DNA from: Gryganskiella cystojenkinii
Lineage: Eukaryota; Mortierellomycota; Mortierellomycetes; Mortierellales; Mortierellaceae
NCBI GenBank assembly: GCA_015852425.1
Contig: JAAAIG010000033.1
Location: 1 to 64,000, forward strand
Length of the DNA stretch: 64,000 nt
Direction of reading: 5' to 3'
The notes beneath the pieces are model-generated. The model was not told the DNA's origin. It made no database searches and saw only the letters and a program-made list of their open reading frames with translations. Each line of letters opens with the position of its first letter. Position 1 is the first letter of the stretch. This document shows, piece after piece, positions 1 to 64,000 of the stretch. A program made the position numbers and the translations under genes.

Positions 1-477
1 TGTATAGTTTTCTGAGCACCTTCCTTTTCGGAGTGCTCACTGCAAAACCTCAAAATTTTTACCAGCCTTCACAGTACGATTGAGATCTCTTCCCAAAGAA
101 AGCACATCTCGTTATTAAGTGTCGTGAAGGGATGGGTCGAGCCTAGCTGGGTGCGGCTATGCTGGCAAATCTGTTATGAATAAATCGGCTGATTTACTCT
201 GTCTGACAAATATGGCTAATTTGTTTTGACAGTAAGGGCAGAAAACAAAAATCGAGCCCGGCAAATTTGTACTGAAAACAGCGGCGAAATTGAATTGACG
301 GAATGGGCTATTTTGTGTGAAAATGACTGTGACAATGAGGGCACAAAAAGAACTCCGCTCCAAGAGGATGTGACTGTTTGTGAAGGAGGAGAGATCACTC
401 TTATTGAACCGCATCGCAGTTCCATCACCTTTCCTTCTGCTCCATCCTCCCTCCTCACCCAAGTCATTAATATCGCC
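1..477. other. Left-edge non-coding region / AARSD1 promoter
   Basis: I see no convincing gene here. The frame of the downstream AARSD1 start stays open from about 226 to 477 but has no ATG before 478, so it is read as 5' leader rather than coding. The stretch presumably holds the promoter of the next gene and perhaps the end of a gene outside the window. Confidence 0.5.
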
Positions 478-2240
478 ATGACTGAAGACATCACCACTCA
501 GCAATCCTCGGTCGAGCAAGTCTCTGTCGGCCTCTTGACCTGCCAACATACCCCTTACCTTCGCAACTTTACTACCACTGTCCTCTCTTGCTCAAAGAAG
601 CCCAACAAGCAAAAGCTGTACGAGGTCCAGCTACAGGATACCAGTAACGTCTTTTTGTCTCTTCTCTTTTCACTCCTCACCCACTCTCTTTTCTTTTATT
701 TTTGATCCGTCCGATTCAATGAACCTACCTCGAAACGACACTCATCCTCTGATCCTCCCTCTTCTTTTGCTCTTCTTACGCACAGTCCTTTTCCCCGAGG
801 GAGGCGGACAGCCCTGCGACTATGGCACCATTAACGAATCGATCGACGTCAGAAATGTGCAACGAGTTGGTACTAGTCACGTCCACCATACCAGTGCTCC
901 CGTGGAGGAAGGCATCGAGGCTCGTCTCGAAGTCGACTGGAAACGTCGATTCGACCATATGCAACAACACAGTGGACAGCATCTTGTCAGTGCTCTCTTT
1001 GATCAACTCGAGTGCTTCACTGTTGCCTGGTAATGCTCATCTCAAGTTTTGGTGGCGCTGTTCTTGATAAAGCAGTAATCCTATTTCAATTGATCGAACT
1101 GACCTTCTCCCATTTTTTTTTCTTTCCTTCGCTCTCCATAACGTCATAGGGGCATGAATGCCACTCGCTGTCATGTCGAACTCTCCAAGGCACCCACACC
1201 TGAGCAGGTCAAGGAAGTCGAGGAGCGTCTGAACCTTTACATCCGCCGCAATTATCCTGTCCATGTCACTTTTACGGATGAGCGTCCTCCCACCATGCCC
1301 AAAGGTAACGGCAATTATGCAACCATACAAACAAATTTTTGTCCAAGTCAAACTTGATTTATGCTTTCAGCGCAAAATAGAGTGACTCATTTTTTACTTT
1401 CTTTTTTCTTGTTTACGAATGTTAGACTATGTGGGACCAAACGGCGTGTTCCGTGTGATCGAGATCATGGAGGATTTGGATATTGTCGCTGCAGAGGAAG
1501 ACCCCCATGGCAGGAATGCAACCTTGGATGAGAATGGCAACAAGGTCAAGAAGGGTCTCGTTCATCTGGATTACAACCCTTGCTGCGGAACCCATGTCAC
1601 GTCTCTGAAAGATTTGCAGTGCATCAAGATTTTGCACCAGGAAAAGATCCGTGGCGACAACTGTCGATTGTTCTTTGTCTGCGGTCAACGCGCCTTGAAC
1701 CTCTTGCAGGAGACTTATCAGGTCACCAAGGATCTCGCCACAGTTTTGTCTGCACCCGGTGGACCCGAGACGTTTGTCGACACTGTCGTCAAGAACCAGA
1801 AGCAATCGCGTGAGGTGTTCAAGCAGGTCAAGAATTTGTACAAGGATCTGGCGACATTTGTTGTACGGGACTGGGCCAACGAGCTGAAGGAAAAGAACCC
1901 GATTCAGGAGGGCGAGTCGACCTCCAAGGGGTACGTGATCACGCACCATCGCGAGGACGCCGATATGGACTACTTGATTCTCCTGTCATCATTGCTCAAG
2001 GATCAGGATCACATCAAGGGAAGTCGTGTCTTTGTCTTGTCTGCAGGCGACAAGAAGGAAGGCGGTCCCATGATTGTCACTGGTCAGGACGAGGTTTTGG
2101 TCAAGTCTGTCGCTACCGAAATCGCCAAGCATGTCGAGGTCAAGGGAGGTGGCAAGGGACGGTGGCAAGGCAAGAGCAAGTCGTGGAAGGGACTCGAGGC
2201 TGCTCATGCTGCTGTCGTTGATGTCGTGGCGTCGGCCTAG
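478..2240 (+). CDS. AARSD1: Alanyl-tRNA editing protein (AARSD1/AlaX-type)
   Basis: The model joins 478..643, 786..1029, 1150..1304 and 1426..2240 and gives 459 residues. The three introns are GT-AG and the frame is continuous. AARSD1 proteins are free-standing relatives of the editing domain of alanyl-tRNA synthetase; they remove serine wrongly attached to tRNA-Ala in the cytosol. The sequence shows the beta-barrel signature FPEGGGQP (about residues 58-65), the zinc HxxxH motif within HMQQHSGQH (His113 and His117), and the second zinc pair in CCGTHV (Cys242 and His245). All four expected metal ligands are present, so the enzyme is probably active. The ATG at 478 is the first in frame ahead of the conserved part. 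The C-terminus ends in a K/G/R-rich stretch and an alanine-rich tail. Its 3' end converges with the arrestin gene 467 bases away. Confidence 0.93.
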
Positions 2241-2707
2241 TTCAAATATTTACCAATACCAAACCTAGATGAGAATTGAAAAATAGATCATAAAACGACC
2301 CATAGATGCATCAGATTTATAGTCGTCTTTGACTACCGACACGTCTAGTCGGTATTGCTGCCGCATTTCGGAGACTGCGCATATCGTGGACGAAAGCCCT
2401 TTCAGAGTGTTGGATTTCAGGCACTCTATCATTGCTATGTCCATGAGTCTCAGTACATAGCAGGCGATGAATTCAGCATTGTGAAGAACGACCCGGGAAA
2501 CATGTAACGGTATCACCGAGGGCCAAGGAACCCAGGTCGATTCTTTTCTGTGCATGTCCAACAGACTTGACAGCTATCACTTCTCAAAAATAGCATATTG
2601 TTTCAAGAAAAAACCAGCAAAATGAAATGAAACCATGTTATTTATTATAATACATTGCTATGGACTATCTGGTATCGACATATTTGGTGAGAACTCGACC
2701 GAGTCAC
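2241..2707. other. Convergent 3' intergenic region with a doubtful small reading frame
   Basis: This stretch lies between the stops of AARSD1 (+) and the arrestin gene (-). On the minus strand an ATG at 2555 opens a 97-residue frame down to 2265 with a fairly protein-like composition, including the run EMRQQYRLDVSVVKDDYKSD. I do not recognise it, and a separate gene squeezed between two 3' ends is unlikely. It could be a decayed fragment or chance. AT-rich sequence around 2580-2690 probably carries polyadenylation signals. Confidence 0.3.
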
Positions 2708-5342
2708 CTAAGGAGATCCCATAGGTGGTGGTGTTGACGCTGCCGCATGTGCATAGTGGATCGTTTTCGGGTCCTGAGTCGACGACCTTGAAGGTGCTCC
2801 AGGTACATGCATTTGCGTAGGCGAAATCGCCTTTGGTGAGGTTACATAATCATAACCGGCCTCATCTTGCTCATGCTCCACCACTGTCGCTCCAGAAGCT
2901 GTTGCAGAGTGTTGTCGTTGGACAATCGGGAAATATTCTACTCCGCTACCACCATCACCTGCTGCGCTGTCCTGGCCATCTGTCCAAGACTCGTTCGTGG
3001 ACAAAGGTGAATTCAATCTTGGGGTCAAGCTCGTGTGTTGAGGGTGTTCCAGAGGCGATGCAGGTCCAAGTCCCAAGTTGATCGCATCCGGTGCGGTGGG
3101 TGTTTCGACCGTAATCCTCTTGGGCAAGGCCATGGATGGCGGCGGTGATTTTGGCACGGTTTCCTTCTCGGATGGGTATATATTACTATCGTAGGTATCA
3201 TAACCGTCGCTGCTACGGTTGTTGTTGTGGTTCTGGTTACTGCTGCTTCCTGATGTCGCTGCAGGGTTGGGCATGGAGGCCGAGGCTGTGGGCGGAGGTC
3301 GAGGAGGAAGCCTTGGAGGCGATCCTGGAGGTCCTGACCACGATCCTGGTATATGCCGGCTCTGTTGGGGTGACGATGGTGTCGCTGTTGCAGGCCCATA
3401 ATGCCTTGGTTCCGTCGGCGAGAGTTGTGTCGTGGGAACCTTGGGGAGTGGTTTCGACAATGACTCGAACAACAGAGGGAGTTGGGTGTGAGGCGGCTGC
3501 GGTGGGTGTGGTGCTATCCTCAGGGATGCTGGGAGGTTTTGCTGGGAGGGTGCGGTTGCACTCCTCGATCGGAAGGACGAAATCGTGCTACTTGGATCGA
3601 CGCTGTAGTTGCTGTTGTGGTTGCTCGTCCGTGATGCGACGCTCCCATGGTTATGTGCTCCCGTGGCGGTGTGCAGCGGTACAGCCATGCTATACCGCGG
3701 TGGCTCAAACGGCGCAGAGGGGCGGTGATCAGGGCTGCCCTGTGATGCTGCATGCGTCGCAGAGTCTGCATTCCTTGAAGGTGATGATGCCGGCAAGCGT
3801 ACTGAAGATACAGGAGTTGTTGGTGAGGGTGAGGATGACACCGATGTGAACGAAGAATTAAAGGTGTGGTGCTGTTCGTTGGGTGCTAAACTAGTATCAC
3901 TGCGGCTGTTGTTGATTGAGGCTGAAGTCCTGTCACTGCCACTGCCACTCCCGCTGTTGCTGATTTGGGCTTCGGTGAAAATCATGGGCTGAACTTGAAC
4001 AAACGGACTAGGCTTTTGGGTATGCAGACTGTCCGAGAGTGTCCCGACGACAATGGGGAGTTCGATTTGAAAGCCTCCTGGTGAACTGAGAAGTTTGTTT
4101 CTGAGCTTACTAGTTACGACCTTTTTGTTTTTGCGTTCCATGAACTTTGTCTTTGCACGCATATCAAATAAGATCTGGAGTGAATACTCGACTGAGAGGG
4201 CTTTACTGGATGTTAGAGTCGGATAGGCGGTGTCCGGGATGGTAATGTCAGAGATGATTTTTCCAGTGTTCACAGACGAGTCCACGGTCAGAGTTTCTGA
4301 GCGTGAGGCAACCGTCTCGCTGTACTCTTTGGCATAACTACAAGGAAAGAGCAAAACAAACAAGAGGAAAGTAAAGGGCTTTTTGTCAGCATAACAGCCA
4401 AGTGCTCTGGTGTAGTCAACGATCCAGAGCAAGTGACGGCTCAAAGAGAACCTGTTTTTCTTACTCTCCTGCAAAATAATTCTCTTTGCAGATCAATTGA
4501 ATAAAGCATCCGGGACTTCGACGGATCTTGTAGGGGTGACTGAGATCGATCTCCACATGAAGAATCTGACCCTTCAAGAATCCAGTTCTCTGAAGTTGTA
4601 CAGTCGCCTTTGCCAGGTCTGTCTTTTTGTCCGAGCCTGGAATAATGCTGCTAGAGCCGGTGAGTGAGAGAGGAGCATTATGCGGTTCCATTTGGATGTT
4701 GACCAAGTCCTTGATCTGAAGGGATTGAGTTGTCTGAGTGTTCTGAATACCTCCGAGAACACCTAACGAGATGATCGTTGCTGACAGAGAGTATTTGACG
4801 TTGCTGTGTCGATACTAAGAGAGTAGTCAAAGGAAATGATGGAGTATCAACACAACAGGTCCTGTGATGGTGCAAGAATGGGCCAAAGAAGAGAGAGAAC
4901 CGGAATGGCTTACCTTTCCTGAAGAGGGGAGGTGTTGCATCGGTAACGTGAATTGAAACGGCCAGCTGTACTTGCCTTCGCTCAGAACAAACTCGGTCGC
5001 GTTGTTGGCATGACCGAGAAGAACCAGTTGTTGATTCAAGACATAGGTTTGCTCCTCGATTTTTGCGAGTTTTGTGGTGACGAGCCCGACAAGGTGGATC
5101 TTGACACAGGTATATTTGAGATCCGAAGTCGTATTCAAATGAACATGCCCTATGGATTGAAGTGTAAAATGAATTGAGTATATCCACGATGTGTGCTGCG
5201 GCCAAAAGCGTTGTCAACGGGTAAAAAAAAGGAGATAGAGTCAACGGTTGAAAGAAGCACGCGCGTTATTACCTCCCAGCGTGTCTCCAGGAAGATAGTG
5301 ACTTGCGGGTGTGTCGAGGAGAACGATAGTGAGTCTCTTCAT
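2708..5342 (-). CDS. Alpha-arrestin (ART-like) with PPxY motif
   Basis: The model is complement(join(2708..4337, 4465..4814, 4914..5149, 5273..5342)) and gives 761 residues. The first exon supplies the opening arrestin strand (start MKRLTIVLLDTP, then YLPGDTLGG), which joins in frame to HVHLNTTSDLKY, a typical arrestin-N segment. Exons 2-3 finish the N domain and enter the C domain. Exon 4 holds the end of the C domain (to about residue 345) and a long disordered Ser/Pro/Gln-rich tail. A PPRY sequence at residues 431-434 (codons 3692-3703) matches PPxY, the motif by which fungal alpha-arrestins recruit the Rsp5/Nedd4-type HECT ligase to ubiquitinate membrane transporters and trigger endocytosis. 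That function is inferred from the family. The target transporter cannot be told from sequence. Three clean GT-AG introns support the model. Confidence 0.88.
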
Positions 5343-6026
5343 TATCGTGAAGGTTTTCTGAAGACAAGGCTTTGGCTACGGGGTCTCCTCGTTGGTGTCT
5401 CCTTGGTGTCTCCTTGGCTTTCGGGGCAATGAGACGGATGCCTGCGCTTCCCTTGATGGTGTGTGGGTATTGACAATTGTTATTTTCCAGGAATGAGCCG
5501 AGTGCTCGAGTTGAATACGCACAATGGTTGAATGAAATGCCTTTTCCTAAATGTACAGCGCTCCAAAAGTCAAGAATGTCGAAAGAAGAGAGAGAGAGAA
5601 GAGAAGAGAAGACTGAACGAAGAGTGAAAAAAAAAAAATCCCCAGTGACGCGCGCTTGTCTGAGACACCTTTTTTCCACGAATTCGTTTTTCAATGGCAT
5701 TGCGCTTTTCTCTCTGGACGCCGCTCTTTTTTATTCCCGTTTTTTTTTGTTTTGGTGGCTGCCTCCTTTCTCTCCATCGGGTCCAAGACCAAAAGGGCCA
5801 AATAAAGTCTTCGTACTAACGGGCAAACGCGAAAAAGCGCAGTTGTTCAATCGGCACTATGAGAGTAGAAGAAATGCCAAGGCAAGGCTGTGGGGGAAAG
5901 CAAAAAAGTTCTGTTTTCGGTCGACAATTTTTTATTTTGAGTTTTTGGGAGCAATTGGGCGTATGCAGAGGAACTTGTCAATGATCGGATCATCAGTTTT
6001 TTTTTTTTTTTTGCTTATGTTCTTTT
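5343..6026. other. Intergenic region between two minus-strand genes
   Basis: The 684 bases upstream of the arrestin start hold its promoter and the 3' end of the next minus-strand gene. The sequence has A- and T-tracts (for example a T run at 5999-6012) and a purine-rich stretch near 5580-5640. I saw no conserved coding sequence on either strand. Confidence 0.5.
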
Positions 6027-7685
6027 TCAGAGCTCTTGCCTCTCCTCATTCTTCTTGTCTCCATCATCACCGCCACTGGATCGACGAGCTGCGTCCTCGG
6101 CTGCCGCCTTCTGGATTTCCGCCTCTCGGTTCTCTGCATCTGCTACAATCTTGTCCGCCAGCTGCTTGGCCGAAGTCATAGCATCATCTTGCTTGTATGT
6201 CTGTGGATCGACTTCTAGGACTTTTTGCTTGTCGTCTTGCTGCTGCTGTGGTGGTTGATCTTGCTTTAGTTCGGGACCCATCGCGGTTCCCTCCTCATCC
6301 GCAGCCTCGTTGATCTCGTCTCCAATGTCGTCCTCGTCGTCGTCCTCGTCATCATCGTCGTCATCGTCGTATTCGTCGTCATCTTCGTCCTCATCGTCAT
6401 AGTCATCCTCCTCTTCCTCTTCAATATTAGGAACAGGCTTGAGTTCTTCTGTTGTTGTCGTCGATTGTATCTGGACATCGGGTGTGGTCGATTCTTGCAC
6501 GGAGGGAGTCTCTGGTGCTGACGCAGCAGGTGGCTGCTGCTGCGGCTGTTGTTGTTGAGGCGATGTTGGTACATTCGAAACATCATTATCGGCCATAGTG
6601 TTTGAAGGGCAAAACACATACTTGAGCACATCCCCGAGATTGTTGGCCGTGATGACTTCGCTACTGAACGCAAAAATATTCCTGACCACCGGAATGTTGG
6701 CAAAGATCGTCGGACCTGAACTTTGACCTGCACCTCGGGTGACCAAGACCAGAGATGCTTGATCCTCAAGCGATTTCAGTACTTGCTTAGGAATCCGACT
6801 TTGAAAACCACGCTGACGCAACGAGTAAATATCTCTTGCTGTCTGGGCGGCCTCGGATTTGGGCGAGTCCGCAGTTAGGGCCAATAAGGTCATGGCACGC
6901 GTCGTCTCCTCTTCAGGGTCAAGATCGGCAAGACGGGCGATGGCTTGAGCCATGTGGATCTGGATCGCGAGTTGACCGATCGATGCAACGATGGTTCCCA
7001 ATCCGAGTCTCTGGATTGTCGAGTTAACAGGAGCAGTGGCTAGAGCGCCTCCAGCAAGACCATCTGTCAAAGAACTATAATAAACAGCCTCCTCGACTCC
7101 CTTCAAGTACGCTGTATCGGTCGTCAAACAGAAACCAACAGGGGCCACAAAGTTCTTGACGCTTCGGACCGCATCTGAGGACTTGATTAATCCGAAACCG
7201 AGATAGTCCCAGATGGACCAAACCTTCTTGCTCTTTTCTTCTTTGGCGAGGTATGTGCTCTTGTTTGTCGAGGGGATATTGATAACGGTATCGTAGATGG
7301 TGTTGGCGATCACGGCAGCCCGACGAGTGTCGACAGAGGTCAGATCGGCTGAGGCCTCTGCTGCGGCTTCACCATGGGTCTGAATCATCTTGAGCCTGGC
7401 CTGCTCGAGCTTGGACCAGTCCGCATCCTTGGTTTCGAAAATGGTTAGAGAGATAATCTCGACAATATCGTTCAGGAGCGGGAGCTTGGTGAAAGCTGAA
7501 TCTTTCGAAGGAGAGGAGACATCTTGAGTGTTGGCGACTTCGATACCACCGGACTCGATCTGTTGGACGAGGTGTGGTGCGATTCCTTGGACTATGGGAT
7601 CGTTGATGAAGTCGTCGAGTGTCTTCCCGGCGATGACCGAGTATGCCAACAGAGTTGCGATAGATAGTCGAAGAATAAACTTCAT
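6027..7685 (-). CDS. Secretory-pathway protein, acidic tail, C-terminal RQEL
   Basis: A single uninterrupted frame of 552 residues starts at the ATG at 7685. The first 20 residues (MKFILRLSIATLLAYSVIAG) form a good signal peptide. The middle part (about 110-340) is rich in Ala/Gly/Leu and has a hydrophobic hairpin around GLGTIVASIGQLAIQIH; this faintly recalls EcsC-like proteins, but I would not assign it. It is followed by a Q/P/T-rich linker and an almost unbroken Asp/Glu tract at about residues 419-468. The protein ends in ERQEL, close to the KDEL/HDEL family of ER-retrieval signals. Together these suggest a protein of the ER lumen or secretory route, possibly binding calcium through the acidic tract, but this is inference. 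No catalytic motif was recognised. Confidence 0.75.
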   Translation of the reverse strand: MKFILRLSIATLLAYSVIAGKTLDDFINDPIVQGIAPHLVQQIESGGIEVANTQDVSSPSKDSAFTKLPLLNDIVEIISLTIFETKDADWSKLEQARLKMIQTHGEAAAEASADLTSVDTRRAAVIANTIYDTVINIPSTNKSTYLAKEEKSKKVWSIWDYLGFGLIKSSDAVRSVKNFVAPVGFCLTTDTAYLKGVEEAVYYSSLTDGLAGGALATAPVNSTIQRLGLGTIVASIGQLAIQIHMAQAIARLADLDPEEETTRAMTLLALTADSPKSEAAQTARDIYSLRQRGFQSRIPKQVLKSLEDQASLVLVTRGAGQSSGPTIFANIPVVRNIFAFSSEVITANNLGDVLKYVFCPSNTMADNDVSNVPTSPQQQQPQQQPPAASAPETPSVQESTTPDVQIQSTTTTEELKPVPNIEEEEEDDYDDEDEDDDEYDDDDDDDEDDDEDDIGDEINEAADEEGTAMGPELKQDQPPQQQQDDKQKVLEVDPQTYKQDDAMTSAKQLADKIVADAENREAEIQKAAAEDAARRSSGGDDGDKKNEERQEL

Positions 7686-8135
7686 TATGAGAAGGGAGAA
7701 GGGGGAGACGGGGAGAGGATCGAAGAGTTATAGGGTTGAGGGGATTAAGTTCGATGGAGAGGAAGAGGTAACAATAAAAACAAAATTGGCCCATATTTCT
7801 TTTGCAAGGAGCATCATGGGGTATGCTCACCTCGGGTCAGATAAGAATACTGGAGAGGAAGCGACTATGGAAAAAAGGGGGTAAAAGCGGGTACAGACAT
7901 AAAGGAGAAGAATATGTGTTGTGTCATGACAAACGAACGGGTTCCCTTAGAGAAGGAAGGAAAATCGACTCAAAAACAAAACAATGTGGTTGGACACGCA
8001 TAGACAAACAACCTTTCAAATCTCTCGAGAGGTTTCACGATCAACTTAGAGTACGAATGAACTTGTTCTGGATTCCTCCCACCCGACGTTGACAAGTTAC
8101 CGCTGATTTTATTTATTAAGCGACATCCTCCGAAT
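7686..8135. other. Intergenic region upstream of the acidic-tail gene
   Basis: Promoter side of the signal-peptide gene. It is A/G-rich near 7690-7760 and 7850-7920. Short frames occur on both strands but none looks like a conserved protein. Confidence 0.4.
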
Positions 8136-8556
8136 TCATTTTGGTTTCTGTGATTGGCTTCCTAGCCCACTACGTGTCCAAAGACGAAAGAGCTTGAGAT
8201 AAATTTGTCTTGGGGATCTGCTTTCCATGAATGTAGAGAGCGAATACTTATCCGGCTCAAGCTTGGCGAGTCCTTGCTTGAGCAACTCCTCCTCTGATTG
8301 CGGCCTGTTACGACGCTCCAGGACAGAGAGAACATTGTAGAACCGATCCCGGCAACCGCCAGCACTCCGAAAATCAAATTTTCTGCAACCGCGTGCCAAT
8401 CGATTAGATCCAGAACTGCAGAATCTGCAACGGTCAGGTATGGACGACTATCATCCTCCGGGATGACTGATCCTTGGTGTTCGACAGACCTGTGCGAGAG
8501 GACACCGACAACACTCCTTGAATCGACGATCGCCAACAGGCCTGCCGTCAATGCCT
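8136..8556 (-). pseudogene. Possible gene relic with a membrane segment and a frame break
   Basis: Two overlapping minus-strand frames both look protein-like. One reads DLIDWHAVAENLIFGVLAV followed by a hydrophobic run (about 8330-8460); the other continues as RPQSEEELLKQGLAKLEPDK (about 8240-8310) to a stop at 8136. They would join if one base were gained or lost near 8300-8350. No ATG in a good context precedes the first part, and a TGA lies just upstream. I read this as the remnant of a small membrane protein. A frameshifting sequence error or an unusual intron is also possible. The family is not recognised. Confidence 0.3.
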
Positions 8557-9010
8557 CTCAGCATCTTAGGTGAAATTCTGGCGTCACTGATGCTGACGGA
8601 AACAACAGCAGCGTTAACAGAAACAAGGATTTGAACAAGACCGTGAAATATTGATTCTGGTTCTTTCAGGAGGAAGATATTTCCTCGAGTCGCTCAAAAA
8701 CCCCGCAAACAGTTCACCACCTCTATGGTCCTCGATCGAATCTGTAAGACAGTACACGAAACATATCGGACCTTACAAGGTCGTGTGCAAAGAACGACGA
8801 GTACCTCCATAAAGGTGCCTCAACCCTCGAAAAGGGCATGCCGAAGGACTTTTAATAAAATATCAAAGAGGCGTTCAACTATCAGACATGTTTTAGTAAA
8901 GAATGCTTGACGATTCACTTGGATGGAGGAGCCATACATAACCTTGGAGATGATAAAGTAACGTTTTTTTATTCATATTGCTCATAAGTGAAAGACAGAG
9001 AATTGTACGC
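8557..9010 (+). pseudogene. Possible decayed reading frame with stops and frame change
   Basis: From about 8618 the plus strand reads QKQGFEQDREILILVLSGGR, then runs on through the segments NPANSSPPLWSSIESVRQYT and KHIGPYKVV. It then shifts frame near 8780 to NDEYLHKGASTLEKGMPKDF, meets two adjacent stop codons at about 8850-8856, and continues in the same frame as IKEAFNYQTCFSKECLTIHL. The alternation of coding-like pieces with stops and a frameshift is what a dead gene looks like. I do not recognise the protein. No intact start or splice signal rescues it. Confidence 0.35.
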
Positions 9011-9126
9011 AAAGTACTTTGTTTCGTGTTGATGGACGTATGCATGATTCAAGGCGTTTCTGCTGTTCCTTTTGCTGCCATCCTTCTTTCCTTCCGTTCC
9101 ATCACTCCACCCAGTCACTCACTCAC

Positions 9127-10894
9127 TCACTCGCGCAAAGTCATGGCCGCAAAAACGTCGCCAACAACAGAAGTCGATGCTGAGGTCAAAGTCAATCGAT
9201 GTCCCTTTCGAAAGTTGCGCGCGTTCTTCTCAAAGAACACGCTCGCGTTCACGCCATCGATCCCGGTAATCTTCTTGAGATCACCCGATTGGAACGTGGC
9301 TCGACCCTCGTGCATGTACTCCAACAACTCGACCACCAAATCAACCTCTGTGTCATTTGGTGCCTCCAATTCCGGGCCACTCTCCTTGGGCTTCTTGGGG
9401 TCCTTTCCACAGGACGGATCCTTGCAGGGATCATCCGGGTCCTTCATGCCCTCGATTTCGTCTCTTCGTCCTTCGGTCTCCAGATTGTTTACAGAAGTAA
9501 ACTCCAGACCGTGGTTCTTTCCGCTACGGCCACCAGAGATCTTTTGCCAGAATTCGAACGCGCGTCCGAGAATCGTCGACGACGATGGCTCAGTCAAGAT
9601 GCCAGTGGTAGCACCCACTACATCAGCCCTCTCGGCCTCGACTTTGTCCAGAAAGACAGTATCCTCCAAAGTATGAGGTGGCTTCTTGTCACGCAAAGAG
9701 ACGAGGTACTGACGGACCTCGTCCTTGGCTAACTCCTTGTACACGATCGGAGTCGGAGCATCGGGAGGCTACAGAGATACCGAGAAAAAATATGAAGGTA
9801 GGTGTATTAGTTTATCATGTCCGAGAGTCTTTGTGGTGGCTTCCATCAATGAAAAAATGCTCCAAGACATATTTATATAGTGGACTTGCGTTCTTGGGAT
9901 CGCGTCCCTTGTCGGGTCCAAGGGCGCGGTTCAACCCGTCCGCCAACTTGGGACCAGTCACGGTTTCGGGGCCCGTGAGTGTGTAGACCTGACCGTCGTG
10001 CTTGGCTGATAGGAGACGTCAATAAAGAGAGAGATGACGATGACGATGAGTCTCCTGGGTCCTGGCTTATATGTCAACGTCATGGAAGTGTAAAGGTACT
10101 AGGTCAAAAGTGTCTATCAACATCATAGTGCGTGTTATACCTGCGTTGTCGTGCTCCTCGGGGAAAATGACCGAGATCAATGCATGACCCAGATCAATGA
10201 TATCCAAGGGAGCATAGACGACCTCGGGCTTGATCGACATGCCAAGAGTTCCTTGGTCTTGGATCATGGGGATCCAATAGAACAAAGCTTGGAAGGGGAA
10301 TCCTTCTCTATTCACAGACAAAGAAAGAAAATATTAGAGGGGTATTAATGACAGTAAAATAGCCTATTAGATGATTGAGGAGAAAAAGGTTACTCACCTC
10401 AAGACAGTCCAACGCTGGATGGTGCTGGAGACTTTTTCCTCGGTTCGACGAAAGGCGTCGAGCTGACGTTTCTCGGGGGCATCGGTACCGATACAGGAGA
10501 TGACGATGCAGCGAACGACTTGTTCCTGCTTGAAGGTATCTACCATCATGTTGGCCCAGTCCAGTCGCTGGGGCTCGATCTCGGGGACAAGGACCACGGT
10601 GGTGATACCACGGATGGCGACAGAGAGCGAGCTTTGGTCTTCATACGAGAACTTGACGACCTTGACGTTGGCTCGGTTTTGGAGGAGAGCACACTTGTCG
10701 GGGTTTCGGGCCAGACAGACCAAGTCGAGTGGGGCGTTGCCGTCATGGTCCTCTGAGTGAGCAGAGTGATGATGGTTCTCGAGGTGGGTGGCGAGCTGGA
10801 GGGCAAGGCGCTGACCCTCGTACGAGTCGCAGCTGGTGATGGCCAAGGAGGGCAAGCCGGGTTGAGTTTCAGTCTTTGGAGGGAAAGAGAGCAT
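9127..10894 (-). CDS. NmrA-like NAD(P)-binding family protein
   Basis: The model is complement(join(9127..9768, 9890..10005, 10141..10307, 10398..10894)) and gives 473 residues. Exon 1 carries a degenerate Rossmann N-terminus (ITSCDSYEGQRLALQLATHL), then VCLARNPDKCALL, and a segment ending in VRCIVISCIGTDAPEKRQLD, typical of NmrA-like atypical short-chain dehydrogenases. Exons 2-3 continue with YWIPMIQDQGTLGMSIKP, VYAPLDIIDLGHALISVIFP and GQVYTLTGPETVTGPKLADG, all in family order. Such proteins often sense NAD(P)/NAD(P)H or bind regulators rather than catalyse a reaction. The C-terminal 200 residues are extra and polar. The intron 9769..9889 begins with GC (AAC|GCAAGT) and is the only choice that keeps the frame. 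The start at 10894 is the first ATG in frame. The gene diverges from the CHMP7 gene. Confidence 0.82.
9769..9889 (-). other. GC-AG intron in the NmrA-like gene
   Basis: On the minus strand the donor reads AAC|GCAAGTCC and the acceptor CTGTAG|CCT. A GT donor four bases further in (A|GTCCAC) would break the frame with exon 4, while the GC donor joins codon to codon. GCAAGT is the consensus donor of the minor GC-AG class. Confidence 0.75.
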
Positions 10895-11353
10895 GTTGGG
10901 GTGTGGAGGTGGTATTGCAGAGTGAGTATATGAATGTAAGAGTGCGTGTATCAAAAAAGGAGAAGAAAGAACATGTGTGCGGATATGTAAAAGAGGAGCT
11001 GGCTCTTTTTATCCCCAAACCGCGACACGGAATTTCCTTCGTGTGTCCAGCACACACGTGATCATCGTCATCTGGCGGCACTCTTTCGCATGGAAACCAT
11101 TGTTGTTGTTTGTTGTTGCTGTTATTCGTTGCCACCATTTCCTTCTTCTTCAACTCCCATCAGAACATCAGCAGAGAAACCACATCAGCGACCAATCCCA
11201 CCGTGTAAAAAAGACAATCACATTATACCCATCCACCCTATATCATCCCATCCATCTCTCCACCCACTCTTGGACGCACGCACGCACACACACTCTCTCT
11301 CTCCAACACCGAATCGATAAAAAAAACAAAGTCTTCCCCCTCCACACACGGTC
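10895..11353. promoter_or_regulatory. Divergent promoter, NmrA-like (-) / CHMP7-like (+)
   Basis: These 459 bases must drive both genes. A CACGTG sits at 11055-11060 (GATCACGTG on the minus strand). A pyrimidine-rich, CA-repeat-bearing leader (about 11210-11310) precedes the CHMP7 ATG at 11354. Confidence 0.55.
11055..11060. promoter_or_regulatory. CACGTG element
   Basis: E-box of the bHLH (Cbf1-type) kind in the divergent promoter, 161 bases before the NmrA-like start and 294 before the CHMP7-like start. Confidence 0.45.
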
Positions 11354-14098
11354 ATGTCAAAGGCGCCATCCTCCCCTGGCGAAAGAGACATTTACCGCTG
11401 GAGACAAACTCAACAGCAACCACAGAGCCCTCATCAAACACAGCCACGGGCTACTACTACCTATGATAATAACCATCAACAGTCGTATTATCAATACCGA
11501 CCACAGTCTACTCCTTCTGCTCAACAACAACAACAACATCACTCGACCTCCCCCTACTCCTCAATAACAACAACTTCACCCCTGGAATTTGCCATGTTGC
11601 CTCCCAAATCCACTCGTCAACTCTCTTTACAAACATACCTGGCCACCTACCCAGAATGGTCCAGTGCCACGCGCCTCGTCTCGCTCTACTCCGAATTCGA
11701 AAAGCTCAAAGAGACCAATCCGTACGGATACGAGGCGAATGTGAATTGGTGGCGGACCGTAATCATGGGTGCCTCCAGGAACGGTCTCTTGTCCATGTAC
11801 CGTCCTTGTTCACCCCCAATGTCCCCCTCAACAAGTCCCGCGGCTTCGATCACAGGGTCTTCGACCACAGGTGTCACAGAACAAATATTTGAACCAACAG
11901 GAACCGCGATCGGGATATTAGAGCTCGATTTGGATCATCTGTCGTACAAGTTTCTCAAGAATGGAAGTCGACCCCATTCTCTGGCCGCAGTTCTTTCAGA
12001 AATGACACAGATGGGCGATGTCGTTCCAAGATCAGAGTTTTTACCCTGGGCTGGAGTCGGTTGGAAGGGCTGGATCTTTCACAAGGTCGTCAAGGCACCG
12101 TTGTTGTGGAGTCTGAAACAGCTCTCACTCTCAGATTCTACCCCATCTTCACCCTCTTATGCCGCTTCTCCGACCTTGGCCTCGACCGGAATCGCCCAGA
12201 TGGGGAGTCCCAATTCCGGATCCAGTAGTGTCATGAAGGGCTCAGGAGGTCTCGGTGCGAGCTCTATCTCGTCTAATTCCGGACTTGGATCGTCTGCGTC
12301 CTCAGGATCCAGTGGCACACCACGCGATACCTATGTCGTTCTTCCCTTTGTCCAAGAAGCCGCAGTAAGGATCTTAAAGCTGCAACAGGACTCAACTAGC
12401 TACAGAGCTTCGGACAACCTGATGACGTTTGCAGAGTTTCGGGAAAAGTTCTCAAGGACTGCATTGTTGCCGATTCGAGGAAAGCTTGTCAATGACGGAT
12501 CCATGATCATCTTGACGGATCGAGATCTCGAGATTTTGATCCGTTATCTTCAGCACGAGATGAAAGTTTTGGTAACTGGGAAACTCGACGCATCTAAATA
12601 TGACAACGAATTGCAGGACAATGAGTTGGTAAGTGAAGAAGCACCTCATGGACTTATACTGGGTAGGAGACTGAAAGAAATTTTTTTCATGTGTACTGTA
12701 TCCTTGCCAAACCTCTCACCAGATTTTATCTCATTCTTACTTTTTTCGTAGGTAATCAAGTTTGCGACCAAAGATGCGATTCGAGATAAATCACGGCAGG
12801 AGGTCACGCAAGCGGATCGCGGCATTATTGAACTCCGAGAAACTTGTAAACGGCTAGATAAACAAGTTCAGGATCTGGAGCAGAACATTGCAGAGTAAGC
12901 CTTATCACAATGATAGTTCGCGTTCATTTTGATCCTCACTAGCATTTTTATTTCATTTTATTTTTATATGCAAGGGAACTTATATTTTGCACCTGCTAGA
13001 TTGACAGAGAAGGCCAGGGCGTGTGTGAGACGGAACCAAAGACTACAGGCAACCTACGCTCTTAAAAGACGAAAGAACCTCGAAGATGTTCTCAACAAGC
13101 GGATCAAGTCTCTGGAGACCATCTCTTCAATTCTTTTCCGAATTCAGTCCTCCGAGACCGATGCCGAGATCTTGCAGTCCTACAAACTCGGTGCAAACAC
13201 TTTGGCGACCGTGATGTCGACCCGTGGCGAGGACGGCACAGAATTGCTGTCGAAGGACAGTGTCGAGTCGACCATGGATCGACTTGCAGACGTATTTGCA
13301 GATCAAGAGGAGGTCGACGAGGCGCTAAGTTTGGGTACGGAGAGTCTGCTCGAAAGTTCTCTTCCTGGTGGAGCTGTGGACGAGGACGAGTTGATGGCTG
13401 AGTTGGATGCCTTGGCGACCGAATCCACCACTACAACCGCGAAACAAGTTCCCAACAGGGCCAGGAACACGCCACCACTAGCAAATAATGGAGCAGCTGC
13501 AGCATCAACAACAGCAACAGACGCCAAAAGCTCGGTCGGAAAGAGGGTTGCAGATATACCCGAGGAGGCTGCCTATGTGGCGACGAAACAGAGAAAGGTC
13601 AGCCAGGCGTCCATTCAACCACAACGCGGCAACAGCACCGATTCCGCCGCCAGCACTTCAACCACATCTGCTGTTACGGTGCCCGTACCGGCGTCAGGAT
13701 CTGTATCTGGGGATGAAGTCTCGTCCTCCTCCTCTGTCTCGATTCCAACCAGTAACTCCGACAGGACCGCCGAGGTCGCCGAACTACATCAGATGATCGT
13801 CGACACCCATGAGCACGTCCCTACAGCTGTTGAAACGCCTCAAAGTTCAGTCGCGATGGAGGGTCTTGTCACTCCCGCAGCATCGACTTCTTCGGCCTCC
13901 TTGAGTCCATTACAAACGCCATCTCAAGAAGTTGAGGGCTTGTCGTCACAGGAGGAGCGTGACTTGCAAGACATGTTGGCCGAATTGGAAGATATCCATG
14001 CTCCTGAAGATTCAATTACGGAGCTCGAATCGAAAGAGAGTGAGGAGGGCTCGACCAGCTCGAAGCCTCGCAAAGAAAGCCGGATGATGGAAGCTTAA
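11354..14098 (+). CDS. CHMP7: CHMP7-like ESCRT-III/II hybrid protein
   Basis: The model joins 11354..12628, 12752..12894 and 13000..14098 and gives 838 residues. The N-terminal part resembles the ESCRT-II-like winged-helix half of CHMP7 (WSSATRLVSLYSEFEKLKET near residue 105, and LILTDRDLEILIRYLQHE-type sequence near 390). The second and third exons carry the Snf7 core with its basic helix (RVRRNQ-like ARACVRRNQRLQATYALKRR) and the following acidic helices (about 430-600). CHMP7/Chm7 acts at the nuclear envelope in resealing and surveillance and nucleates ESCRT-III filaments. A Ser/Gly-rich insert (about 265-325) splits the N-terminal half, and the last 240 residues are low-complexity. The third exon begins at 13000 because the earlier candidate AG at 12975 would lead into a stop. 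Confidence 0.85.
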
Positions 14099-14545
14099 AA
14101 ACTGTTAAAAACTGCCGAAAAACTGTTTTTGCTTGCACCCCCGTAGCGAAATCTGATAACGTGTAGTCTCGCCTTTCTCTCTCTCTCTCTCTCTCTCCTC
14201 TCGACACTCTTCTCCGACTCCACACTGGTGCAGAAACACGTTACTTTTTTATTCGACCCTTTTGTTTTAGTTCGTCAATTTTTGTAAATTTTAATTTTCT
14301 CAAACACAAACACACATCCTCTCTTTACCATTATGGTCTCAGTACCATTCGTCTGTCCTTGTATTGCACTTTTGCGCCTCCTTGATGCAACCCTTTTTCT
14401 TTTGTGTAGAATTTTTATTTGTAAACTTGTATTAGTTTTTGAAAAAGAAAAAAAGAAAAAAGAAAGGGCACAACAGAGACCTTTGGGAATATTTGTCTAG
14501 AAAAAAAACATGATCGTTTGATATTGAGCCACAGAAGTAACGCTC
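14099..14545. other. Convergent 3' intergenic region with (TC)n
   Basis: Region between the stops of the CHMP7-like gene and the RhoGEF gene. It contains a TC dinucleotide run at 14176-14197 and AT-rich sequence with A-tracts near 14440-14465 that would serve 3' end formation. No coding sequence seen. Confidence 0.5.
14176..14197 (+). repeat. (TC)n microsatellite
   Basis: Eleven TC units in the 3' intergenic region. Confidence 0.9.
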
Positions 14546-17500
14546 TCAATTCTCCTCACTCTCGTCCTCTGTACCCTCCTTCGCCTCCTCTTCTGCCACT
14601 TCTTCTTCTTCTTCCTCGTACAAGTCCCCTCCGATAACATCGGTCGTGGTCAGAGCCGAGGCGGGGCATCGTTCTATTGTCATCGGTGACAGACTCATCA
14701 CAGACCGTCGTCTCAACGCAGTCGTTGGTGAGCGTATCATGATCTTGAACTTTTGAGAGGCCGAGTGTGTAAATGTCTGTAGAACAGACAATGACTTTCT
14801 TCTCTCTTGATGATCCGCTAGAGTAGTCGGACTCTTGGTATTGATGTTGTTATGTGATGATGAAGAAATCGGAGTCATGGTCAGCGTCGATGGCCGACTG
14901 TTCACAGGAAAGGATTTCGACCGCGTGACAGTCGCACCCGGCGTAGGACCAATTTGGAAAGAAGGTCCCGGATCATGAGGACTTGAACTCTGACCAGTTG
15001 GAACTGAAACCGGACAATCGTTCATATGTGCCAGATGATTGGGCTGATCCGTGACCGATAGCGTATTCGAGTAGATAGAAGATGAGGTCGAGGCAATACT
15101 CGTGATCGAGACTGAAGGCGTGAGCGTCAATCGCGGTGCTACAGAAGATTGAGAGCAAGTGGATGGTGAAGAAGAGAAGAACAGGTGCTCCTTCTCACTG
15201 GATTTGTGGATAAAAATCAGACTGGAATCCGAGTCTGTGGATTGACTTGTACTCGCCGACAGCGTTCTCGAGTGCATTGGCGGAGTATCACCGTCATGAC
15301 TATCATAAGTACCTCCCTGTGATGATGGCGCTGGGGCGGTAGGAGAAAGCGGCATGGGGACCATATGTGGAGACGATGCCACAGGTCGATCCACGGTCAC
15401 TTGGCTAGAATTTTGTGGCTTGAAGTTCGATCGTCGTCTCCACAGACCCATGGAACTCGAAGAAGATGAGGTCGGAGAGCTCCAGTTCATTTGGTCCCTG
15501 GGCTCTGTCCCTGGTGTGAGTAACGAGTTGGTCTGGTTCTCGTTTTCACCTGTTCCAGTTAAAGAATGAGCCGGTTGCGTTGCAGACGAAGGAGAAGTTC
15601 CGAGTTGAGAAAGACCACTACCGTGACTATGACTCTTGCTCAGATGGGTCAATCGACCCATAGCGGACCAAATCTTGTCGATACCATGGTTGTGACTGTT
15701 TTCTCTTGATAAGGAACCTTTAGTTTGAGTGCTTTGGTGCGGATCACATTCTCCAGTGCTGTGGCTATTGTTGCTGTTGGTGGTGACCAAAGTCGTGGAT
15801 CTTGACACAGCTGGCGAAGTGCTAGACGATTCTTTGGAACCCTCACCGTCGATGTTACCAATCTGGACCGATCTCCTGACTGATAGTCGACGCGATTGAG
15901 CACACTCGGCAGCGCTATTCAAGGAATAAAGCGTGTCTCCGTTAGCGTTATCTTGTCGCATCGAATTCGATCTCGCCACCAGGAAGGGTGGTGCAGTTGT
16001 TGTCGACGATTGGAGGGTCGAGATCTCTTGATGACTTTGACTGGTCTTGATCCTCCCACCGAAACCAGCACCGGCTGTCCTGGGTTTGGTCGACAGCGGA
16101 GACGACAGCAAGGGGCTCGTGTTGTGATGGAATGAGGACGCGCGTCTCTCAAATAGTTGAGCGCACGCCTTGACCGAGATACGTTGGTGTAAGCCGTCAT
16201 GATTTTCTTGTTGGAAATGGTCAGAATTTTGGAAGAGTTCGTTGTTCATCGAGGATCGACGATAATGGTTATTCGGCTGAGAACTGCTTCCCGGGTGTTG
16301 AATTTCCGGAGAGTTCTTGCGGAAGTTTAAAGCCAGAGTCGCAGCGATGGCTGCTGTGGCCGAGCTTCTTCGCCGGTCCCAGTCTGTAGTTAAAAGGAAA
16401 TTAAAGCAAAGGAATGATGATGTTGAGCAGAAAGATAGACAGGAACCCTCTTCCTGGTCAAAAGCATGTAAACTTACCGCTCCTCTCCTGTTGAATAGTT
16501 CCCATCCCATTACTGGGAGAGAGATTTTTCGTTCCCGAATCCCGTCTTCTCAGAATCCGACTTGTAAGCGAGGTACTCGACGACCCCGAGGACCTCAACA
16601 CCGTTGACGTGTCCGTGGGACCACCCTCAAAATCTTCTTCATTCGTCAGAGATCGCGCCATACCGGAAACCATGCCCGACTGGGAAGGAGAGTTCCCAGC
16701 AGATGGTACGAACGGGGACGGAAGACCATGCCTTGAGGAGGACGACAGCGACGGAAACGGTGACAGAGCCGATGCGGACGGCAATGAGGGTGAATGACCC
16801 ATCAGTGGAGTGCCATAGGGAGTTCCTGTGTTCGTGGTCGACACCGAGGTCGGGGTGGTGGTCCAAATATTCTCAGTCGAGATATCTTTGAACATGTTCT
16901 GGACCAACGTCCTTTGGTTGGGTTTAATCCCGCCGCCGCTGGTACTCGAAGACGCAAAGACCCTTGTAACATCGAAAGAGTGCGTCCGCTGTCGATTCTC
17001 GGAGAGGAGCCATGGAGCCACAGGGCTAGAAGGATATAAATGATTCACTGATGGATACTGTTGTTGGTGATAGAGCTGTTGCTGTTGGAACTGGAGATGA
17101 TGCGTTGGGTGGTGGTGATGCTGCGGATTTTGGTGAGGACGGACAGACCGAGACGCTGACCGGGATGGAGACGAATGAGTCGGTGAATCCAGTGATGGTA
17201 CCTGGTATGAATCACCAGCCATTCCACCAACAATCCGAGGGCTATTTCCAACATTAGCATTTGTTTTGAGTGCGCCAGGCTGCGAAGACGAACTGGATTC
17301 ATTGATCAAAGGTGAGAGGAGTCGTGATTCTTTTGAATCGCAGTTATCTTCTGTGGCGCCAGTTTGATTCCCACGATTGTTCCATCTCTCAGGGTCCAAA
17401 GACGACGTCGTCGTGCAACCAGGTCCAAAATTGAACGTCGTACTCGTCAGCTGTGGTGATGAGAGTGCAGACGAGTTCTCGGACCAAGGCGACGATGGAT

Positions 17501-20500
17501 TCGAAGGCGAGTGTAAAAAATGATGCTGATAATGCTGGGGGAGATGCTGGTAATGGCGCGACGACAATACCGATCGGACCTGAGCTTTACTCATCCTCCA
17601 GGGCAATGAAGATGTCAATGTCTGAAAGGCCGCCAAACCGATAGGTAACTGCGCATAGGCCATCTTGGCAGCTTGAATCTGAATCCGAAGGTTCCTCATC
17701 CAAATCTCTTGCTCTTCTTCATCCTTGGCTCCGAAATCGATGCGGAACTGGTCAAACATCAGACTCCATCCAAAGCGGGTGTACCCTAAAGTAACAATGA
17801 AATAGTTAGGTGTGTGCAAGAAAACGAAAACATTTGTCAATTTTGCAAAAGTATGAACTTAAAAATCACTTACCATCCAACTTGGTGGTTTCTTGCAGCT
17901 CACATAGTCGAAGTGGAAGCCACTGTCGAGGCTCGTACAGACTTGCCTTCTTGGCCTTGACCACCAGCAACATGGTCTCGAACAAGAAACAGCCATAGTA
18001 CTTTAGCCGTATCGGGATCTCGGGTATCAAGACGAATTCCAACGCTCCAGCCAACAAGATCGATCCTAACGAACCAACGAACGCGCGTGTCAACGGACTT
18101 GGGATGACTCCATCAGCCCCCAGACCATGATCGAAGTAATCTCCACCATGAGACATACCAGCAGGACTGTGCACCGCCATGCCACCACCACCAGAACCAC
18201 CACCGTTTGCCTGGGTTGTATTATCGCCCCCCATTGAAGCTTGAGGTGGATGAACTCGAAGGACTTCGCCTCCGTTATGACTGGAATAACTGTTGTGCGG
18301 GTCCGTTCCATTGCTACCTGCACTTCCCATGGCGACCGCGGAAAAGACGTACTTCTTGGGCAAGTTTGTCTCGGCCAGTTTTTTCAAGAACTGCTCGGTC
18401 AACAACTTTCTTTCAACTCTCTTCTGGGTTTCATCCAGATCATGTGCAAGATCCCGCATGCGATTATGTGTGTCCGTGACGTATGCGTATTCTGGGTCCT
18501 GTATGTTGGTGAGTCGCAAGACTTCCTTGAGCAAAAGAGGGTACCGACAAACCCGTTGAATTGGCTTGATCAACAGATCTTTGAGATCCGCGCGGACTTT
18601 AGGTCGATTCTGTTGAGCCATTAGATCGGTGCTCTCGCGTTGCAGGACGGCAAGATGGGTCGCGTTCGCGTACTTGTTAAGGGCTTTGATGGTTCGCATT
18701 CGATGTTCGCAAAAGTCGTCGTACCAGTCCTGGTCATTGCACTGTGATGTATAAGGCAGTTACAGTAAAATACAGATATGCATGTTTCATGTTAGTTGTT
18801 ATGAAGGTAAAAATATTCTCGTCCGTATTTGAAAAATATAAATGATAACATACCAAAGTCTCGAAAGCCTCTGCGAGAGTTTTGTAAACACTCAGAGGTG
18901 CCTGTGCCCTCTCGGGTGCACAGATTATATTGCCTTCTAGCACTGTAAGGAACCGGCGATGGGTCAAGAGGAGTTCTGCAGCACAGTTAATCAAGCAGGT
19001 ATGGATCTTTAGTGGGAACCAGCTTTTCGATTTCAAGACTTTGAGGTGAACCTAATTTTGGAGCAAAAAAATCGAACATCCAGAATACTGTTTGGTCAAT
19101 TATCCTTGACCCTCTTTAAGGAAAGTAAAAGTTCGGGGCCAAACGGATCCAAGCTTACGTGAATCAATATATCGAGGTCGTTGACATAGCTCATCTCCGT
19201 CGAAACAAGTTCGCGAAGCGCATGCGATCTCTTGACGAATCGCTTGCTCTCGCTCGTTGCATCTGTCTGAGGTCCTGAAACCATGACTGAGGCCGAGGTC
19301 TGATCCAAAGTAGAACCAACGCCTGCTGTATCAGGAGTCGACAAGGTTGAATCCGGGTGATAGGGAAGTTGAGGTACGTCGAGTTGAGCATTGATGATGG
19401 CGCTGCTTGGTCTTGTCAAGATGGCGCTGGTGGAGAGAGCCTTGGTCGGACTAGAAATTCCAGTTTGTAAGGTATCATCCGTTGTTGTGAGTTCTTGTAA
19501 GATGCTGTCGATGGCCAATCGATCCTTGTCCGAAACTTGAAGCTGATAATCCGTCATATCGCTAGGAGAGATCTGCCCGGATTTGATCACCATGCTTCCG
19601 CTGGCACCACCAAGACTCGGTGTACTGGTCGCGTCCACGCCGCTGTCAGAGCTGACAATAGATCCGGGTCCCACAACTGTAGTATTCTCGTTGTTGGCGA
19701 CAGCCATGTCCTGAATCATGATCACAGGCTTTGCCGTCGTTTTGATTGGCATCGCCGCTGAATTGGTCTGAATCTCTGGGAGTCGGAGGACCTTTGCGTC
19801 TGGTTTGTTAATTCGACGTGCCTGAAGACTCAAGAGCTCCTTCTTAGAAGAGTTAAAGCTGAGAGATGGTCGATGTGCCAAAGTGCTACTGCCGCAACTC
19901 TCGCTTCTGCGAAGTCGTTGTTGACCCTTGCGACGATGGTGTCGCTCAGTCGTGACAGTGGTGGAGTTCGATGATGATGACTCGGCCAGGCCCGGTTTCT
20001 TCTCTGCTTCCTGTGTCGATCCTTGGCTCTCCTTGCATCGATGAGCATACAATTGACTCTTCTGGGTTTGACCCGTTAAGGCTTTGATGATATCTGAAGT
20101 AATAAAATCTTGGTCAGAACCCGTAGAGGTCGTGGTGGCGGTGCTGCTGCATCGGGTATGGTGCAATGGATCCAAGGGTGAAAGCGAGTTGGCGTCCATG
20201 ACTTTGCCAGTATGGTGTGAACGCGTGGAGTTGTAAGGCAAACTGTGGTGATGGTTGTGACGATGCTGTTTCGATCGAGCCATGATACGTCTCTCTGTGG
20301 GACTCTTGCGCAAAGGGAACCGGAACGAGTCGAGCCGTTTGTGTGACGAGGACGATGATGTGGAGGATGATGAAGAGGGACCATCAAGGTTGGGGTCAAC
20401 AGAGAGAAAGAGGGGCAGTGGCAGTTGTTGCTCTTTCTCGGCAGGCGATTCAATGGTTGCTGTGATAGCAACAAGTTGCGAGTCCTGGTTGGTCACTGAT

Positions 20501-23001
20501 TGCGGCGCTGATGGCGTTATTTCAATGGAATCATTCCTCCGATCAGTTATACCGCCCTTTGGTTGCTGAGGATGATCACTCTCACAGTTCTCTTGCACCA
20601 AGCTCTTCTCCGACAGACTCGTAATGGCCATCTTTGATTCGCCCATCTCTTCTTTGTATGTAGAGAGATTTTGTTGTTGATGATTGACACGCTGCTCGCT
20701 TGGTCCTTGACCGTCGATGCATGCCTTGTTGGGGATATTGTATTCTTCGATGCAAGTTTTGGTTTCGATGTCCAGATCCCAGCGAAAGACTCCGAAAGCT
20801 TGAGGTATTGGTGGTAACGGCTTTTCGGTCTGACCAGGCTCTAAACCTTGATAAACATGTTGATCATGTCGTTGTTGTCTCTTTGCATCAGAAAAAGATC
20901 GAACGAGAGGCAGGGGTTTCATGTCCAAGTACCGCGCAAACTTGGGTGTCGTCTGTCTTCGTTGACGGAGAAGCTCTGAGGTCCTGTTGCTGCCGGTACC
21001 CTTCCTTCTGAGGGTGGAGCGTCTTCGAAGAGGCAGGGTTTGAATCTCGTCCGCGGCGACTTTTCGACTCCGTGGTGCTGGTCGAGAACGAGATGATCCT
21101 GTGGGTAAAAGGCTTTTGAGTTTGTAGCTCTTCTTTTCTTGTTGTAGACTATGCCGGGTTTGCATTTGTGAAGATAGAACCTCTCGGAGGACAGCATGCG
21201 TATCGTCGGACAGGGTCCAGCTTGCTGATGGGTTGAGTGTGCGCATGTTCATGTTGTCTGCGAGATGAGGGGTCGATGTGGAAAGTGTCGTGGTGGATGA
21301 GACGAGAAGAGAGGGTGCCGAGAAGGAAGTGGCCAAGGGTAAAGAAAAGGGGTGAGGATGGGAATCAGAATGAATACCTGTGGTAAAGACGGAAGAGGGC
21401 GGAAATTGATCGTTGCACAGAAACTTCCCACCATGATCTGGGTAGTGGTCGTTGTGCGGTTGTGGGTTGCACAGGTCATAAATTAATGGGTAGTTGGAAT
21501 CGTTGTTTCCGCTTGGCAAGTTGTTCTCTGTTCGTGTTCTTCGAATAAAAGGGTCTTGGTCGCCTGCACTACCATGCTGTCGATCCTGGGGAATGGTTGT
21601 TGGTGTAATTGCCATTGAAGAAGAGGCGAAGGGATATGCATCCCGAGAGGCAAACGAACTCATCTTGTGAACAGGTTGCCGATGGAGAGCGACGGCTGCT
21701 GCCAATTGTTGCTGTTGCTGCTGGTGGCTATTATGTTGTTGAAGATGTTGTTCCTGATATGAGCCTCGGTAGGGTCGACTGTGGGCTGCTACGACAGACG
21801 CTTGAAGCTCAGCCGTGGAAGCGCTGGATGACAACAGCGATGGCTGTCTCCTGGGAGAATCCTGACCTTGTAGAAAGGAGTCGCAGGAACGGCCCAGGGG
21901 GTACGGAGACGCAATTATAGAGCAAGGTGAGAGGGAGGCAGAAGATGAGGAGGCGTACAGGTGCGAAGGGGAAGGAGACGAGATCAAGGAAAAATAGCAC
22001 GAGGATGCTGAGGAAGAAGTGCGTGTCGAGGAAGAGCTTTTGGACGATGAGAGAAACAATGGCAAGGATGAGGGGCAAGAAAAAGAAGTAGAAGGCCCAG
22101 ATGATATCGCGGACAAGGGCAAAGATCCCGCCAAAGCAGATGTCGGTGACGAGGACAGGGACAACGCAGACAAGGAAGGCAGGGAGGGGTCTGAGGCAGG
22201 CGTATTCCGTGGGATAATGCAAGGGGGTGTAACATTGATGAGATTTGGGGACCATTCGTACTCACAATGATGATGAGGATGATTGTTTTCGTTTTCTTGG
22301 TCTTGGGTACTAGTCACCATTGGACTAGGAGGGAGTACCAAACTATGGTGATACTGTTGCTGTTGTTTGTCCTGAAAAATGGCCTCTGTTACAGTTCCAC
22401 TTCGGGAGGGGGCTGGGTCAGACGTAGCATAGTGCGATTGATGAATGGCGTGGTCGGTCTGGAACGAGAAAGGTGAGGACGATCGGTCCGCTGTCGTTGT
22501 TGTTGTTATTTTACAGGGTTTGGAAGGTGATTGTTGAAAGCGGGGATGGTGGTGGCACAAAGTTGACAAATCCTGGCGTTCTTGATGTTGTTGCTCCTGC
22601 TGCTGGGACTGGGCGGCTGCGATGATGCGCCGCACAGCTATTCGATGCGAGGCTTTCAGGGATCGTTTAGTGCTGCTAACTTTCCGTCGAAGAGAAGATG
22701 CTGTGGTCGTTGTTGGTAAGGATGTTGAGGAAGACGAGTCGATGGATGGAAAAGAGGAAGGGGCGGTGGCCAAAGTCGTTCTCTGTGGTCTAATCGGCGT
22801 CGTTATCGCAGTTGAGGGCATTAATGAAGTCGAGACTCTGCAGGAAACCCCGAGCTCGGGAGCAGAGGTATAAGCAGCAGGATAGTAATGAGACTGAACG
22901 AAGTGCCCAGCTAGTACTTTTTCATCCATTAGATCCGCTGAAGCATGGGAGGAATGTTGCTGCAGGTCGCAGCTACCGACGTTTTGTGGAGAGGCGATCA
23001 T
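14546..23001 (-). CDS. Very large RhoGEF (DH-PH) with disordered flanks
   Basis: The model is complement(join(14546..16383, 16478..17785, 17874..18741, 18854..19051, 19159..23001)) and gives 2684 residues. Four GT-AG introns are all in frame. The first 1250 residues are low-complexity (Ser, Gln, His, Pro), with scattered basic patches. The Dbl-homology domain begins near residue 1258 (ALRELVSTEMSYVNDLDILI) and includes the conserved third block IKPIQRVCRYPLLLKE at about 1405-1420. A PH domain follows at about 1560-1690 (ending EIWMRNLRIQIQAAKM), with a Gly/His-rich insert before it. The last 1000 residues are again Ser-rich and end in an acidic tract. DH-PH proteins activate Rho/Rac/Cdc42 GTPases at the membrane and control polar growth; which GTPase is unknown. 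No other catalytic domain was seen. Confidence 0.9.
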
Positions 23002-24323
23002 GGCTCAACTAGGGGCCGATGTAGAGTTTAGGAGGGTATGTACACAGGGGGAGAACGGTGTGAGGGTGGGCGACCTAAAGGTTTCGAGGGATTGAAAACG
23101 GCACGCCTTCGCTGAGGTGAGTGAGCAGTTCAGAAGGGACATGGAGACATGAACGATGGAGAACAAGGGGGAAATCCAAAAGTGAAGACGGGTATTTGAA
23201 AAGCAGAGCGTATAGCATAATTACAGAGGAATTAACAATACCTGCGTTACCTGTGTTCTTATTGCGCAAATTGCATGCATGCAACAAATAATGCAACAAT
23301 GACACGGAAAAAAGGCTTTTGGAAGAAAAGAAAAGGGCCGCCCTGGACGACAAAGTCGAATAAAAGAGAGGAAAACAGAGAAAAGGAGAACGGAAAGAGA
23401 GAGAAAAGAAAGAAAAATAAAAGAAAGGAACAGAGGTTAGACGTTGACTCCCAGGCTGTGACAACGGATAACGATCCACCTACTCATCGGTAGCAAATCG
23501 ACATCATAGCATGGTGAGAGACATCCCCACCATCCCCACTTCCACTGTTCCAGGAACGTTGGGACACTCTCTCACACACATACACAAAAGAGCCGGTCGA
23601 CACCGGAACAGGCAGGATTGATGACCGTGAGGATCGTTTGGGGAGAAATGGAAGGGGGGATACACTCCTCTTCTCTCTTTTTGTTCCTCCTTTCGTTGCT
23701 TGACTCTTTCTTTTACTTCCATGTAAATCGTTGCAAGGCAAAGCACATGATCAGAACATGATATTGGTGATTAAGTGTGGCGGTGTTATGACATAGGTAA
23801 AGAGTCTATAGGAGAAGTCTACAGTTTCACCAACGCGACTTGTGGACGTACCGCGTTTCGTTTTGTGTCCAGAGTTTCGTGAGTTTAAAAGAACAATGTT
23901 TGTCCAGGGTTCTGAGTTTCTAAGAACAATAACGTCAACAAAAAAAAAGACTTCGCTCGTCACTTTCTTTCGAAGCAATAAAGGCAATCATCACCTCTTT
24001 CTCATTCTCTATCGGTCGTGCGTAACTGAAGATGACGATTGAAAAGAGGAAAAGGAACGAAAAAAAACATAGCCAACCAACACGTCAACAATAGGCGCTG
24101 GTGCGTCATTTCCTTGGAGGTGAAGTCAAAAGTGATGCTCTCTCTTCTCCTGTCCGGACATATCTACAACCTTTCGCTCTTTTTTATTTTTTTTTGACTT
24201 CTTACACATTTTCACCGTTTCATTCTTTCTTTCACTCTTCCTTTTCTTCTCAACTTTGGCACTCCCTCCTTTCTTCTCACACACATCTCATCTCTTTAAC
24301 AAAAAAAAAAGTTCACACGCGAT
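23002..24323. promoter_or_regulatory. Divergent intergenic region, RhoGEF (-) / aquaglyceroporin (+)
   Basis: 1.3 kb without a supportable gene. Notable are a purine-rich tract on the plus strand at about 23320-23440 (long GA/AAG runs) and a pyrimidine-rich leader at about 24175-24300, ending in an A-tract just before the aquaglyceroporin ATG. Both 5' leaders probably lie here. Confidence 0.5.
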
Positions 24324-25963
24324 ATGGCTGACCACGATTCCCACGAGACTGACGCTCTTCTCGACCGCACCGAACGCGCTGTCAGCCACGGTCGTTATGA
24401 AGCTCATGGCAAATGGGCTGGTATCCGCCATAAGGTCAGTACATTTCTCGAGCACCAACCAAGTAGATACCACCTTCTCTACCCTGTGTAGAGGAGGAGG
24501 GAAATAGGATATTTGAGTGAGCAACATACATGAACTGTTACCTGCAAATATGCTATGATTCTTGAATCTCACAACTCGCTGACCCTAACAAAAATAGTTC
24601 CGCAAGGCATTCGCCGAGTTCTTGGGCACAGCCATCTTGGTTACCTTTGGATCCGGAGCCATTGCTCAGCTCCTCTTCTCGGACAACAACTCTTGGTTCA
24701 CCATGTCTCTTGGCTGGGGTCTGGGTTTGACTTTTGGTATCTATGTTTCTGGAGGAGTGTCCGTAAGTTGATCAATCTTTACGACTTATATTCGCTTGCA
24801 CCTTTCACTCAATCATGTACGTGGACAAGATGAAAACAAACAAAAAATATCCCGATGCTTCAGTGGCGTGATGTGGATTTGTGGATGATGTGGTCTAAAG
24901 CAGACCAACCGGCAGCACAGGCGCACACAAACATGAGGGCAGGGGACGAACAAGTAATTGTGCTGCTCCTCCAATTTACTGCTTTCCACTTGAAAGGGCA
25001 CCACTGCAAAATCGAAAAATGTGGAGTCACGACACGCTACCTGCCTCGTTTTCTCGACAACTATACTGGCAAAGAAGACGGAGGTTCAACTCACCTCCTG
25101 CTCTTGCTCTGCAATCCGTACTAACCATGACCTCATTTTCTCTCTCTCTCTCTCTCTCTCCCCCCCCCCCCCCNNNNNNNNNNNNNNNNNNNNNNNNNNN
25201 NNNNNNNNNNNTTTCTTTTTACACCCCCCCTTCTCTCTCTCTCTTTCTTATGCTTGTTTCACTCTCTATTTCTCCTTACCTTTATTTCCAATAGGGAGGT
25301 CATTTGAATCCCGCAGTGACCCTAGCGTTGGCCATCTTCCGTGGCTTTGATTGGGCCGAAGTTCCCCTTTACTGGGCGGCGCAATTTGCAGGCGCGTTCG
25401 CCGGAGCATTTACTGTTTGGGTGGCCAATTGTGCTGCGATTCATGCCGCAAAAGAGCATCATAAGAGCACGATCGGGATCTTTGTCACAGGTCCTCAATC
25501 CGACAGTGTCTCGACCCTCACGGCCTTTACCGCCGAGTTGCTCGGTACCGCGCTCTTGGTTCTCGTCATCCTCTCGACCTCGGACAAAGGTAACACCCCC
25601 GCGGGCAACGTTCAGCCCTTGATAATTGGCTTGTCGTTGACCGCGATTGGTACCTCATTCGGCTATGAGACCGGTTTCGCTTTGAATCCTGCTCGTGACT
25701 TGGCCCCTCGTTTGTTCACTGCGATCGCTGGTTGGGGTCTCGAGGCATTCTCGCGCCAGAGTTACTACTTCTGGGTCCCTGTTGTGGCTCCTTTCATAGG
25801 TGCTCTTGGAGGTGCCTTTGGTAAGCTGCTGCTATCGTTCTCCTAGTTGATTGTAATAGCAAGGTTTTTCACCCCGATAACTCACTTTTTTCTTTCATTT
25901 AATGTTTCATTAGCTTACGACCTTCTTGTGTACTCCAGTGGACCCGGCCCATTGAACAACTAA
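24324..25963 (+). CDS. Aquaglyceroporin (MIP family)
   Basis: The model joins 24324..24434, 24598..24762, 25295..25820 and 25914..25963 and gives 283 residues. Both half-helix motifs are present: HLNPAV (Asn97-Pro98-Ala99) and ALNPARD (Asn223-Pro224-Ala225-Arg226). The Asp after the second NPAR is the mark of glycerol-conducting members rather than strict water channels. Hydrophobic helices are spaced as in the six-helix fold (for example FLGTAILVTFGSGAIAQLLF and ELLGTALLVLVILSTS). The likely role is passive passage of glycerol and other small polyols across the plasma membrane, important for osmotic balance. The N-terminal tail is short, so the regulatory extensions of yeast Fps1 are absent. 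Intron 2 (24763..25294) is long and contains an assembly gap; both flanking exons are in phase, so no coding bases appear to be lost. Confidence 0.93.
25139..25173 (+). repeat. (TC)11 followed by C13
   Basis: A TC run at 25139-25160 leads into thirteen C residues at 25161-25173, immediately before the N gap. The sequence probably defeated assembly. Confidence 0.9.
25174..25211. other. Assembly gap (38 N)
   Basis: Unknown bases within intron 2 of the aquaglyceroporin gene. The true length is uncertain. Confidence 0.98.
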
Positions 25964-26299
25964 AGATACGAAGAGAACCGGTCATTGTCTTTAATGTCCT
26001 GTGATGGTCTGTGATAAATCCAACCGTCTATTATTTCTGACTTTTCTTACATGCAGCTCATTAACATATCACAATTTGAAGAAGAATGCAAAAAAAAAGC
26101 GCCTGTCATTTGCTATTAGTTTTTTTTTCTATTCCATGCTGTAATAAGAAGAATGGCTATGATGTGGTGAGTTCTAATGTTTTGGTCGTGTGGTGAGGTG
26201 TGTATGTGCATGTGGTCCTCGAATCGATTTCCAACAGTGTGATCGATATTGGCAACGTTGCTCCCTTTTATTTTTATTTTTTTTTTTTTTTGGCTTATT
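25964..26299. other. Convergent 3' intergenic region
   Basis: 336 bases between the stops of the aquaglyceroporin and Yippee genes. AT-rich with A/T tracts (for example 26088-26098 and 26266-26291). Nothing coding seen. Confidence 0.5.
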
Positions 26300-26746
26300 C
26301 TATTCTTTCTGAAGCCAAAAGTTTTCCTTGGAGATCTTTGCCTTTTCCACAATGTATTTGCCCTCCTTGTACTTTTGCGAGTCTTCGAAAGCATATATCT
26401 GTCGATAGAGAGAACAAACGCAGAGTTAGCAAATGATGACTGACACGCTGACAGGAAGAGATACTTAAGGGAGACGTACATAGATCCAACCGACGACACT
26501 CTGGCAGACGGTGCAGGTTATGTCCGCTACAGAGTGTAATCCTGTCATGAGAATCCTGTCTTCTTTAGGCCCAAGGGCGATATTATGGACAGTCTTGAAC
26601 AAATAAGCTCGGCCATGTCTGCCTTGGAATCCTTTTGAGATGATATCCTCGTTCCTGGCCAGGTGAGCATGACATCCAGCACAGGTGTAGATCTGGTCAG
26701 CGGATAAATAGACCTGGTGCGACAAGGGCTGTTCGTTGTCCTCCAT
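26300..26746 (-). CDS. Yippee-like zinc-binding protein
   Basis: The model is complement(join(26300..26398, 26480..26746)) and gives 121 residues. The Yippee zinc pattern is exact: Cys22-x2-Cys25, then 52 residues, then Cys78-x2-Cys81. The conserved GRHGRAYLF segment (about 42-50) and the C-terminal QKYKEGKYIVEKAKI are also in place. Yippee proteins are small, highly conserved eukaryotic proteins; Moh1 and the GID-complex-linked YPEL5 are relatives, but no enzymatic reaction is established. The start at 26746 is the first ATG in frame, and the length is that of the family. Confidence 0.93.
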
Positions 26747-27298
26747 TGAAGAGCGAATGAAGTCCGTCGAGAAGGAGGAGGAAAGCGAGGAGAGGGAAGG
26801 TCCGCTGTTTATGGAAAGTGAATAAAAGAGAAGGAAAGGAAGAGAAAAGAGAAGGGACGAAAGGAAAGGGAACGAGACACAGCGATCAAAAAAAGGGGGA
26901 GGGAGCACGACAGAAAGGTGGCACAACGTGCCATGAAGGTGCGCACGCCTCGTGTAAATTTTGTTGAATAAACTAAACGACCGATGTACGAATTATATTT
27001 GCATGTGAATTGCGCGATAATAAATATTGAAGTTTTAACATTGAATAGTGATTTATTCCATCTTTGTGGAGGGATTGAGCGTGCGAACGTGCGCCTATTT
27101 TTCTTTCTCTGCCCCAAAATTCATTTTGGACAATTCTCTTCTGACATACATCCATCCTTTTCCGCCGCAGGTTGTCTTTGAGGTGATCACAACAACCGAC
27201 ACGCATCCCCCCTCTATTTTTCCTCGGCGTCTTTACCCACATCGCCTTTCATTCCTGCTATTTTTTCTCTGCATTCACCTCGAGACACGTACGATTGC
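26747..27298. promoter_or_regulatory. Divergent promoter, Yippee (-) / VAC14 (+)
   Basis: 552 bases shared by two divergent genes. AT-rich around 26950-27050 and pyrimidine-rich just before the VAC14 start. No coding sequence seen. Confidence 0.5.
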
Positions 27299-30200
27299 AT
27301 GTCCGACTATATCCTCAGTCCCCAGGTTTCAAGGGGTCTCTCTGACAAGCTCTACGACAAGAGAAAGGGTGCAGCCCTTGAGGTCGAGAGGTACGACATC
27401 TCTCCTGTTTCCTTTGAATTCCATTGAAGAAAAAAATTGTCATCTCGTGGGAGGAACTAATTATTGCATTTCGTGACAAACAGGGTCATTCGAGAATATG
27501 TCCAGGCTGGAGATACGGCCAAGATCAAGTTGACTATCCAGGCCCTCGTTGCAGACTTTGTCTATTCGGTATCACCCAATGCCCGTAACGGAGGTCTTAT
27601 CGGTCTCGCCGCTACCTCCATCTCTCTTGCCAGTGTAAAGAACAAAAAGAACAAGAAACGCGCAACACAATGAATTGAACGTTTTGCTGATACCGTTACC
27701 TTTAAAAACGCGCGCTTTTTTATTATGATAATTATTGACAGATCAAAGCACTCTTTTTCTTTGTTTCCATCACCATTGATGCACCATTGATGATTCATAG
27801 AGTGTATCCGCACATCTCGAAAGCATCGTTCCCCCGGTCTTGATGTGCTTTGCTGACCAGGACTCTCGTGTGCGCTATTATGCTTGCGAAAGTATGTACA
27901 ATATCGCAAAGGTTGCGAGAGGAAGCATCCTCAGGTACTTTAATGAGCTGTTTGATGCTATGAGCAAGGTAAGCATCTCTCTTTTATGCAAAAAAAAAAA
28001 GGCTTGATCACGGGCTCATTATGCTGCGCTTGAGTAATGCTCAGACTGGGATCATGCTGACTAACTGACCTCTGTATCCTTCTTCCTTGTCCTCCCTTTC
28101 GTCCTCGTCCCAGCTCTACGCAGACTCGGAAACCTCAGTCAAGAACGGAGCCGAACTGTTGGATCGACTTGTCAAGGATATCGTCCATGAGCAATCTATC
28201 GCTTACTCAGGACCTATCAACCATATCGATGATCAGGATCCTCAACAACTTGCTCTGGCGTTGCCTCGGGACTCTCAATTTTCTCTGCCAAGGTTTATTC
28301 CTCTACTGGCAGAACGCGTGTACAGCAAAAACTCTTGGACCCGCAACTATTTGGTCACCTGGATTGCTGTCCTGGACTCGATCCCAGATCTGGAACTGGT
28401 CTCGTACCTCCCGGATTTCTTGGATGGACTGCTGTACTTCTTGAGCGACTCGAACCCGGATGTGCGTACGTTGACCCAGAAGTTACTGAACGATTTCTTG
28501 ACCGAGATTAGAGAGATTGCTGAACTTCAGCAACAGCAACAACACGAGATGCTTCAACAACGACTTCGACAGCTGCAACTCTCCGACCCTCAACAACAGC
28601 GGTCATCCCCTCAACCTTTCGGTCACCGAGACAGTTTTGATGGAGGTACAGTCATTTCGACGTTTAACCCGCTCGAGGGCGAATCCAAGGGTCAAGGCAA
28701 AGGAAGCTGGGTGCCAGGTCAGGGCGTCAGTATAAACTATGCCAAAATCGTCAAGATCCTAAAGCCACATCTGACTTCTAACGACGAAGATATTCAGGAG
28801 ACGGCCCTGCGTTGGATCAACGAATTCATGAGCTTGGCCAAGGATGTCATGATCCAGTTCACCCCAGCTCTTATACCCGCAGTGCTGCCCTGTCTTGCCC
28901 ATTCCGTGCCCTCGATTCGGGCCATTGCCAACGAGACTAACTTGAGCCTCTACAGACTTGTCTACGAGTCCGCTTTGCCACCAGAGCAAGCCGCTTCTTC
29001 TTCGCCGACTGGACCACAGCAGCAGCAACAACAACAACAGCAGCAACAGCCCCCAGTCTCACAAACGTCGCAAGACCGGTCCAGTCACGTTCGATCTCTT
29101 TCACCCAGACCACAGTCGCCTCAGGGACGAGAGCGATCGGCAATGTCATTCGGTGCCTCTGGATCTTCTATTGCGGCGAAATTAGCAGGAGGGAACGTTA
29201 AAGAGCCTAGGGAATCTGAACGAACTGCATCTCCAACGCCACCACTCGTTGCCCCTACCGCCACTGTAAAGCCAACAACGGACCAACTCGAGTTTGACTA
29301 TGTCGCAACCGTGAATGCATTGACGCTCCAGTTCCTGAACGAGCATGAACAAACCCGTGTGGCGAGCTTGGAGTGGCTGTTGATGCTTCACAAGCGAGCA
29401 CCCCATTTGATTTTGGCGATCGATGACGGCAGTTTCCCAGTCCTGTTGAAGACGCTCTCTGACCCCTCCGAGGAAGTGATCAAGCGGGATCTTCAGCTCT
29501 TGGCCCAGATCTCGTCTCATTCGGATGACGCTTATTTCCACAACTTTATGCTGAACATGCTGTCGCTCTTCAGTACGGATCGCCGGCTTTTGGAGAACAG
29601 GGGGAGCGTGATCATTCGACAGTTGTGTGTCAGTTTGAACTCGGAGAGGATCTATAGGGCTCTGGCAGAAATTTTGGAAAAGGATGAGGATCTCGAGTTT
29701 GCAAACACGATGGTTCAAAACTTGAACATTATCTTGATCACAGCGCCTGAACTTGCGGATCTGAGAAAACGACTCAAGACTGTTGATAGCAGGGTAAGCA
29801 TAAGGAGGAATATGACTCGAACTGGCCCCGCGAAGGATGGCTTTGACCATTTGCATACTCATCTCTCTCACTTGTTTGTTATACCTAAATGTGAAAATAT
29901 AGGATGGACAGGCTTTGTTCACGGTTTTGTATCGGTCTTGGTGTCATAACCCGGTTTCGACTTTTGCGCTGTGTTTGATGGCTCAGTACTATGAGCATGC
30001 AGTTGCGCTCTTACAGAGTTTGTAAGTTGCCCTGACGTATCCTCATATGCTGTGTACTATGAATTATGGATTATTACTATGGGATCGCTTGATTAACGTG
30101 CACATCTCTGTATTTATTCTTGCGACAGTGCGGAATTAGAAATCACCGTCAACCTTTTGATCCAGGTTGACAAGCTAGTCCAGCTTATTGAGTCGCCTGT

Positions 30201-31412
30201 CTTCACCTGTAGGATAATGCAAGCTGGCTTCTTGGACAGTTTTGCTCCATATCCGCTATGCTACATGATTACATGCTGACTGTGTGTTATTCTCATTGTC
30301 CTTTTTTTCTAGATCTTCGTTTACAACTCTTAGAGCCAGAGCGATACCCTCACTTATTTAAGTGCCTTTATGGGCTTTTGATGCTTTTGCCGCAGAGTAC
30401 AGCTTTTGCGACTCTTAGAAACCGATTGACCAGTGTCAGCTCCATGGGCTTTATCCATCTCGTCCCTAAAATGTAAGCTGCCAGCGAACGTGATCGTATT
30501 TTTTTTTCTTGAATTGTAGTATCTCAATTCGCTAACCATTTCTCTTTCCTCATCAATAGTAACAGCCAGGGGACTCAAAGTGCATTGCCTTCTTCCAGCT
30601 CAGTATCTTCATCGTCCAGGGCCAAGACGGGAGGTTCTGGCAACGCGCTTTCTAACCATGGAGGAGCTTACGGCAGCAATAACAGTAGTCAACACCCAGA
30701 GGGACCTCGATTCCCGGAGCTGTTGTCCCATTTTAGAGCCGTTCAGGGACGACATGAACGATCTCGTCGTCAGGCTGTTCAGGCACTTTTGAGATTGAAT
30801 ACCTACGGCAACAGCAGTTCAGGACTTGCTGGGACAGCCCATTATAACCAACAACAGCAATACTACCAGCAGCACCAACAAAAACATCAGCGGAAACAAC
30901 AGCAACAATTAGAACATCAGCAGCTGCAACAGCAGGTCCAACAGCAACAACAGCTTTATGACTTGGCGCAACAGAACCAGCAGCAACAACATAGCTCGTC
31001 GGATCAGTACAATGGCAGCAACAATGGATCAAGTCGTTACCAGCAAGACGAGTCGAACGATAGTGATCGGACCCCGGTCGGATCTCATTCTGGATCTGGA
31101 AGCAGCTTCCCGGTCGCTGGAAGGAGAAGGACCAGGGATCGACAGAGTCAATTGGAGATGCCTCAACAACAGCAGCAACAGCAACCGTCGTCGCCTTCTG
31201 CGGCCCCGCTGTCGACCAACAGTGCACGCAACTCATATATTAAGAGTAGCAACGCAGGAACTGCTTCAAGCAACACCAGCTACCGACCCTATGGCACCTC
31301 TGGAGCTGGGACACCACCACCACCATCAATTGGATCGAGTTCTTCGCCTGCTGGTCCTGGAGGTGACTCGAGTGAATCGAAATCGAGCAAGAGTCGTTCG
31401 AGCCTTGACTAG
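27299..31412 (+). CDS. VAC14: VAC14, scaffold of the PI(3,5)P2 kinase complex
   Basis: The model joins 27299..27390, 27484..27634, 27801..27968, 28114..29793, 29903..30021, 30129..30208, 30313..30472 and 30560..31412 and gives 1100 residues. VAC14 binds the PIKfyve/Fab1 kinase and Fig4 phosphatase on the vacuole and endosome membrane and sets the level of PI(3,5)P2. The start ([20 protein letters not shown]), the HEAT-repeat signature [17 protein letters not shown], the Fab1-binding region (about 390-600) and the Vac14-type C-terminal block ([20 protein letters not shown]) are all recognisable. A glutamine run (residues encoded at 29017-29049) sits in a loop, and the last 280 residues are an added Gln/Ser-rich tail; typical family lengths are 780-880. 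Exon 2 ends at 27634 because that donor alone keeps the frame. It converges on the ArsC-like gene 94 bases away. Confidence 0.93.
29017..29049 (+). repeat. (CAR)11 polyglutamine tract
   Basis: Eleven CAG/CAA codons in a row in VAC14. Mixed CAG and CAA codons should make it more stable than a pure repeat. Confidence 0.9.
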
Positions 31413-31506
31413 CAAAGCTTTATAAATGATCACTATGATGTTTTTTTTCAGAGTCGCTCTTTTTTTTATTATGGTTGATGATGGGTAATCCGGGAATAGT
31501 GGTTAT

Positions 31507-32005
31507 TTACAGGTCCTTGACGATATCAAGAACAGCTTCCGCAGGCTATTTAGGTACAGGAGAAAGAAAAAAAGTAAAAGAGAGATTGGTCAATGACAAC
31601 AACCTATTGATATCACGCGCCAGTATTGTGCATCAGAAATAGCAGGAAATAGCTTACGCGACCGATAACGGCCTTCTTGGCTGTCCAATCAACGACCAAG
31701 GGCCTCTGCATCAAGGCAGGATCCTCTGCAAGGATAGCCTGGACATCCTCGACACTCTTGGCAGCAGGAGCATCCTTTCTCAAAAATTCAGAAAACACGG
31801 CAGGGTTCTCTTGGTAGTCGAGAAACGTGAGAATGTCGCGAACCTCATCATTTGTCAGGGGGTGCTTCAGGTACTCGATCGTGTTGATTTTAAATGCATT
31901 CGAAGTTGCAGCCGAGGCCTCCTCTAGCATCTTGAGCGAGTTTCTCGAGGTGCTGCATCGTGGGTTGTGGAAGAGGGTGATAGTTCTTGCGGCGGCAGAC
32001 GACAT
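31507..32005 (-). CDS. ArsC/YffB-like thioredoxin-fold reductase
   Basis: The model is complement(join(31507..31545, 31658..32005)) and gives 128 residues. The N-terminus ITLFHNPRCSTSRNSL carries the single Cys17 in the NPRCSxSR context of the ArsC family. The later block LMQRPLVV..KKAVIGRP matches the conserved QRPxVV/GRP end of that family; the last Pro comes from exon 2, which confirms the splice. Members reduce arsenate with glutathione/glutaredoxin, or have unknown redox roles. Only one cysteine exists, so any catalysis needs an external thiol. The family is best known from bacteria. The start is the first ATG in frame. The gene diverges from the Myb-repeat gene 296 bases away. Confidence 0.88.
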
Positions 32006-32301
32006 TATGTTCAGTGGAGGGATTGTTTTGAGAATAATGGGAGTCCATTTTTCCCACCCTTTCAACTTCAAGTTGTCAGCGATGCTGCCCCTTAAAAGTG
32101 GGTATCCTGAGAAGCAAGAAGAGCACGAGTCGCCACTTTCAAAAAAAAAGAAAAAAAAGCAACCTCCGCATCGACTTCTCCTCTTTCTCGCTCGATAATA
32201 TTAATAACAACAGCCGCCTTTCAGGTCAAGGTCAACCACACGTAGTCCATCGTTCAAGGACGAGATCAAGGACACGGATTAGATCGACATTCACGCTCAT
32301 A

Positions 32302-33936
32302 ATGACCCTCAACTTGAACAGCACTGTTCTACATCACTTTGCCAAGCGTGTCCTTCATTCTCCTCCCTCTCCGCAACATTGCCGCTTGTCTCCATCAATA
32401 TCAACTATTGTTCAACTTTTACATTTCAGATCCTCATCTTCCCCACAATCACCCTCAGTCACACGATCCCTCGCTCGATTACCATGGCTTCATCATAATC
32501 GTCATTTCACGTCTGCTTCATCATCAACGCGGGATCAAATCGAAGCAGATCACGCAACAACTTCAAACCGGTCCTCGCGACGCTGGACCGAAGCCGAAGA
32601 CCTGATCCTCCTAAAATCGCTTTCTCTTCCCAGGAGACTTTCTGTCAACTGGTTACTCTCTGAGTTACCCGACAGGAGTCAAAGAGCAATCCTGATTCGA
32701 CGGTATCGACTCCAAAACAAGCAGCCAGTTGGTAGAAGCGATTCCTCTTCGGCAACGACCATCGCTACTTCTGCCGCAAGAACCGCGACGCCTTGGACGT
32801 ACCAAGAGGACCGAATCATCCTCGACTCCTTAAAAGGGCACGACTCAAGTGCCAGGGGTTCCAAACAAGTCCAGGATCTGCTTCCCAAAAGAACCTTCAT
32901 GGCTATCCAGGCACGGCGCGAGATACTGAGACGCAGGTACGCGATCAAGACTCAATCGACGGGCTGGACTCTCGAGGAACTAACCAGGTTGAAGACCCTT
33001 GCGCTGGATCAAGGCCTCAAGGCGCACGAGATGTTACCCTTATTCCCCAATCGATCTTGGGGTGCGATCCGTAAACAGAGCTGGAAGATGGTTGTCTCGA
33101 ACATGGCAGAAACCAAAGTAAAGGACAAAGACAACGAAAGCAAAGACTTCGATAACAATGATAACAAAAACATCAACGAAAACGTGCAAGCAAGGTCCAA
33201 ATCCGAGAAGACTGTGCCGACGCCGCCTGTTTACAGACCAACTCGAGCGCGATCTTGGTCGACAGAGGAGGATCATCAGATCCTACAAGAGTTTGATCGG
33301 TTTCAGAAGGAGAAGGGAGGAGCCTGGACTTTGAATGAACTTGCTACAGAACTTTCCAAGGATTTGAGCCTAGCCCGTTCAAAATTGATGCTGCTGGAAC
33401 GGATATGCAGGATCTTGCCAAAGGCTGAGATTGCAAGTCGGAGGGATCAAGCCACGGACATGATGGAGGAGAGTAGATCTCGATCACAGAGTCACGCCTG
33501 GACAGCTGCAGAGGACAGGGCTCTTGTCGCCGCAGTGGAGGAGCAGGTCGGCCCCAACTATGCACCTCGGCTCTCGTACCTTGGACAGACTTCACTCGTT
33601 ACGAGACCTCACAAAGGCGGGCACGAGAGTCAGGATAAACAGAGGCCCTTTCTAACTCCAAACTGTGAAGCATTGGAACGGATCGATTGGCATAAAATCG
33701 AAGGTCAGCTCGAGACTCGAACCTGGTCTGCAGCACGCACTAGGTTTTACGAATCCCTCAGTATTCGGAAACTTGACCGGTGGTCTACAGACGAAGTGAA
33801 ACGATTGAAGGAGGCCTTGGCTAAGCATGGTTTCGATTCGATGGCACTCCACCGTGATCTCGTCGTGCGCTCGCCTCATCAATGCGCTCATAAACTCTAC
33901 AGTCTACACCGTTATCTTCGCAAGACTAAAGAATAA
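32302..33936 (+). CDS. Myb/SANT-like six-repeat protein with mitochondrial-type leader
   Basis: One uninterrupted frame of 544 residues. Six tryptophan-led helical repeats resemble Myb/SANT modules: RRWTEAEDLILLKSL (Trp95), TPWTYQEDRIILDSL (Trp165), TGWTLEELTRLKTLA (Trp222), RSWSTEEDHQILQEF (Trp319), HAWTAAEDRALVAAV (Trp400) and DRWSTDEVKRLKEAL (Trp494). The first 77 residues contain no Asp or Glu, several Arg and many Ser/His/Leu, and end NRHFTSASSSTR, the usual look of a mitochondrial targeting sequence. DNA or chromatin binding is the family expectation; location in mitochondria is my inference. The ATG at 32302 is the first in frame. There is no sign of introns, unlike most neighbours. 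Confidence 0.85.
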   Translation: MTLNLNSTVLHHFAKRVLHSPPSPQHCRLSPSISTIVQLLHFRSSSSPQSPSVTRSLARLPWLHHNRHFTSASSSTRDQIEADHATTSNRSSRRWTEAEDLILLKSLSLPRRLSVNWLLSELPDRSQRAILIRRYRLQNKQPVGRSDSSSATTIATSAARTATPWTYQEDRIILDSLKGHDSSARGSKQVQDLLPKRTFMAIQARREILRRRYAIKTQSTGWTLEELTRLKTLALDQGLKAHEMLPLFPNRSWGAIRKQSWKMVVSNMAETKVKDKDNESKDFDNNDNKNINENVQARSKSEKTVPTPPVYRPTRARSWSTEEDHQILQEFDRFQKEKGGAWTLNELATELSKDLSLARSKLMLLERICRILPKAEIASRRDQATDMMEESRSRSQSHAWTAAEDRALVAAVEEQVGPNYAPRLSYLGQTSLVTRPHKGGHESQDKQRPFLTPNCEALERIDWHKIEGQLETRTWSAARTRFYESLSIRKLDRWSTDEVKRLKEALAKHGFDSMALHRDLVVRSPHQCAHKLYSLHRYLRKTKE

Positions 33937-34034
33937 AGGGTTATACAAAAGAAAAAGAAAAATTGTTCTCTCGTCTTGCTGGAGAAAAGTGGGAGTTTTG
34001 CTTCAGAATTCAGACGCCTTCAGCTGGCTGTAAA

Positions 34035-34041
34035 TCACGTG
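34035..34041 (+). promoter_or_regulatory. TCACGTG element
   Basis: E-box 111 bases before the dephospho-CoA kinase ATG, followed directly by the CTTAGTTAAGG word. Confidence 0.5.
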
Positions 34042-34042
34042 C

Positions 34043-34053
34043 CTTAGTTAAGG
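34043..34053 (+). promoter_or_regulatory. CTTAGTTAAGG word (copy 1)
   Basis: Eleven-base near-palindromic word that recurs exactly at 56165-56175. Both copies lie close to a CACGTG in front of a gene. Confidence 0.35.
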
Positions 34054-34151
34054 TCACATGCTGTCCTTCGATCGACTTCGGCTGGGCGGACGCTTTTTTG
34101 CTCTTCCTCCTCTTTTCAATCCTAATCTATTCCCATTCCTCTACTTGCATC

Positions 34152-35070
34152 ATGAAGGTCGTCGGTCTTACAGGAGGAATCGCATCTGGTACTCCATTTT
34201 TACTATTACTACTACCTCTACACTCTATTTGATGCTGACACATAGAGAGAACTAACACTGTGGACTCGTACGTACCATGACTTGCACTATACCATTAGGA
34301 AAATCGACTGTCGTCTCCACGATCCTCTCTCTCGGGATCCCCGTCATCGACTGTGACAAACTCGCTCGTCTCGTAGTCGAACCGACTCACCCAGCTTACA
34401 AGAAACTCGTCGCCCATTTCGGAGTCGAGATCCTTCAAAACCAAACGATGGGTGAACCTCTGGACAGATACAAATTCGGAAGCATCATCTTCCCTAACCC
34501 GGACCAACGCCGAGTCGCAAACGGCATCATTCACCCGGCTGTCAGGGATGAGATCTTGAAGGAATTGTTCAAGCTCTGGTTAAAAGGCACCAGCCTCGTA
34601 GTGATCGATGTGCCTTTGTTGCTCGAGGGTGAACTCTGGAGAATTGTGAGCGAAGTGATTGTTGTTTACTGGTAAGCATAATAGATGGAGTCATCATACT
34701 TTCTGGAATTCAAAGAGCTACGCCTTTTTAGAATGACCCTGACACCTTCATTATGAATTATAGCCCACCAGAGACTCAATTGGCGCGCATCAAGACGAGG
34801 GATGGACTCTCAGAGGAGGACGCGCTGGCGCGTATCAACGCTCAGAGACCCTTGATCGAAAAAGTGGATTATGCAGACCATGTCATTGAAAACATTTCCG
34901 ACCTCGAGACCCTAAAACAATCCTCGATCGTGGTCATGGACAATATCAAGCCCAACTCTATCTGGACTGTACTCGGTTGGTTCCCTCCTTTCACATTCTT
35001 GATGGCGGCTTGGGTCCTAGCTAAGAGGCATCTCAAGGGCGATCCTAGAAAAACCAAAGCCAAAGTATAA
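34152..35070 (+). CDS. CAB5: Dephospho-CoA kinase
   Basis: The model joins 34152..34188, 34299..34671 and 34764..35070 and gives 238 residues. The P-loop GLTGGIASGKST (residues 5-16) is completed across the first intron, which fixes the splice site. The family motifs VIDCDKLARLVV, IIHPAVRDEI and VVIDVPLLLEG follow in order. The enzyme phosphorylates the 3'-hydroxyl of dephospho-CoA, the last step of coenzyme A synthesis. The C-terminus has a hydrophobic stretch (WFPPFTFLMAAWVLA), a possible membrane anchor as in several eukaryotic forms that sit on mitochondria. The upstream promoter carries TCACGTG. Confidence 0.94.
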
Positions 35071-35112
35071 AAAATATACCCATTCTTGTATCACATTCCT
35101 ATCATAGAGAAG

Positions 35113-35118
35113 AATAAA
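35113..35118 (+). terminator. AATAAA polyadenylation signal
   Basis: Canonical hexamer 43 bases after the dephospho-CoA kinase stop. Confidence 0.45.
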
Positions 35119-35319
35119 AACAAATGACAAAATAAAAGTGTCTTTGACCGCAATGAAAATTTTATTATAGGAGATTGTACAAATACGCAATGGTGGGGTG
35201 GAGAAGATTGAGGGAAAGTAGTGTGGTGGTGGAGGTTCGACAGCGACTATAGGATAGGAGAGTGGTATTGTTGAAAACTGGCCATGGCGCCTCAGAGAGA
35301 CGTATGACTTACTTTGCTC

Positions 35320-36783
35320 TTAGCGCTTCTTGGGCTTAATGTCAGCATCGACCACAGAATGAAGCATAATCTTATTCTGGCTTTGTGGTAAGGCACCCTC
35401 GTGTCCCTAAAAAAGAGCGGAGCAAATTCATAAGTAAGGTAAGTATGGTGCAACGTTTCGAACCAAAAAAAACATGCAAGCAACACACACAAAAACGCCA
35501 TAAGCGTATTTCCTACCTTGTTCCAGTCATAACTGATCGCGTATGCAAAGATAGATCCGTTCCTGTTGAAACAGGTCGATGAGATCGGGCTTCCGACCTT
35601 CGAGAACCCCTTAAGCCTCTGTCTTGCATCCTTGTCCCAGTACGCAAAGCTTCCGTCTGCGCCCGCTGTCGTAAACGTATGATGGATCGGATGCCAGTTG
35701 ATAGCATTCACAGAGTACACAGTGGTCGGGTCCCTAGACTGTGGGGTCGTACCACCTTCCCGATGACACTTGAACGAGAAATTCTTGGCCGCGTCCCTGT
35801 CATCGATATATTGAATTGCAACTCTGCCCTCGATGCTGCCGACCGCATAACCGTTACCGGTCGGGAAACAAGAAACTGTCCGGGTCTGCCATTTCAAAGG
35901 ACTTGCGACCGATTTCATGGGAACTGTGGGGTTGTTGAGGTTGTAGACGAGAACATGTCGATCAGCGGTGCCCACGACCAACAAAGGGAAGACACTGTCC
36001 ATGGTATAGACTCGTTCCGGCAATGCCACGGTAGAGATGGGAGTCTGTTGACGCAAATCCCAGTATTTGATTGTCTTGTCCCAGGATCCTGTGGCGAGAA
36101 TCGGACTCGATCCAGGAGCTTCGACCCAACGGACGGCCTTGATCGGTGCCTCGTGTTGCGCCACCTGTGAAGACTGTGCAGTGGTGATGTCAAAGATCAT
36201 ACCCGTCCTATCTGCTGAGCCCGAGGCTAACTTGGTTCCGTCCTGAAGAAATTATGAGACAAGAGAATAGATGAGCAAAATTTGAAAAAAATTATCCGCT
36301 GCGCCCAAGTTGGCAAAAATGACTGGATCTTACCTTGCTCCATGCACAGCTGAGGACTGGTCCCTGATGTGAGTAAAGAGCTTTATCAACACTGGACCCG
36401 TTTGCTTGGATCTCGTAGATGCGGACCTAATATGGACAGATAAAGAAGGACGAGCGCGTATGATTAATCAGCCGAGCTGCTTTTGGATGTTTCGATTTCA
36501 TCCAACATGAAAATGTATGTGATCGAGGGTTCCGGACTCTGTACTTACGTTGTTGTCCCAGGACGCTGCTGCCAGTAAATCAGCCTGAGGAGAGAACTGG
36601 ATTTCAGAAATGCCGTCTGTAGGAGGGCGGGTAACCTAATCGCAAAGAGAAAAGTAGAAAGGCGTGAGTATATTCATAATGAGGTCGAGGTCGAAACGCC
36701 GAATTCTCCATGTCNNNNNNNNNNATCAAAAAAAAAAAAAAGAGTGAGACGATTACCTCTGTGTCTTGGAGTGTCCTGATCAT
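35320..36783 (-). CDS. RAE1: RAE1/Gle2 mRNA export WD40 protein
   Basis: The model is complement(join(35320..35406, 35517..36242, 36334..36426, 36549..36635, 36757..36783)) and gives 339 residues. The first coding exon is only 27 bases (MIRTLQDTE), joined to VTRPPTDGISEIQF, which is the usual Rae1 beginning. WD repeats follow (ATGSWDKTIKYWDLR, GTADRHVLVYNL, TAGADGSFAYWDKDA). The diagnostic FKCHRE segment and the C-terminal KIMLH.V.DADIKPKKR region match Rae1/Gle2. The protein docks on nucleoporin GLEBS motifs and helps export mRNA. The 10-N gap lies in intron 1. The length is that of the family. Confidence 0.94.
36715..36724. other. Assembly gap (10 N)
   Basis: Unknown bases within intron 1 of RAE1, next to an A-tract. 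No coding bases are affected. Confidence 0.98.
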
Positions 36784-36982
36784 TGCGAGGTGGGGCGTTA
36801 GAGTAAATGTGAGTCTTCCTTTGGCAGGAGAAGAGGGAAGGGTAAAACGCGCAAGGAGGGAATGGGAGTGGTGGTGGAGAAGGACGATGAATTCAAAAAG
36901 ACATTTTATATTTTTTTTGGTATGGTAAGGGACTTTGCCAGGCACTCTGTGATCGGAGACAAAGTATAACGTGACTATGCTG

Positions 36983-36988
36983 CACGTG
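36983..36988. promoter_or_regulatory. CACGTG element (GTCACGTG on minus strand)
   Basis: Lies in the 264-base divergent promoter of RAE1 (-) and the GSKIP-domain gene (+), 60 bases before the latter's ATG. Confidence 0.5.
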
Positions 36989-37047
36989 ACCTCTTTTTCG
37001 AACGTTGTGAACTTGTGAGTTGTGATCACCCACATGTGCCAAATCTC

Positions 37048-37533
37048 ATGAACGAATCATTCGATGCAGACACCACAGACACCATGGCTGAAATGATCCC
37101 AGATCTGACTCACTACGCTCAGGGACTCGACTCTACCACGTTCCCTCTCAAAGTGTCAGAATCCAGGGAACATGATGCGAACCATCTTTCCGCCCAATTC
37201 ACCATTGTCACAAAAGAGACTCTCACCGCAGAGCTTGCCCTGGACGGACGCGGGTTTAAAGTCTTGACGGTGAATCGATCCTCGGATTATTCTGCAGAGA
37301 AAGAGCCTTTGAATGAGAGGCAGCAGAAAGCAGTGTCCGGCCATGTATACGAAACCATCGAGGCTCTTTTGATGGCGCTCAGTCCTGCGTTTGAAGAATT
37401 CTTTGGTCAGGAACTCATACGAAAGCTCTCGTCCACAGACTCCTGGGATCGATTCCAACGGGAAGACTCTGACTCTGAGAGCATAGAAGAACAATCAGAG
37501 GATCTTGGTGGCCATCCACCACTGCCAGAATAA
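37048..37533 (+). CDS. GSKIP-domain protein
   Basis: A single exon of 161 residues starting at the ATG at 37048; another in-frame ATG at 37084 is possible. The core reads as a GSKIP domain: a beta-strand region (LTAELALDGRGFKVLTV) followed by the helical motif VYETIEALLMALSPAFEEFF ahead of GQELIRKL, which parallels the human form around its LSPAYREAF segment. In animals GSKIP binds GSK3-beta and PKA regulatory subunits. In fungi the same fold occurs alone or in the Clu1 protein. The C-terminus is acidic. Function here is inferred from the fold only. Confidence 0.75.
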   Translation: MNESFDADTTDTMAEMIPDLTHYAQGLDSTTFPLKVSESREHDANHLSAQFTIVTKETLTAELALDGRGFKVLTVNRSSDYSAEKEPLNERQQKAVSGHVYETIEALLMALSPAFEEFFGQELIRKLSSTDSWDRFQREDSDSESIEEQSEDLGGHPPLPE

Positions 37534-37827
37534 AATATAAAAAAAAAGAGAAAAAAAAGAAAAAGCGCAAAGAAGCAAGACCTAGAGAATGACATGAGGT
37601 TTTATTTACATGGTTTGATGATGACCCCAAGGTAAAAAACTTTTTTTCGAGACAAGAACTGAAAGAAAAAAAATGGATGAGAGCATGAGGAAAGGGAAGA
37701 AAAAAAAAGGAAGAAAGAGAGTCCTCGTCTGGGACGAATAAAAAAGGGGGGGAGGGAGGAGATCGGTGACACAGAGCAGGGTATCAGGGGGCGAGTGATG
37801 AGAGCGTGGGAACAGAGAACGGATTGA

Positions 37828-40298
37828 CTATTGGGCGCCTTGTTGCTGCTGCTGTTGTTGGTACCAAGATGGATGTTGATGGTGCTGCTGGTGGAGTTGA
37901 TAGCCTGGTCGTTGGTTCACAACCGAAGCAAGTCCTGCTTGATGCATCGATGGCGAAGGAGGATGGGAAGAGGCTCGGCTGTTGAGGGATGTAGGGGTCA
38001 ACATCGAAGCTGGGGTCATCAGTGGTGAGGCTCGCATCATAGTCGATGGTGCTCCTGAACTAGCCGCAGATGAGAAACCGCGCGTATCAATTGTCGGGTA
38101 GTGAGGGAAGTTACTGCTCTCATAGCCGTAAGCAGGTGTCGGGTAAGAGTAAGGGTGGCTCGGATCCATCCTTTGAGAAGAAGGTGAGGCGATTCCGAGA
38201 TTATACCGGAATGCCTGTACAATCTCTTCTAGAGTTTGTTGTCGGTCATTGGGGTCTTCACTCCACGCCTTTGTATAGATCTGGTAATACCACTCAGGGG
38301 TGCCGTCGATGCGGCTCTCACGCATGCCTGGACTAAATGTCGAGGGATCCTTGAACGGATACCGGCCTGCCAAGATGAACCAGTAGAGGACGCCCAAAGC
38401 AAAGATGTCGCACCGGATATCATACCGGGGACGGTTCTTGGACATGCGCTCTGGCGCCATGAACTGCCATACGCCTCCAAACTGTTGACTCGAGACCTGA
38501 TTCTTATTGTCACGGATACGTCGGAGACCAAAGTCCGTGAGCCTGGCTCGGTATCGTCCTTGGTTCGGCTGAGGGTTAGGTCGGAGATCGATCAAGATGT
38601 TTTTCGGATGCAAGTCGCCATGGTGATATCCACATTTCAAAAGATGGTCCAGACCGACAGCAATGTCCATGGCGAGATACAGCTTGTCGGTCAGCGTAGG
38701 TGCCTCGAGCAGATCCTTGGGCTTTTCCAAAAGTTTGGTGAGGTCTCCGTGTTCGTAATACTGCATGATCATGAACCGGTCACCCTTGCGTTCGTCTTCG
38801 CTGTTGCGGATGGCGATTCCATAGAACTGAACAATGTTGTCGTGCTGTTTGCACTGGCTCATCACCTCAACCTGTTATTTTTGGAAGCACAAACGAGATG
38901 GATGGAGAAAAAAGAAAACAATTACACAAGCAAACGCACAAGCGAAAAGAGCACAAAGAAGCATTGTTAGTCTTGAACAACCCAACAGGCGGTCAGTCCA
39001 CATGGACACAACAAACAACAAACAACGGGAACAACAACGGCAGCCAGCAAAAGGGTCGCAGCAGCACTTCATTGTCTCGTGAGAAAGCATGAACGCCGCA
39101 TAATTCCACGAGTTAATACCTCTTTGTCAAACAACTTGATGATCTTTTCGGGTTTGTGCTTTGTATCGATAAGAGACTTGAGGATGACATAGGTTTGGTG
39201 CAACTGCCAGAATGCACGTCGAATTTCCCCGTTGCCACCAGTTGCGATCCTTTGGCGTTGTGAGAACTCGCTCAGGTAGTCAAAATGAGCGACGGGCGGG
39301 ATATTGGTCGGGATCATGTTCAGGACCGAGGCCACAAAGAAATCATCCGAGAGAGAACCCTCGGGACAGTCGCCAGATGGAGGAGAGATCGAAGGCGAGG
39401 GCGAAAGGGGAACCATGCGCGGACTTTTTGTATATTCGTTTTGTTGTTGCTGCAGGTGGGGTGGGAAATAACCCGCGGCGGTCGAGTTCCCGTAATCGAG
39501 GGAGGGCATCTCTGTGTCAGGCGTCCCACCATACGAATTTGCGGGCCAGGCGGGAGAGGATGGAGCGGAAGAAGCTGAGGTCGGGTGAGCAATAGGTTGA
39601 CCCTGGAAGTACCTCTGCTGCTGTTGTGGTTGTTGCTGTTGCCGAAGGGTTTGTTGGTGATACGGCTGCTGTCCCTGGAGAGGCTGCTGAGGTGCAGCAG
39701 ATGGTGCATGGGCGGGATGACTCAGCCTTTGTTGTTGATGTTGCTGTTGATCCTGCTGACGATGGAATGGAGAATCGTCCTCGAGAGACTGTTGCTGCTG
39801 TTGCATCTGCTCAAGCTGGAGTTGATAGTGGCGCTGTTGCTCGAGAGGGTTGTTTGCGTTCGGGTTATTGCGAGGGTTGATTCTGCTTTCGAAGTTCATG
39901 TTTTGACTCTGGGTAGAGTTTTCAGAATGACTCAGACTGGGCATGGACGACATGGACATGTCCTCGGTCTGGATCTGCTGCGTAGGATAGCTAGTTGCGT
40001 TGTTGTTGTTATTTTGGTTGCCATAGTAATGATAATGGTTTGCGGTTGCGGTTGGATAGTTGGTATTGCTGTGATTGCTACTCCCAGGAGTGTATGTAGT
40101 TTGAGGTTGATAGGGTTGCTGTTGTTGCAGGTTATTTTGAAAAGGTAGATTATGCTGGTGAGGTTGAGGGATGGGCAATGGAATCAGACGAGGCGAACGA
40201 GGAATCGGCTGTTGTTGTTGCCGAGGGGATGGGAACTGTTGGTGCTGATGCTGTGGAGAGTAGTACCCATAAGGGTTGGACCCAGACGGAGAGTGCAT
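37828..40298 (-). CDS. Protein kinase (TKL/Tyr-kinase-like) with Q-rich N-terminus
   Basis: The model is complement(join(37828..38871, 39120..40298)) and gives 740 residues. The first 270 residues are glutamine-, proline- and asparagine-rich. The kinase domain runs from about 345 to 620. The glycine loop is ATGGNGEIRRAFW, the ATP-anchoring Lys374 is in YVILKSL, the catalytic loop is HHGDLHPKN (Asp479), the metal Asp506 is in LTDFGL, and MAPE is present. All catalytic residues are kept, but the HRD arginine is Gly, so activation-loop control is probably of the non-RD kind. Kinases with HGDLHPKN are abundant in early-diverging fungi. The 38872-39119 intron is 248 bases. The C-terminal tail is again low-complexity. 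Substrate unknown. Confidence 0.87.
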
Positions 40299-40470
40299 TT
40301 TTCTTTTTCTTTTGTTTATCAATGATGCTGTCGAGAATGGTTGCGGATATCGATAAGGAATGAGGAAGAAAAAAAGAGAACATTAAAGACTGGCAAAGCA
40401 CCCATGGCAGCAGCGCAATATGACCCATGGGTGACTCGAGCGGGGATGCTTTGTCCCTGGAAAAAAAAGT

Positions 40471-40476
40471 CACGTG
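40471..40476. promoter_or_regulatory. CACGTG element (GTCACGTG)
   Basis: Lies 173 bases before the kinase start and 344 before the copper ATPase start. Confidence 0.5.
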
Positions 40477-40646
40477 CATGCGGGAGGAAATTTTAGGGTT
40501 TGAAATGCGCTGTTGTCCTTCACGCCGTGCGCGAATTCGAAAACCGAGTCCTTCCTTTCTTGGGTGGCAATCTCTTTTTCAATCCCGGTGTTCGATTTCA
40601 TTCTTGAAAGGACGCAATCAACGCATCGGACATTTACTCATTCTTG

Positions 40647-40654
40647 TATAAATA
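40647..40654 (+). promoter_or_regulatory. TATA box (TATAAATA)
   Basis: Perfect TATAAATA 166 bases before the copper ATPase ATG, followed by a CT-rich leader where transcription probably starts. Confidence 0.6.
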
Positions 40655-40819
40655 CTCTCCCTCTCTCCTTCTCGTCTCCTTCTTTATACGACATCAACAA
40701 TATCAACGCAACAACATATATACCCCAACAAACATTTCATTCATCACTCTACTTAAAGCCTCGTCTCCTTTCTCTATTTCTCTCACTCCCGCTCTCCTTC
40801 TTTCAAAAAAACACATACA

Positions 40820-43800
40820 ATGACCTCCTTCATCGTCACTGAACCAACACCAGCCTCACTCTCAAAGGCCACGGTCTCGATCCAGGGTATGACCTGTGCG
40901 AGCTGTGTCCGCGCCATTGAAACCTCCCTCCAAGCTCTTCCAAGCGTCCAGCCCGGATCGGTCTCTGTGAACTTGCTTCTTGGCCAAGCCACTCTCAAGG
41001 CCTCACCCCTCCTCTGTCCGCCTGACCTGATCGCAGAGACGATCGAGAATGCAGGATATGAATCTTCGCTCCCTCGATATGCTGATGCCATCTCCTCGTT
41101 CTCCTCGTCCACTTCTGCTGCAAAGAGTGAAATTAACACAATCTATTCCGATCGAGTCAACAGCAATCGATACAAGGCATCCCTCACCATCTCCCATATG
41201 TTTTGCTCCTCTTGTACCTCCAAGGTTGAATCCCTCTTGAAATCCCTTCACGGTGTCATCCCTACCTCTATTCAAGTCTCACTCGCAACTGGAAACGCTC
41301 AGTTTGAATACCGCACGAAGATGTCGTCTGACTCGACTTCCACCATCATCTCCTCCTACTCAATCTCGGAAAAGATCAGGGACCTGGGATTCGAAGCCAA
41401 TCATATCAAGATCGAAGCTCTTCCAGACGATGATGATGGAAAGACCATGGCTAGCCTTATCGAAAAGGACCCCTCTGGAATCAATGCAGGTACAGGGACG
41501 ACAACCACCAGACTGGACATCTCAGGCATGACCTGCGCTAGCTGTGTCAGTGCCATTGAAAGTAAGTAAACGAGTTATCCTTTTTTCTTACCATGTCTAT
41601 CGTGTCTCGAACATACAAGCTAACTATCAACTTTCTTTTCTCTTCTTTTCTTTTCTTTTCTTTCCCTTAGCCTCCTTGATGGGTCTCAAGGGCATCGTTC
41701 AAGTCCAGGTCAACCTACTCGCGAAATCCGGTGTGATCGTTCACGATCCCACCATCATCGGCGTCCGCGACTTGATCACAGCCGTCGAAGATACCGGATT
41801 CGATGTCTCCCTAGCAGCCGATGACGCCGTCTTGAACAGGAATGCGCTTCAGGACAAGATCAAACGGGAAGAGCTCTTACTTCGTCGCCGTCTCCTCCTA
41901 TCTTTGGTCTTTGCCATTCCCATGTTTATTGTTTCTATGGTCATGATGATGATGCTCCCGAAATCCAACTCAGTTCGTCAAGGACTTATGCGCGAGGTGA
42001 TTCCTGGATTGAGGATTCAGGACATCGTCATGTTTATCCTCGCCACCCCTGTCCAATTTTGGCTCGCGCAACCTTTCTACCGTAAGGCGTATCGCGCCCT
42101 TCGCTATACCCGAACTGCCAACATGGAGACTCTTGTCGCCCTGGGAACCAGTGTCGCCTATTTCGCCTCTCTCGGAAGCATCATTGCCGCCATGGCCACC
42201 TCAAAGCCGCAACATCAAATGGACATGGGCAAGCCTTCAACATCGGGAGTCGACTTTTTCGAGACTTCCGTCTTTTTGGTCACGTTTATTAACCTCGGCA
42301 AATGGCTCGAGGCCATGGCCAAAGGCAAGACTGCAGAGACAATCACGAAACTTATGGACCTCCAACCCGACACTGCTACCTTGGTCAGACCCGACGAGAC
42401 CCTGGAAGAGATCCCCGCGTCCCTAATTCAGGTCGGTGATATCCTCCTCGTCAACGCTGGTGGTCGCATTCCCTGTGATGGTTTGCTTTGGAAGGGCAAC
42501 ACGATGGTGGACGAGGCCATGATCACGGGAGAGTCTCTCCCAGTACAAAAGACGGAGCGCAAGAGCGCTCTTATCAGTGCCTCCATCAACCTCACGTCCA
42601 GTATTCAGGTCAAAGCCACCAAGGTTGGCAAGGACACGACACTCTCTCGAATTATTCAATTGGTTCAGGATGCACAGGCGAGTCCCAAGGCGCCGATCGA
42701 GGCCCTCGGTGACAAGATTTCTGGAGTCTTTGTCCCCGCTGTAATCATCCTCGCTCTTTTGACGTTCACTGGTTGGGCCGTTGCTGGTTCTCGCGGAGCG
42801 ATCCCTGAAAGTTGGCTGCCCGAGGGCGAGAGCTACTGGATCTATGCGACCCTTTATGCCGTTGCTGTCCTGGTCATTGCCTGTCCCTGTGCTCTTGGCC
42901 TCGCTTCTCCTGCTGCAGTCATGGTCGGTACTGGTGTCGCAGCCAAACATGGTATCCTTGTTAAAGGTGGTGGATTCGCTCTCGAGATGGCCAAGCGACT
43001 CGATATCGTTGTCTTTGACAAAACTGGAACGTTGACGACCGGCAAGCCCAAGTGGACCGACTCTTGGATTCTCCCTGCGTCGAATCAGCAGGACAGAGAG
43101 ATTATTCTTCAGATCCTTGGTAAAGTCGAGGCTGGAAGTAGCCACCCTGTTGCACTCGCTGTCGCCAGGGGAGCTGCGGAACAGATCTACGGTACCCCTA
43201 TCGTCGACGACGGCGATGAGCAGAATGAGCAAGATTTTTCCGCCGTGTTGCAGAAGCAATTTAACCACGTCAAGGTTGCGCACATGCGTGAAGTCGCTGG
43301 CCGTGGTCTCTCCGCGACTTTGACTCTGGCAAACCCTCTGACGGTCGAAGGTTATGGTCAATTTCGAGCCCTTAATGTCTTGGTCGGAAACGAGAAGTGG
43401 ATGCAGGAGAACAATGCTCATTACCCGACCCAATCCTCCAAAGATGATCGAGAGGCTGAGCTTGGACGATGGCAGTCTGAGGGTAAATCTGTGGTCCTGT
43501 GCGCAATCAGTCCAGCGATCAACAATGGTGGCGATTCCTCTTCCCAGCTGAACGACAGGGTCTCCCTCGATGCTGCGACAATAGTCAGTGGAAGCACTTG
43601 CAAGTGCGAGCTCTGTGAGTGTATTGATTGCAACTGCACATCCAACCCGGGTGCGGTCAACATTCCCTGGATTGTGGCCCAGGTTGCTGTGGCGGATACG
43701 GCTCGTCCCGAAGCAGCTCAGGTGATTGCAGGACTTCGGGCTCAAGGAATCGAGACGTGGATGTTGACCGGTGATCACCCAACGACGGCTCAGACAATTG

Positions 43801-44405
43801 CACGTCAGCTCGGAATCTCGCAAGTCATTGCGGGCGTTCTTCCAGAAGACAAGGCTGCTAAGGTGCGTCAGTTGCAACAGGCCGGTCGTCCTCAGTCCTC
43901 GTCTCGTTGGCTCAGGAGTAAGAAGGATCAAAAGGACGGAAACTCGGTTGAACTGCCCAGCATGCGCTCGTCGAATTCCTCTTCAAGACCCTATCAATCC
44001 ATGCGTCCAGCGATTGTGGCTATGGTCGGTGATGGAATCAATGATTCTCCAGCGTTGGCTCAATCTAACTTGGGCATATCTGTTGGATCTGCAACCGATA
44101 TTGCCATCGAGGCGGCCTCGATTGTCCTGCTTCGTGACACCCTCACGGATTTGTTGGTGATGAGAGATCTGGCCAAGACGGTCGTGCGACGCATCCAGAT
44201 CAACTTTTTATGGGCATTCATGTACAACGTCGTGATGATCCCGATCGCGGCGGGAGTCCTTGTCGCATGGTCGAGATCTGCAGTCATTGGACCCTCCTGG
44301 GCAGGATTGGCCATGGCCGCCTCGAGTGTCAGTGTCGTGCTTTCGAGTTTGAGATTGAGAGCCTACAAGTACAAGGCTCCCAAGGTGTCAAGTTCTGCTT
44401 TGTAG
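40820..44405 (+). CDS. CCC2: Copper-transporting P1B-type ATPase (Ccc2/ATP7-like)
   Basis: The model joins 40820..41561 and 41671..44405 and gives 1158 residues. Three N-terminal heavy-metal-binding domains are visible: GMTCASC (Cys26/Cys29), a variant SHMFCSSC (Cys129/Cys132) and GMTCASC (Cys239/Cys242). The pump core has TGES (533-536), the membrane CPC (652-654), the phosphorylated Asp697 in DKTGTLT, and GDGIND (1034-1039). The enzyme moves Cu(I) out of the cytosol, into the Golgi in Ccc2-type proteins, to load copper enzymes. Unusual is a cysteine cluster CKCELCECIDCNC at 891-903 inside the cytoplasmic nucleotide-binding/phosphorylation part. The promoter has a TATA box, in keeping with an inducible gene. 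Confidence 0.95.
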
Positions 44406-44822
44406 ACAAAAAAAAAAAAAAATTAAATAGACTTATTTAAAAACAAACACACCTCCATGTTATTCTTGGTGGAGAAAAAGAAAAAGAAGAAGAGAGAAAA
44501 ATAAACAAAATACATATGCGGGCTTTTTGCTGTTGACAAAAGACTTCAGGGTTCGCTGCAAAGTGTCACCCGAGTCGACATGGATCCAGTGATATTCTCG
44601 AGCACAAGATATTATTTTGCCACTAAAAGTCTTTTTTGATCCGCGTTTCATATGAATTCGGTGGCTTGTCTCTCGAAGGCGATGCTTTCATTTCAATGGA
44701 TGTCTTCATTCTCTCTTTGTCTCTTCTTCTCATCGACATCGACATACATCCATCAGGAAGCAAGCAACCTCGGACCATCGCCAGGAGCACAAATTACAGC
44801 TCTCATCAAAATAATAACTATA
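44406..44822. promoter_or_regulatory. Intergenic region, copper ATPase / RBM42
   Basis: 417 bases between two plus-strand genes. From 44652 the frame of RBM42 is open with an upstream ATG, giving a possible 57-residue N-terminal extension. I treat it as leader because the extension is not like an RBM42 N-terminus. Confidence 0.45.
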
Positions 44823-45919
44823 ATGTCCTACGCCAACGGAACAGCAGGAGCAGGGGCAGGAGTGGGGGGTATGCCTCAGTACACGCCAGAAGAGATTGCC
44901 TACTGGGCATCACAGGGTTACGTCCTTGACACATCAGCTACCACCACTGCTGCTGTCGATCCTGCTGCTGCCTACTATAGCGCACAACCACCACAACAAC
45001 AATCACAGCCCTATGGACCAACCTACCCATCAATACCGTCTTCCTCGTCATCAACCTACGGAGCCGGATCCTACAACACGAACAGGTCCTATGGCGGAGG
45101 AGGTCGAGGCTATCATCATCATCAAAACAACATCATCAACCCAGAGCCTGAGGATTTCAACAAGCTCTTTGTTGATCCCAAGAAACAGCAGGAGGAGGCC
45201 GCCGCTGCAGCTGCCAAGGCAGAAGAAGAGGCTGCCGCCGAAAAGGCAAAAGCCGCTGCCACTGTTATCAGAAAGGCCGCTGGACAAACCTGGGAAGACT
45301 CCACCCTACTGGATTTCGACGAAAGTAAGTGCTCTTTTGTTTTATATCGACAGTGACTATGATAGCAGAGCTATTTTTCTTGTTTTCTAACTACTTTTTT
45401 TGCCATCACGTTCTAGACGACTTTCGGCTGTTTGCAGGTGATTTGGGAAACGAGGTCACGGACGACTTGTTGACAAAGACATTTTCAAAATACCCCTCCT
45501 TCTTGAAGGCTAAGGTCGTCCGGGACAAGAGGACGCAAAAGAGTAAAGGATACGGATTCATCTCCTTTGCCGAGCCAGACGATTTCGCAAGGGCCTGGAA
45601 AGAAATGGATGGTAAGTTAAACATGAAAATATTGCCTAGTGATCAAAGGCCTTATGACGTCTGTATCATCTCGGACTCTCATGCTCGATTATATCTAACG
45701 CTTCTGCTCTGCGCCTCTGCTTTCATCTGTTCTCTCATCTCAGGAAAATATGTCGGAAACAGACCCATCAAGCTAAGAAAGAGTCAATGGAAGGATCGTA
45801 ACGTGGAGATTGTTCGGGAACCCAAGGCTGCACGTGGACCCTACGATCCCGAGGCCTTGACCCGAAAGGAACGAGCCAAACCCTACAAGGTCAAGAAACT
45901 GAACAATGCAGGAAAGTAA
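44823..45919 (+). CDS. RBM42: RBM42-type RNA-binding protein
   Basis: The model joins 44823..45324, 45417..45611 and 45744..45919 and gives 290 residues. The N-terminal half is Pro/Gln/Tyr-rich, then an Ala/Glu/Lys helix (about 120-150) leads to AAGQTWEDSTLLDFDEN. A single RRM follows (about 168-250) with RNP2 RLFAGDLG and RNP1 KGYGFISF. The end WKDRNVEIV through RKERAKPYKVKK is characteristic of the RBM42 group. Animal RBM42 works in splicing and with hnRNP K; the fungal role is not established. Introns 1 and 2 flank the RRM core exon in matching phase. Confidence 0.88.
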
Positions 45920-45933
45920 GACACTGAAACAAA

Positions 45934-45939
45934 AATAAA
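45934..45939 (+). terminator. AATAAA polyadenylation signal
   Basis: Canonical hexamer 15 bases after the RBM42 stop, in the 138-base convergent gap. Confidence 0.45.
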
Positions 45940-46057
45940 ACTGAAAAAAAAACACCCCTTCGTGCCTCAGAAAGGAAGAAAATTACGGCCGTGTTTTTGA
46001 CATTTAAATTATATGATTTATGCCTGATGCTGTGCCTTCGACACACGAGGTTCTACT

Positions 46058-47558
46058 TCACATTCCCAAGTCCGAGCGATACAACTTGAACTCCCGCTTG
46101 ACCATGTCTGGCCGGATCATCGGTACCCAGTCTTTAGCCATCTTGGTGTATCCAATATCACTGAAATGGCGACCATCCTGCCAGTAGAGGTTCCGCCTCT
46201 TCATCTCAAAGTTACTGGCGAGATCCATTTGAAGTCCAGGTAATACACCGTCGTTATTCCTATTTTTTGTTTTCAATGGTGCATGTATTCGATGGTCAGT
46301 CCTTGAGCGCGCCTCTCGATGGCGAGGTCAACGTAAGGTAGTAAAATAGGATAGCAGCCTCGACTTACTTCTTGACGTAGGCTTCAATCAACTGGTTCCT
46401 GGTGAGGTTGTCGGCCATCTGCTCTTCTGTGAGGTAGGTATCATCGCCTGCAGTTGGAATGGTGCAAAGGTATATCGATTTGGACTCGTTCCCGGATTTT
46501 CTGAGAGCCTGGCAAATCAGCTCCAAGTTACGAACAGTCTCTTGAGGTGAAATAGCAGGTTCCTTAAGCCTAGAAGAGAGAAAGTTAAAAGATACACGAT
46601 CATAAACTATGTGAATGTCATTTTACTTCTTTTTCTCCAGCAACAAGTCAAGTCACAGAGATCAGGGAGTATGTTCCTTCATCATGATTCAATCATCTTA
46701 CAATACATCGCACGATCCAAGCATGACAATGACGATCTCTGCTCGCTTGTACTTTGGATCATCTAGAACCTTTGATAGGATCTCTGGCTTCACCTTGCGT
46801 TTCTATAAAACGAAAAAAAAAAGAGGAGAAAATCGCGTTAGTGAACTTGCTCGTTCCAGGTTCAAGTCACGACAGGTGCACACGGTTCCAGCTGGTGGCT
46901 GTACCGAGTCTGCTGGGTGGAGCCAGTCCTCAGACGAGGTCTTGTACTCTCCACGGTTATACATCTGCCATGTTTGACGAATTGAGACCTCCTTGGCTAG
47001 TTCCCGACCAAGCTTATGAGCAATGCCTATATGGGTCAAAAAGCAAGATCAGGACTCTGATGATTTCGAAAACTAACCGTCCCGTTTCGTCCTGCTTTAT
47101 TTCAATGTACCTGATCCAGAAGTAAGGGTGCTGTAATCTCCAACGCCCAGGGCATGGTCATCACCTATCAGGATAACGGTGTTATCGAAAGGTTAGCTCT
47201 GTTACTTTGATCAGTAGAAAGAGTATGGCATGAAGGGTCATAAACTTTCTCCCTTTCTGCACTTACCAAGAATAACGATCGAGTGATTGTATTCTCCCTT
47301 TGTACGCAGAGACGGCTCATACCACTAAGTTTATCCACAAAAGAGAGAAAGCAGCGGCGTTAACAAGCCGGGTTGTTTTCTCCTTGCATATCCAATAGCA
47401 CTTCTCCAAGACGATGTCGCGTCTTTCGATTGATGAAAGCCGATGCATGGTTGGAAAGCATTTACCCTTGCAACGTAAATAAAGCCCAGTTTGAGATAAA
47501 AGTAGCAGACGGTCGCAAAGACCTTGGCGATCCTGACGAGTGAGTAAAAGATGTCCAT
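46058..47558 (-). CDS. Membrane-anchored SGNH/GDSL-like protein
   Basis: The model is complement(join(46058..46259, 46369..46569, 46702..46802, 46905..47026, 47111..47164, 47267..47324, 47466..47558)) and gives 276 residues. Seven short exons are in perfect phase, which strongly supports the model. Residues 5-28 form a hydrophobic anchor. The order of blocks is that of SGNH hydrolases: block I IVILGDDHALG (51-57), block III VIVMLGSCDV (138-142) and block V DGRHFSDIG with Asp238 and His241. However the nucleophile Ser of GDS is Asp53, and the Asn of GxND is Cys140, so ordinary esterase chemistry looks doubtful. It may be a non-catalytic or re-purposed member. The start is the first ATG of the anchor; an extra upstream exon cannot be excluded. 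Confidence 0.75.
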
Positions 47559-47886
47559 CGATGATCCTGATGTCTTGATTCTTCCTGACTGATGGAATGA
47601 TGGAGAGAAGGGGGAAAGAGGGGAAATCAAAATTAAAAAAATTGAGTCTTTGCTGTCACGCGAAGTGAACAGAAAAATTCCCTCATCCAAAAGTCGAACG
47701 AGAAAACTGCTAGTCTCCTCAGGTTCCCCAATATCGAAGTATGAACAGCCAGCACCTTCTTCCATGGATGACGATGCATTGAATGAGTGTTCTTTAATGT
47801 TGTCTCTATGTAATAATATACCGGCTCGCAAACCGTTTTGTCCACCAGATGAAAATCATTGAATAACAATGACGATGAGGACCAGT
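47559..47886. other. Intergenic region between uS9m and the SGNH-like gene
   Basis: 328 bases holding the promoter of the SGNH-like gene and the 3' end of uS9m. Nothing else supported. Confidence 0.45.
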
Positions 47887-48980
47887 TTAACGCTTGACCC
47901 ACTGGAACTTTTTCCTTGCTCCATATTGACCAGGCTTCTTTCTTTCCACAACACGCATATCGCGTGTAATGCAGCCAGCTAATGTTGAACGTAAGGGAGA
48001 GAGAATATAACAGAGGCGTTAGGCATGAGAGCGGGTATGGCATTTTGAACGATAGAAACACTCGGTCAATCGTACCCTTTCTAAGCGTTGGCTTCAACTC
48101 AGGCGTGTGGGTCATCAAGGCCTTGGCGACTCCTAACGAGATAGCCTCTGCTTGTCCTGTAATATCAAAAGAAAACAAAAAAACAGCGACCGTTAGTTCA
48201 ACATCCTCATGAACTAGAGGTCAGTATGGCTAGTACGGTGCCTAGATCGTTAACTTTACCAGTGGTACCGCCGCCTTGGACCAAAGCCCAGACGTTATAT
48301 TTGCCCAGCAAGTTGGTGACCTTGAAGGGCTTCAAGACCGAGTCCCGATCCTGGCTCTTCTTGAAATAAACAGCAGCATCCTGTCCGTTGACCATGACTT
48401 TGCCTTCACCCTCGACCACATAGACCGAGGCACTGGCCTCCTTTCTGCGACCGGTCGCCAAAGCCCTTCCGAGATGATCCACGACTCTGGGTTTAGCCTT
48501 TTGTGTGAGTTGCTCCTCCGTCTTGGCAAACTGGCTGAACAGTTGATCGATCGTGGCGGGGCGAGGGGTCAAGGTTGCCAATTGGTTGAGCTTCGAGACA
48601 ATGAGACGGTACTGGGAAGTCTTCAGGGCATCAACACCGACAGCGGCTGTCAAGGCATCCTTACCAAGCCAGTTGGGACGGTGGGCCAACTTTGAAGGCT
48701 TGGCATGGGGACGGAACTGGCGATAGGTGGAATCCAGATTGACAAGTAGCTCATTGTATACGGGCTTTGTAGTGAAGTAAGAGGGCGAAGCGGGCTTAAG
48801 TTGGAATCCCTGCAGGGACTGGTAACCGGCAGGGGTGGCGACGGGTTCCTGAGGAGCAGAGGTCTGTGCAACCTGAGATGTCGAAGCAAATGTGCGAATG
48901 GCGGCAGCCCTGGCGAGAAGGGGCCGTGTGAAGTTTGCGCCGGCGAGAGCGCCCATGAGCGGCCTTGCTGACAAGATCAT
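47887..48980 (-). CDS. MRPS9: Mitochondrial ribosomal protein uS9m
   Basis: The model is complement(join(47887..47978, 48076..48156, 48260..48980)) and gives 297 residues. The N-terminus ([34 protein letters not shown]) is a mitochondrial presequence. The uS9 core begins with [20 protein letters not shown], includes [19 protein letters not shown] and [15 protein letters not shown], and ends with the conserved tRNA-contacting tail [10 protein letters not shown]. It is part of the small subunit of the mitochondrial ribosome. All splice phases agree. The gene lies tandem behind the magnesium transporter with a 234-base gap. Confidence 0.95.
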
Positions 48981-49214
48981 TGTGGATGTGGGTTGTGATG
49001 GGATGGAATGGGACAGACAAACAATGGAGAAAATGTGTCCTAAGGAGATCACTTTTTTGGTGAATGCAACCGAACTCAGCTTGGGACAGGACCACCAGGA
49101 ACAAAGGCCTGCATTTTGGTGGCTTGGCTGTTTATGTTCTGTCAATTGGAGGAAATTTGATTTGTAGAGGTAAAATATTTTTTTTTACTTTACATAGGGC
49201 TACTTGTCTCCAAC

Positions 49215-52200
49215 TCAGAGCAGCTTCGTTTTCCTGGCAATCAAGATAAACAGACTCGCTGTACACAGGATCGCAGTGACAATTGTAAAGAACCAGCTCA
49301 GGCCCTGGGATTCCTGACCAGGAACAGGCACATTCATACCCCAAAGACCCGTCACCAGGTTCATTGGTAACATGATACTTCCGATCGCCGTTAATTTTGT
49401 CAAGACGTTGTTCGTCTCGTTCGACGCTGCTGTCATCTCGATGTTGATTTGCGCCAGGTAGTTTGAGTGCGACCGAGACAGGATTTTCTCACAATGAGAA
49501 AGGTTCTGAATCATGGTGATGATATGGTCTGGTTTTTAACACAAAATAAAAAGGAAAGCCAACAGTCAGTTCAATTTTGCGATCTCGACACCCTCTACTA
49601 CGCAATCCCGAACATACTCATCTCTCTCTCTCTCTCTCGTCGCTCCTTATACCTTGAATGTCTCCTAGGAAGAGCCCAACGTCATTGGTACTCTTGCGCC
49701 TCATTTCGCCTTCATATCGCTTGATGAGTCCCTTGATAACATCCGCCTTGCCTGTTAAGAGTCGAAGTAGACTCATCACCCGTTTCCGGCAATTGCCAAT
49801 CCTGCGAAGCATATCCGATTGATCTGCTTCCTTGAGCATGAGCACAAGCTCGTCAATCATATCGACCTCGGCTTCGACTTGACGAATCAGAGGAGCAAAC
49901 GCGTCGACAATATCGTCGATCATCGCATAGTTGATCCAGTCTGTTTGAATGAATGAGGGGAGAAAGAAACGGTAAACTTAGACAATGACAAGCAGATAAC
50001 AACATATGTGGCGAGGGGGTCTTACTAAACAAAGGAAATGCGACAAAGAGTCAAAACTTCATGAGACACAAAAAGTAATAATAGCAAAAATAATAAAAGA
50101 CAGAGAGGAATGAGGTGAAAGAGGAAAAAGAGACGAAACTGGATATAAAGCTGCGGCTGTGTCATTACCTGGAGTCACCTCCATCTTTTCCTTGAGATGG
50201 CGGATCCTTTTTCTGACGTTCTGACAATGCTGGATCGGCAGTGAGTGAAACTGGAGAGTGCCACACAGCGAGTTTGTCAGTACAAGATTCTAAGCATGGC
50301 CGAGACTTCTGATTCAATGGCAAATCGTCAGTCAAAGTTTCTTACTGAAATGATACCATCCGGAAGAATAAGCATGTATATACTCGATGGCTGAAGGACT
50401 TGAGCACCATCAGAATCTAGTACAAAAGTACGAAAGCAGACAAAATAGTAATTTAAAAAGACCTCACATTTTTCTCGCCCCTCTTCCATAAGAATGTCTT
50501 CGGTTGTCAATGGATGAATCTTGAACACCTAAAAAAAAATTAAAAAAAAAAACTTAAGAGTTTGGTAATGATACCATGGGGAAAGTCCAACTTCAGTATA
50601 ATCGGTCCTACCAGACTCAATGTCCTGACTTCATCGTCTGTTGGCGATAGAATATCCAACCAAAAGAACCCTGTCTGGAGAACGGCAGTAAGTGTTTGTC
50701 CTTCGGGTGCGAGCTCGAACAAGGATTTTGCATGGACCGTGACCGAGGATGTTGAAAACAACGTGAATCGAAACGCGTTCTCTGTCAGCGTCTTTGTTTA
50801 TCCACACAAAGTTTAATCGAGGGTTAGTTAGGCATTTCAACAATTGAAGTCAAAAAAAGGAACCCCTGCACTCTATATCGTTCGAAAAGCAACATACCTG
50901 GTTCATCTCTTGAGCATGGTGCAGCAACCCGAAATTCCTTGGTAGCTCGAAGGGCGGGTCTGAGATAGATCCATAGTTAGTAGACCGTCGTCGTTTTGAA
51001 AACAGTCTGGACGTTGACGAATAAGGCCTGATTCTGTTGGCATAAGAGATATCCGACCATGATTCGTTCTCGACTATCTCCTTAAGAGCTCCCGAGGCTT
51101 GCTTCTTTACTTTTACTAGATACTCTTCCAACAACTCATAGTCGACATCCAGATCCGCTGACTCCGGTGGGAAGCACACCTAATCCGATACGTAACAGAT
51201 TTTGAAAGAAAGTGCTAAGTGGAAAAGAAGAAAAAAAACGATGGCAGAGTTTGTGTTATTCGATTGCAGTGATTGACAAGCAAGACTTACATCCTCCTCT
51301 GCAATGGAGTGTCGCCTGCTTGGGTATGTCTGGCCGGAAGGCAACTCTGATGGCCCGTAATGGAATGATTTTGGGTCTTTGCCTGTCCGCTCCCGCTTAT
51401 TTTGAAGTTTCGAAAGACGAGCATGTAGCGGAACCGGCGAGGGCGACATCATTCTGGGTCGAGAATGGAGCAACCGACTTATAGACTGTGTCGAAGCTCG
51501 TCGGGATGATAAAGGCTGAAAATAGTCACTGCCAAAACTTGGCGTTCTTTGTGCAGAACGAACTTTTGGAGACGTAGTTTTTGGTTGTGATGGCGGCTGC
51601 AGGCTCTCCAGGTTAGGTTCTTGTGGTATATCCCATACGCTCGCCTCAGTTACATCCATGAACCGTTCCTGAACTTCACAGTTGGTTGAAATAGTAGGCA
51701 TAATGAACGACCCGTGAGCCGCCATATTGTTTACGCTGGAACTGGTGCTAGTTGACTCCGGGGCAAGATTTTGTACATCGAGTTGACTTGGCTGCGAACT
51801 AACAGGTGGATCTCTGTAACTGCGCCCCAAGGAGAGCAAATGTTTCTGTGATGAGGATTGACTTGGGGTAACGATAGAACACCCGAGTGGCTCTCTGTTG
51901 GATAAGGTTGAAGAGGATCGCCTGAGCTGGTGTCGGTCAAGTAGTGACGGTAGTGTTGGAAGTGGTGGTCCGCGCTCGGTGTAGTCGGTGTGAAAACTCA
52001 AAAGAGATGCTTCCCTGGGAAACGACGTTCCTGAACCTTGTCCTGGACTCTGACATTGAGTTTGATCTTGTTGTTCTGGTTGTTGCCCACGATCTTGTCC
52101 CTGAGCTTGGTATTGCAACTGCTGAAGGTGCTGATGGTCTACAAAGGATTCCCCGTACATGAGAGGCGACCCATACATGCTGTCCGAGTAATTGGTTGTA

Positions 52201-52493
52201 TCGATTGAACATGGCAAGGAATAGGAGGCATAAGACGATAGAGCCGGATCTGGCATTTGAGCAGATGACGGTCCACGATATCCTGACCGGGAAGAACGAT
52301 CGAATCCTTTTGATGATGACAGGCTGGAGTTGGCAAGACTGTTGTTGGTCGGATGTCTGCTTAGAAGCGTTGACGAGCCGGGTGGACGCTGGATTGAAGA
52401 CGAAGCATTGTTGCGAACAGTTATGGGTGATGAGGGTTTGTCTAGCTCTGCAGTTCTATCTGTCTCCGTGCTATCCATAGAAGGACGTGACAT
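49215..52493 (-). CDS. CorA-family (ALR/MNR2-type) magnesium transporter
   Basis: The model is complement(join(49215..49528, 49653..49940, 50169..50250, 50346..50528, 50612..50779, 50898..51179, 51291..52493)) and gives 839 residues. The first 400 residues are disordered and Ser/Gln-rich, as in fungal ALR/MNR2 proteins. The CorA fold follows: VFKIHPLTTEDILMEE with REKCE, DWINYAMIDDIVDAF, and two C-terminal helices around the signature GMN (799-801, in GLWGMNVPVPGQ) and WFFTIVTAILCTASLFILIA. It conducts Mg2+ as a homopentamer; whether it sits in the plasma membrane (Alr) or vacuole (Mnr2) cannot be told. The acceptor at 50780 was chosen over one two bases earlier because it keeps the frame. 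Confidence 0.93.
49621..49638 (+). repeat. (TC)9 microsatellite
   Basis: Nine TC units in the intron before the last exon of the magnesium transporter; on the coding strand it is a GA run just inside the donor. Confidence 0.85.
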
Positions 52494-54211
52494 AACTGCT
52501 TGAGAAACAAGCGGTTCTTCACCGAGGAGAGTGTAGGAGCAGGACTGGGTATATGTATGTTCTATGCGTACGTTTGTTTGTTTCCTTGGAGCGACCGTTT
52601 TGTTTGTTTTCTTTCAGTCTGTTGGTGTGGAGGTAGTACGAGTAAGGCGTGTCGATGAGAATGGAACGCAAAAAAAAAGAAGAGTCTGGTTGACAATGGT
52701 CAATGGATGAGGCATTGTTTGAATGAATGCATTCGACAATCCCATTCCTGTTGCTTCGACCTCCCGCTTTTCCTTTTTTTCAAACAAAGGGGGATAAAAG
52801 GCACACGACTGTTGGATTGAGCCAGGACTGCGAGCATCACATGACCCTCATTCACCCTCCCACGCTCACGCTTGGATACTGCATCACTATTTATTGCAAC
52901 CTGTCTGTTGCGTAGTAAGGAGACTGCGTCGCCAACGATTTAGTGCTGCCTATGCCGAAGACCGCAGTCAAACACTAGCGCACTCGGAAGTCAAGCACAT
53001 CTTTTTTTTCTTCTTTCGCTCCTTCGTCGATGCTAATGAAAGAGGGAGCGTCGGACAAAGTCGTGCGTCGAGCAAACACGAGCAGACACACCTAACGGGT
53101 CAAAGAACGTCGCACAAACGGACCACGCTTGTGCCCAACCTTTTTCACTTGTGAGTCCTTCTCTTGTCCTTTGACCCGACGGATTGCAAAAAAGTCACGA
53201 TGGCTCTCAACGATACCAGAGTTTTTTTTTTTTTTTGTTTCTTTTTTCCAACAAGCTTTTTAGATGCTCACGGCGAACACAAAAGCACGGATGTTACCTG
53301 GCCCCAGTGATAAGCTATTTCTCACTCCAGTCTCGTTGTAACGTTTTTCCCGACCTCCGCTGTCGCATCGTCAAGGCCACGCTGTCGATTCCTTGAATAT
53401 CATTGGCTGTCAACAACGCGTCCCCGAATTCTACGGACAGATTTTTTTAATTTTTTATTGCCCTTTTTACCGAGGATTCTCAGACTATGTTCCTCCCCTG
53501 CCATTGCTCACCCCACGCCCAGTCTTAGCTCTCTCTCTCTTTTTTTTTTTTTTTGCCTTGTTCATTTGCCGATCTGTGTCTATTTAGAATAAAAAGGATA
53601 TAATTTGATCGAAAGACATCGCTTTTGAATAGCATGCGATCACTAAGGTTATGAACTCCTCTATGATAGGGGGAAGAAGCTCCAATACACAACAAACAAA
53701 CACATCCCTGACTCGTTGCCGCCCTGCCTTACCTTTTGAATTAGATCTCTCCCTCATAGGGCATCGTCGGACAAAAACCTAAAGCGAAACCTTTCCGAGA
53801 CTTCTACCAAGAGGGATGTTTCTGGCGGGCAAGAAAGGTGCATGGATCTCGCCATCTCAATTCACCACTGCTGCCCCACATGGGCAGATCCTGCACGTTC
53901 GCTCGTTTGTTCGATACACCTTGGCCCCTTCACAAATTCCTGTTGGCTTGGATCTCTGTCACGAGGGGTCTTTTCTCGCACATTACTAGTTCGACCATCA
54001 TCAGCCCTTCGATACCTGGTAAATCTTAAGCTCTTCTTCTTTTTGTATAAATACAAAGAGCATCTCACAGCCTTTTGATCATCGTCATTGAACACAGCTT
54101 CCTTCACTTGATCCTCTCCTCCTCTTCCCTTCTGCGGCTGCGACCTCCTCCCCTCCTGCCCCGACTCCCTCACTTTCCCTTCCTACTCTCCTTCACCATA
54201 TTCCCTTCACG
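52494..54211. promoter_or_regulatory. 1.7-kb divergent intergenic region, Mg transporter (-) / phosphate transporter (+)
   Basis: The longest gene-free stretch. It holds several T-tracts (53221-53236, 53539-53555), a TATAAATA box at 54046-54053 and a strongly pyrimidine-rich leader (54100-54200). No convincing reading frame or RNA gene was found. Confidence 0.6.
54046..54053 (+). promoter_or_regulatory. TATA box (TATAAATA)
   Basis: Perfect TATAAATA 159 bases before the first of two adjacent ATG codons of the phosphate transporter. Confidence 0.6.
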
Positions 54212-55900
54212 ATGATGCAAGTTCACGACTACACCTTCCTTTTTGGAATTGGTCTCTTCTTCGCCTTTATGGATGCCTATGGTATCGGTGCCAACGATGT
54301 TGCCAACTCGTTCGCTACCTCAGTCGGTTCTGGTTCCATCACCTTGGCCCAGGCCTTGATTATTGCTTGTTTCTGTGAGTTCGGTGGTGCCTTCCTCCTC
54401 GGTGCCAACACTACTGAGACTATCAAGGGCGGTATCGTTGAGACCAAACTCTACGCCGCCACCCCTGAGATTCTTATGGTAAGATGAGAATTTCACTCCC
54501 TGCGCACTCTTATTTCTAAGGTCTTTTGAGGCTATCAAACTTGATGTTGATACTCCCTTGGTTCTTTTTGTGCGCTCCTTCCTCGCCCGGCTTATTAGCT
54601 TACTATGGTCTGCGCCTTAATCGGTTCCTCCACCTGGGTTTTGTTCGCCTCATCCCGCGGCTGGCCCGTTTCGACCACTCACGCTATTGTTGGTGCCATC
54701 TGCGGTGCCGGTATCTCTGCCTTCGGTGCTGATGGTATCCAGTGGTCTGGTATCACCAAGATTGTGCTCTCCTGGGTCATCTCCCCTGTCGCCGCAGGTC
54801 TCGTCTGCTCAATCTTCTTCCTCTTCACAAAGTACGTTGTCTTGAACCATGCCGACTCCTTCCGCCGCGGTCTCATTGCCATCCCTGCCTACTTTGGTGT
54901 TGCCATCACCATCAACATCTTCTACATCATCTTCAAGGGTGCTCCAGGCTCTAAGATGAAGGAGGATATTGGTGTCTCTGTCGGCATTGCTGTTGGAAGT
55001 GGTGCCCTTGTCTTTGCCTGGTGCCTGTTCTTCTTGAGTCCCTTCCTCCGTCGCAAGATCCAGGACAACGAGGATCTCAAGTGGTACCACGTCTTCGTCA
55101 CTCCCTTCATTGGTCACCGTGCCATGGCCCCCGAGCATGTTGAGGAGGTTGCCCAGGTTGAAGAAGTCAAGAACGAGAAGACCGACTCTGCTGCTGTCAC
55201 TGTCAACGTTGATGGTCAGGCCGATCCTTCCCTTGTACAGCTCGAGCAAGCTGACCAGAAGGTCACTTTTGGTCAGCGTTTGAAGAACACTGTCTTCCGA
55301 GGTCTCTACCACGATATCAACGATTCCCAGGACAAGCACACTCTCGAAGCCCATGCCAACGCCACCAAGTTCGATAATGACACTGAGCGTTTGTTCTCTG
55401 CTGTTCAGGTCATCACTGCCTGTTTCACCTCCTTTGCTCACGGTTCGAACGATGTTGCCAACGCTATTGGTCCCCTTGCCACCATCTACTATATTTGGGA
55501 GCACGCCAACATCAACGTCTCCAAGGCCCCAGTCCCCGTTTGGATTCTGGTATTTGGAGGTGTTGCCATCGATCTCGGCTTGATGACTTATGGTTATCAC
55601 GTTATGCGCACCCTTGGTAATAAGGTCACTTATATGTCCCCTACCCGTGGTTTCTCAGCCGAGATGGGCACTTCTATTACCATCTTGACCTGCTCCAAGC
55701 TCGCTTTGCCCGTCTCGTCCACTCACTGCATCACTGGTGCTACCACTGCCATTGGTCTTTTGTCCGGAGGTGGCTTCAAGTCCCTTAACTGGCGCTTGCT
55801 GTTGGGTGTCTTCGCCGGCTGGGTCGCCACTCTCCCCGCTGCCGGAATTACCGCTGGTCTCATCTTTGCTTTTGTTTCGCGCTCTCCCCAGCTCCTGTAG
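54212..55900 (+). CDS. PHO89: PHO-4/PiT family inorganic phosphate transporter
   Basis: The model joins 54212..54478 and 54599..55900 and gives 522 residues. The duplicated PiT signature is present in both halves: GIGANDVANSFATSVGS near residue 26 and AHGSNDVANAIGPLA near 365, each within hydrophobic helices, and the paired WPVSTTHAIVG / LPVSSTHCITG motifs. Between the halves lies a charged cytoplasmic loop (about 220-330). Family members such as Neurospora PHO-4 and yeast Pho89 carry phosphate with Na+ at the plasma membrane and are induced by phosphate starvation. Codons are strongly biased to C-ending and GGT/GCC types, suggesting high expression. Two ATGs stand side by side at the start; either may be used. 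Confidence 0.95.
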
Positions 55901-56164
55901 TTTATTTTTCACCTACATTTCATCAATTTTGCATAAAAATTATACCAAATAACTACAAACGTCAGCATGTCAGCTCACTCCTACACCAACATGATGACTC
56001 GGACAAGTGACAAGCGACCCGAGTCCATGAATCCCTTTATTCAAAGCATCTGGACTCTTGGCCTTGGAAGTTGATTTCGTGTGTACATCGTTTTGGATAC
56101 GGTTAAACGTCTCAAACATGTCCAGTTGGTGGCAACGAACAGCTTTGAGGGGTCAAGTGACCTA

Positions 56165-56175
56165 CTTAGTTAAGG
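56165..56175 (+). promoter_or_regulatory. CTTAGTTAAGG word (copy 2)
   Basis: Identical to 34043-34053 and also close to a GTCACGTG. Confidence 0.35.
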
Positions 56176-56204
56176 GGCCTAAATTTAACCTTTCATGCCG
56201 AAGT

Positions 56205-56210
56205 CACGTG
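56205..56210. promoter_or_regulatory. CACGTG element (GTCACGTGA)
   Basis: 153 bases before the 14-3-3 ATG. Confidence 0.5.
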
Positions 56211-56362
56211 AAATAAAGATGTTTCTTGCCAGGTCCACTCTCTCTTTTTCGCCCTCTCAGTCCCTTGTCATTTTTTTTTCCCTTTTTATCTTTTTCTTCA
56301 CTCCCTTCTTCGTTACCCCGCTCCCAACAACCAAAACCTTACACAACCCAACTCTCTCAAAT

Positions 56363-58607
56363 ATGGCCGATACTGCCTCCACCATTCCCCGTGAGGAACA
56401 CGTCTACCTCGCCAAGCTTGCTGAGCAGGCTGAGCGCTACGAAGGTAACCACACAGAATGAATTCTCCTATCAAGAGCAATCTCGATACACACCCACTGT
56501 GAATACCATCAACAACACCAGCCCATTTTACCCACCAAACCTCTATCCCTTGTCTTTTCTTGGTCAATTTCTCGTTCATTTTTCTTGCTGTTTTATAATT
56601 GCCTCGCCTTTACACCACGGCAAGGATATTCAGGATGTCTATCACTTTTTTCATGCATTTTTCTTTTTTTGTTTATCTCCCCGTTTCTCACTTTGCTTCG
56701 TTACTTTGGATTTTTTCGTTGCCGAAGTCAACAAAAGAAAAAACAACCACAAAAGCAAAATAATATTATGACCAAACGCGTGACCTGACCTGGTCCAGGT
56801 CCGTGGGAGAGAGAAGGAGAAAAAAAGCGAGGCAAAAAGAGATGGTGGCAGGGGTGAGAAAGCAAGAGCCGCTTATCTTTGAACTTTTTCTTTGTTTTTT
56901 TTGTGATTGCCATTATTTTGTTTATCATTGCTACTTTTTGAACGGATTATGGATGAACCGACTGAGAGAATTCCAAAGGAATGAACATGTCCTCATTATC
57001 ATCATCTGACGAGACTGAGCAAAAGAAATGCGAATTGTTTCTCAGGTGGAGGAAGACCTGTGTCGCACTTGAGGATTTAATGTACAAGAATGCCTTGTAG
57101 TCAGGATGGTGATGAAGTGGATGGCGTGCTCAGCTGGAACAGTGTCGATGATGGGTCCTCCGTTGACGCAGTCCCTAGGTCTCTCTCCCTATTCCCCCTT
57201 TGTCCTCTCCCCCTGGACGAGGAGTTCCCTTCTCGTTTCTGTGTGTCGTCCCCCCCCCCCACCACGTCACATTTTTTTCCCTTTTCCTTCTCAGTCCGTA
57301 TCATCGCGTAATACCCGTTCTGTCATATCATTCATGCCTTTTCTGCAACCTTCTCTCCCCTCTCCTTCTCCGCAATAACTTGCTTGTTCTTTGTGCGCTT
57401 TATTATTGTTGGAGCGTCATACGTGATACGGAGAACCTCGTGGAGCAGTAGCATATTTTGTGCCTCCGCGGTTCTTTATTCCCTTGCTTTTCTCTCGTGT
57501 TTTCTTTTGGTTCTTTCGCTTTCCTGTTCTGCGTTGGGCTATAACTCAATTTCTTCTTTGTTCTCCTTGCTGACCTGTTGGGATCATGAGATCTGAACAG
57601 AAAAAAAGGAAGGTAAAAGAAGGATAACAATGTTGACTGACGAATTCGTTTATTTACCTTCCGCTTGATAGAAATGGTCAACGAGATGAAGGCCGTTGCT
57701 TTCACTGACCAGGAGCTCACTGTCGAGGAGCGTAACTTGCTTTCGGTCGCTTACAAGAACGTGATCGGTGCCCGTCGCGCCTCGTGGCGCATCGTCTCTT
57801 CGATCGAGCAGAAGGAAGAGTCCAAGGGTGCTAGCGAACACGTCGTGTTGATCAAGACTTACCGTAGCGAAATCGAGAAAGAGCTCGCCAAAATCTGTAA
57901 CGATATCCTCGATGTGTTGGAGAAGCACTTGATCCCCGCCGCTGTCCAGGGAGAGTCCAAGGTCTTTTACCACAAGATGATGGGCGATTACCACCGTTAT
58001 TTGGCCGAGTTTGCTACTGGTGACGAGCGCAAGTCTGCCGCTGACAAGTCTTTGGAGGCTTACAAGGCTGCCTCTGAGGTCGCCATCACCGAGTTGCCTC
58101 CTACTCACCCCATCCGTCTCGGTTTGGCCCTCAACTTCTCCGTTTTCTACTATGAGATCTTGAACTCGCCCGACCGTGCTTGCCACTTGGCCAAGCAGGC
58201 TTTCGATGACGCAATTGCCGAGTTGGATACCCTTAGTGAGGAAAGCTACAAGGACTCTACGTTGATCATGCAGCTCCTTAGAGACAACTTGACCCTCTGG
58301 ACTTCGGACATGCAGGATGGTACGTTTCTGTTGCGGTTTGGTGAATGATTATTGTGCTATTTTTTTCTTCTCTTTCTGTTATTGAGGTTGATACTAATCG
58401 CATTTCGTTCTTTTTTTCTCATTTCTTTGGAACCTCTCTTCCTCTTGGATATCGGGATGCCTACTTCAACACTCACCACCACACAAAAACACACACACAC
58501 GTACTTGACGACATTTCAATACGCTCGCCCTCTTATCTACCTCTGATCATAACCACACAGCTGCTCCCAGTGCCAATGCAGAGGAAGAGCCCGCTCCCGA
58601 AGATTAG
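56363..58607 (+). CDS. 14-3-3 protein
   Basis: The model joins 56363..56444, 57672..58319 and 58561..58607 and gives 258 residues. The first signature [11 protein letters not shown] and the second block around [19 protein letters not shown] are intact, as are the phosphopeptide-binding basic residues in RRASWR and the DYHRYLAEF segment. The protein forms dimers that bind phosphoserine motifs in many signalling and trafficking partners. Coding starts with a 27-residue exon, followed by an unusually long 1227-base intron (56445..57671). The C-terminal exon is only 47 bases and encodes a variable acidic tail ([15 protein letters not shown]). Codon use is strongly biased, in line with an abundant protein. 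Confidence 0.96.
56445..57671 (+). other. Long first intron of the 14-3-3 gene
   Basis: The 1227-base intron stands out against a local norm near 100. It starts GGTAACC-like (G|GTAACC) and ends TTGATAG. It contains T-rich blocks (56640-56720) and a run of C (57250-57260), but no frame that looks like an alternative exon to me. Confidence 0.8.
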
Positions 58608-58805
58608 AATAGATTCTAAACATGGAAGCGACCTCTCAACAAAGCGACTTCTGACAACAGCCTCCGTCCCCCAACCTCTTTCCTGCCAGAAACAAGTAAC
58701 CCTGTTCTCCCCCTCTTAACACCGAACTCTGCTGCTATTAAACTTACAGCAACTTTTTTTTTTGTTGTCTGAAAAAAAAACTTATCTGCTTGTATTACTT
58801 TTTCT

Positions 58806-59778
58806 TTATTGTATCAGCTCGTAAATGTAAAAGTGTTGTTCAGTTCCTCCACAGACGAGGTAGGATTGAAGCTCGGGGATCTCCCATCGCATCGACAGGA
58901 CTACCTTCTGTCGCTTCTCGACGAGATCCAACAGGAGTGGAGCGAGCTTGGACAGGGCCTCGGGTAACAGATACACAAAGACATGCGATGATTCCATGAG
59001 GAGGTCTCCCATGGTGGTGATTTTATCCGAGAGTCCTCTAGGAATGAGGATCGGAAGCAGAGGTTCGTCATACCGTTCGACAATATCTCCGTAATACAGC
59101 TCGAGTCGAGAGAGTATCTCATTTTCATCCTGGCCTGAACCCAGACCCGAATCTGCAGACAACGTTGCGTCGTTTCTTGATATTGTTGATGATGTGGTTT
59201 GTGTCTGTGCTGTTTGGGCCACGATCTCGTCGCGTGATTGCTCCAGCAGGGCTCTATCAAGATCGACTCCGACAGCCCTCACGAGTTTAGAAGGCGTGAA
59301 GGTTTCAAGAGCTCGTCGTAGGACGAGACCATCGCCGCAACCGAGATCAAGGATCATTTTCCTGCTAGGACTCGAGAAATGAACGTGCTTGAGCATGCTC
59401 GCGAGGATGTCTTGAGGAGTCGGCCTGTACGGTGAGACGAACCCATTAGCCCTGTTTTTCGTGAAAAGAGTGTCGCAAAGAAAGAGCAAAGCTTTGTTAC
59501 TTCTTTGGTCACGCATCCACGAGAACAGGAAACGAAGGTTCCGCATACCAGTCATATGAAAAGAGTCGTGATCCTCCAGCAAGCTTGGTTTCGTTCAAGA
59601 GGTCAGGGTTGTCCTTGTATCGATCGTATTCTTTCTCCTCTTCCACGTGTTCGTTCTGGTCCTCATTGACTGTGCTCTCGATTACAGATGTGGGCTTGAA
59701 CGATTCCGCTGGCGTTTGAAATGACCCTAGCGTTGTCCTTGACTCAAGTGCCTCCTTGGCTCCATGCGTGTTTTCCAT
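58806..59778 (-). CDS. Class I SAM-dependent methyltransferase
   Basis: The model is complement(join(58806..59451, 59549..59778)) and gives 291 residues. The splice completes a Trp codon (FSYDW|ANGFVSPYRPTPQDIL). The SAM-binding motif I is ILDLGCGDGLVLRRAL, motif II AVGVDLDRALLEQS, and the later strand is HVFVYLLPEALSKLAPLL. The arrangement, with a PTPQDI segment just before motif I, recalls small protein-lysine methyltransferases of the FAM173/ATPSCKMT kind. The substrate is not identifiable. The first 75 residues are acidic and probably disordered. A GTCACGTG lies 88 bases upstream of the start. Confidence 0.82.
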
Positions 59779-59865
59779 TGTTTGTTAAATGACCAAGGTC
59801 AATACAATAAAAGAGTGGAGAAGGAATGATCATCCTTTGAAATTCTCAAGAACAGTGTTCAACCA

Positions 59866-59871
59866 CACGTG
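59866..59871. promoter_or_regulatory. CACGTG element (GTCACGTG on minus strand)
   Basis: In the 135-base gap upstream of the methyltransferase and downstream of the G3BP-like stop. Confidence 0.45.
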
Positions 59872-59913
59872 ACCAGATATCGTTTTTTTTATTTATTTCC
59901 CGAGTTGAAAGTT

Positions 59914-61629
59914 CTACTTTGCTGCCACGGCAGGTGCCTTGTTGTTCTGTTGAAAGTTCTTACGATCCTGCTGTACGGCTCCACGAGGGGTACTATTGTT
60001 AATTTGGTTGGTGGGGCGAGGGCCACGGGGACCAATGTTACCCTGCGGTCCCTGCCCTTGGCCTTGTCCTTGATGAAACTGCCTAGGTCCATTAGAGCTA
60101 TTGTTATGGTTGCCACGACGTCTTTCTTCCGCTAGGACAACCTCATTGCCCACAGGGACCGTGTTCTGTCTGAGAGCCGCATTCATGGCTTCCGGAGTAG
60201 AGAAATCCAGGAAGGCGCAGTTCTTCTTGAGCGTCAACTCCAAATGCGTCACGACACCGAATTTTGAGAAGGCCGCCCGCAATTGATCCAAGCTCATGCG
60301 GTCCGTCACGTTTTTGATGTAGATCGAGTGGTATTCCTCTCGACCACTGGGGCGATATCCTTGCGGACGTTGTTGCTGCTGTTGACTTTGCTGGGGATGG
60401 GATGGGGTTTGGGGTTTGGGAGTAGGAGCAGCGGCAGGACCGGCAGTAGTTGTTGGAGCATGCGCGACAGCGCCGGGTTTAGGCGCCGCAACCTGGCTCC
60501 ATTGAGTCGACTTGTTGGCAGCGAGATTCGCCCAGGTCGGGGCTTTGGGGGGCTGAGCAGGCGCAGGTGTGACGGTGGTCTGATCCGCTGGTGAGGAAGG
60601 AGTAACAGAAACAGCCTCCAACAAAGGCGAGTCCGCAGTTGTGGCAACAGAGATCGCTTCGACGGCGGATTTCTCCTGGATCGAATCCTCAGGCTTGACC
60701 TCCTTCCTGTCTGCCTTCTTCTCGGTCTGTTTTCTCTCGATTGGGTGCTTCTTCTCAACCTTCTTGTCCATGGGCTTCTTTTGAGATGGACTGGCGGTCT
60801 GGGGCTGAGATTCCTGAACCTGGGTTTTAGTGACGGTCTCCTCTGTAGCTGCGGCAACGTCAGGCGCGGCCTCGGCAGGAATCGAAGCCTTGATATCACC
60901 GTTTTCGGGCGTTGTCTGGTCAATATGATCCTGGGCTGCTGTTCCCGCTGCATTGACGACGGGGTTTACAGAAGCTGCTGTTACTGCCGAAGCAGAATCT
61001 TGAGCGGATTCTTGTTCCGCGACGACGGCCTCTTCTCCGTCCTCTTCGTCATCGAGGTCCTCCTTCAAGTAGCGAAAGATGTCGTTGAGGACATAGTAAC
61101 CCTTGGGTTGTTCTGCGAGGAAAAAAGTCTGGACAAACTTTTGAGCAGGACCACCCCTGTTGGAGAGCTCACCAAGAACCTGGAGAATAATTCCACCACC
61201 AAAGGAACCCTGGCAGTCGACGTTACTCACAAGGACCTTGCAGTCCTCAAAGTCAAGGTCCTGGATCTTTGTTTTGATTGCCTGTATGAAAAAGCAGAGA
61301 AGATGGAACAAAAAAAAAAAAAAGTAAAAACCAGAATGTATTTTCTTGGGATAGGGAGCCTTAAAACAATTCAACCTCAGTGAGAAATACATGCAGGAAA
61401 GATGCAAACCAACCTGTTGACCTATGCAGGTTTCGACTTCCTCGCCTTGAAAACCATGGCTCATGGTCGAGTTCTCTTTGTAAAAGAGATGGACTCGCAG
61501 AGGTTTCTTGTTCAAGTAGGTGTAGTACTCGTGCGCGAATGCCATGCCGACTTCCAAGCTCTTGTCTTGGGTGGTGGCGATGTTGCTGGTGGAGTTGCCC
61601 GAGGCGGGGTTGACTTCAGGGGCAGCCAT
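59914..61629 (-). CDS. G3BP/Bre5-like NTF2 and RRM protein
   Basis: The model is complement(join(59914..61281, 61414..61629)) and gives 527 residues. An NTF2-like domain (about 25-150) begins SLEVGMAFAHEYYTYLNKKP, with the TMSHGFQGEE segment, and ends in GYYVLNDIFRYL. An acidic stretch, a long Ala/Pro/Gln-rich linker, one RRM (about 390-465; SIYIKNVTDRMSLDQLRAAF and NCAFLDFSTPEAM) and an Arg/Gly/Gln-rich tail follow. This order is that of animal G3BP and fungal Nxt3/Bre5, which help assemble stress granules and bind the ubiquitin protease Ubp3/USP10. The start is the first ATG in frame. Confidence 0.92.
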   Translation of the reverse strand: MAAPEVNPASGNSTSNIATTQDKSLEVGMAFAHEYYTYLNKKPLRVHLFYKENSTMSHGFQGEEVETCIGQQVGLHLSCMYFSLRLNCFKAPYPKKIHSGFYFFFFLFHLLCFFIQAIKTKIQDLDFEDCKVLVSNVDCQGSFGGGIILQVLGELSNRGGPAQKFVQTFFLAEQPKGYYVLNDIFRYLKEDLDDEEDGEEAVVAEQESAQDSASAVTAASVNPVVNAAGTAAQDHIDQTTPENGDIKASIPAEAAPDVAAATEETVTKTQVQESQPQTASPSQKKPMDKKVEKKHPIERKQTEKKADRKEVKPEDSIQEKSAVEAISVATTADSPLLEAVSVTPSSPADQTTVTPAPAQPPKAPTWANLAANKSTQWSQVAAPKPGAVAHAPTTTAGPAAAPTPKPQTPSHPQQSQQQQQRPQGYRPSGREEYHSIYIKNVTDRMSLDQLRAAFSKFGVVTHLELTLKKNCAFLDFSTPEAMNAALRQNTVPVGNEVVLAEERRRGNHNNSSNGPRQFHQGQGQGQGPQGNIGPRGPRPTNQINNSTPRGAVQQDRKNFQQNNKAPAVAAK

Positions 61630-62139
61630 GGTATCGATATAAGTTCTATGCGTGTGTGTGTGATCTGTTTGGTTGGTAACAGTGGGTCGATGCCGATGAA
61701 TTGACGAGTACAAAGGGGAATGAAAGAAAGGACGAGTGGAGTGGAGATTTGATGGAATGGTAGATTTGGAGGCAAAAACAAAAGGAAAGAAAGAAAGGCG
61801 ATTTGGAACAAAAAGGAAAAATGACTATTATTCTGTCGCGTCACATTTTGTTCCCACCGATCCACCGCGCTAGAGACAAACCCAGTCTGTCTGGCAGGCT
61901 GTCAAGTCGCCTGCTCTCACGGCTGATCTCCATCATAATCCGTATCACTAACCGTCCCACAATCCAACCATTCAACGGCATTTCTTTCATATGATCTTTA
62001 CAATTTTGCGTTTATTGGCATGCTGACGATTCATACACTCTTCTCCTGTTGGCTCGCGCGAGTTGTTCTTACTCTTGCTTGATACTGTTTGTTTGGTGCA
62101 AGTTTTCTTTTGCTCCACATGAAATGCTTCTGTGCATTT
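61630..62139. other. Intergenic region between the G3BP-like and RBR genes
   Basis: 510 bases forming the G3BP-like promoter and the RBR 3' end. Contains a short GT repeat at about 61650-61662. No coding sequence seen. Confidence 0.5.
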
Positions 62140-63813
62140 TTACTTGGGGCTGTTGAAGTCTACGAAAAATTCCCAGCGTCCCTCGGCAAGACCCTTGGCC
62201 GTGTCCTCGAGCACGACCTCACGACGGCTGCCAACATAAACAGTCTTGTCCAGAACCTGCTGACGAAGCTCCGCAATCTTTTCCCGCTCAATCGGCTTCT
62301 CGAGCAACTCACTCAGAGCCTCGACTGCAACCTCAAGATCACGTTGGTTGTCCTCAAACAACTCGGTCATGTTGTTACGGGCCAAGTAGAAAGCGAACGC
62401 ATAGGTCCAGCGCAACGTCATACGACAAGACGTCAATACATCCACGGCCTTCTTCAAGAACTGAACTTCAATCCAGGACAGATCGCTTGTCCGCTGCATC
62501 TCTTCCATCTTTTTCTCTGTCTTGGTATATAAATCCCGATCCAATTTGGCAGAGTGTTCGTGGTTCGCGAAGCGGTTGTAGTACTATAAATGACATAGTA
62601 GAAGAGTGGGAGAAACAGGCCTATTAGTATCCAAGACTAAAGTGTGTTGTTCCGAATAAAAGAGACAATCAATAAAATTAAAAAAAAAAGGATAACGTTA
62701 CATGAAGGTATCTCTCGAGAGATGCTCGAGACTTTGCTTGGTTATCACGGGCATCTGTGCTGCTCGACTCCTCGAAACGATTGCAGTTATACCAGCTGGT
62801 GCCGTGCTCAGACCAAGGACCCATGCAGACCCAGCAAAACTCGTATTTGCACTTGCGGCATGTCATGTGGTTGCATCCACCGTTCTTTTCGATGGTCGAT
62901 AGACACTTGCCGCACTCCTTTGTATGGGCAGAGATCCAGTTGGCCGTCTCAGAGTCATCCGCACACTTTTTCTGCCACATCTTGACAAGCGCGCACTGGG
63001 CTGGTTGATGGTCACCAAGACCACAGCCGAAACAGAACTTGTAGCCGCAAGCACAGAGGACCGTTGGCACGACAGTCTTGAACGATGAATGAGGGAGACG
63101 ACAGTCGATAGCATTTTCGCAATTAGGTGCCGGGCACCAACGGAGATTATCCAGGTCCGCGACATACGCTCTATCTTGTAGTTGACGGTATCTGCAAAGG
63201 AGGGTAAGAAAAAAAAGGGTCAATTACGGGTCTGAACGCAGCTTGTTAATCACGCGCATTGGAAAAAAAAAGATCACTTACTTTGCCATGACAGGGGGCT
63301 GCACGGCCTTCTTGATCGTCTCTTCATCCACTACAGAACTGCACCCGGATTCGGGGCACAGGATACGACGGCACTCGCCCTCCTCGACAATCTTTTGGGT
63401 CAGGTATTGCTCGTAACAGGGCTGACAAAAGACATGACCGCATCGGAGACCCAGAGCAGGTCCAGCACTGCTGTCATCAAAGCAGATCATGCAAACAAAG
63501 CCTCTTGGCCGTTTGAGGACGGGTGTGTGAACATCATCGAGGACCACACCTGCTTGGTCCAGAATCTTTTGAGAATGGTCCATATACTGCTCGACCAAGC
63601 GTTCCTTGTTCCATTTGAAACTCCTGAGCAAGGCGGTAGCTTGTTGCATTGTCACGCCGAGGATACCGGCAACATGAGAAGATGCAGATACCTGGTTGCT
63701 AATGATATCGGAGAGGGGCAAGACCGTAAAGTCAACCTCGTAGGCCTTCTTGCGTTGCTTTTCTGTGACCATGTCCTGGAAACCCATGTCTCCTCCTTGT
63801 TCAAACTCAACGT
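62140..63813 (-). CDS. Ariadne-type RBR E3 ubiquitin ligase (5' end outside the window)
   Basis: The visible exons are complement(join(62140..62583, 62702..63191, 63282..63813)) and encode 488 complete codons, plus one completed from the missing upstream exon. RING1 (CMICFDDSSAGPALGLRCGH and the following Cys pairs), the IBR (WCPAPNCENAI through FCFGCGLGDHQPAQC) and RING2 (CGKCLSTIEKNGGCNHM, then CRKCKYEFCWVC) are complete. The catalytic cysteine is the one in GGCNHM. The C-terminal exon is the helical Ariadne domain that holds the ligase inactive until it meets neddylated cullin. The first visible exon starts after a TAATAG acceptor with DVEFEQGGDM in phase 1, so the acidic N-terminus and start codon must lie beyond 64000. 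Confidence 0.93.
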
Positions 63814-64000
63814 CTATTAAAGAGATTGCAAAGCAGATGTCAAAGTGTGCAAAAAGTTGTCAGCAAAATGGACAAGGTTCGCATATTGTGCTCGGGCTCA
63901 GGGCATAGGGAAGAAGAAAGGGAATCATGGTCGTGACAACACAGAAACAAAAAAAAAAGAAACAGTGTATATGAAAAGGGGGGTTGTCGTTGCATGTCGC
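63814..64000 (-). other. Incomplete intron of the RBR gene
   Basis: Sequence upstream of the first visible RBR exon. I found no donor or coding start in it, so the intron probably continues past the window edge. Confidence 0.55.

What the first reader, a model, noticed from the sequence alone, without database searches (positions are those of the whole stretch)
43599..43637. Metallothionein-like cysteine cluster inside the ATP-binding part of a copper pump
Seen: residues 891-903 of the copper ATPase read C-K-C-E-L-C-E-C-I-D-C-N-C, six cysteines in CxCxxCxCxxCxC spacing, between the phosphorylated Asp697 and GDGIND at 1034. Known: CxC-rich strings of this spacing are the copper-thiolate ligands of fungal metallothioneins, while metal ligands of P1B pumps normally sit only in N-terminal HMA domains and the membrane CPC. 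Inference: the insert may be a built-in Cu(I) buffer or sensor that tunes ATP hydrolysis, a regulatory site I do not know from Ccc2 or ATP7A/B.
Basis: partly seen in the sequence, partly recalled or inferred. Interest (0 to 1): 0.75.

Follow-up and report, generated by a model that had tools for sequence, protein, structure and literature searches.

The report
Copper-pump cysteine loop in early-diverging fungi
A fungal copper pump carries a short cysteine-rich loop, of the kind cells use to grip copper, inside the part that handles ATP; related moulds in two large groups keep it, so it is probably a real copper-binding and perhaps copper-sensing device.

Summary
In detail: residues 891-903 (window 43599-43637) of a 1158-residue copper ATPase read CKCELCECIDCNC. 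They lie in a 31-64 residue insert between the last two strands of the nucleotide-binding domain; the two other copper ATPases found in this genome have only a short turn there. It is not an error. Of 143 relatives, the CxCxxCxC core lies in the N/P domain of 49 of 49 Mortierellomycota-like, 40 of 41 Mucoromycotina and 2 of 2 Endogonales proteins plus 2 of 2 fragments, but of 0 of 8 plant and 0 of 41 Glomeromycotina, Calcarisporiella, Basidiobolus, chytrid and unnamed proteins. A tree without the insert columns puts the 16 sampled bearers in one clade (100/99). The model leaves the loop disordered on the N domain. Best reading: a flexible Cu(I)-thiolate loop that binds cytosolic copper, more likely a regulatory sensor than a plain buffer. 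Copper binding and regulation are inferred, not shown. The label 'Ccc2' is doubtful. Four chytrid relatives carry the same core at the N terminus, which suggests a portable module. No Dikarya protein was sampled. New variant of a known kind.

The parts
40820..41561 (+). exon 1 of the copper ATPase gene (Met1 onward; HMA 1, HMA 2 and the start of HMA 3)
   Evidence: three HMA stretches by Pfam PF00403
41562..41670 (+). intron (GT...AG)
   Evidence: the splice gives the HMA 3 reading AIETSLMGL
41671..44405 (+). exon 2: end of HMA 3, membrane, actuator, P and N domains, stop codon
   Evidence: frame 41673-44402 is open
42882..42890 (+). CPC copper-translocation motif, residues 652-654
43017..43031 (+). 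DKTGT phosphorylation motif, Asp697
43488..43514 (+). N-domain strand before the insert (residues 854-862)
   Evidence: AlphaFold2 model strand 606-614 of the piece (piece residue + 248)
43509..43652 (+). insert of about 48 residues (861-908), serine-rich linker plus cysteine cluster; absent from the two paralogues
   Evidence: HMMER alignment to ATP7B (7xuk) jumps from query 611 to 669 while ATP7B moves 1183 to 1190
43599..43637 (+). cysteine cluster CKCELCECIDCNC, residues 891-903: proposed Cu(I)-thiolate loop
43668..43694 (+). N-domain strand after the insert (residues 914-922), leading back into the P domain
   Evidence: model strand 666-674 of the piece
44028..44045 (+). GDGIND motif, residue 1034

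Best explanation
The segment is a lineage-specific Cu(I)-thiolate loop grafted into the turn between the last two strands of the nucleotide-binding domain of a P1B-1 copper pump. Shown: the insert, its conserved cysteines, its place, its absence from the paralogues and from the outgroups sampled, and predicted disorder. Inferred: in the reducing cytosol the six (Mortierellomycota, Umbelopsis) or seven (Mucorales, Endogonales) cysteines bind several Cu(I) ions as one thiolate cluster, perhaps Cu4S6, which collapses the flexible loop into a compact knot. Inferred with less support: the knot acts as a second copper sensor beside the HMA domains. Empty, the long loop hinders closure of the N domain on the P domain or its contact with the HMA domains; loaded, it releases the pump, so that ATP is spent on export only when cytosolic copper is high. 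My estimate is about 0.8 for Cu(I) binding in vivo, and 0.5 for binding with a regulatory role.
For: CxCxxCxC core in 49 of 49, 40 of 41 and 2 of 2 proteins of the bearing lineages (plus 2 of 2 fragments), 0 of 49 others. Among the 48 proteins chosen because they match the six-cysteine spacing (47 relatives and the window), the letters between the cysteines are also held (Leu895 and Ile899 48 of 48, Asn902 47, Glu894 46, Lys892 44), while the linker just upstream varies in letters and length. One clade, one change, on a tree built without the insert columns. Loop of low confidence between two confident strands. Same spacing class as the REP motifs of the copper-responsive regulators Mac1 (CXCX4CXCX2CX2H) and Cuf1 (CXCX3CXCX2CX2H) (PMC4992176, passages). 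Host protein is a copper ATPase: TIGR01511 515.7 bits against a cut-off of 397, CPC. [quoted passage not shown] Four chytrid relatives carry the same core at the N terminus.
Against: No metal binding has been measured, and the spacing does not fix the metal: CXCXXCXC is a building block of Tetrahymena metallothioneins tentatively classed as cadmium (and zinc) thioneins (PMC1808422, passages), and plant metallothioneins have CxCxxxCxCxxCxC (PMC6212650, passages). No coupling of loop to ATP hydrolysis is shown; the loop may only store copper. P0014 (Lobosporangium) has five of the six cysteines. The outer cysteines differ between lineages, so only a four-cysteine core is common. The low confidence of the loop in the model may partly reflect a 45-row alignment. 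Outgroup pumps do without it.
Confidence: 0.5

Rival explanations
1. Local copper buffer or relay, not a regulator: the loop is a tethered metallothionein that holds Cu(I) near the pump, takes it from glutathione or Atx1 and hands it to the HMA domains or the membrane entry, raising export capacity without touching the ATPase cycle.
For: Metallothionein-like cysteine spacing; long flexible linkers suit a tether; the pump already has three HMA domains that could do the sensing.
Against: It sits in the N domain, away from the membrane entry, a poor place for a relay; this is inference from topology, no distance was computed.
Confidence: 0.27
2. Structural or sensing site for another metal: Zn(II), Cd(II) or an Fe-S cluster, stabilising the insert or reporting that metal.
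For: CxC and CxxC pairs also bind Zn, Cd and Fe-S (recalled); CXCXXCXC occurs in Tetrahymena metallothioneins tentatively classed as cadmium thioneins.
Against: The host is a copper pump by CPC and by TIGR01511; six to seven cysteines within 13-19 residues with CxC repeats suit polynuclear Cu(I) better than one Zn (recalled chemistry).
Confidence: 0.12
3. Trafficking or turnover signal: copper loading of the loop exposes or hides a sorting or degradation signal in the serine-rich linker, moving the pump between Golgi and plasma membrane.
For: Serine-rich variable linkers beside a conserved cluster; copper-dependent trafficking of other copper ATPases (PMC3308323, a section title and passages).
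Against: No conserved linker motif seen by eye in the alignment.
Confidence: 0.08
4. Neutral or accidental insert, or a gene-model or sequencing artefact.
For: The surrounding linker varies freely in sequence and length.
Against: Cysteine core kept in 93 of 94 relatives of the bearing lineages; 4 of 200,000 shuffles reach the core in one protein.
Confidence: 0.03

Closest known systems
P1B-1 copper ATPases (ATP7A/B, HMA4, CopA)
   Same: HMA domains, CPC, DKTGT, GDGIND, overall fold; ATP7B, CopA and HMA4 entries are the best structural matches
   Different: In the two ATP7B alignments seen (7xuk, 7si3) 6 and 4 residues stand where the window has 57 and 55. The known N-domain insert of eukaryotic copper pumps is between strands 3 and 4 (PMC3308323, passages), not here
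Fungal Crp/CRD1-type copper exporters (C. albicans Crp1, A. nidulans CrpA, F. oxysporum CrpF)
   Same: Fungal copper ATPases with extra cysteine motifs besides HMA domains (PMC7549990 section 14; PMC5447758 passages); perhaps the nearest functional class
   Different: Their extra motifs are N-terminal CxxC; here the cluster is in the N domain. No Crp sequence was available for a tree
REP motifs of Mac1 and Cuf1
   Same: CXC, CXC, C in a short run in copper-responsive proteins (PMC4992176 passages)
   Different: CXCX3-4CXCX2CX2H with a terminal His in a transcription factor; here CXCX2CXCX2CXC in a pump
Metallothioneins
   Same: CXCXXCXC building block, thiolate-rich run (PMC1808422, PMC6212650 passages)
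   Different: Not a free small protein; one short cluster inside a 1158-residue enzyme

Membership tests
P1B-1 copper-transporting ATPase | CPC in the membrane, DKTGT, TGE, GDGIND and HMA domains | tested here: met
   3 HMA stretches, TGES at 533
P1B-1 copper-transporting ATPase | score above the curated cut-off of TIGR01511 | tested here: met
   515.7 bits, cut-off 397
P1B-1 copper-transporting ATPase | transports Cu(I) | not testable with these tools
   needs an assay
Ccc2/ATP7 orthologue | closest copper ATPase of its genome to ATP7A/B | tested here: not met
   paralogue on C323 scores 848 bits to ATP7B, window 519; the window query began inside HMA 3, so the gap is inflated; the C703 paralogue was not scored
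Ccc2/ATP7 orthologue | groups with Dikarya Ccc2 in a tree | not tested
   no protein named as Dikarya among the 143
Crp/CRD1-type exporter | groups with Crp1/CrpA in a tree | not tested
   no Crp sequence held
Crp/CRD1-type exporter | CxxC motifs N-terminal of the HMA domains (PMC7549990) | tested here: not met
   the first cysteines are 26 and 29, the HMA 1 pair itself
Metallothionein | small cysteine-rich protein | tested here: not met
   the cluster is part of a 1158-residue pump; a genome search with the 43-residue loop found only this gene
Metallothionein | binds Cu(I) or Zn/Cd through thiolates | not testable with these tools
   needs titration
Mac1/Cuf1 REP motif | CXCX3-4CXCX2CX2H | tested here: not met
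   window is CXCX2CXCX2CXC, no His in the run

The most novel reading that the evidence does not exclude
A portable CxCxxCxC copper switch has been fitted to one family of fungal copper pumps at different places: at the N terminus in some chytrids, and once inside the nucleotide-binding domain in the common ancestor of the Mortierellomycota and Mucoromycotina pumps, where copper loading directly gates ATP use. That would be a copper-responsive allosteric site in the catalytic head of a P-type ATPase, a place where none is known to me.
Probability: 0.3. Interest if true: 0.85.

Novelty: new variant of a known kind. Interest (0 to 1): 0.62.

Why it matters
How copper pumps sense copper is debated, and the discussion in the papers I looked into centres on terminal metal-binding domains (PMC10973460 and PMC11970713, passages). 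A conserved thiolate cluster in the ATP-binding head would offer a second, separable sensor and a natural construct for testing how metal level sets ATP use. It may also mark a shared history of the pumps of two large fungal groups.

Tried and rejected
Chance, local sequencing error and gene-model artefact: rejected by conservation. A retained intron: rejected, because the amino acids are conserved while the length varies in frame. A structural cysteine set common to all P-type ATPases: rejected; 0 of 49 outgroup copper ATPases have it. Within this genome, 20 of the 43 P-type ATPase matches were fetched as loci; of 76 frames of 150 aa or more in those 20 and L021, only the two copies of the window gene (L001, L021) have the core. 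A gene copy or free protein with the same loop in this genome: none found by a 43-residue protein query. The copper-fist family, looked for as a Mac1/Cuf1 comparison, gave no match, but its 14 control genomes rang in 0, so this says nothing. A loop-only protein search with the Endogonales protein found only itself and P0109 among 46 candidates: short queries are too weak to show that other lineages lack the loop. The PDB search with the 29-residue loop gave one chance-level match, E 2.4. The third protein search was meant to reach Dikarya; none is named in its 120 listed rows, so the Dikarya question stays open.

Weak points. Both big protein searches scored about 8000 candidates and list 120, so lineages ranked lower are unseen. 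Lineage groups follow the genus names that the sources give and my knowledge of where those genera belong; I looked none up. Unnamed records (P0001, P0002, P0020, P0026, P0032, P0035 in the Mortierellomycota-like group; P0063, P0067 in the Mucoromycotina group; P0138 among the outgroups) were placed by similarity. Several species appear more than once. Of the 41 outgroup proteins P0103, P0106, P0117, P0121, P0132 and P0133 lack part of the region and P0105 is named partial. P0098, the one Mucoromycotina protein without the core, lacks the preceding strand too, which suggests a faulty gene model. One search dropped 10 of 120 proteins before aligning; the first tree has 53 of the 113 aligned rows, the second 38 rows. 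In the second P0127 and P0142 are long branches, and the order among Glomeromycotina, Basidiobolus with Calcarisporiella, and the bearers is unresolved, so one gain followed by loss in Glomeromycotina is not excluded. No codon-level selection test was made because no DNA of relatives was held.

Full report
What is there. The window lies in a 35-Mb assembly of 1050 contigs; the nearest named relative of this protein is Entomortierella parvispora (P0003, 85% identity over the searched region). The gene runs from 40820 to 44405 on the + strand with one 109-base intron. It encodes 1158 residues with three HMA stretches, an E1-E2 ATPase domain and a hydrolase domain in two stretches (Pfam), TGES at 533, CPC at 652-654, DKTGT at 697 and GDGIND at 1034.

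More than chance. The stretch 697-1067 has 7 cysteines in 371 residues, six of them in 13 residues. Shuffling that stretch 200,000 times gave the four-cysteine core CxCxxCxC 4 times. Of 472 frames of 60 residues or more in the 64-kb window only this gene has the core.

Where it sits. The HMMER alignment to ATP7B (7xuk) stops at query 611 (ATP7B 1183) and resumes at 669 (ATP7B 1190): 57 residues against 6; for 7si3 it is 55 against 4. The alignment of 113 copper ATPases shows the insert between the conserved strand WQSEGKSVVLCA and the strand IVAQVAVADTA. The two other copper ATPases found in this genome, open reading frames on contigs C323 and C703, have TTVLVAINSRFVGWIALSDT and TTVLIAMNDIFVGFISLSDT there, that is, a short turn. 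The AlphaFold2 model of residues 249-1158 (45-row alignment, mean pLDDT 81, pTM 0.75) has strands at piece residues 606-614 and 666-674 and between them a stretch 619-660 with pLDDT under 50, which holds the cluster. The fold as a whole matches ATP7B, CopA and HMA4. So the cluster is on a predicted flexible loop of the N domain, on the cytosolic side by the known topology of these pumps (recalled); the strand after it leads straight back into the P domain. I could not compute its distance to the ATP site.

Who has it. Three searches gave 143 different proteins. The CxCxxCxC core lies in the N/P domain of 49 of 49 Mortierellomycota-like, 40 of 41 Mucoromycotina (Mucorales and Umbelopsis), 2 of 2 Endogonales (Jimgerdemannia) and 2 of 2 Mortierellomycota fragments; of 8 plant proteins 0 have it there, and of 41 Glomeromycotina, Calcarisporiella, Basidiobolus and chytrid proteins and one unnamed protein among them, 0 have it there. 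The six-cysteine spacing CxCxxCxCxxCxC is in 47 of the 49, in the window and in both Endogonales and both fragments; the exceptions are P0014 (last Cys is Tyr) and P0041 (start of the motif missing). The outer cysteines differ in the 40: Mucorales read like CNNACACVVCKCSTNSVCC, Umbelopsis like CENECGCVICNCASHGTC, and Jimgerdemannia reads CQCECEFCECVMCTC. In the 48 Mortierellomycota-like proteins with the six-cysteine spacing (selected by that spacing, so their cysteines are invariant by construction) Leu895 and Ile899 are also invariant and Lys892, Glu894 and Asn902 nearly so, while the linker varies. The insert is 33-64 residues in 48 Mortierellomycota-like rows, 31-50 in 40 Mucoromycotina rows, 60 in the one Endogonales row, 7-11 residues of other sequence in 9 Glomeromycotina rows and 0 in the two paralogues.

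Origin. With the insert columns left out, a careful tree of 38 proteins places all 16 sampled bearers in one clade (bootstrap 100, SH-aLRT 99), with the trait changing once; a quick tree of 53 rows agrees. The drawn root, on the paralogues or on plants, is my choice. One gain at the base of the Mortierellomycota plus Mucoromycotina pumps is the simplest account; an older gain with loss in Glomeromycotina and Calcarisporiella is not excluded.

What kind of pump. The C323 paralogue scores 848 bits to ATP7B, the window 519 (the window query lacked the first two HMA domains). Fungal pumps have been sorted into Ccc2, Crp and Pca types (PMC7549990, section 14 read; compare the CCC2 and CRD1 clades in PMC4196481, section 10 read). 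The window's family could be the Crp/CRD1-type detoxification pump, but no Dikarya reference sequence was available, so this is a suggestion, and the window protein lacks the N-terminal CxxC motifs described for Dikarya Crp proteins.

A parallel. Four chytrid relatives without the N-domain insert (P0134 and P0135 Gaertneriomyces, P0140 Batrachochytrium dendrobatidis, P0143 Kappamyces), of 10 proteins named as chytrids, have the same core at their N terminus: CRCIVCHC twice, CSCLHCNC and CGCENCNC. That two different sites of the same pump family carry the same short pattern argues that the pattern itself, not its place, is what selection kept, and that it serves the pump's business, copper. Common descent of the two modules is not shown.

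How it may work. Cysteine runs with CxC and CxxC spacing serve copper sensing in Mac1 (CXCX4CXCX2CX2H), occur in Cuf1 (CXCX3CXCX2CX2H), and coordinate a tetra-copper cluster in Ace1 (PMC4992176, passages). The same block also occurs in Tetrahymena metallothioneins tentatively classed as cadmium and zinc thioneins (PMC1808422, passages) and, with one more spacer, in plant metallothioneins (PMC6212650, passages), so the metal is inferred from the host pump. For the role I lean to regulation: work on LpCopA proposes that a metal-binding domain inhibits the pump at low copper by interfering with the soluble domains and leaves when copper rises, and an inhibitory nanobody that mimics its tail binds the N domain (PMC11970713, passages); a peripheral metal-binding domain may be autoinhibitory in HMA4 and ATP7B (PMC10973460, passages); and the other known N-domain insert of eukaryotic copper pumps, between strands 3 and 4, was suggested to be regulatory because ATP binding does not need it (PMC3308323, passages). 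A tethered buffer is the main rival.

In print? Searches for Mortierella copper P-type ATPases, cysteine-rich insertions in the nucleotide-binding domain, P1B-ATPases of Mucoromycota, Mucor copper pumps, ATP7B N-domain cysteine clusters and CxCxxCxC with copper listed nothing that announces this loop. I judged by titles and abstract starts and looked into passages or sections of nine papers in which the text bore on the matter; other listed papers were not opened. The library holds open-licence papers only, so this is not proof. PMC7549990 shows a Mucor circinelloides pump in a figure that I could not see.

Noticed in passing
P0134, P0135, P0140, P0143 (chytrid relatives), residues 11-100: N-terminal CxCxxCxC clusters in copper ATPases that lack the N-domain loop (4 of 10 proteins named as chytrids).
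   Followed up: partly
records P0004, P0005, P0008, P0011, P0013 and others: Many Mortierellomycota copper ATPases are named 'serine/threonine protein kinase Ran1' in public records, though their precomputed Pfam domains are those of a copper ATPase; probably a mix-up between the plant copper pump RAN1 and the yeast kinase Ran1 (recalled).
   Followed up: no
window 43887-44012: A second insert, serine- and arginine-rich, about 40 residues, in the P domain just before GDGIND; part of it has pLDDT under 50 (piece 753-770). The Mucor protein P0098 has no such insert.
   Followed up: no
window 41204-41215: The second HMA domain has HMFCSSC instead of GMTCxxC, possibly with a different copper affinity.
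   Followed up: no
Mucoromycotina proteins P0057-P0091: These pumps have up to seven GMTCxxC-like motifs, against two to three in full-length Mortierellomycota proteins and zero to two in Glomeromycotina (two slightly different regex counts).
   Followed up: no
window 44824-45919 (+) and 39069-40382 (-): Neighbours, by eye: downstream a gene that seems to have an RNA-recognition motif; upstream, on the other strand, a long Gln-rich open frame.
   Followed up: no
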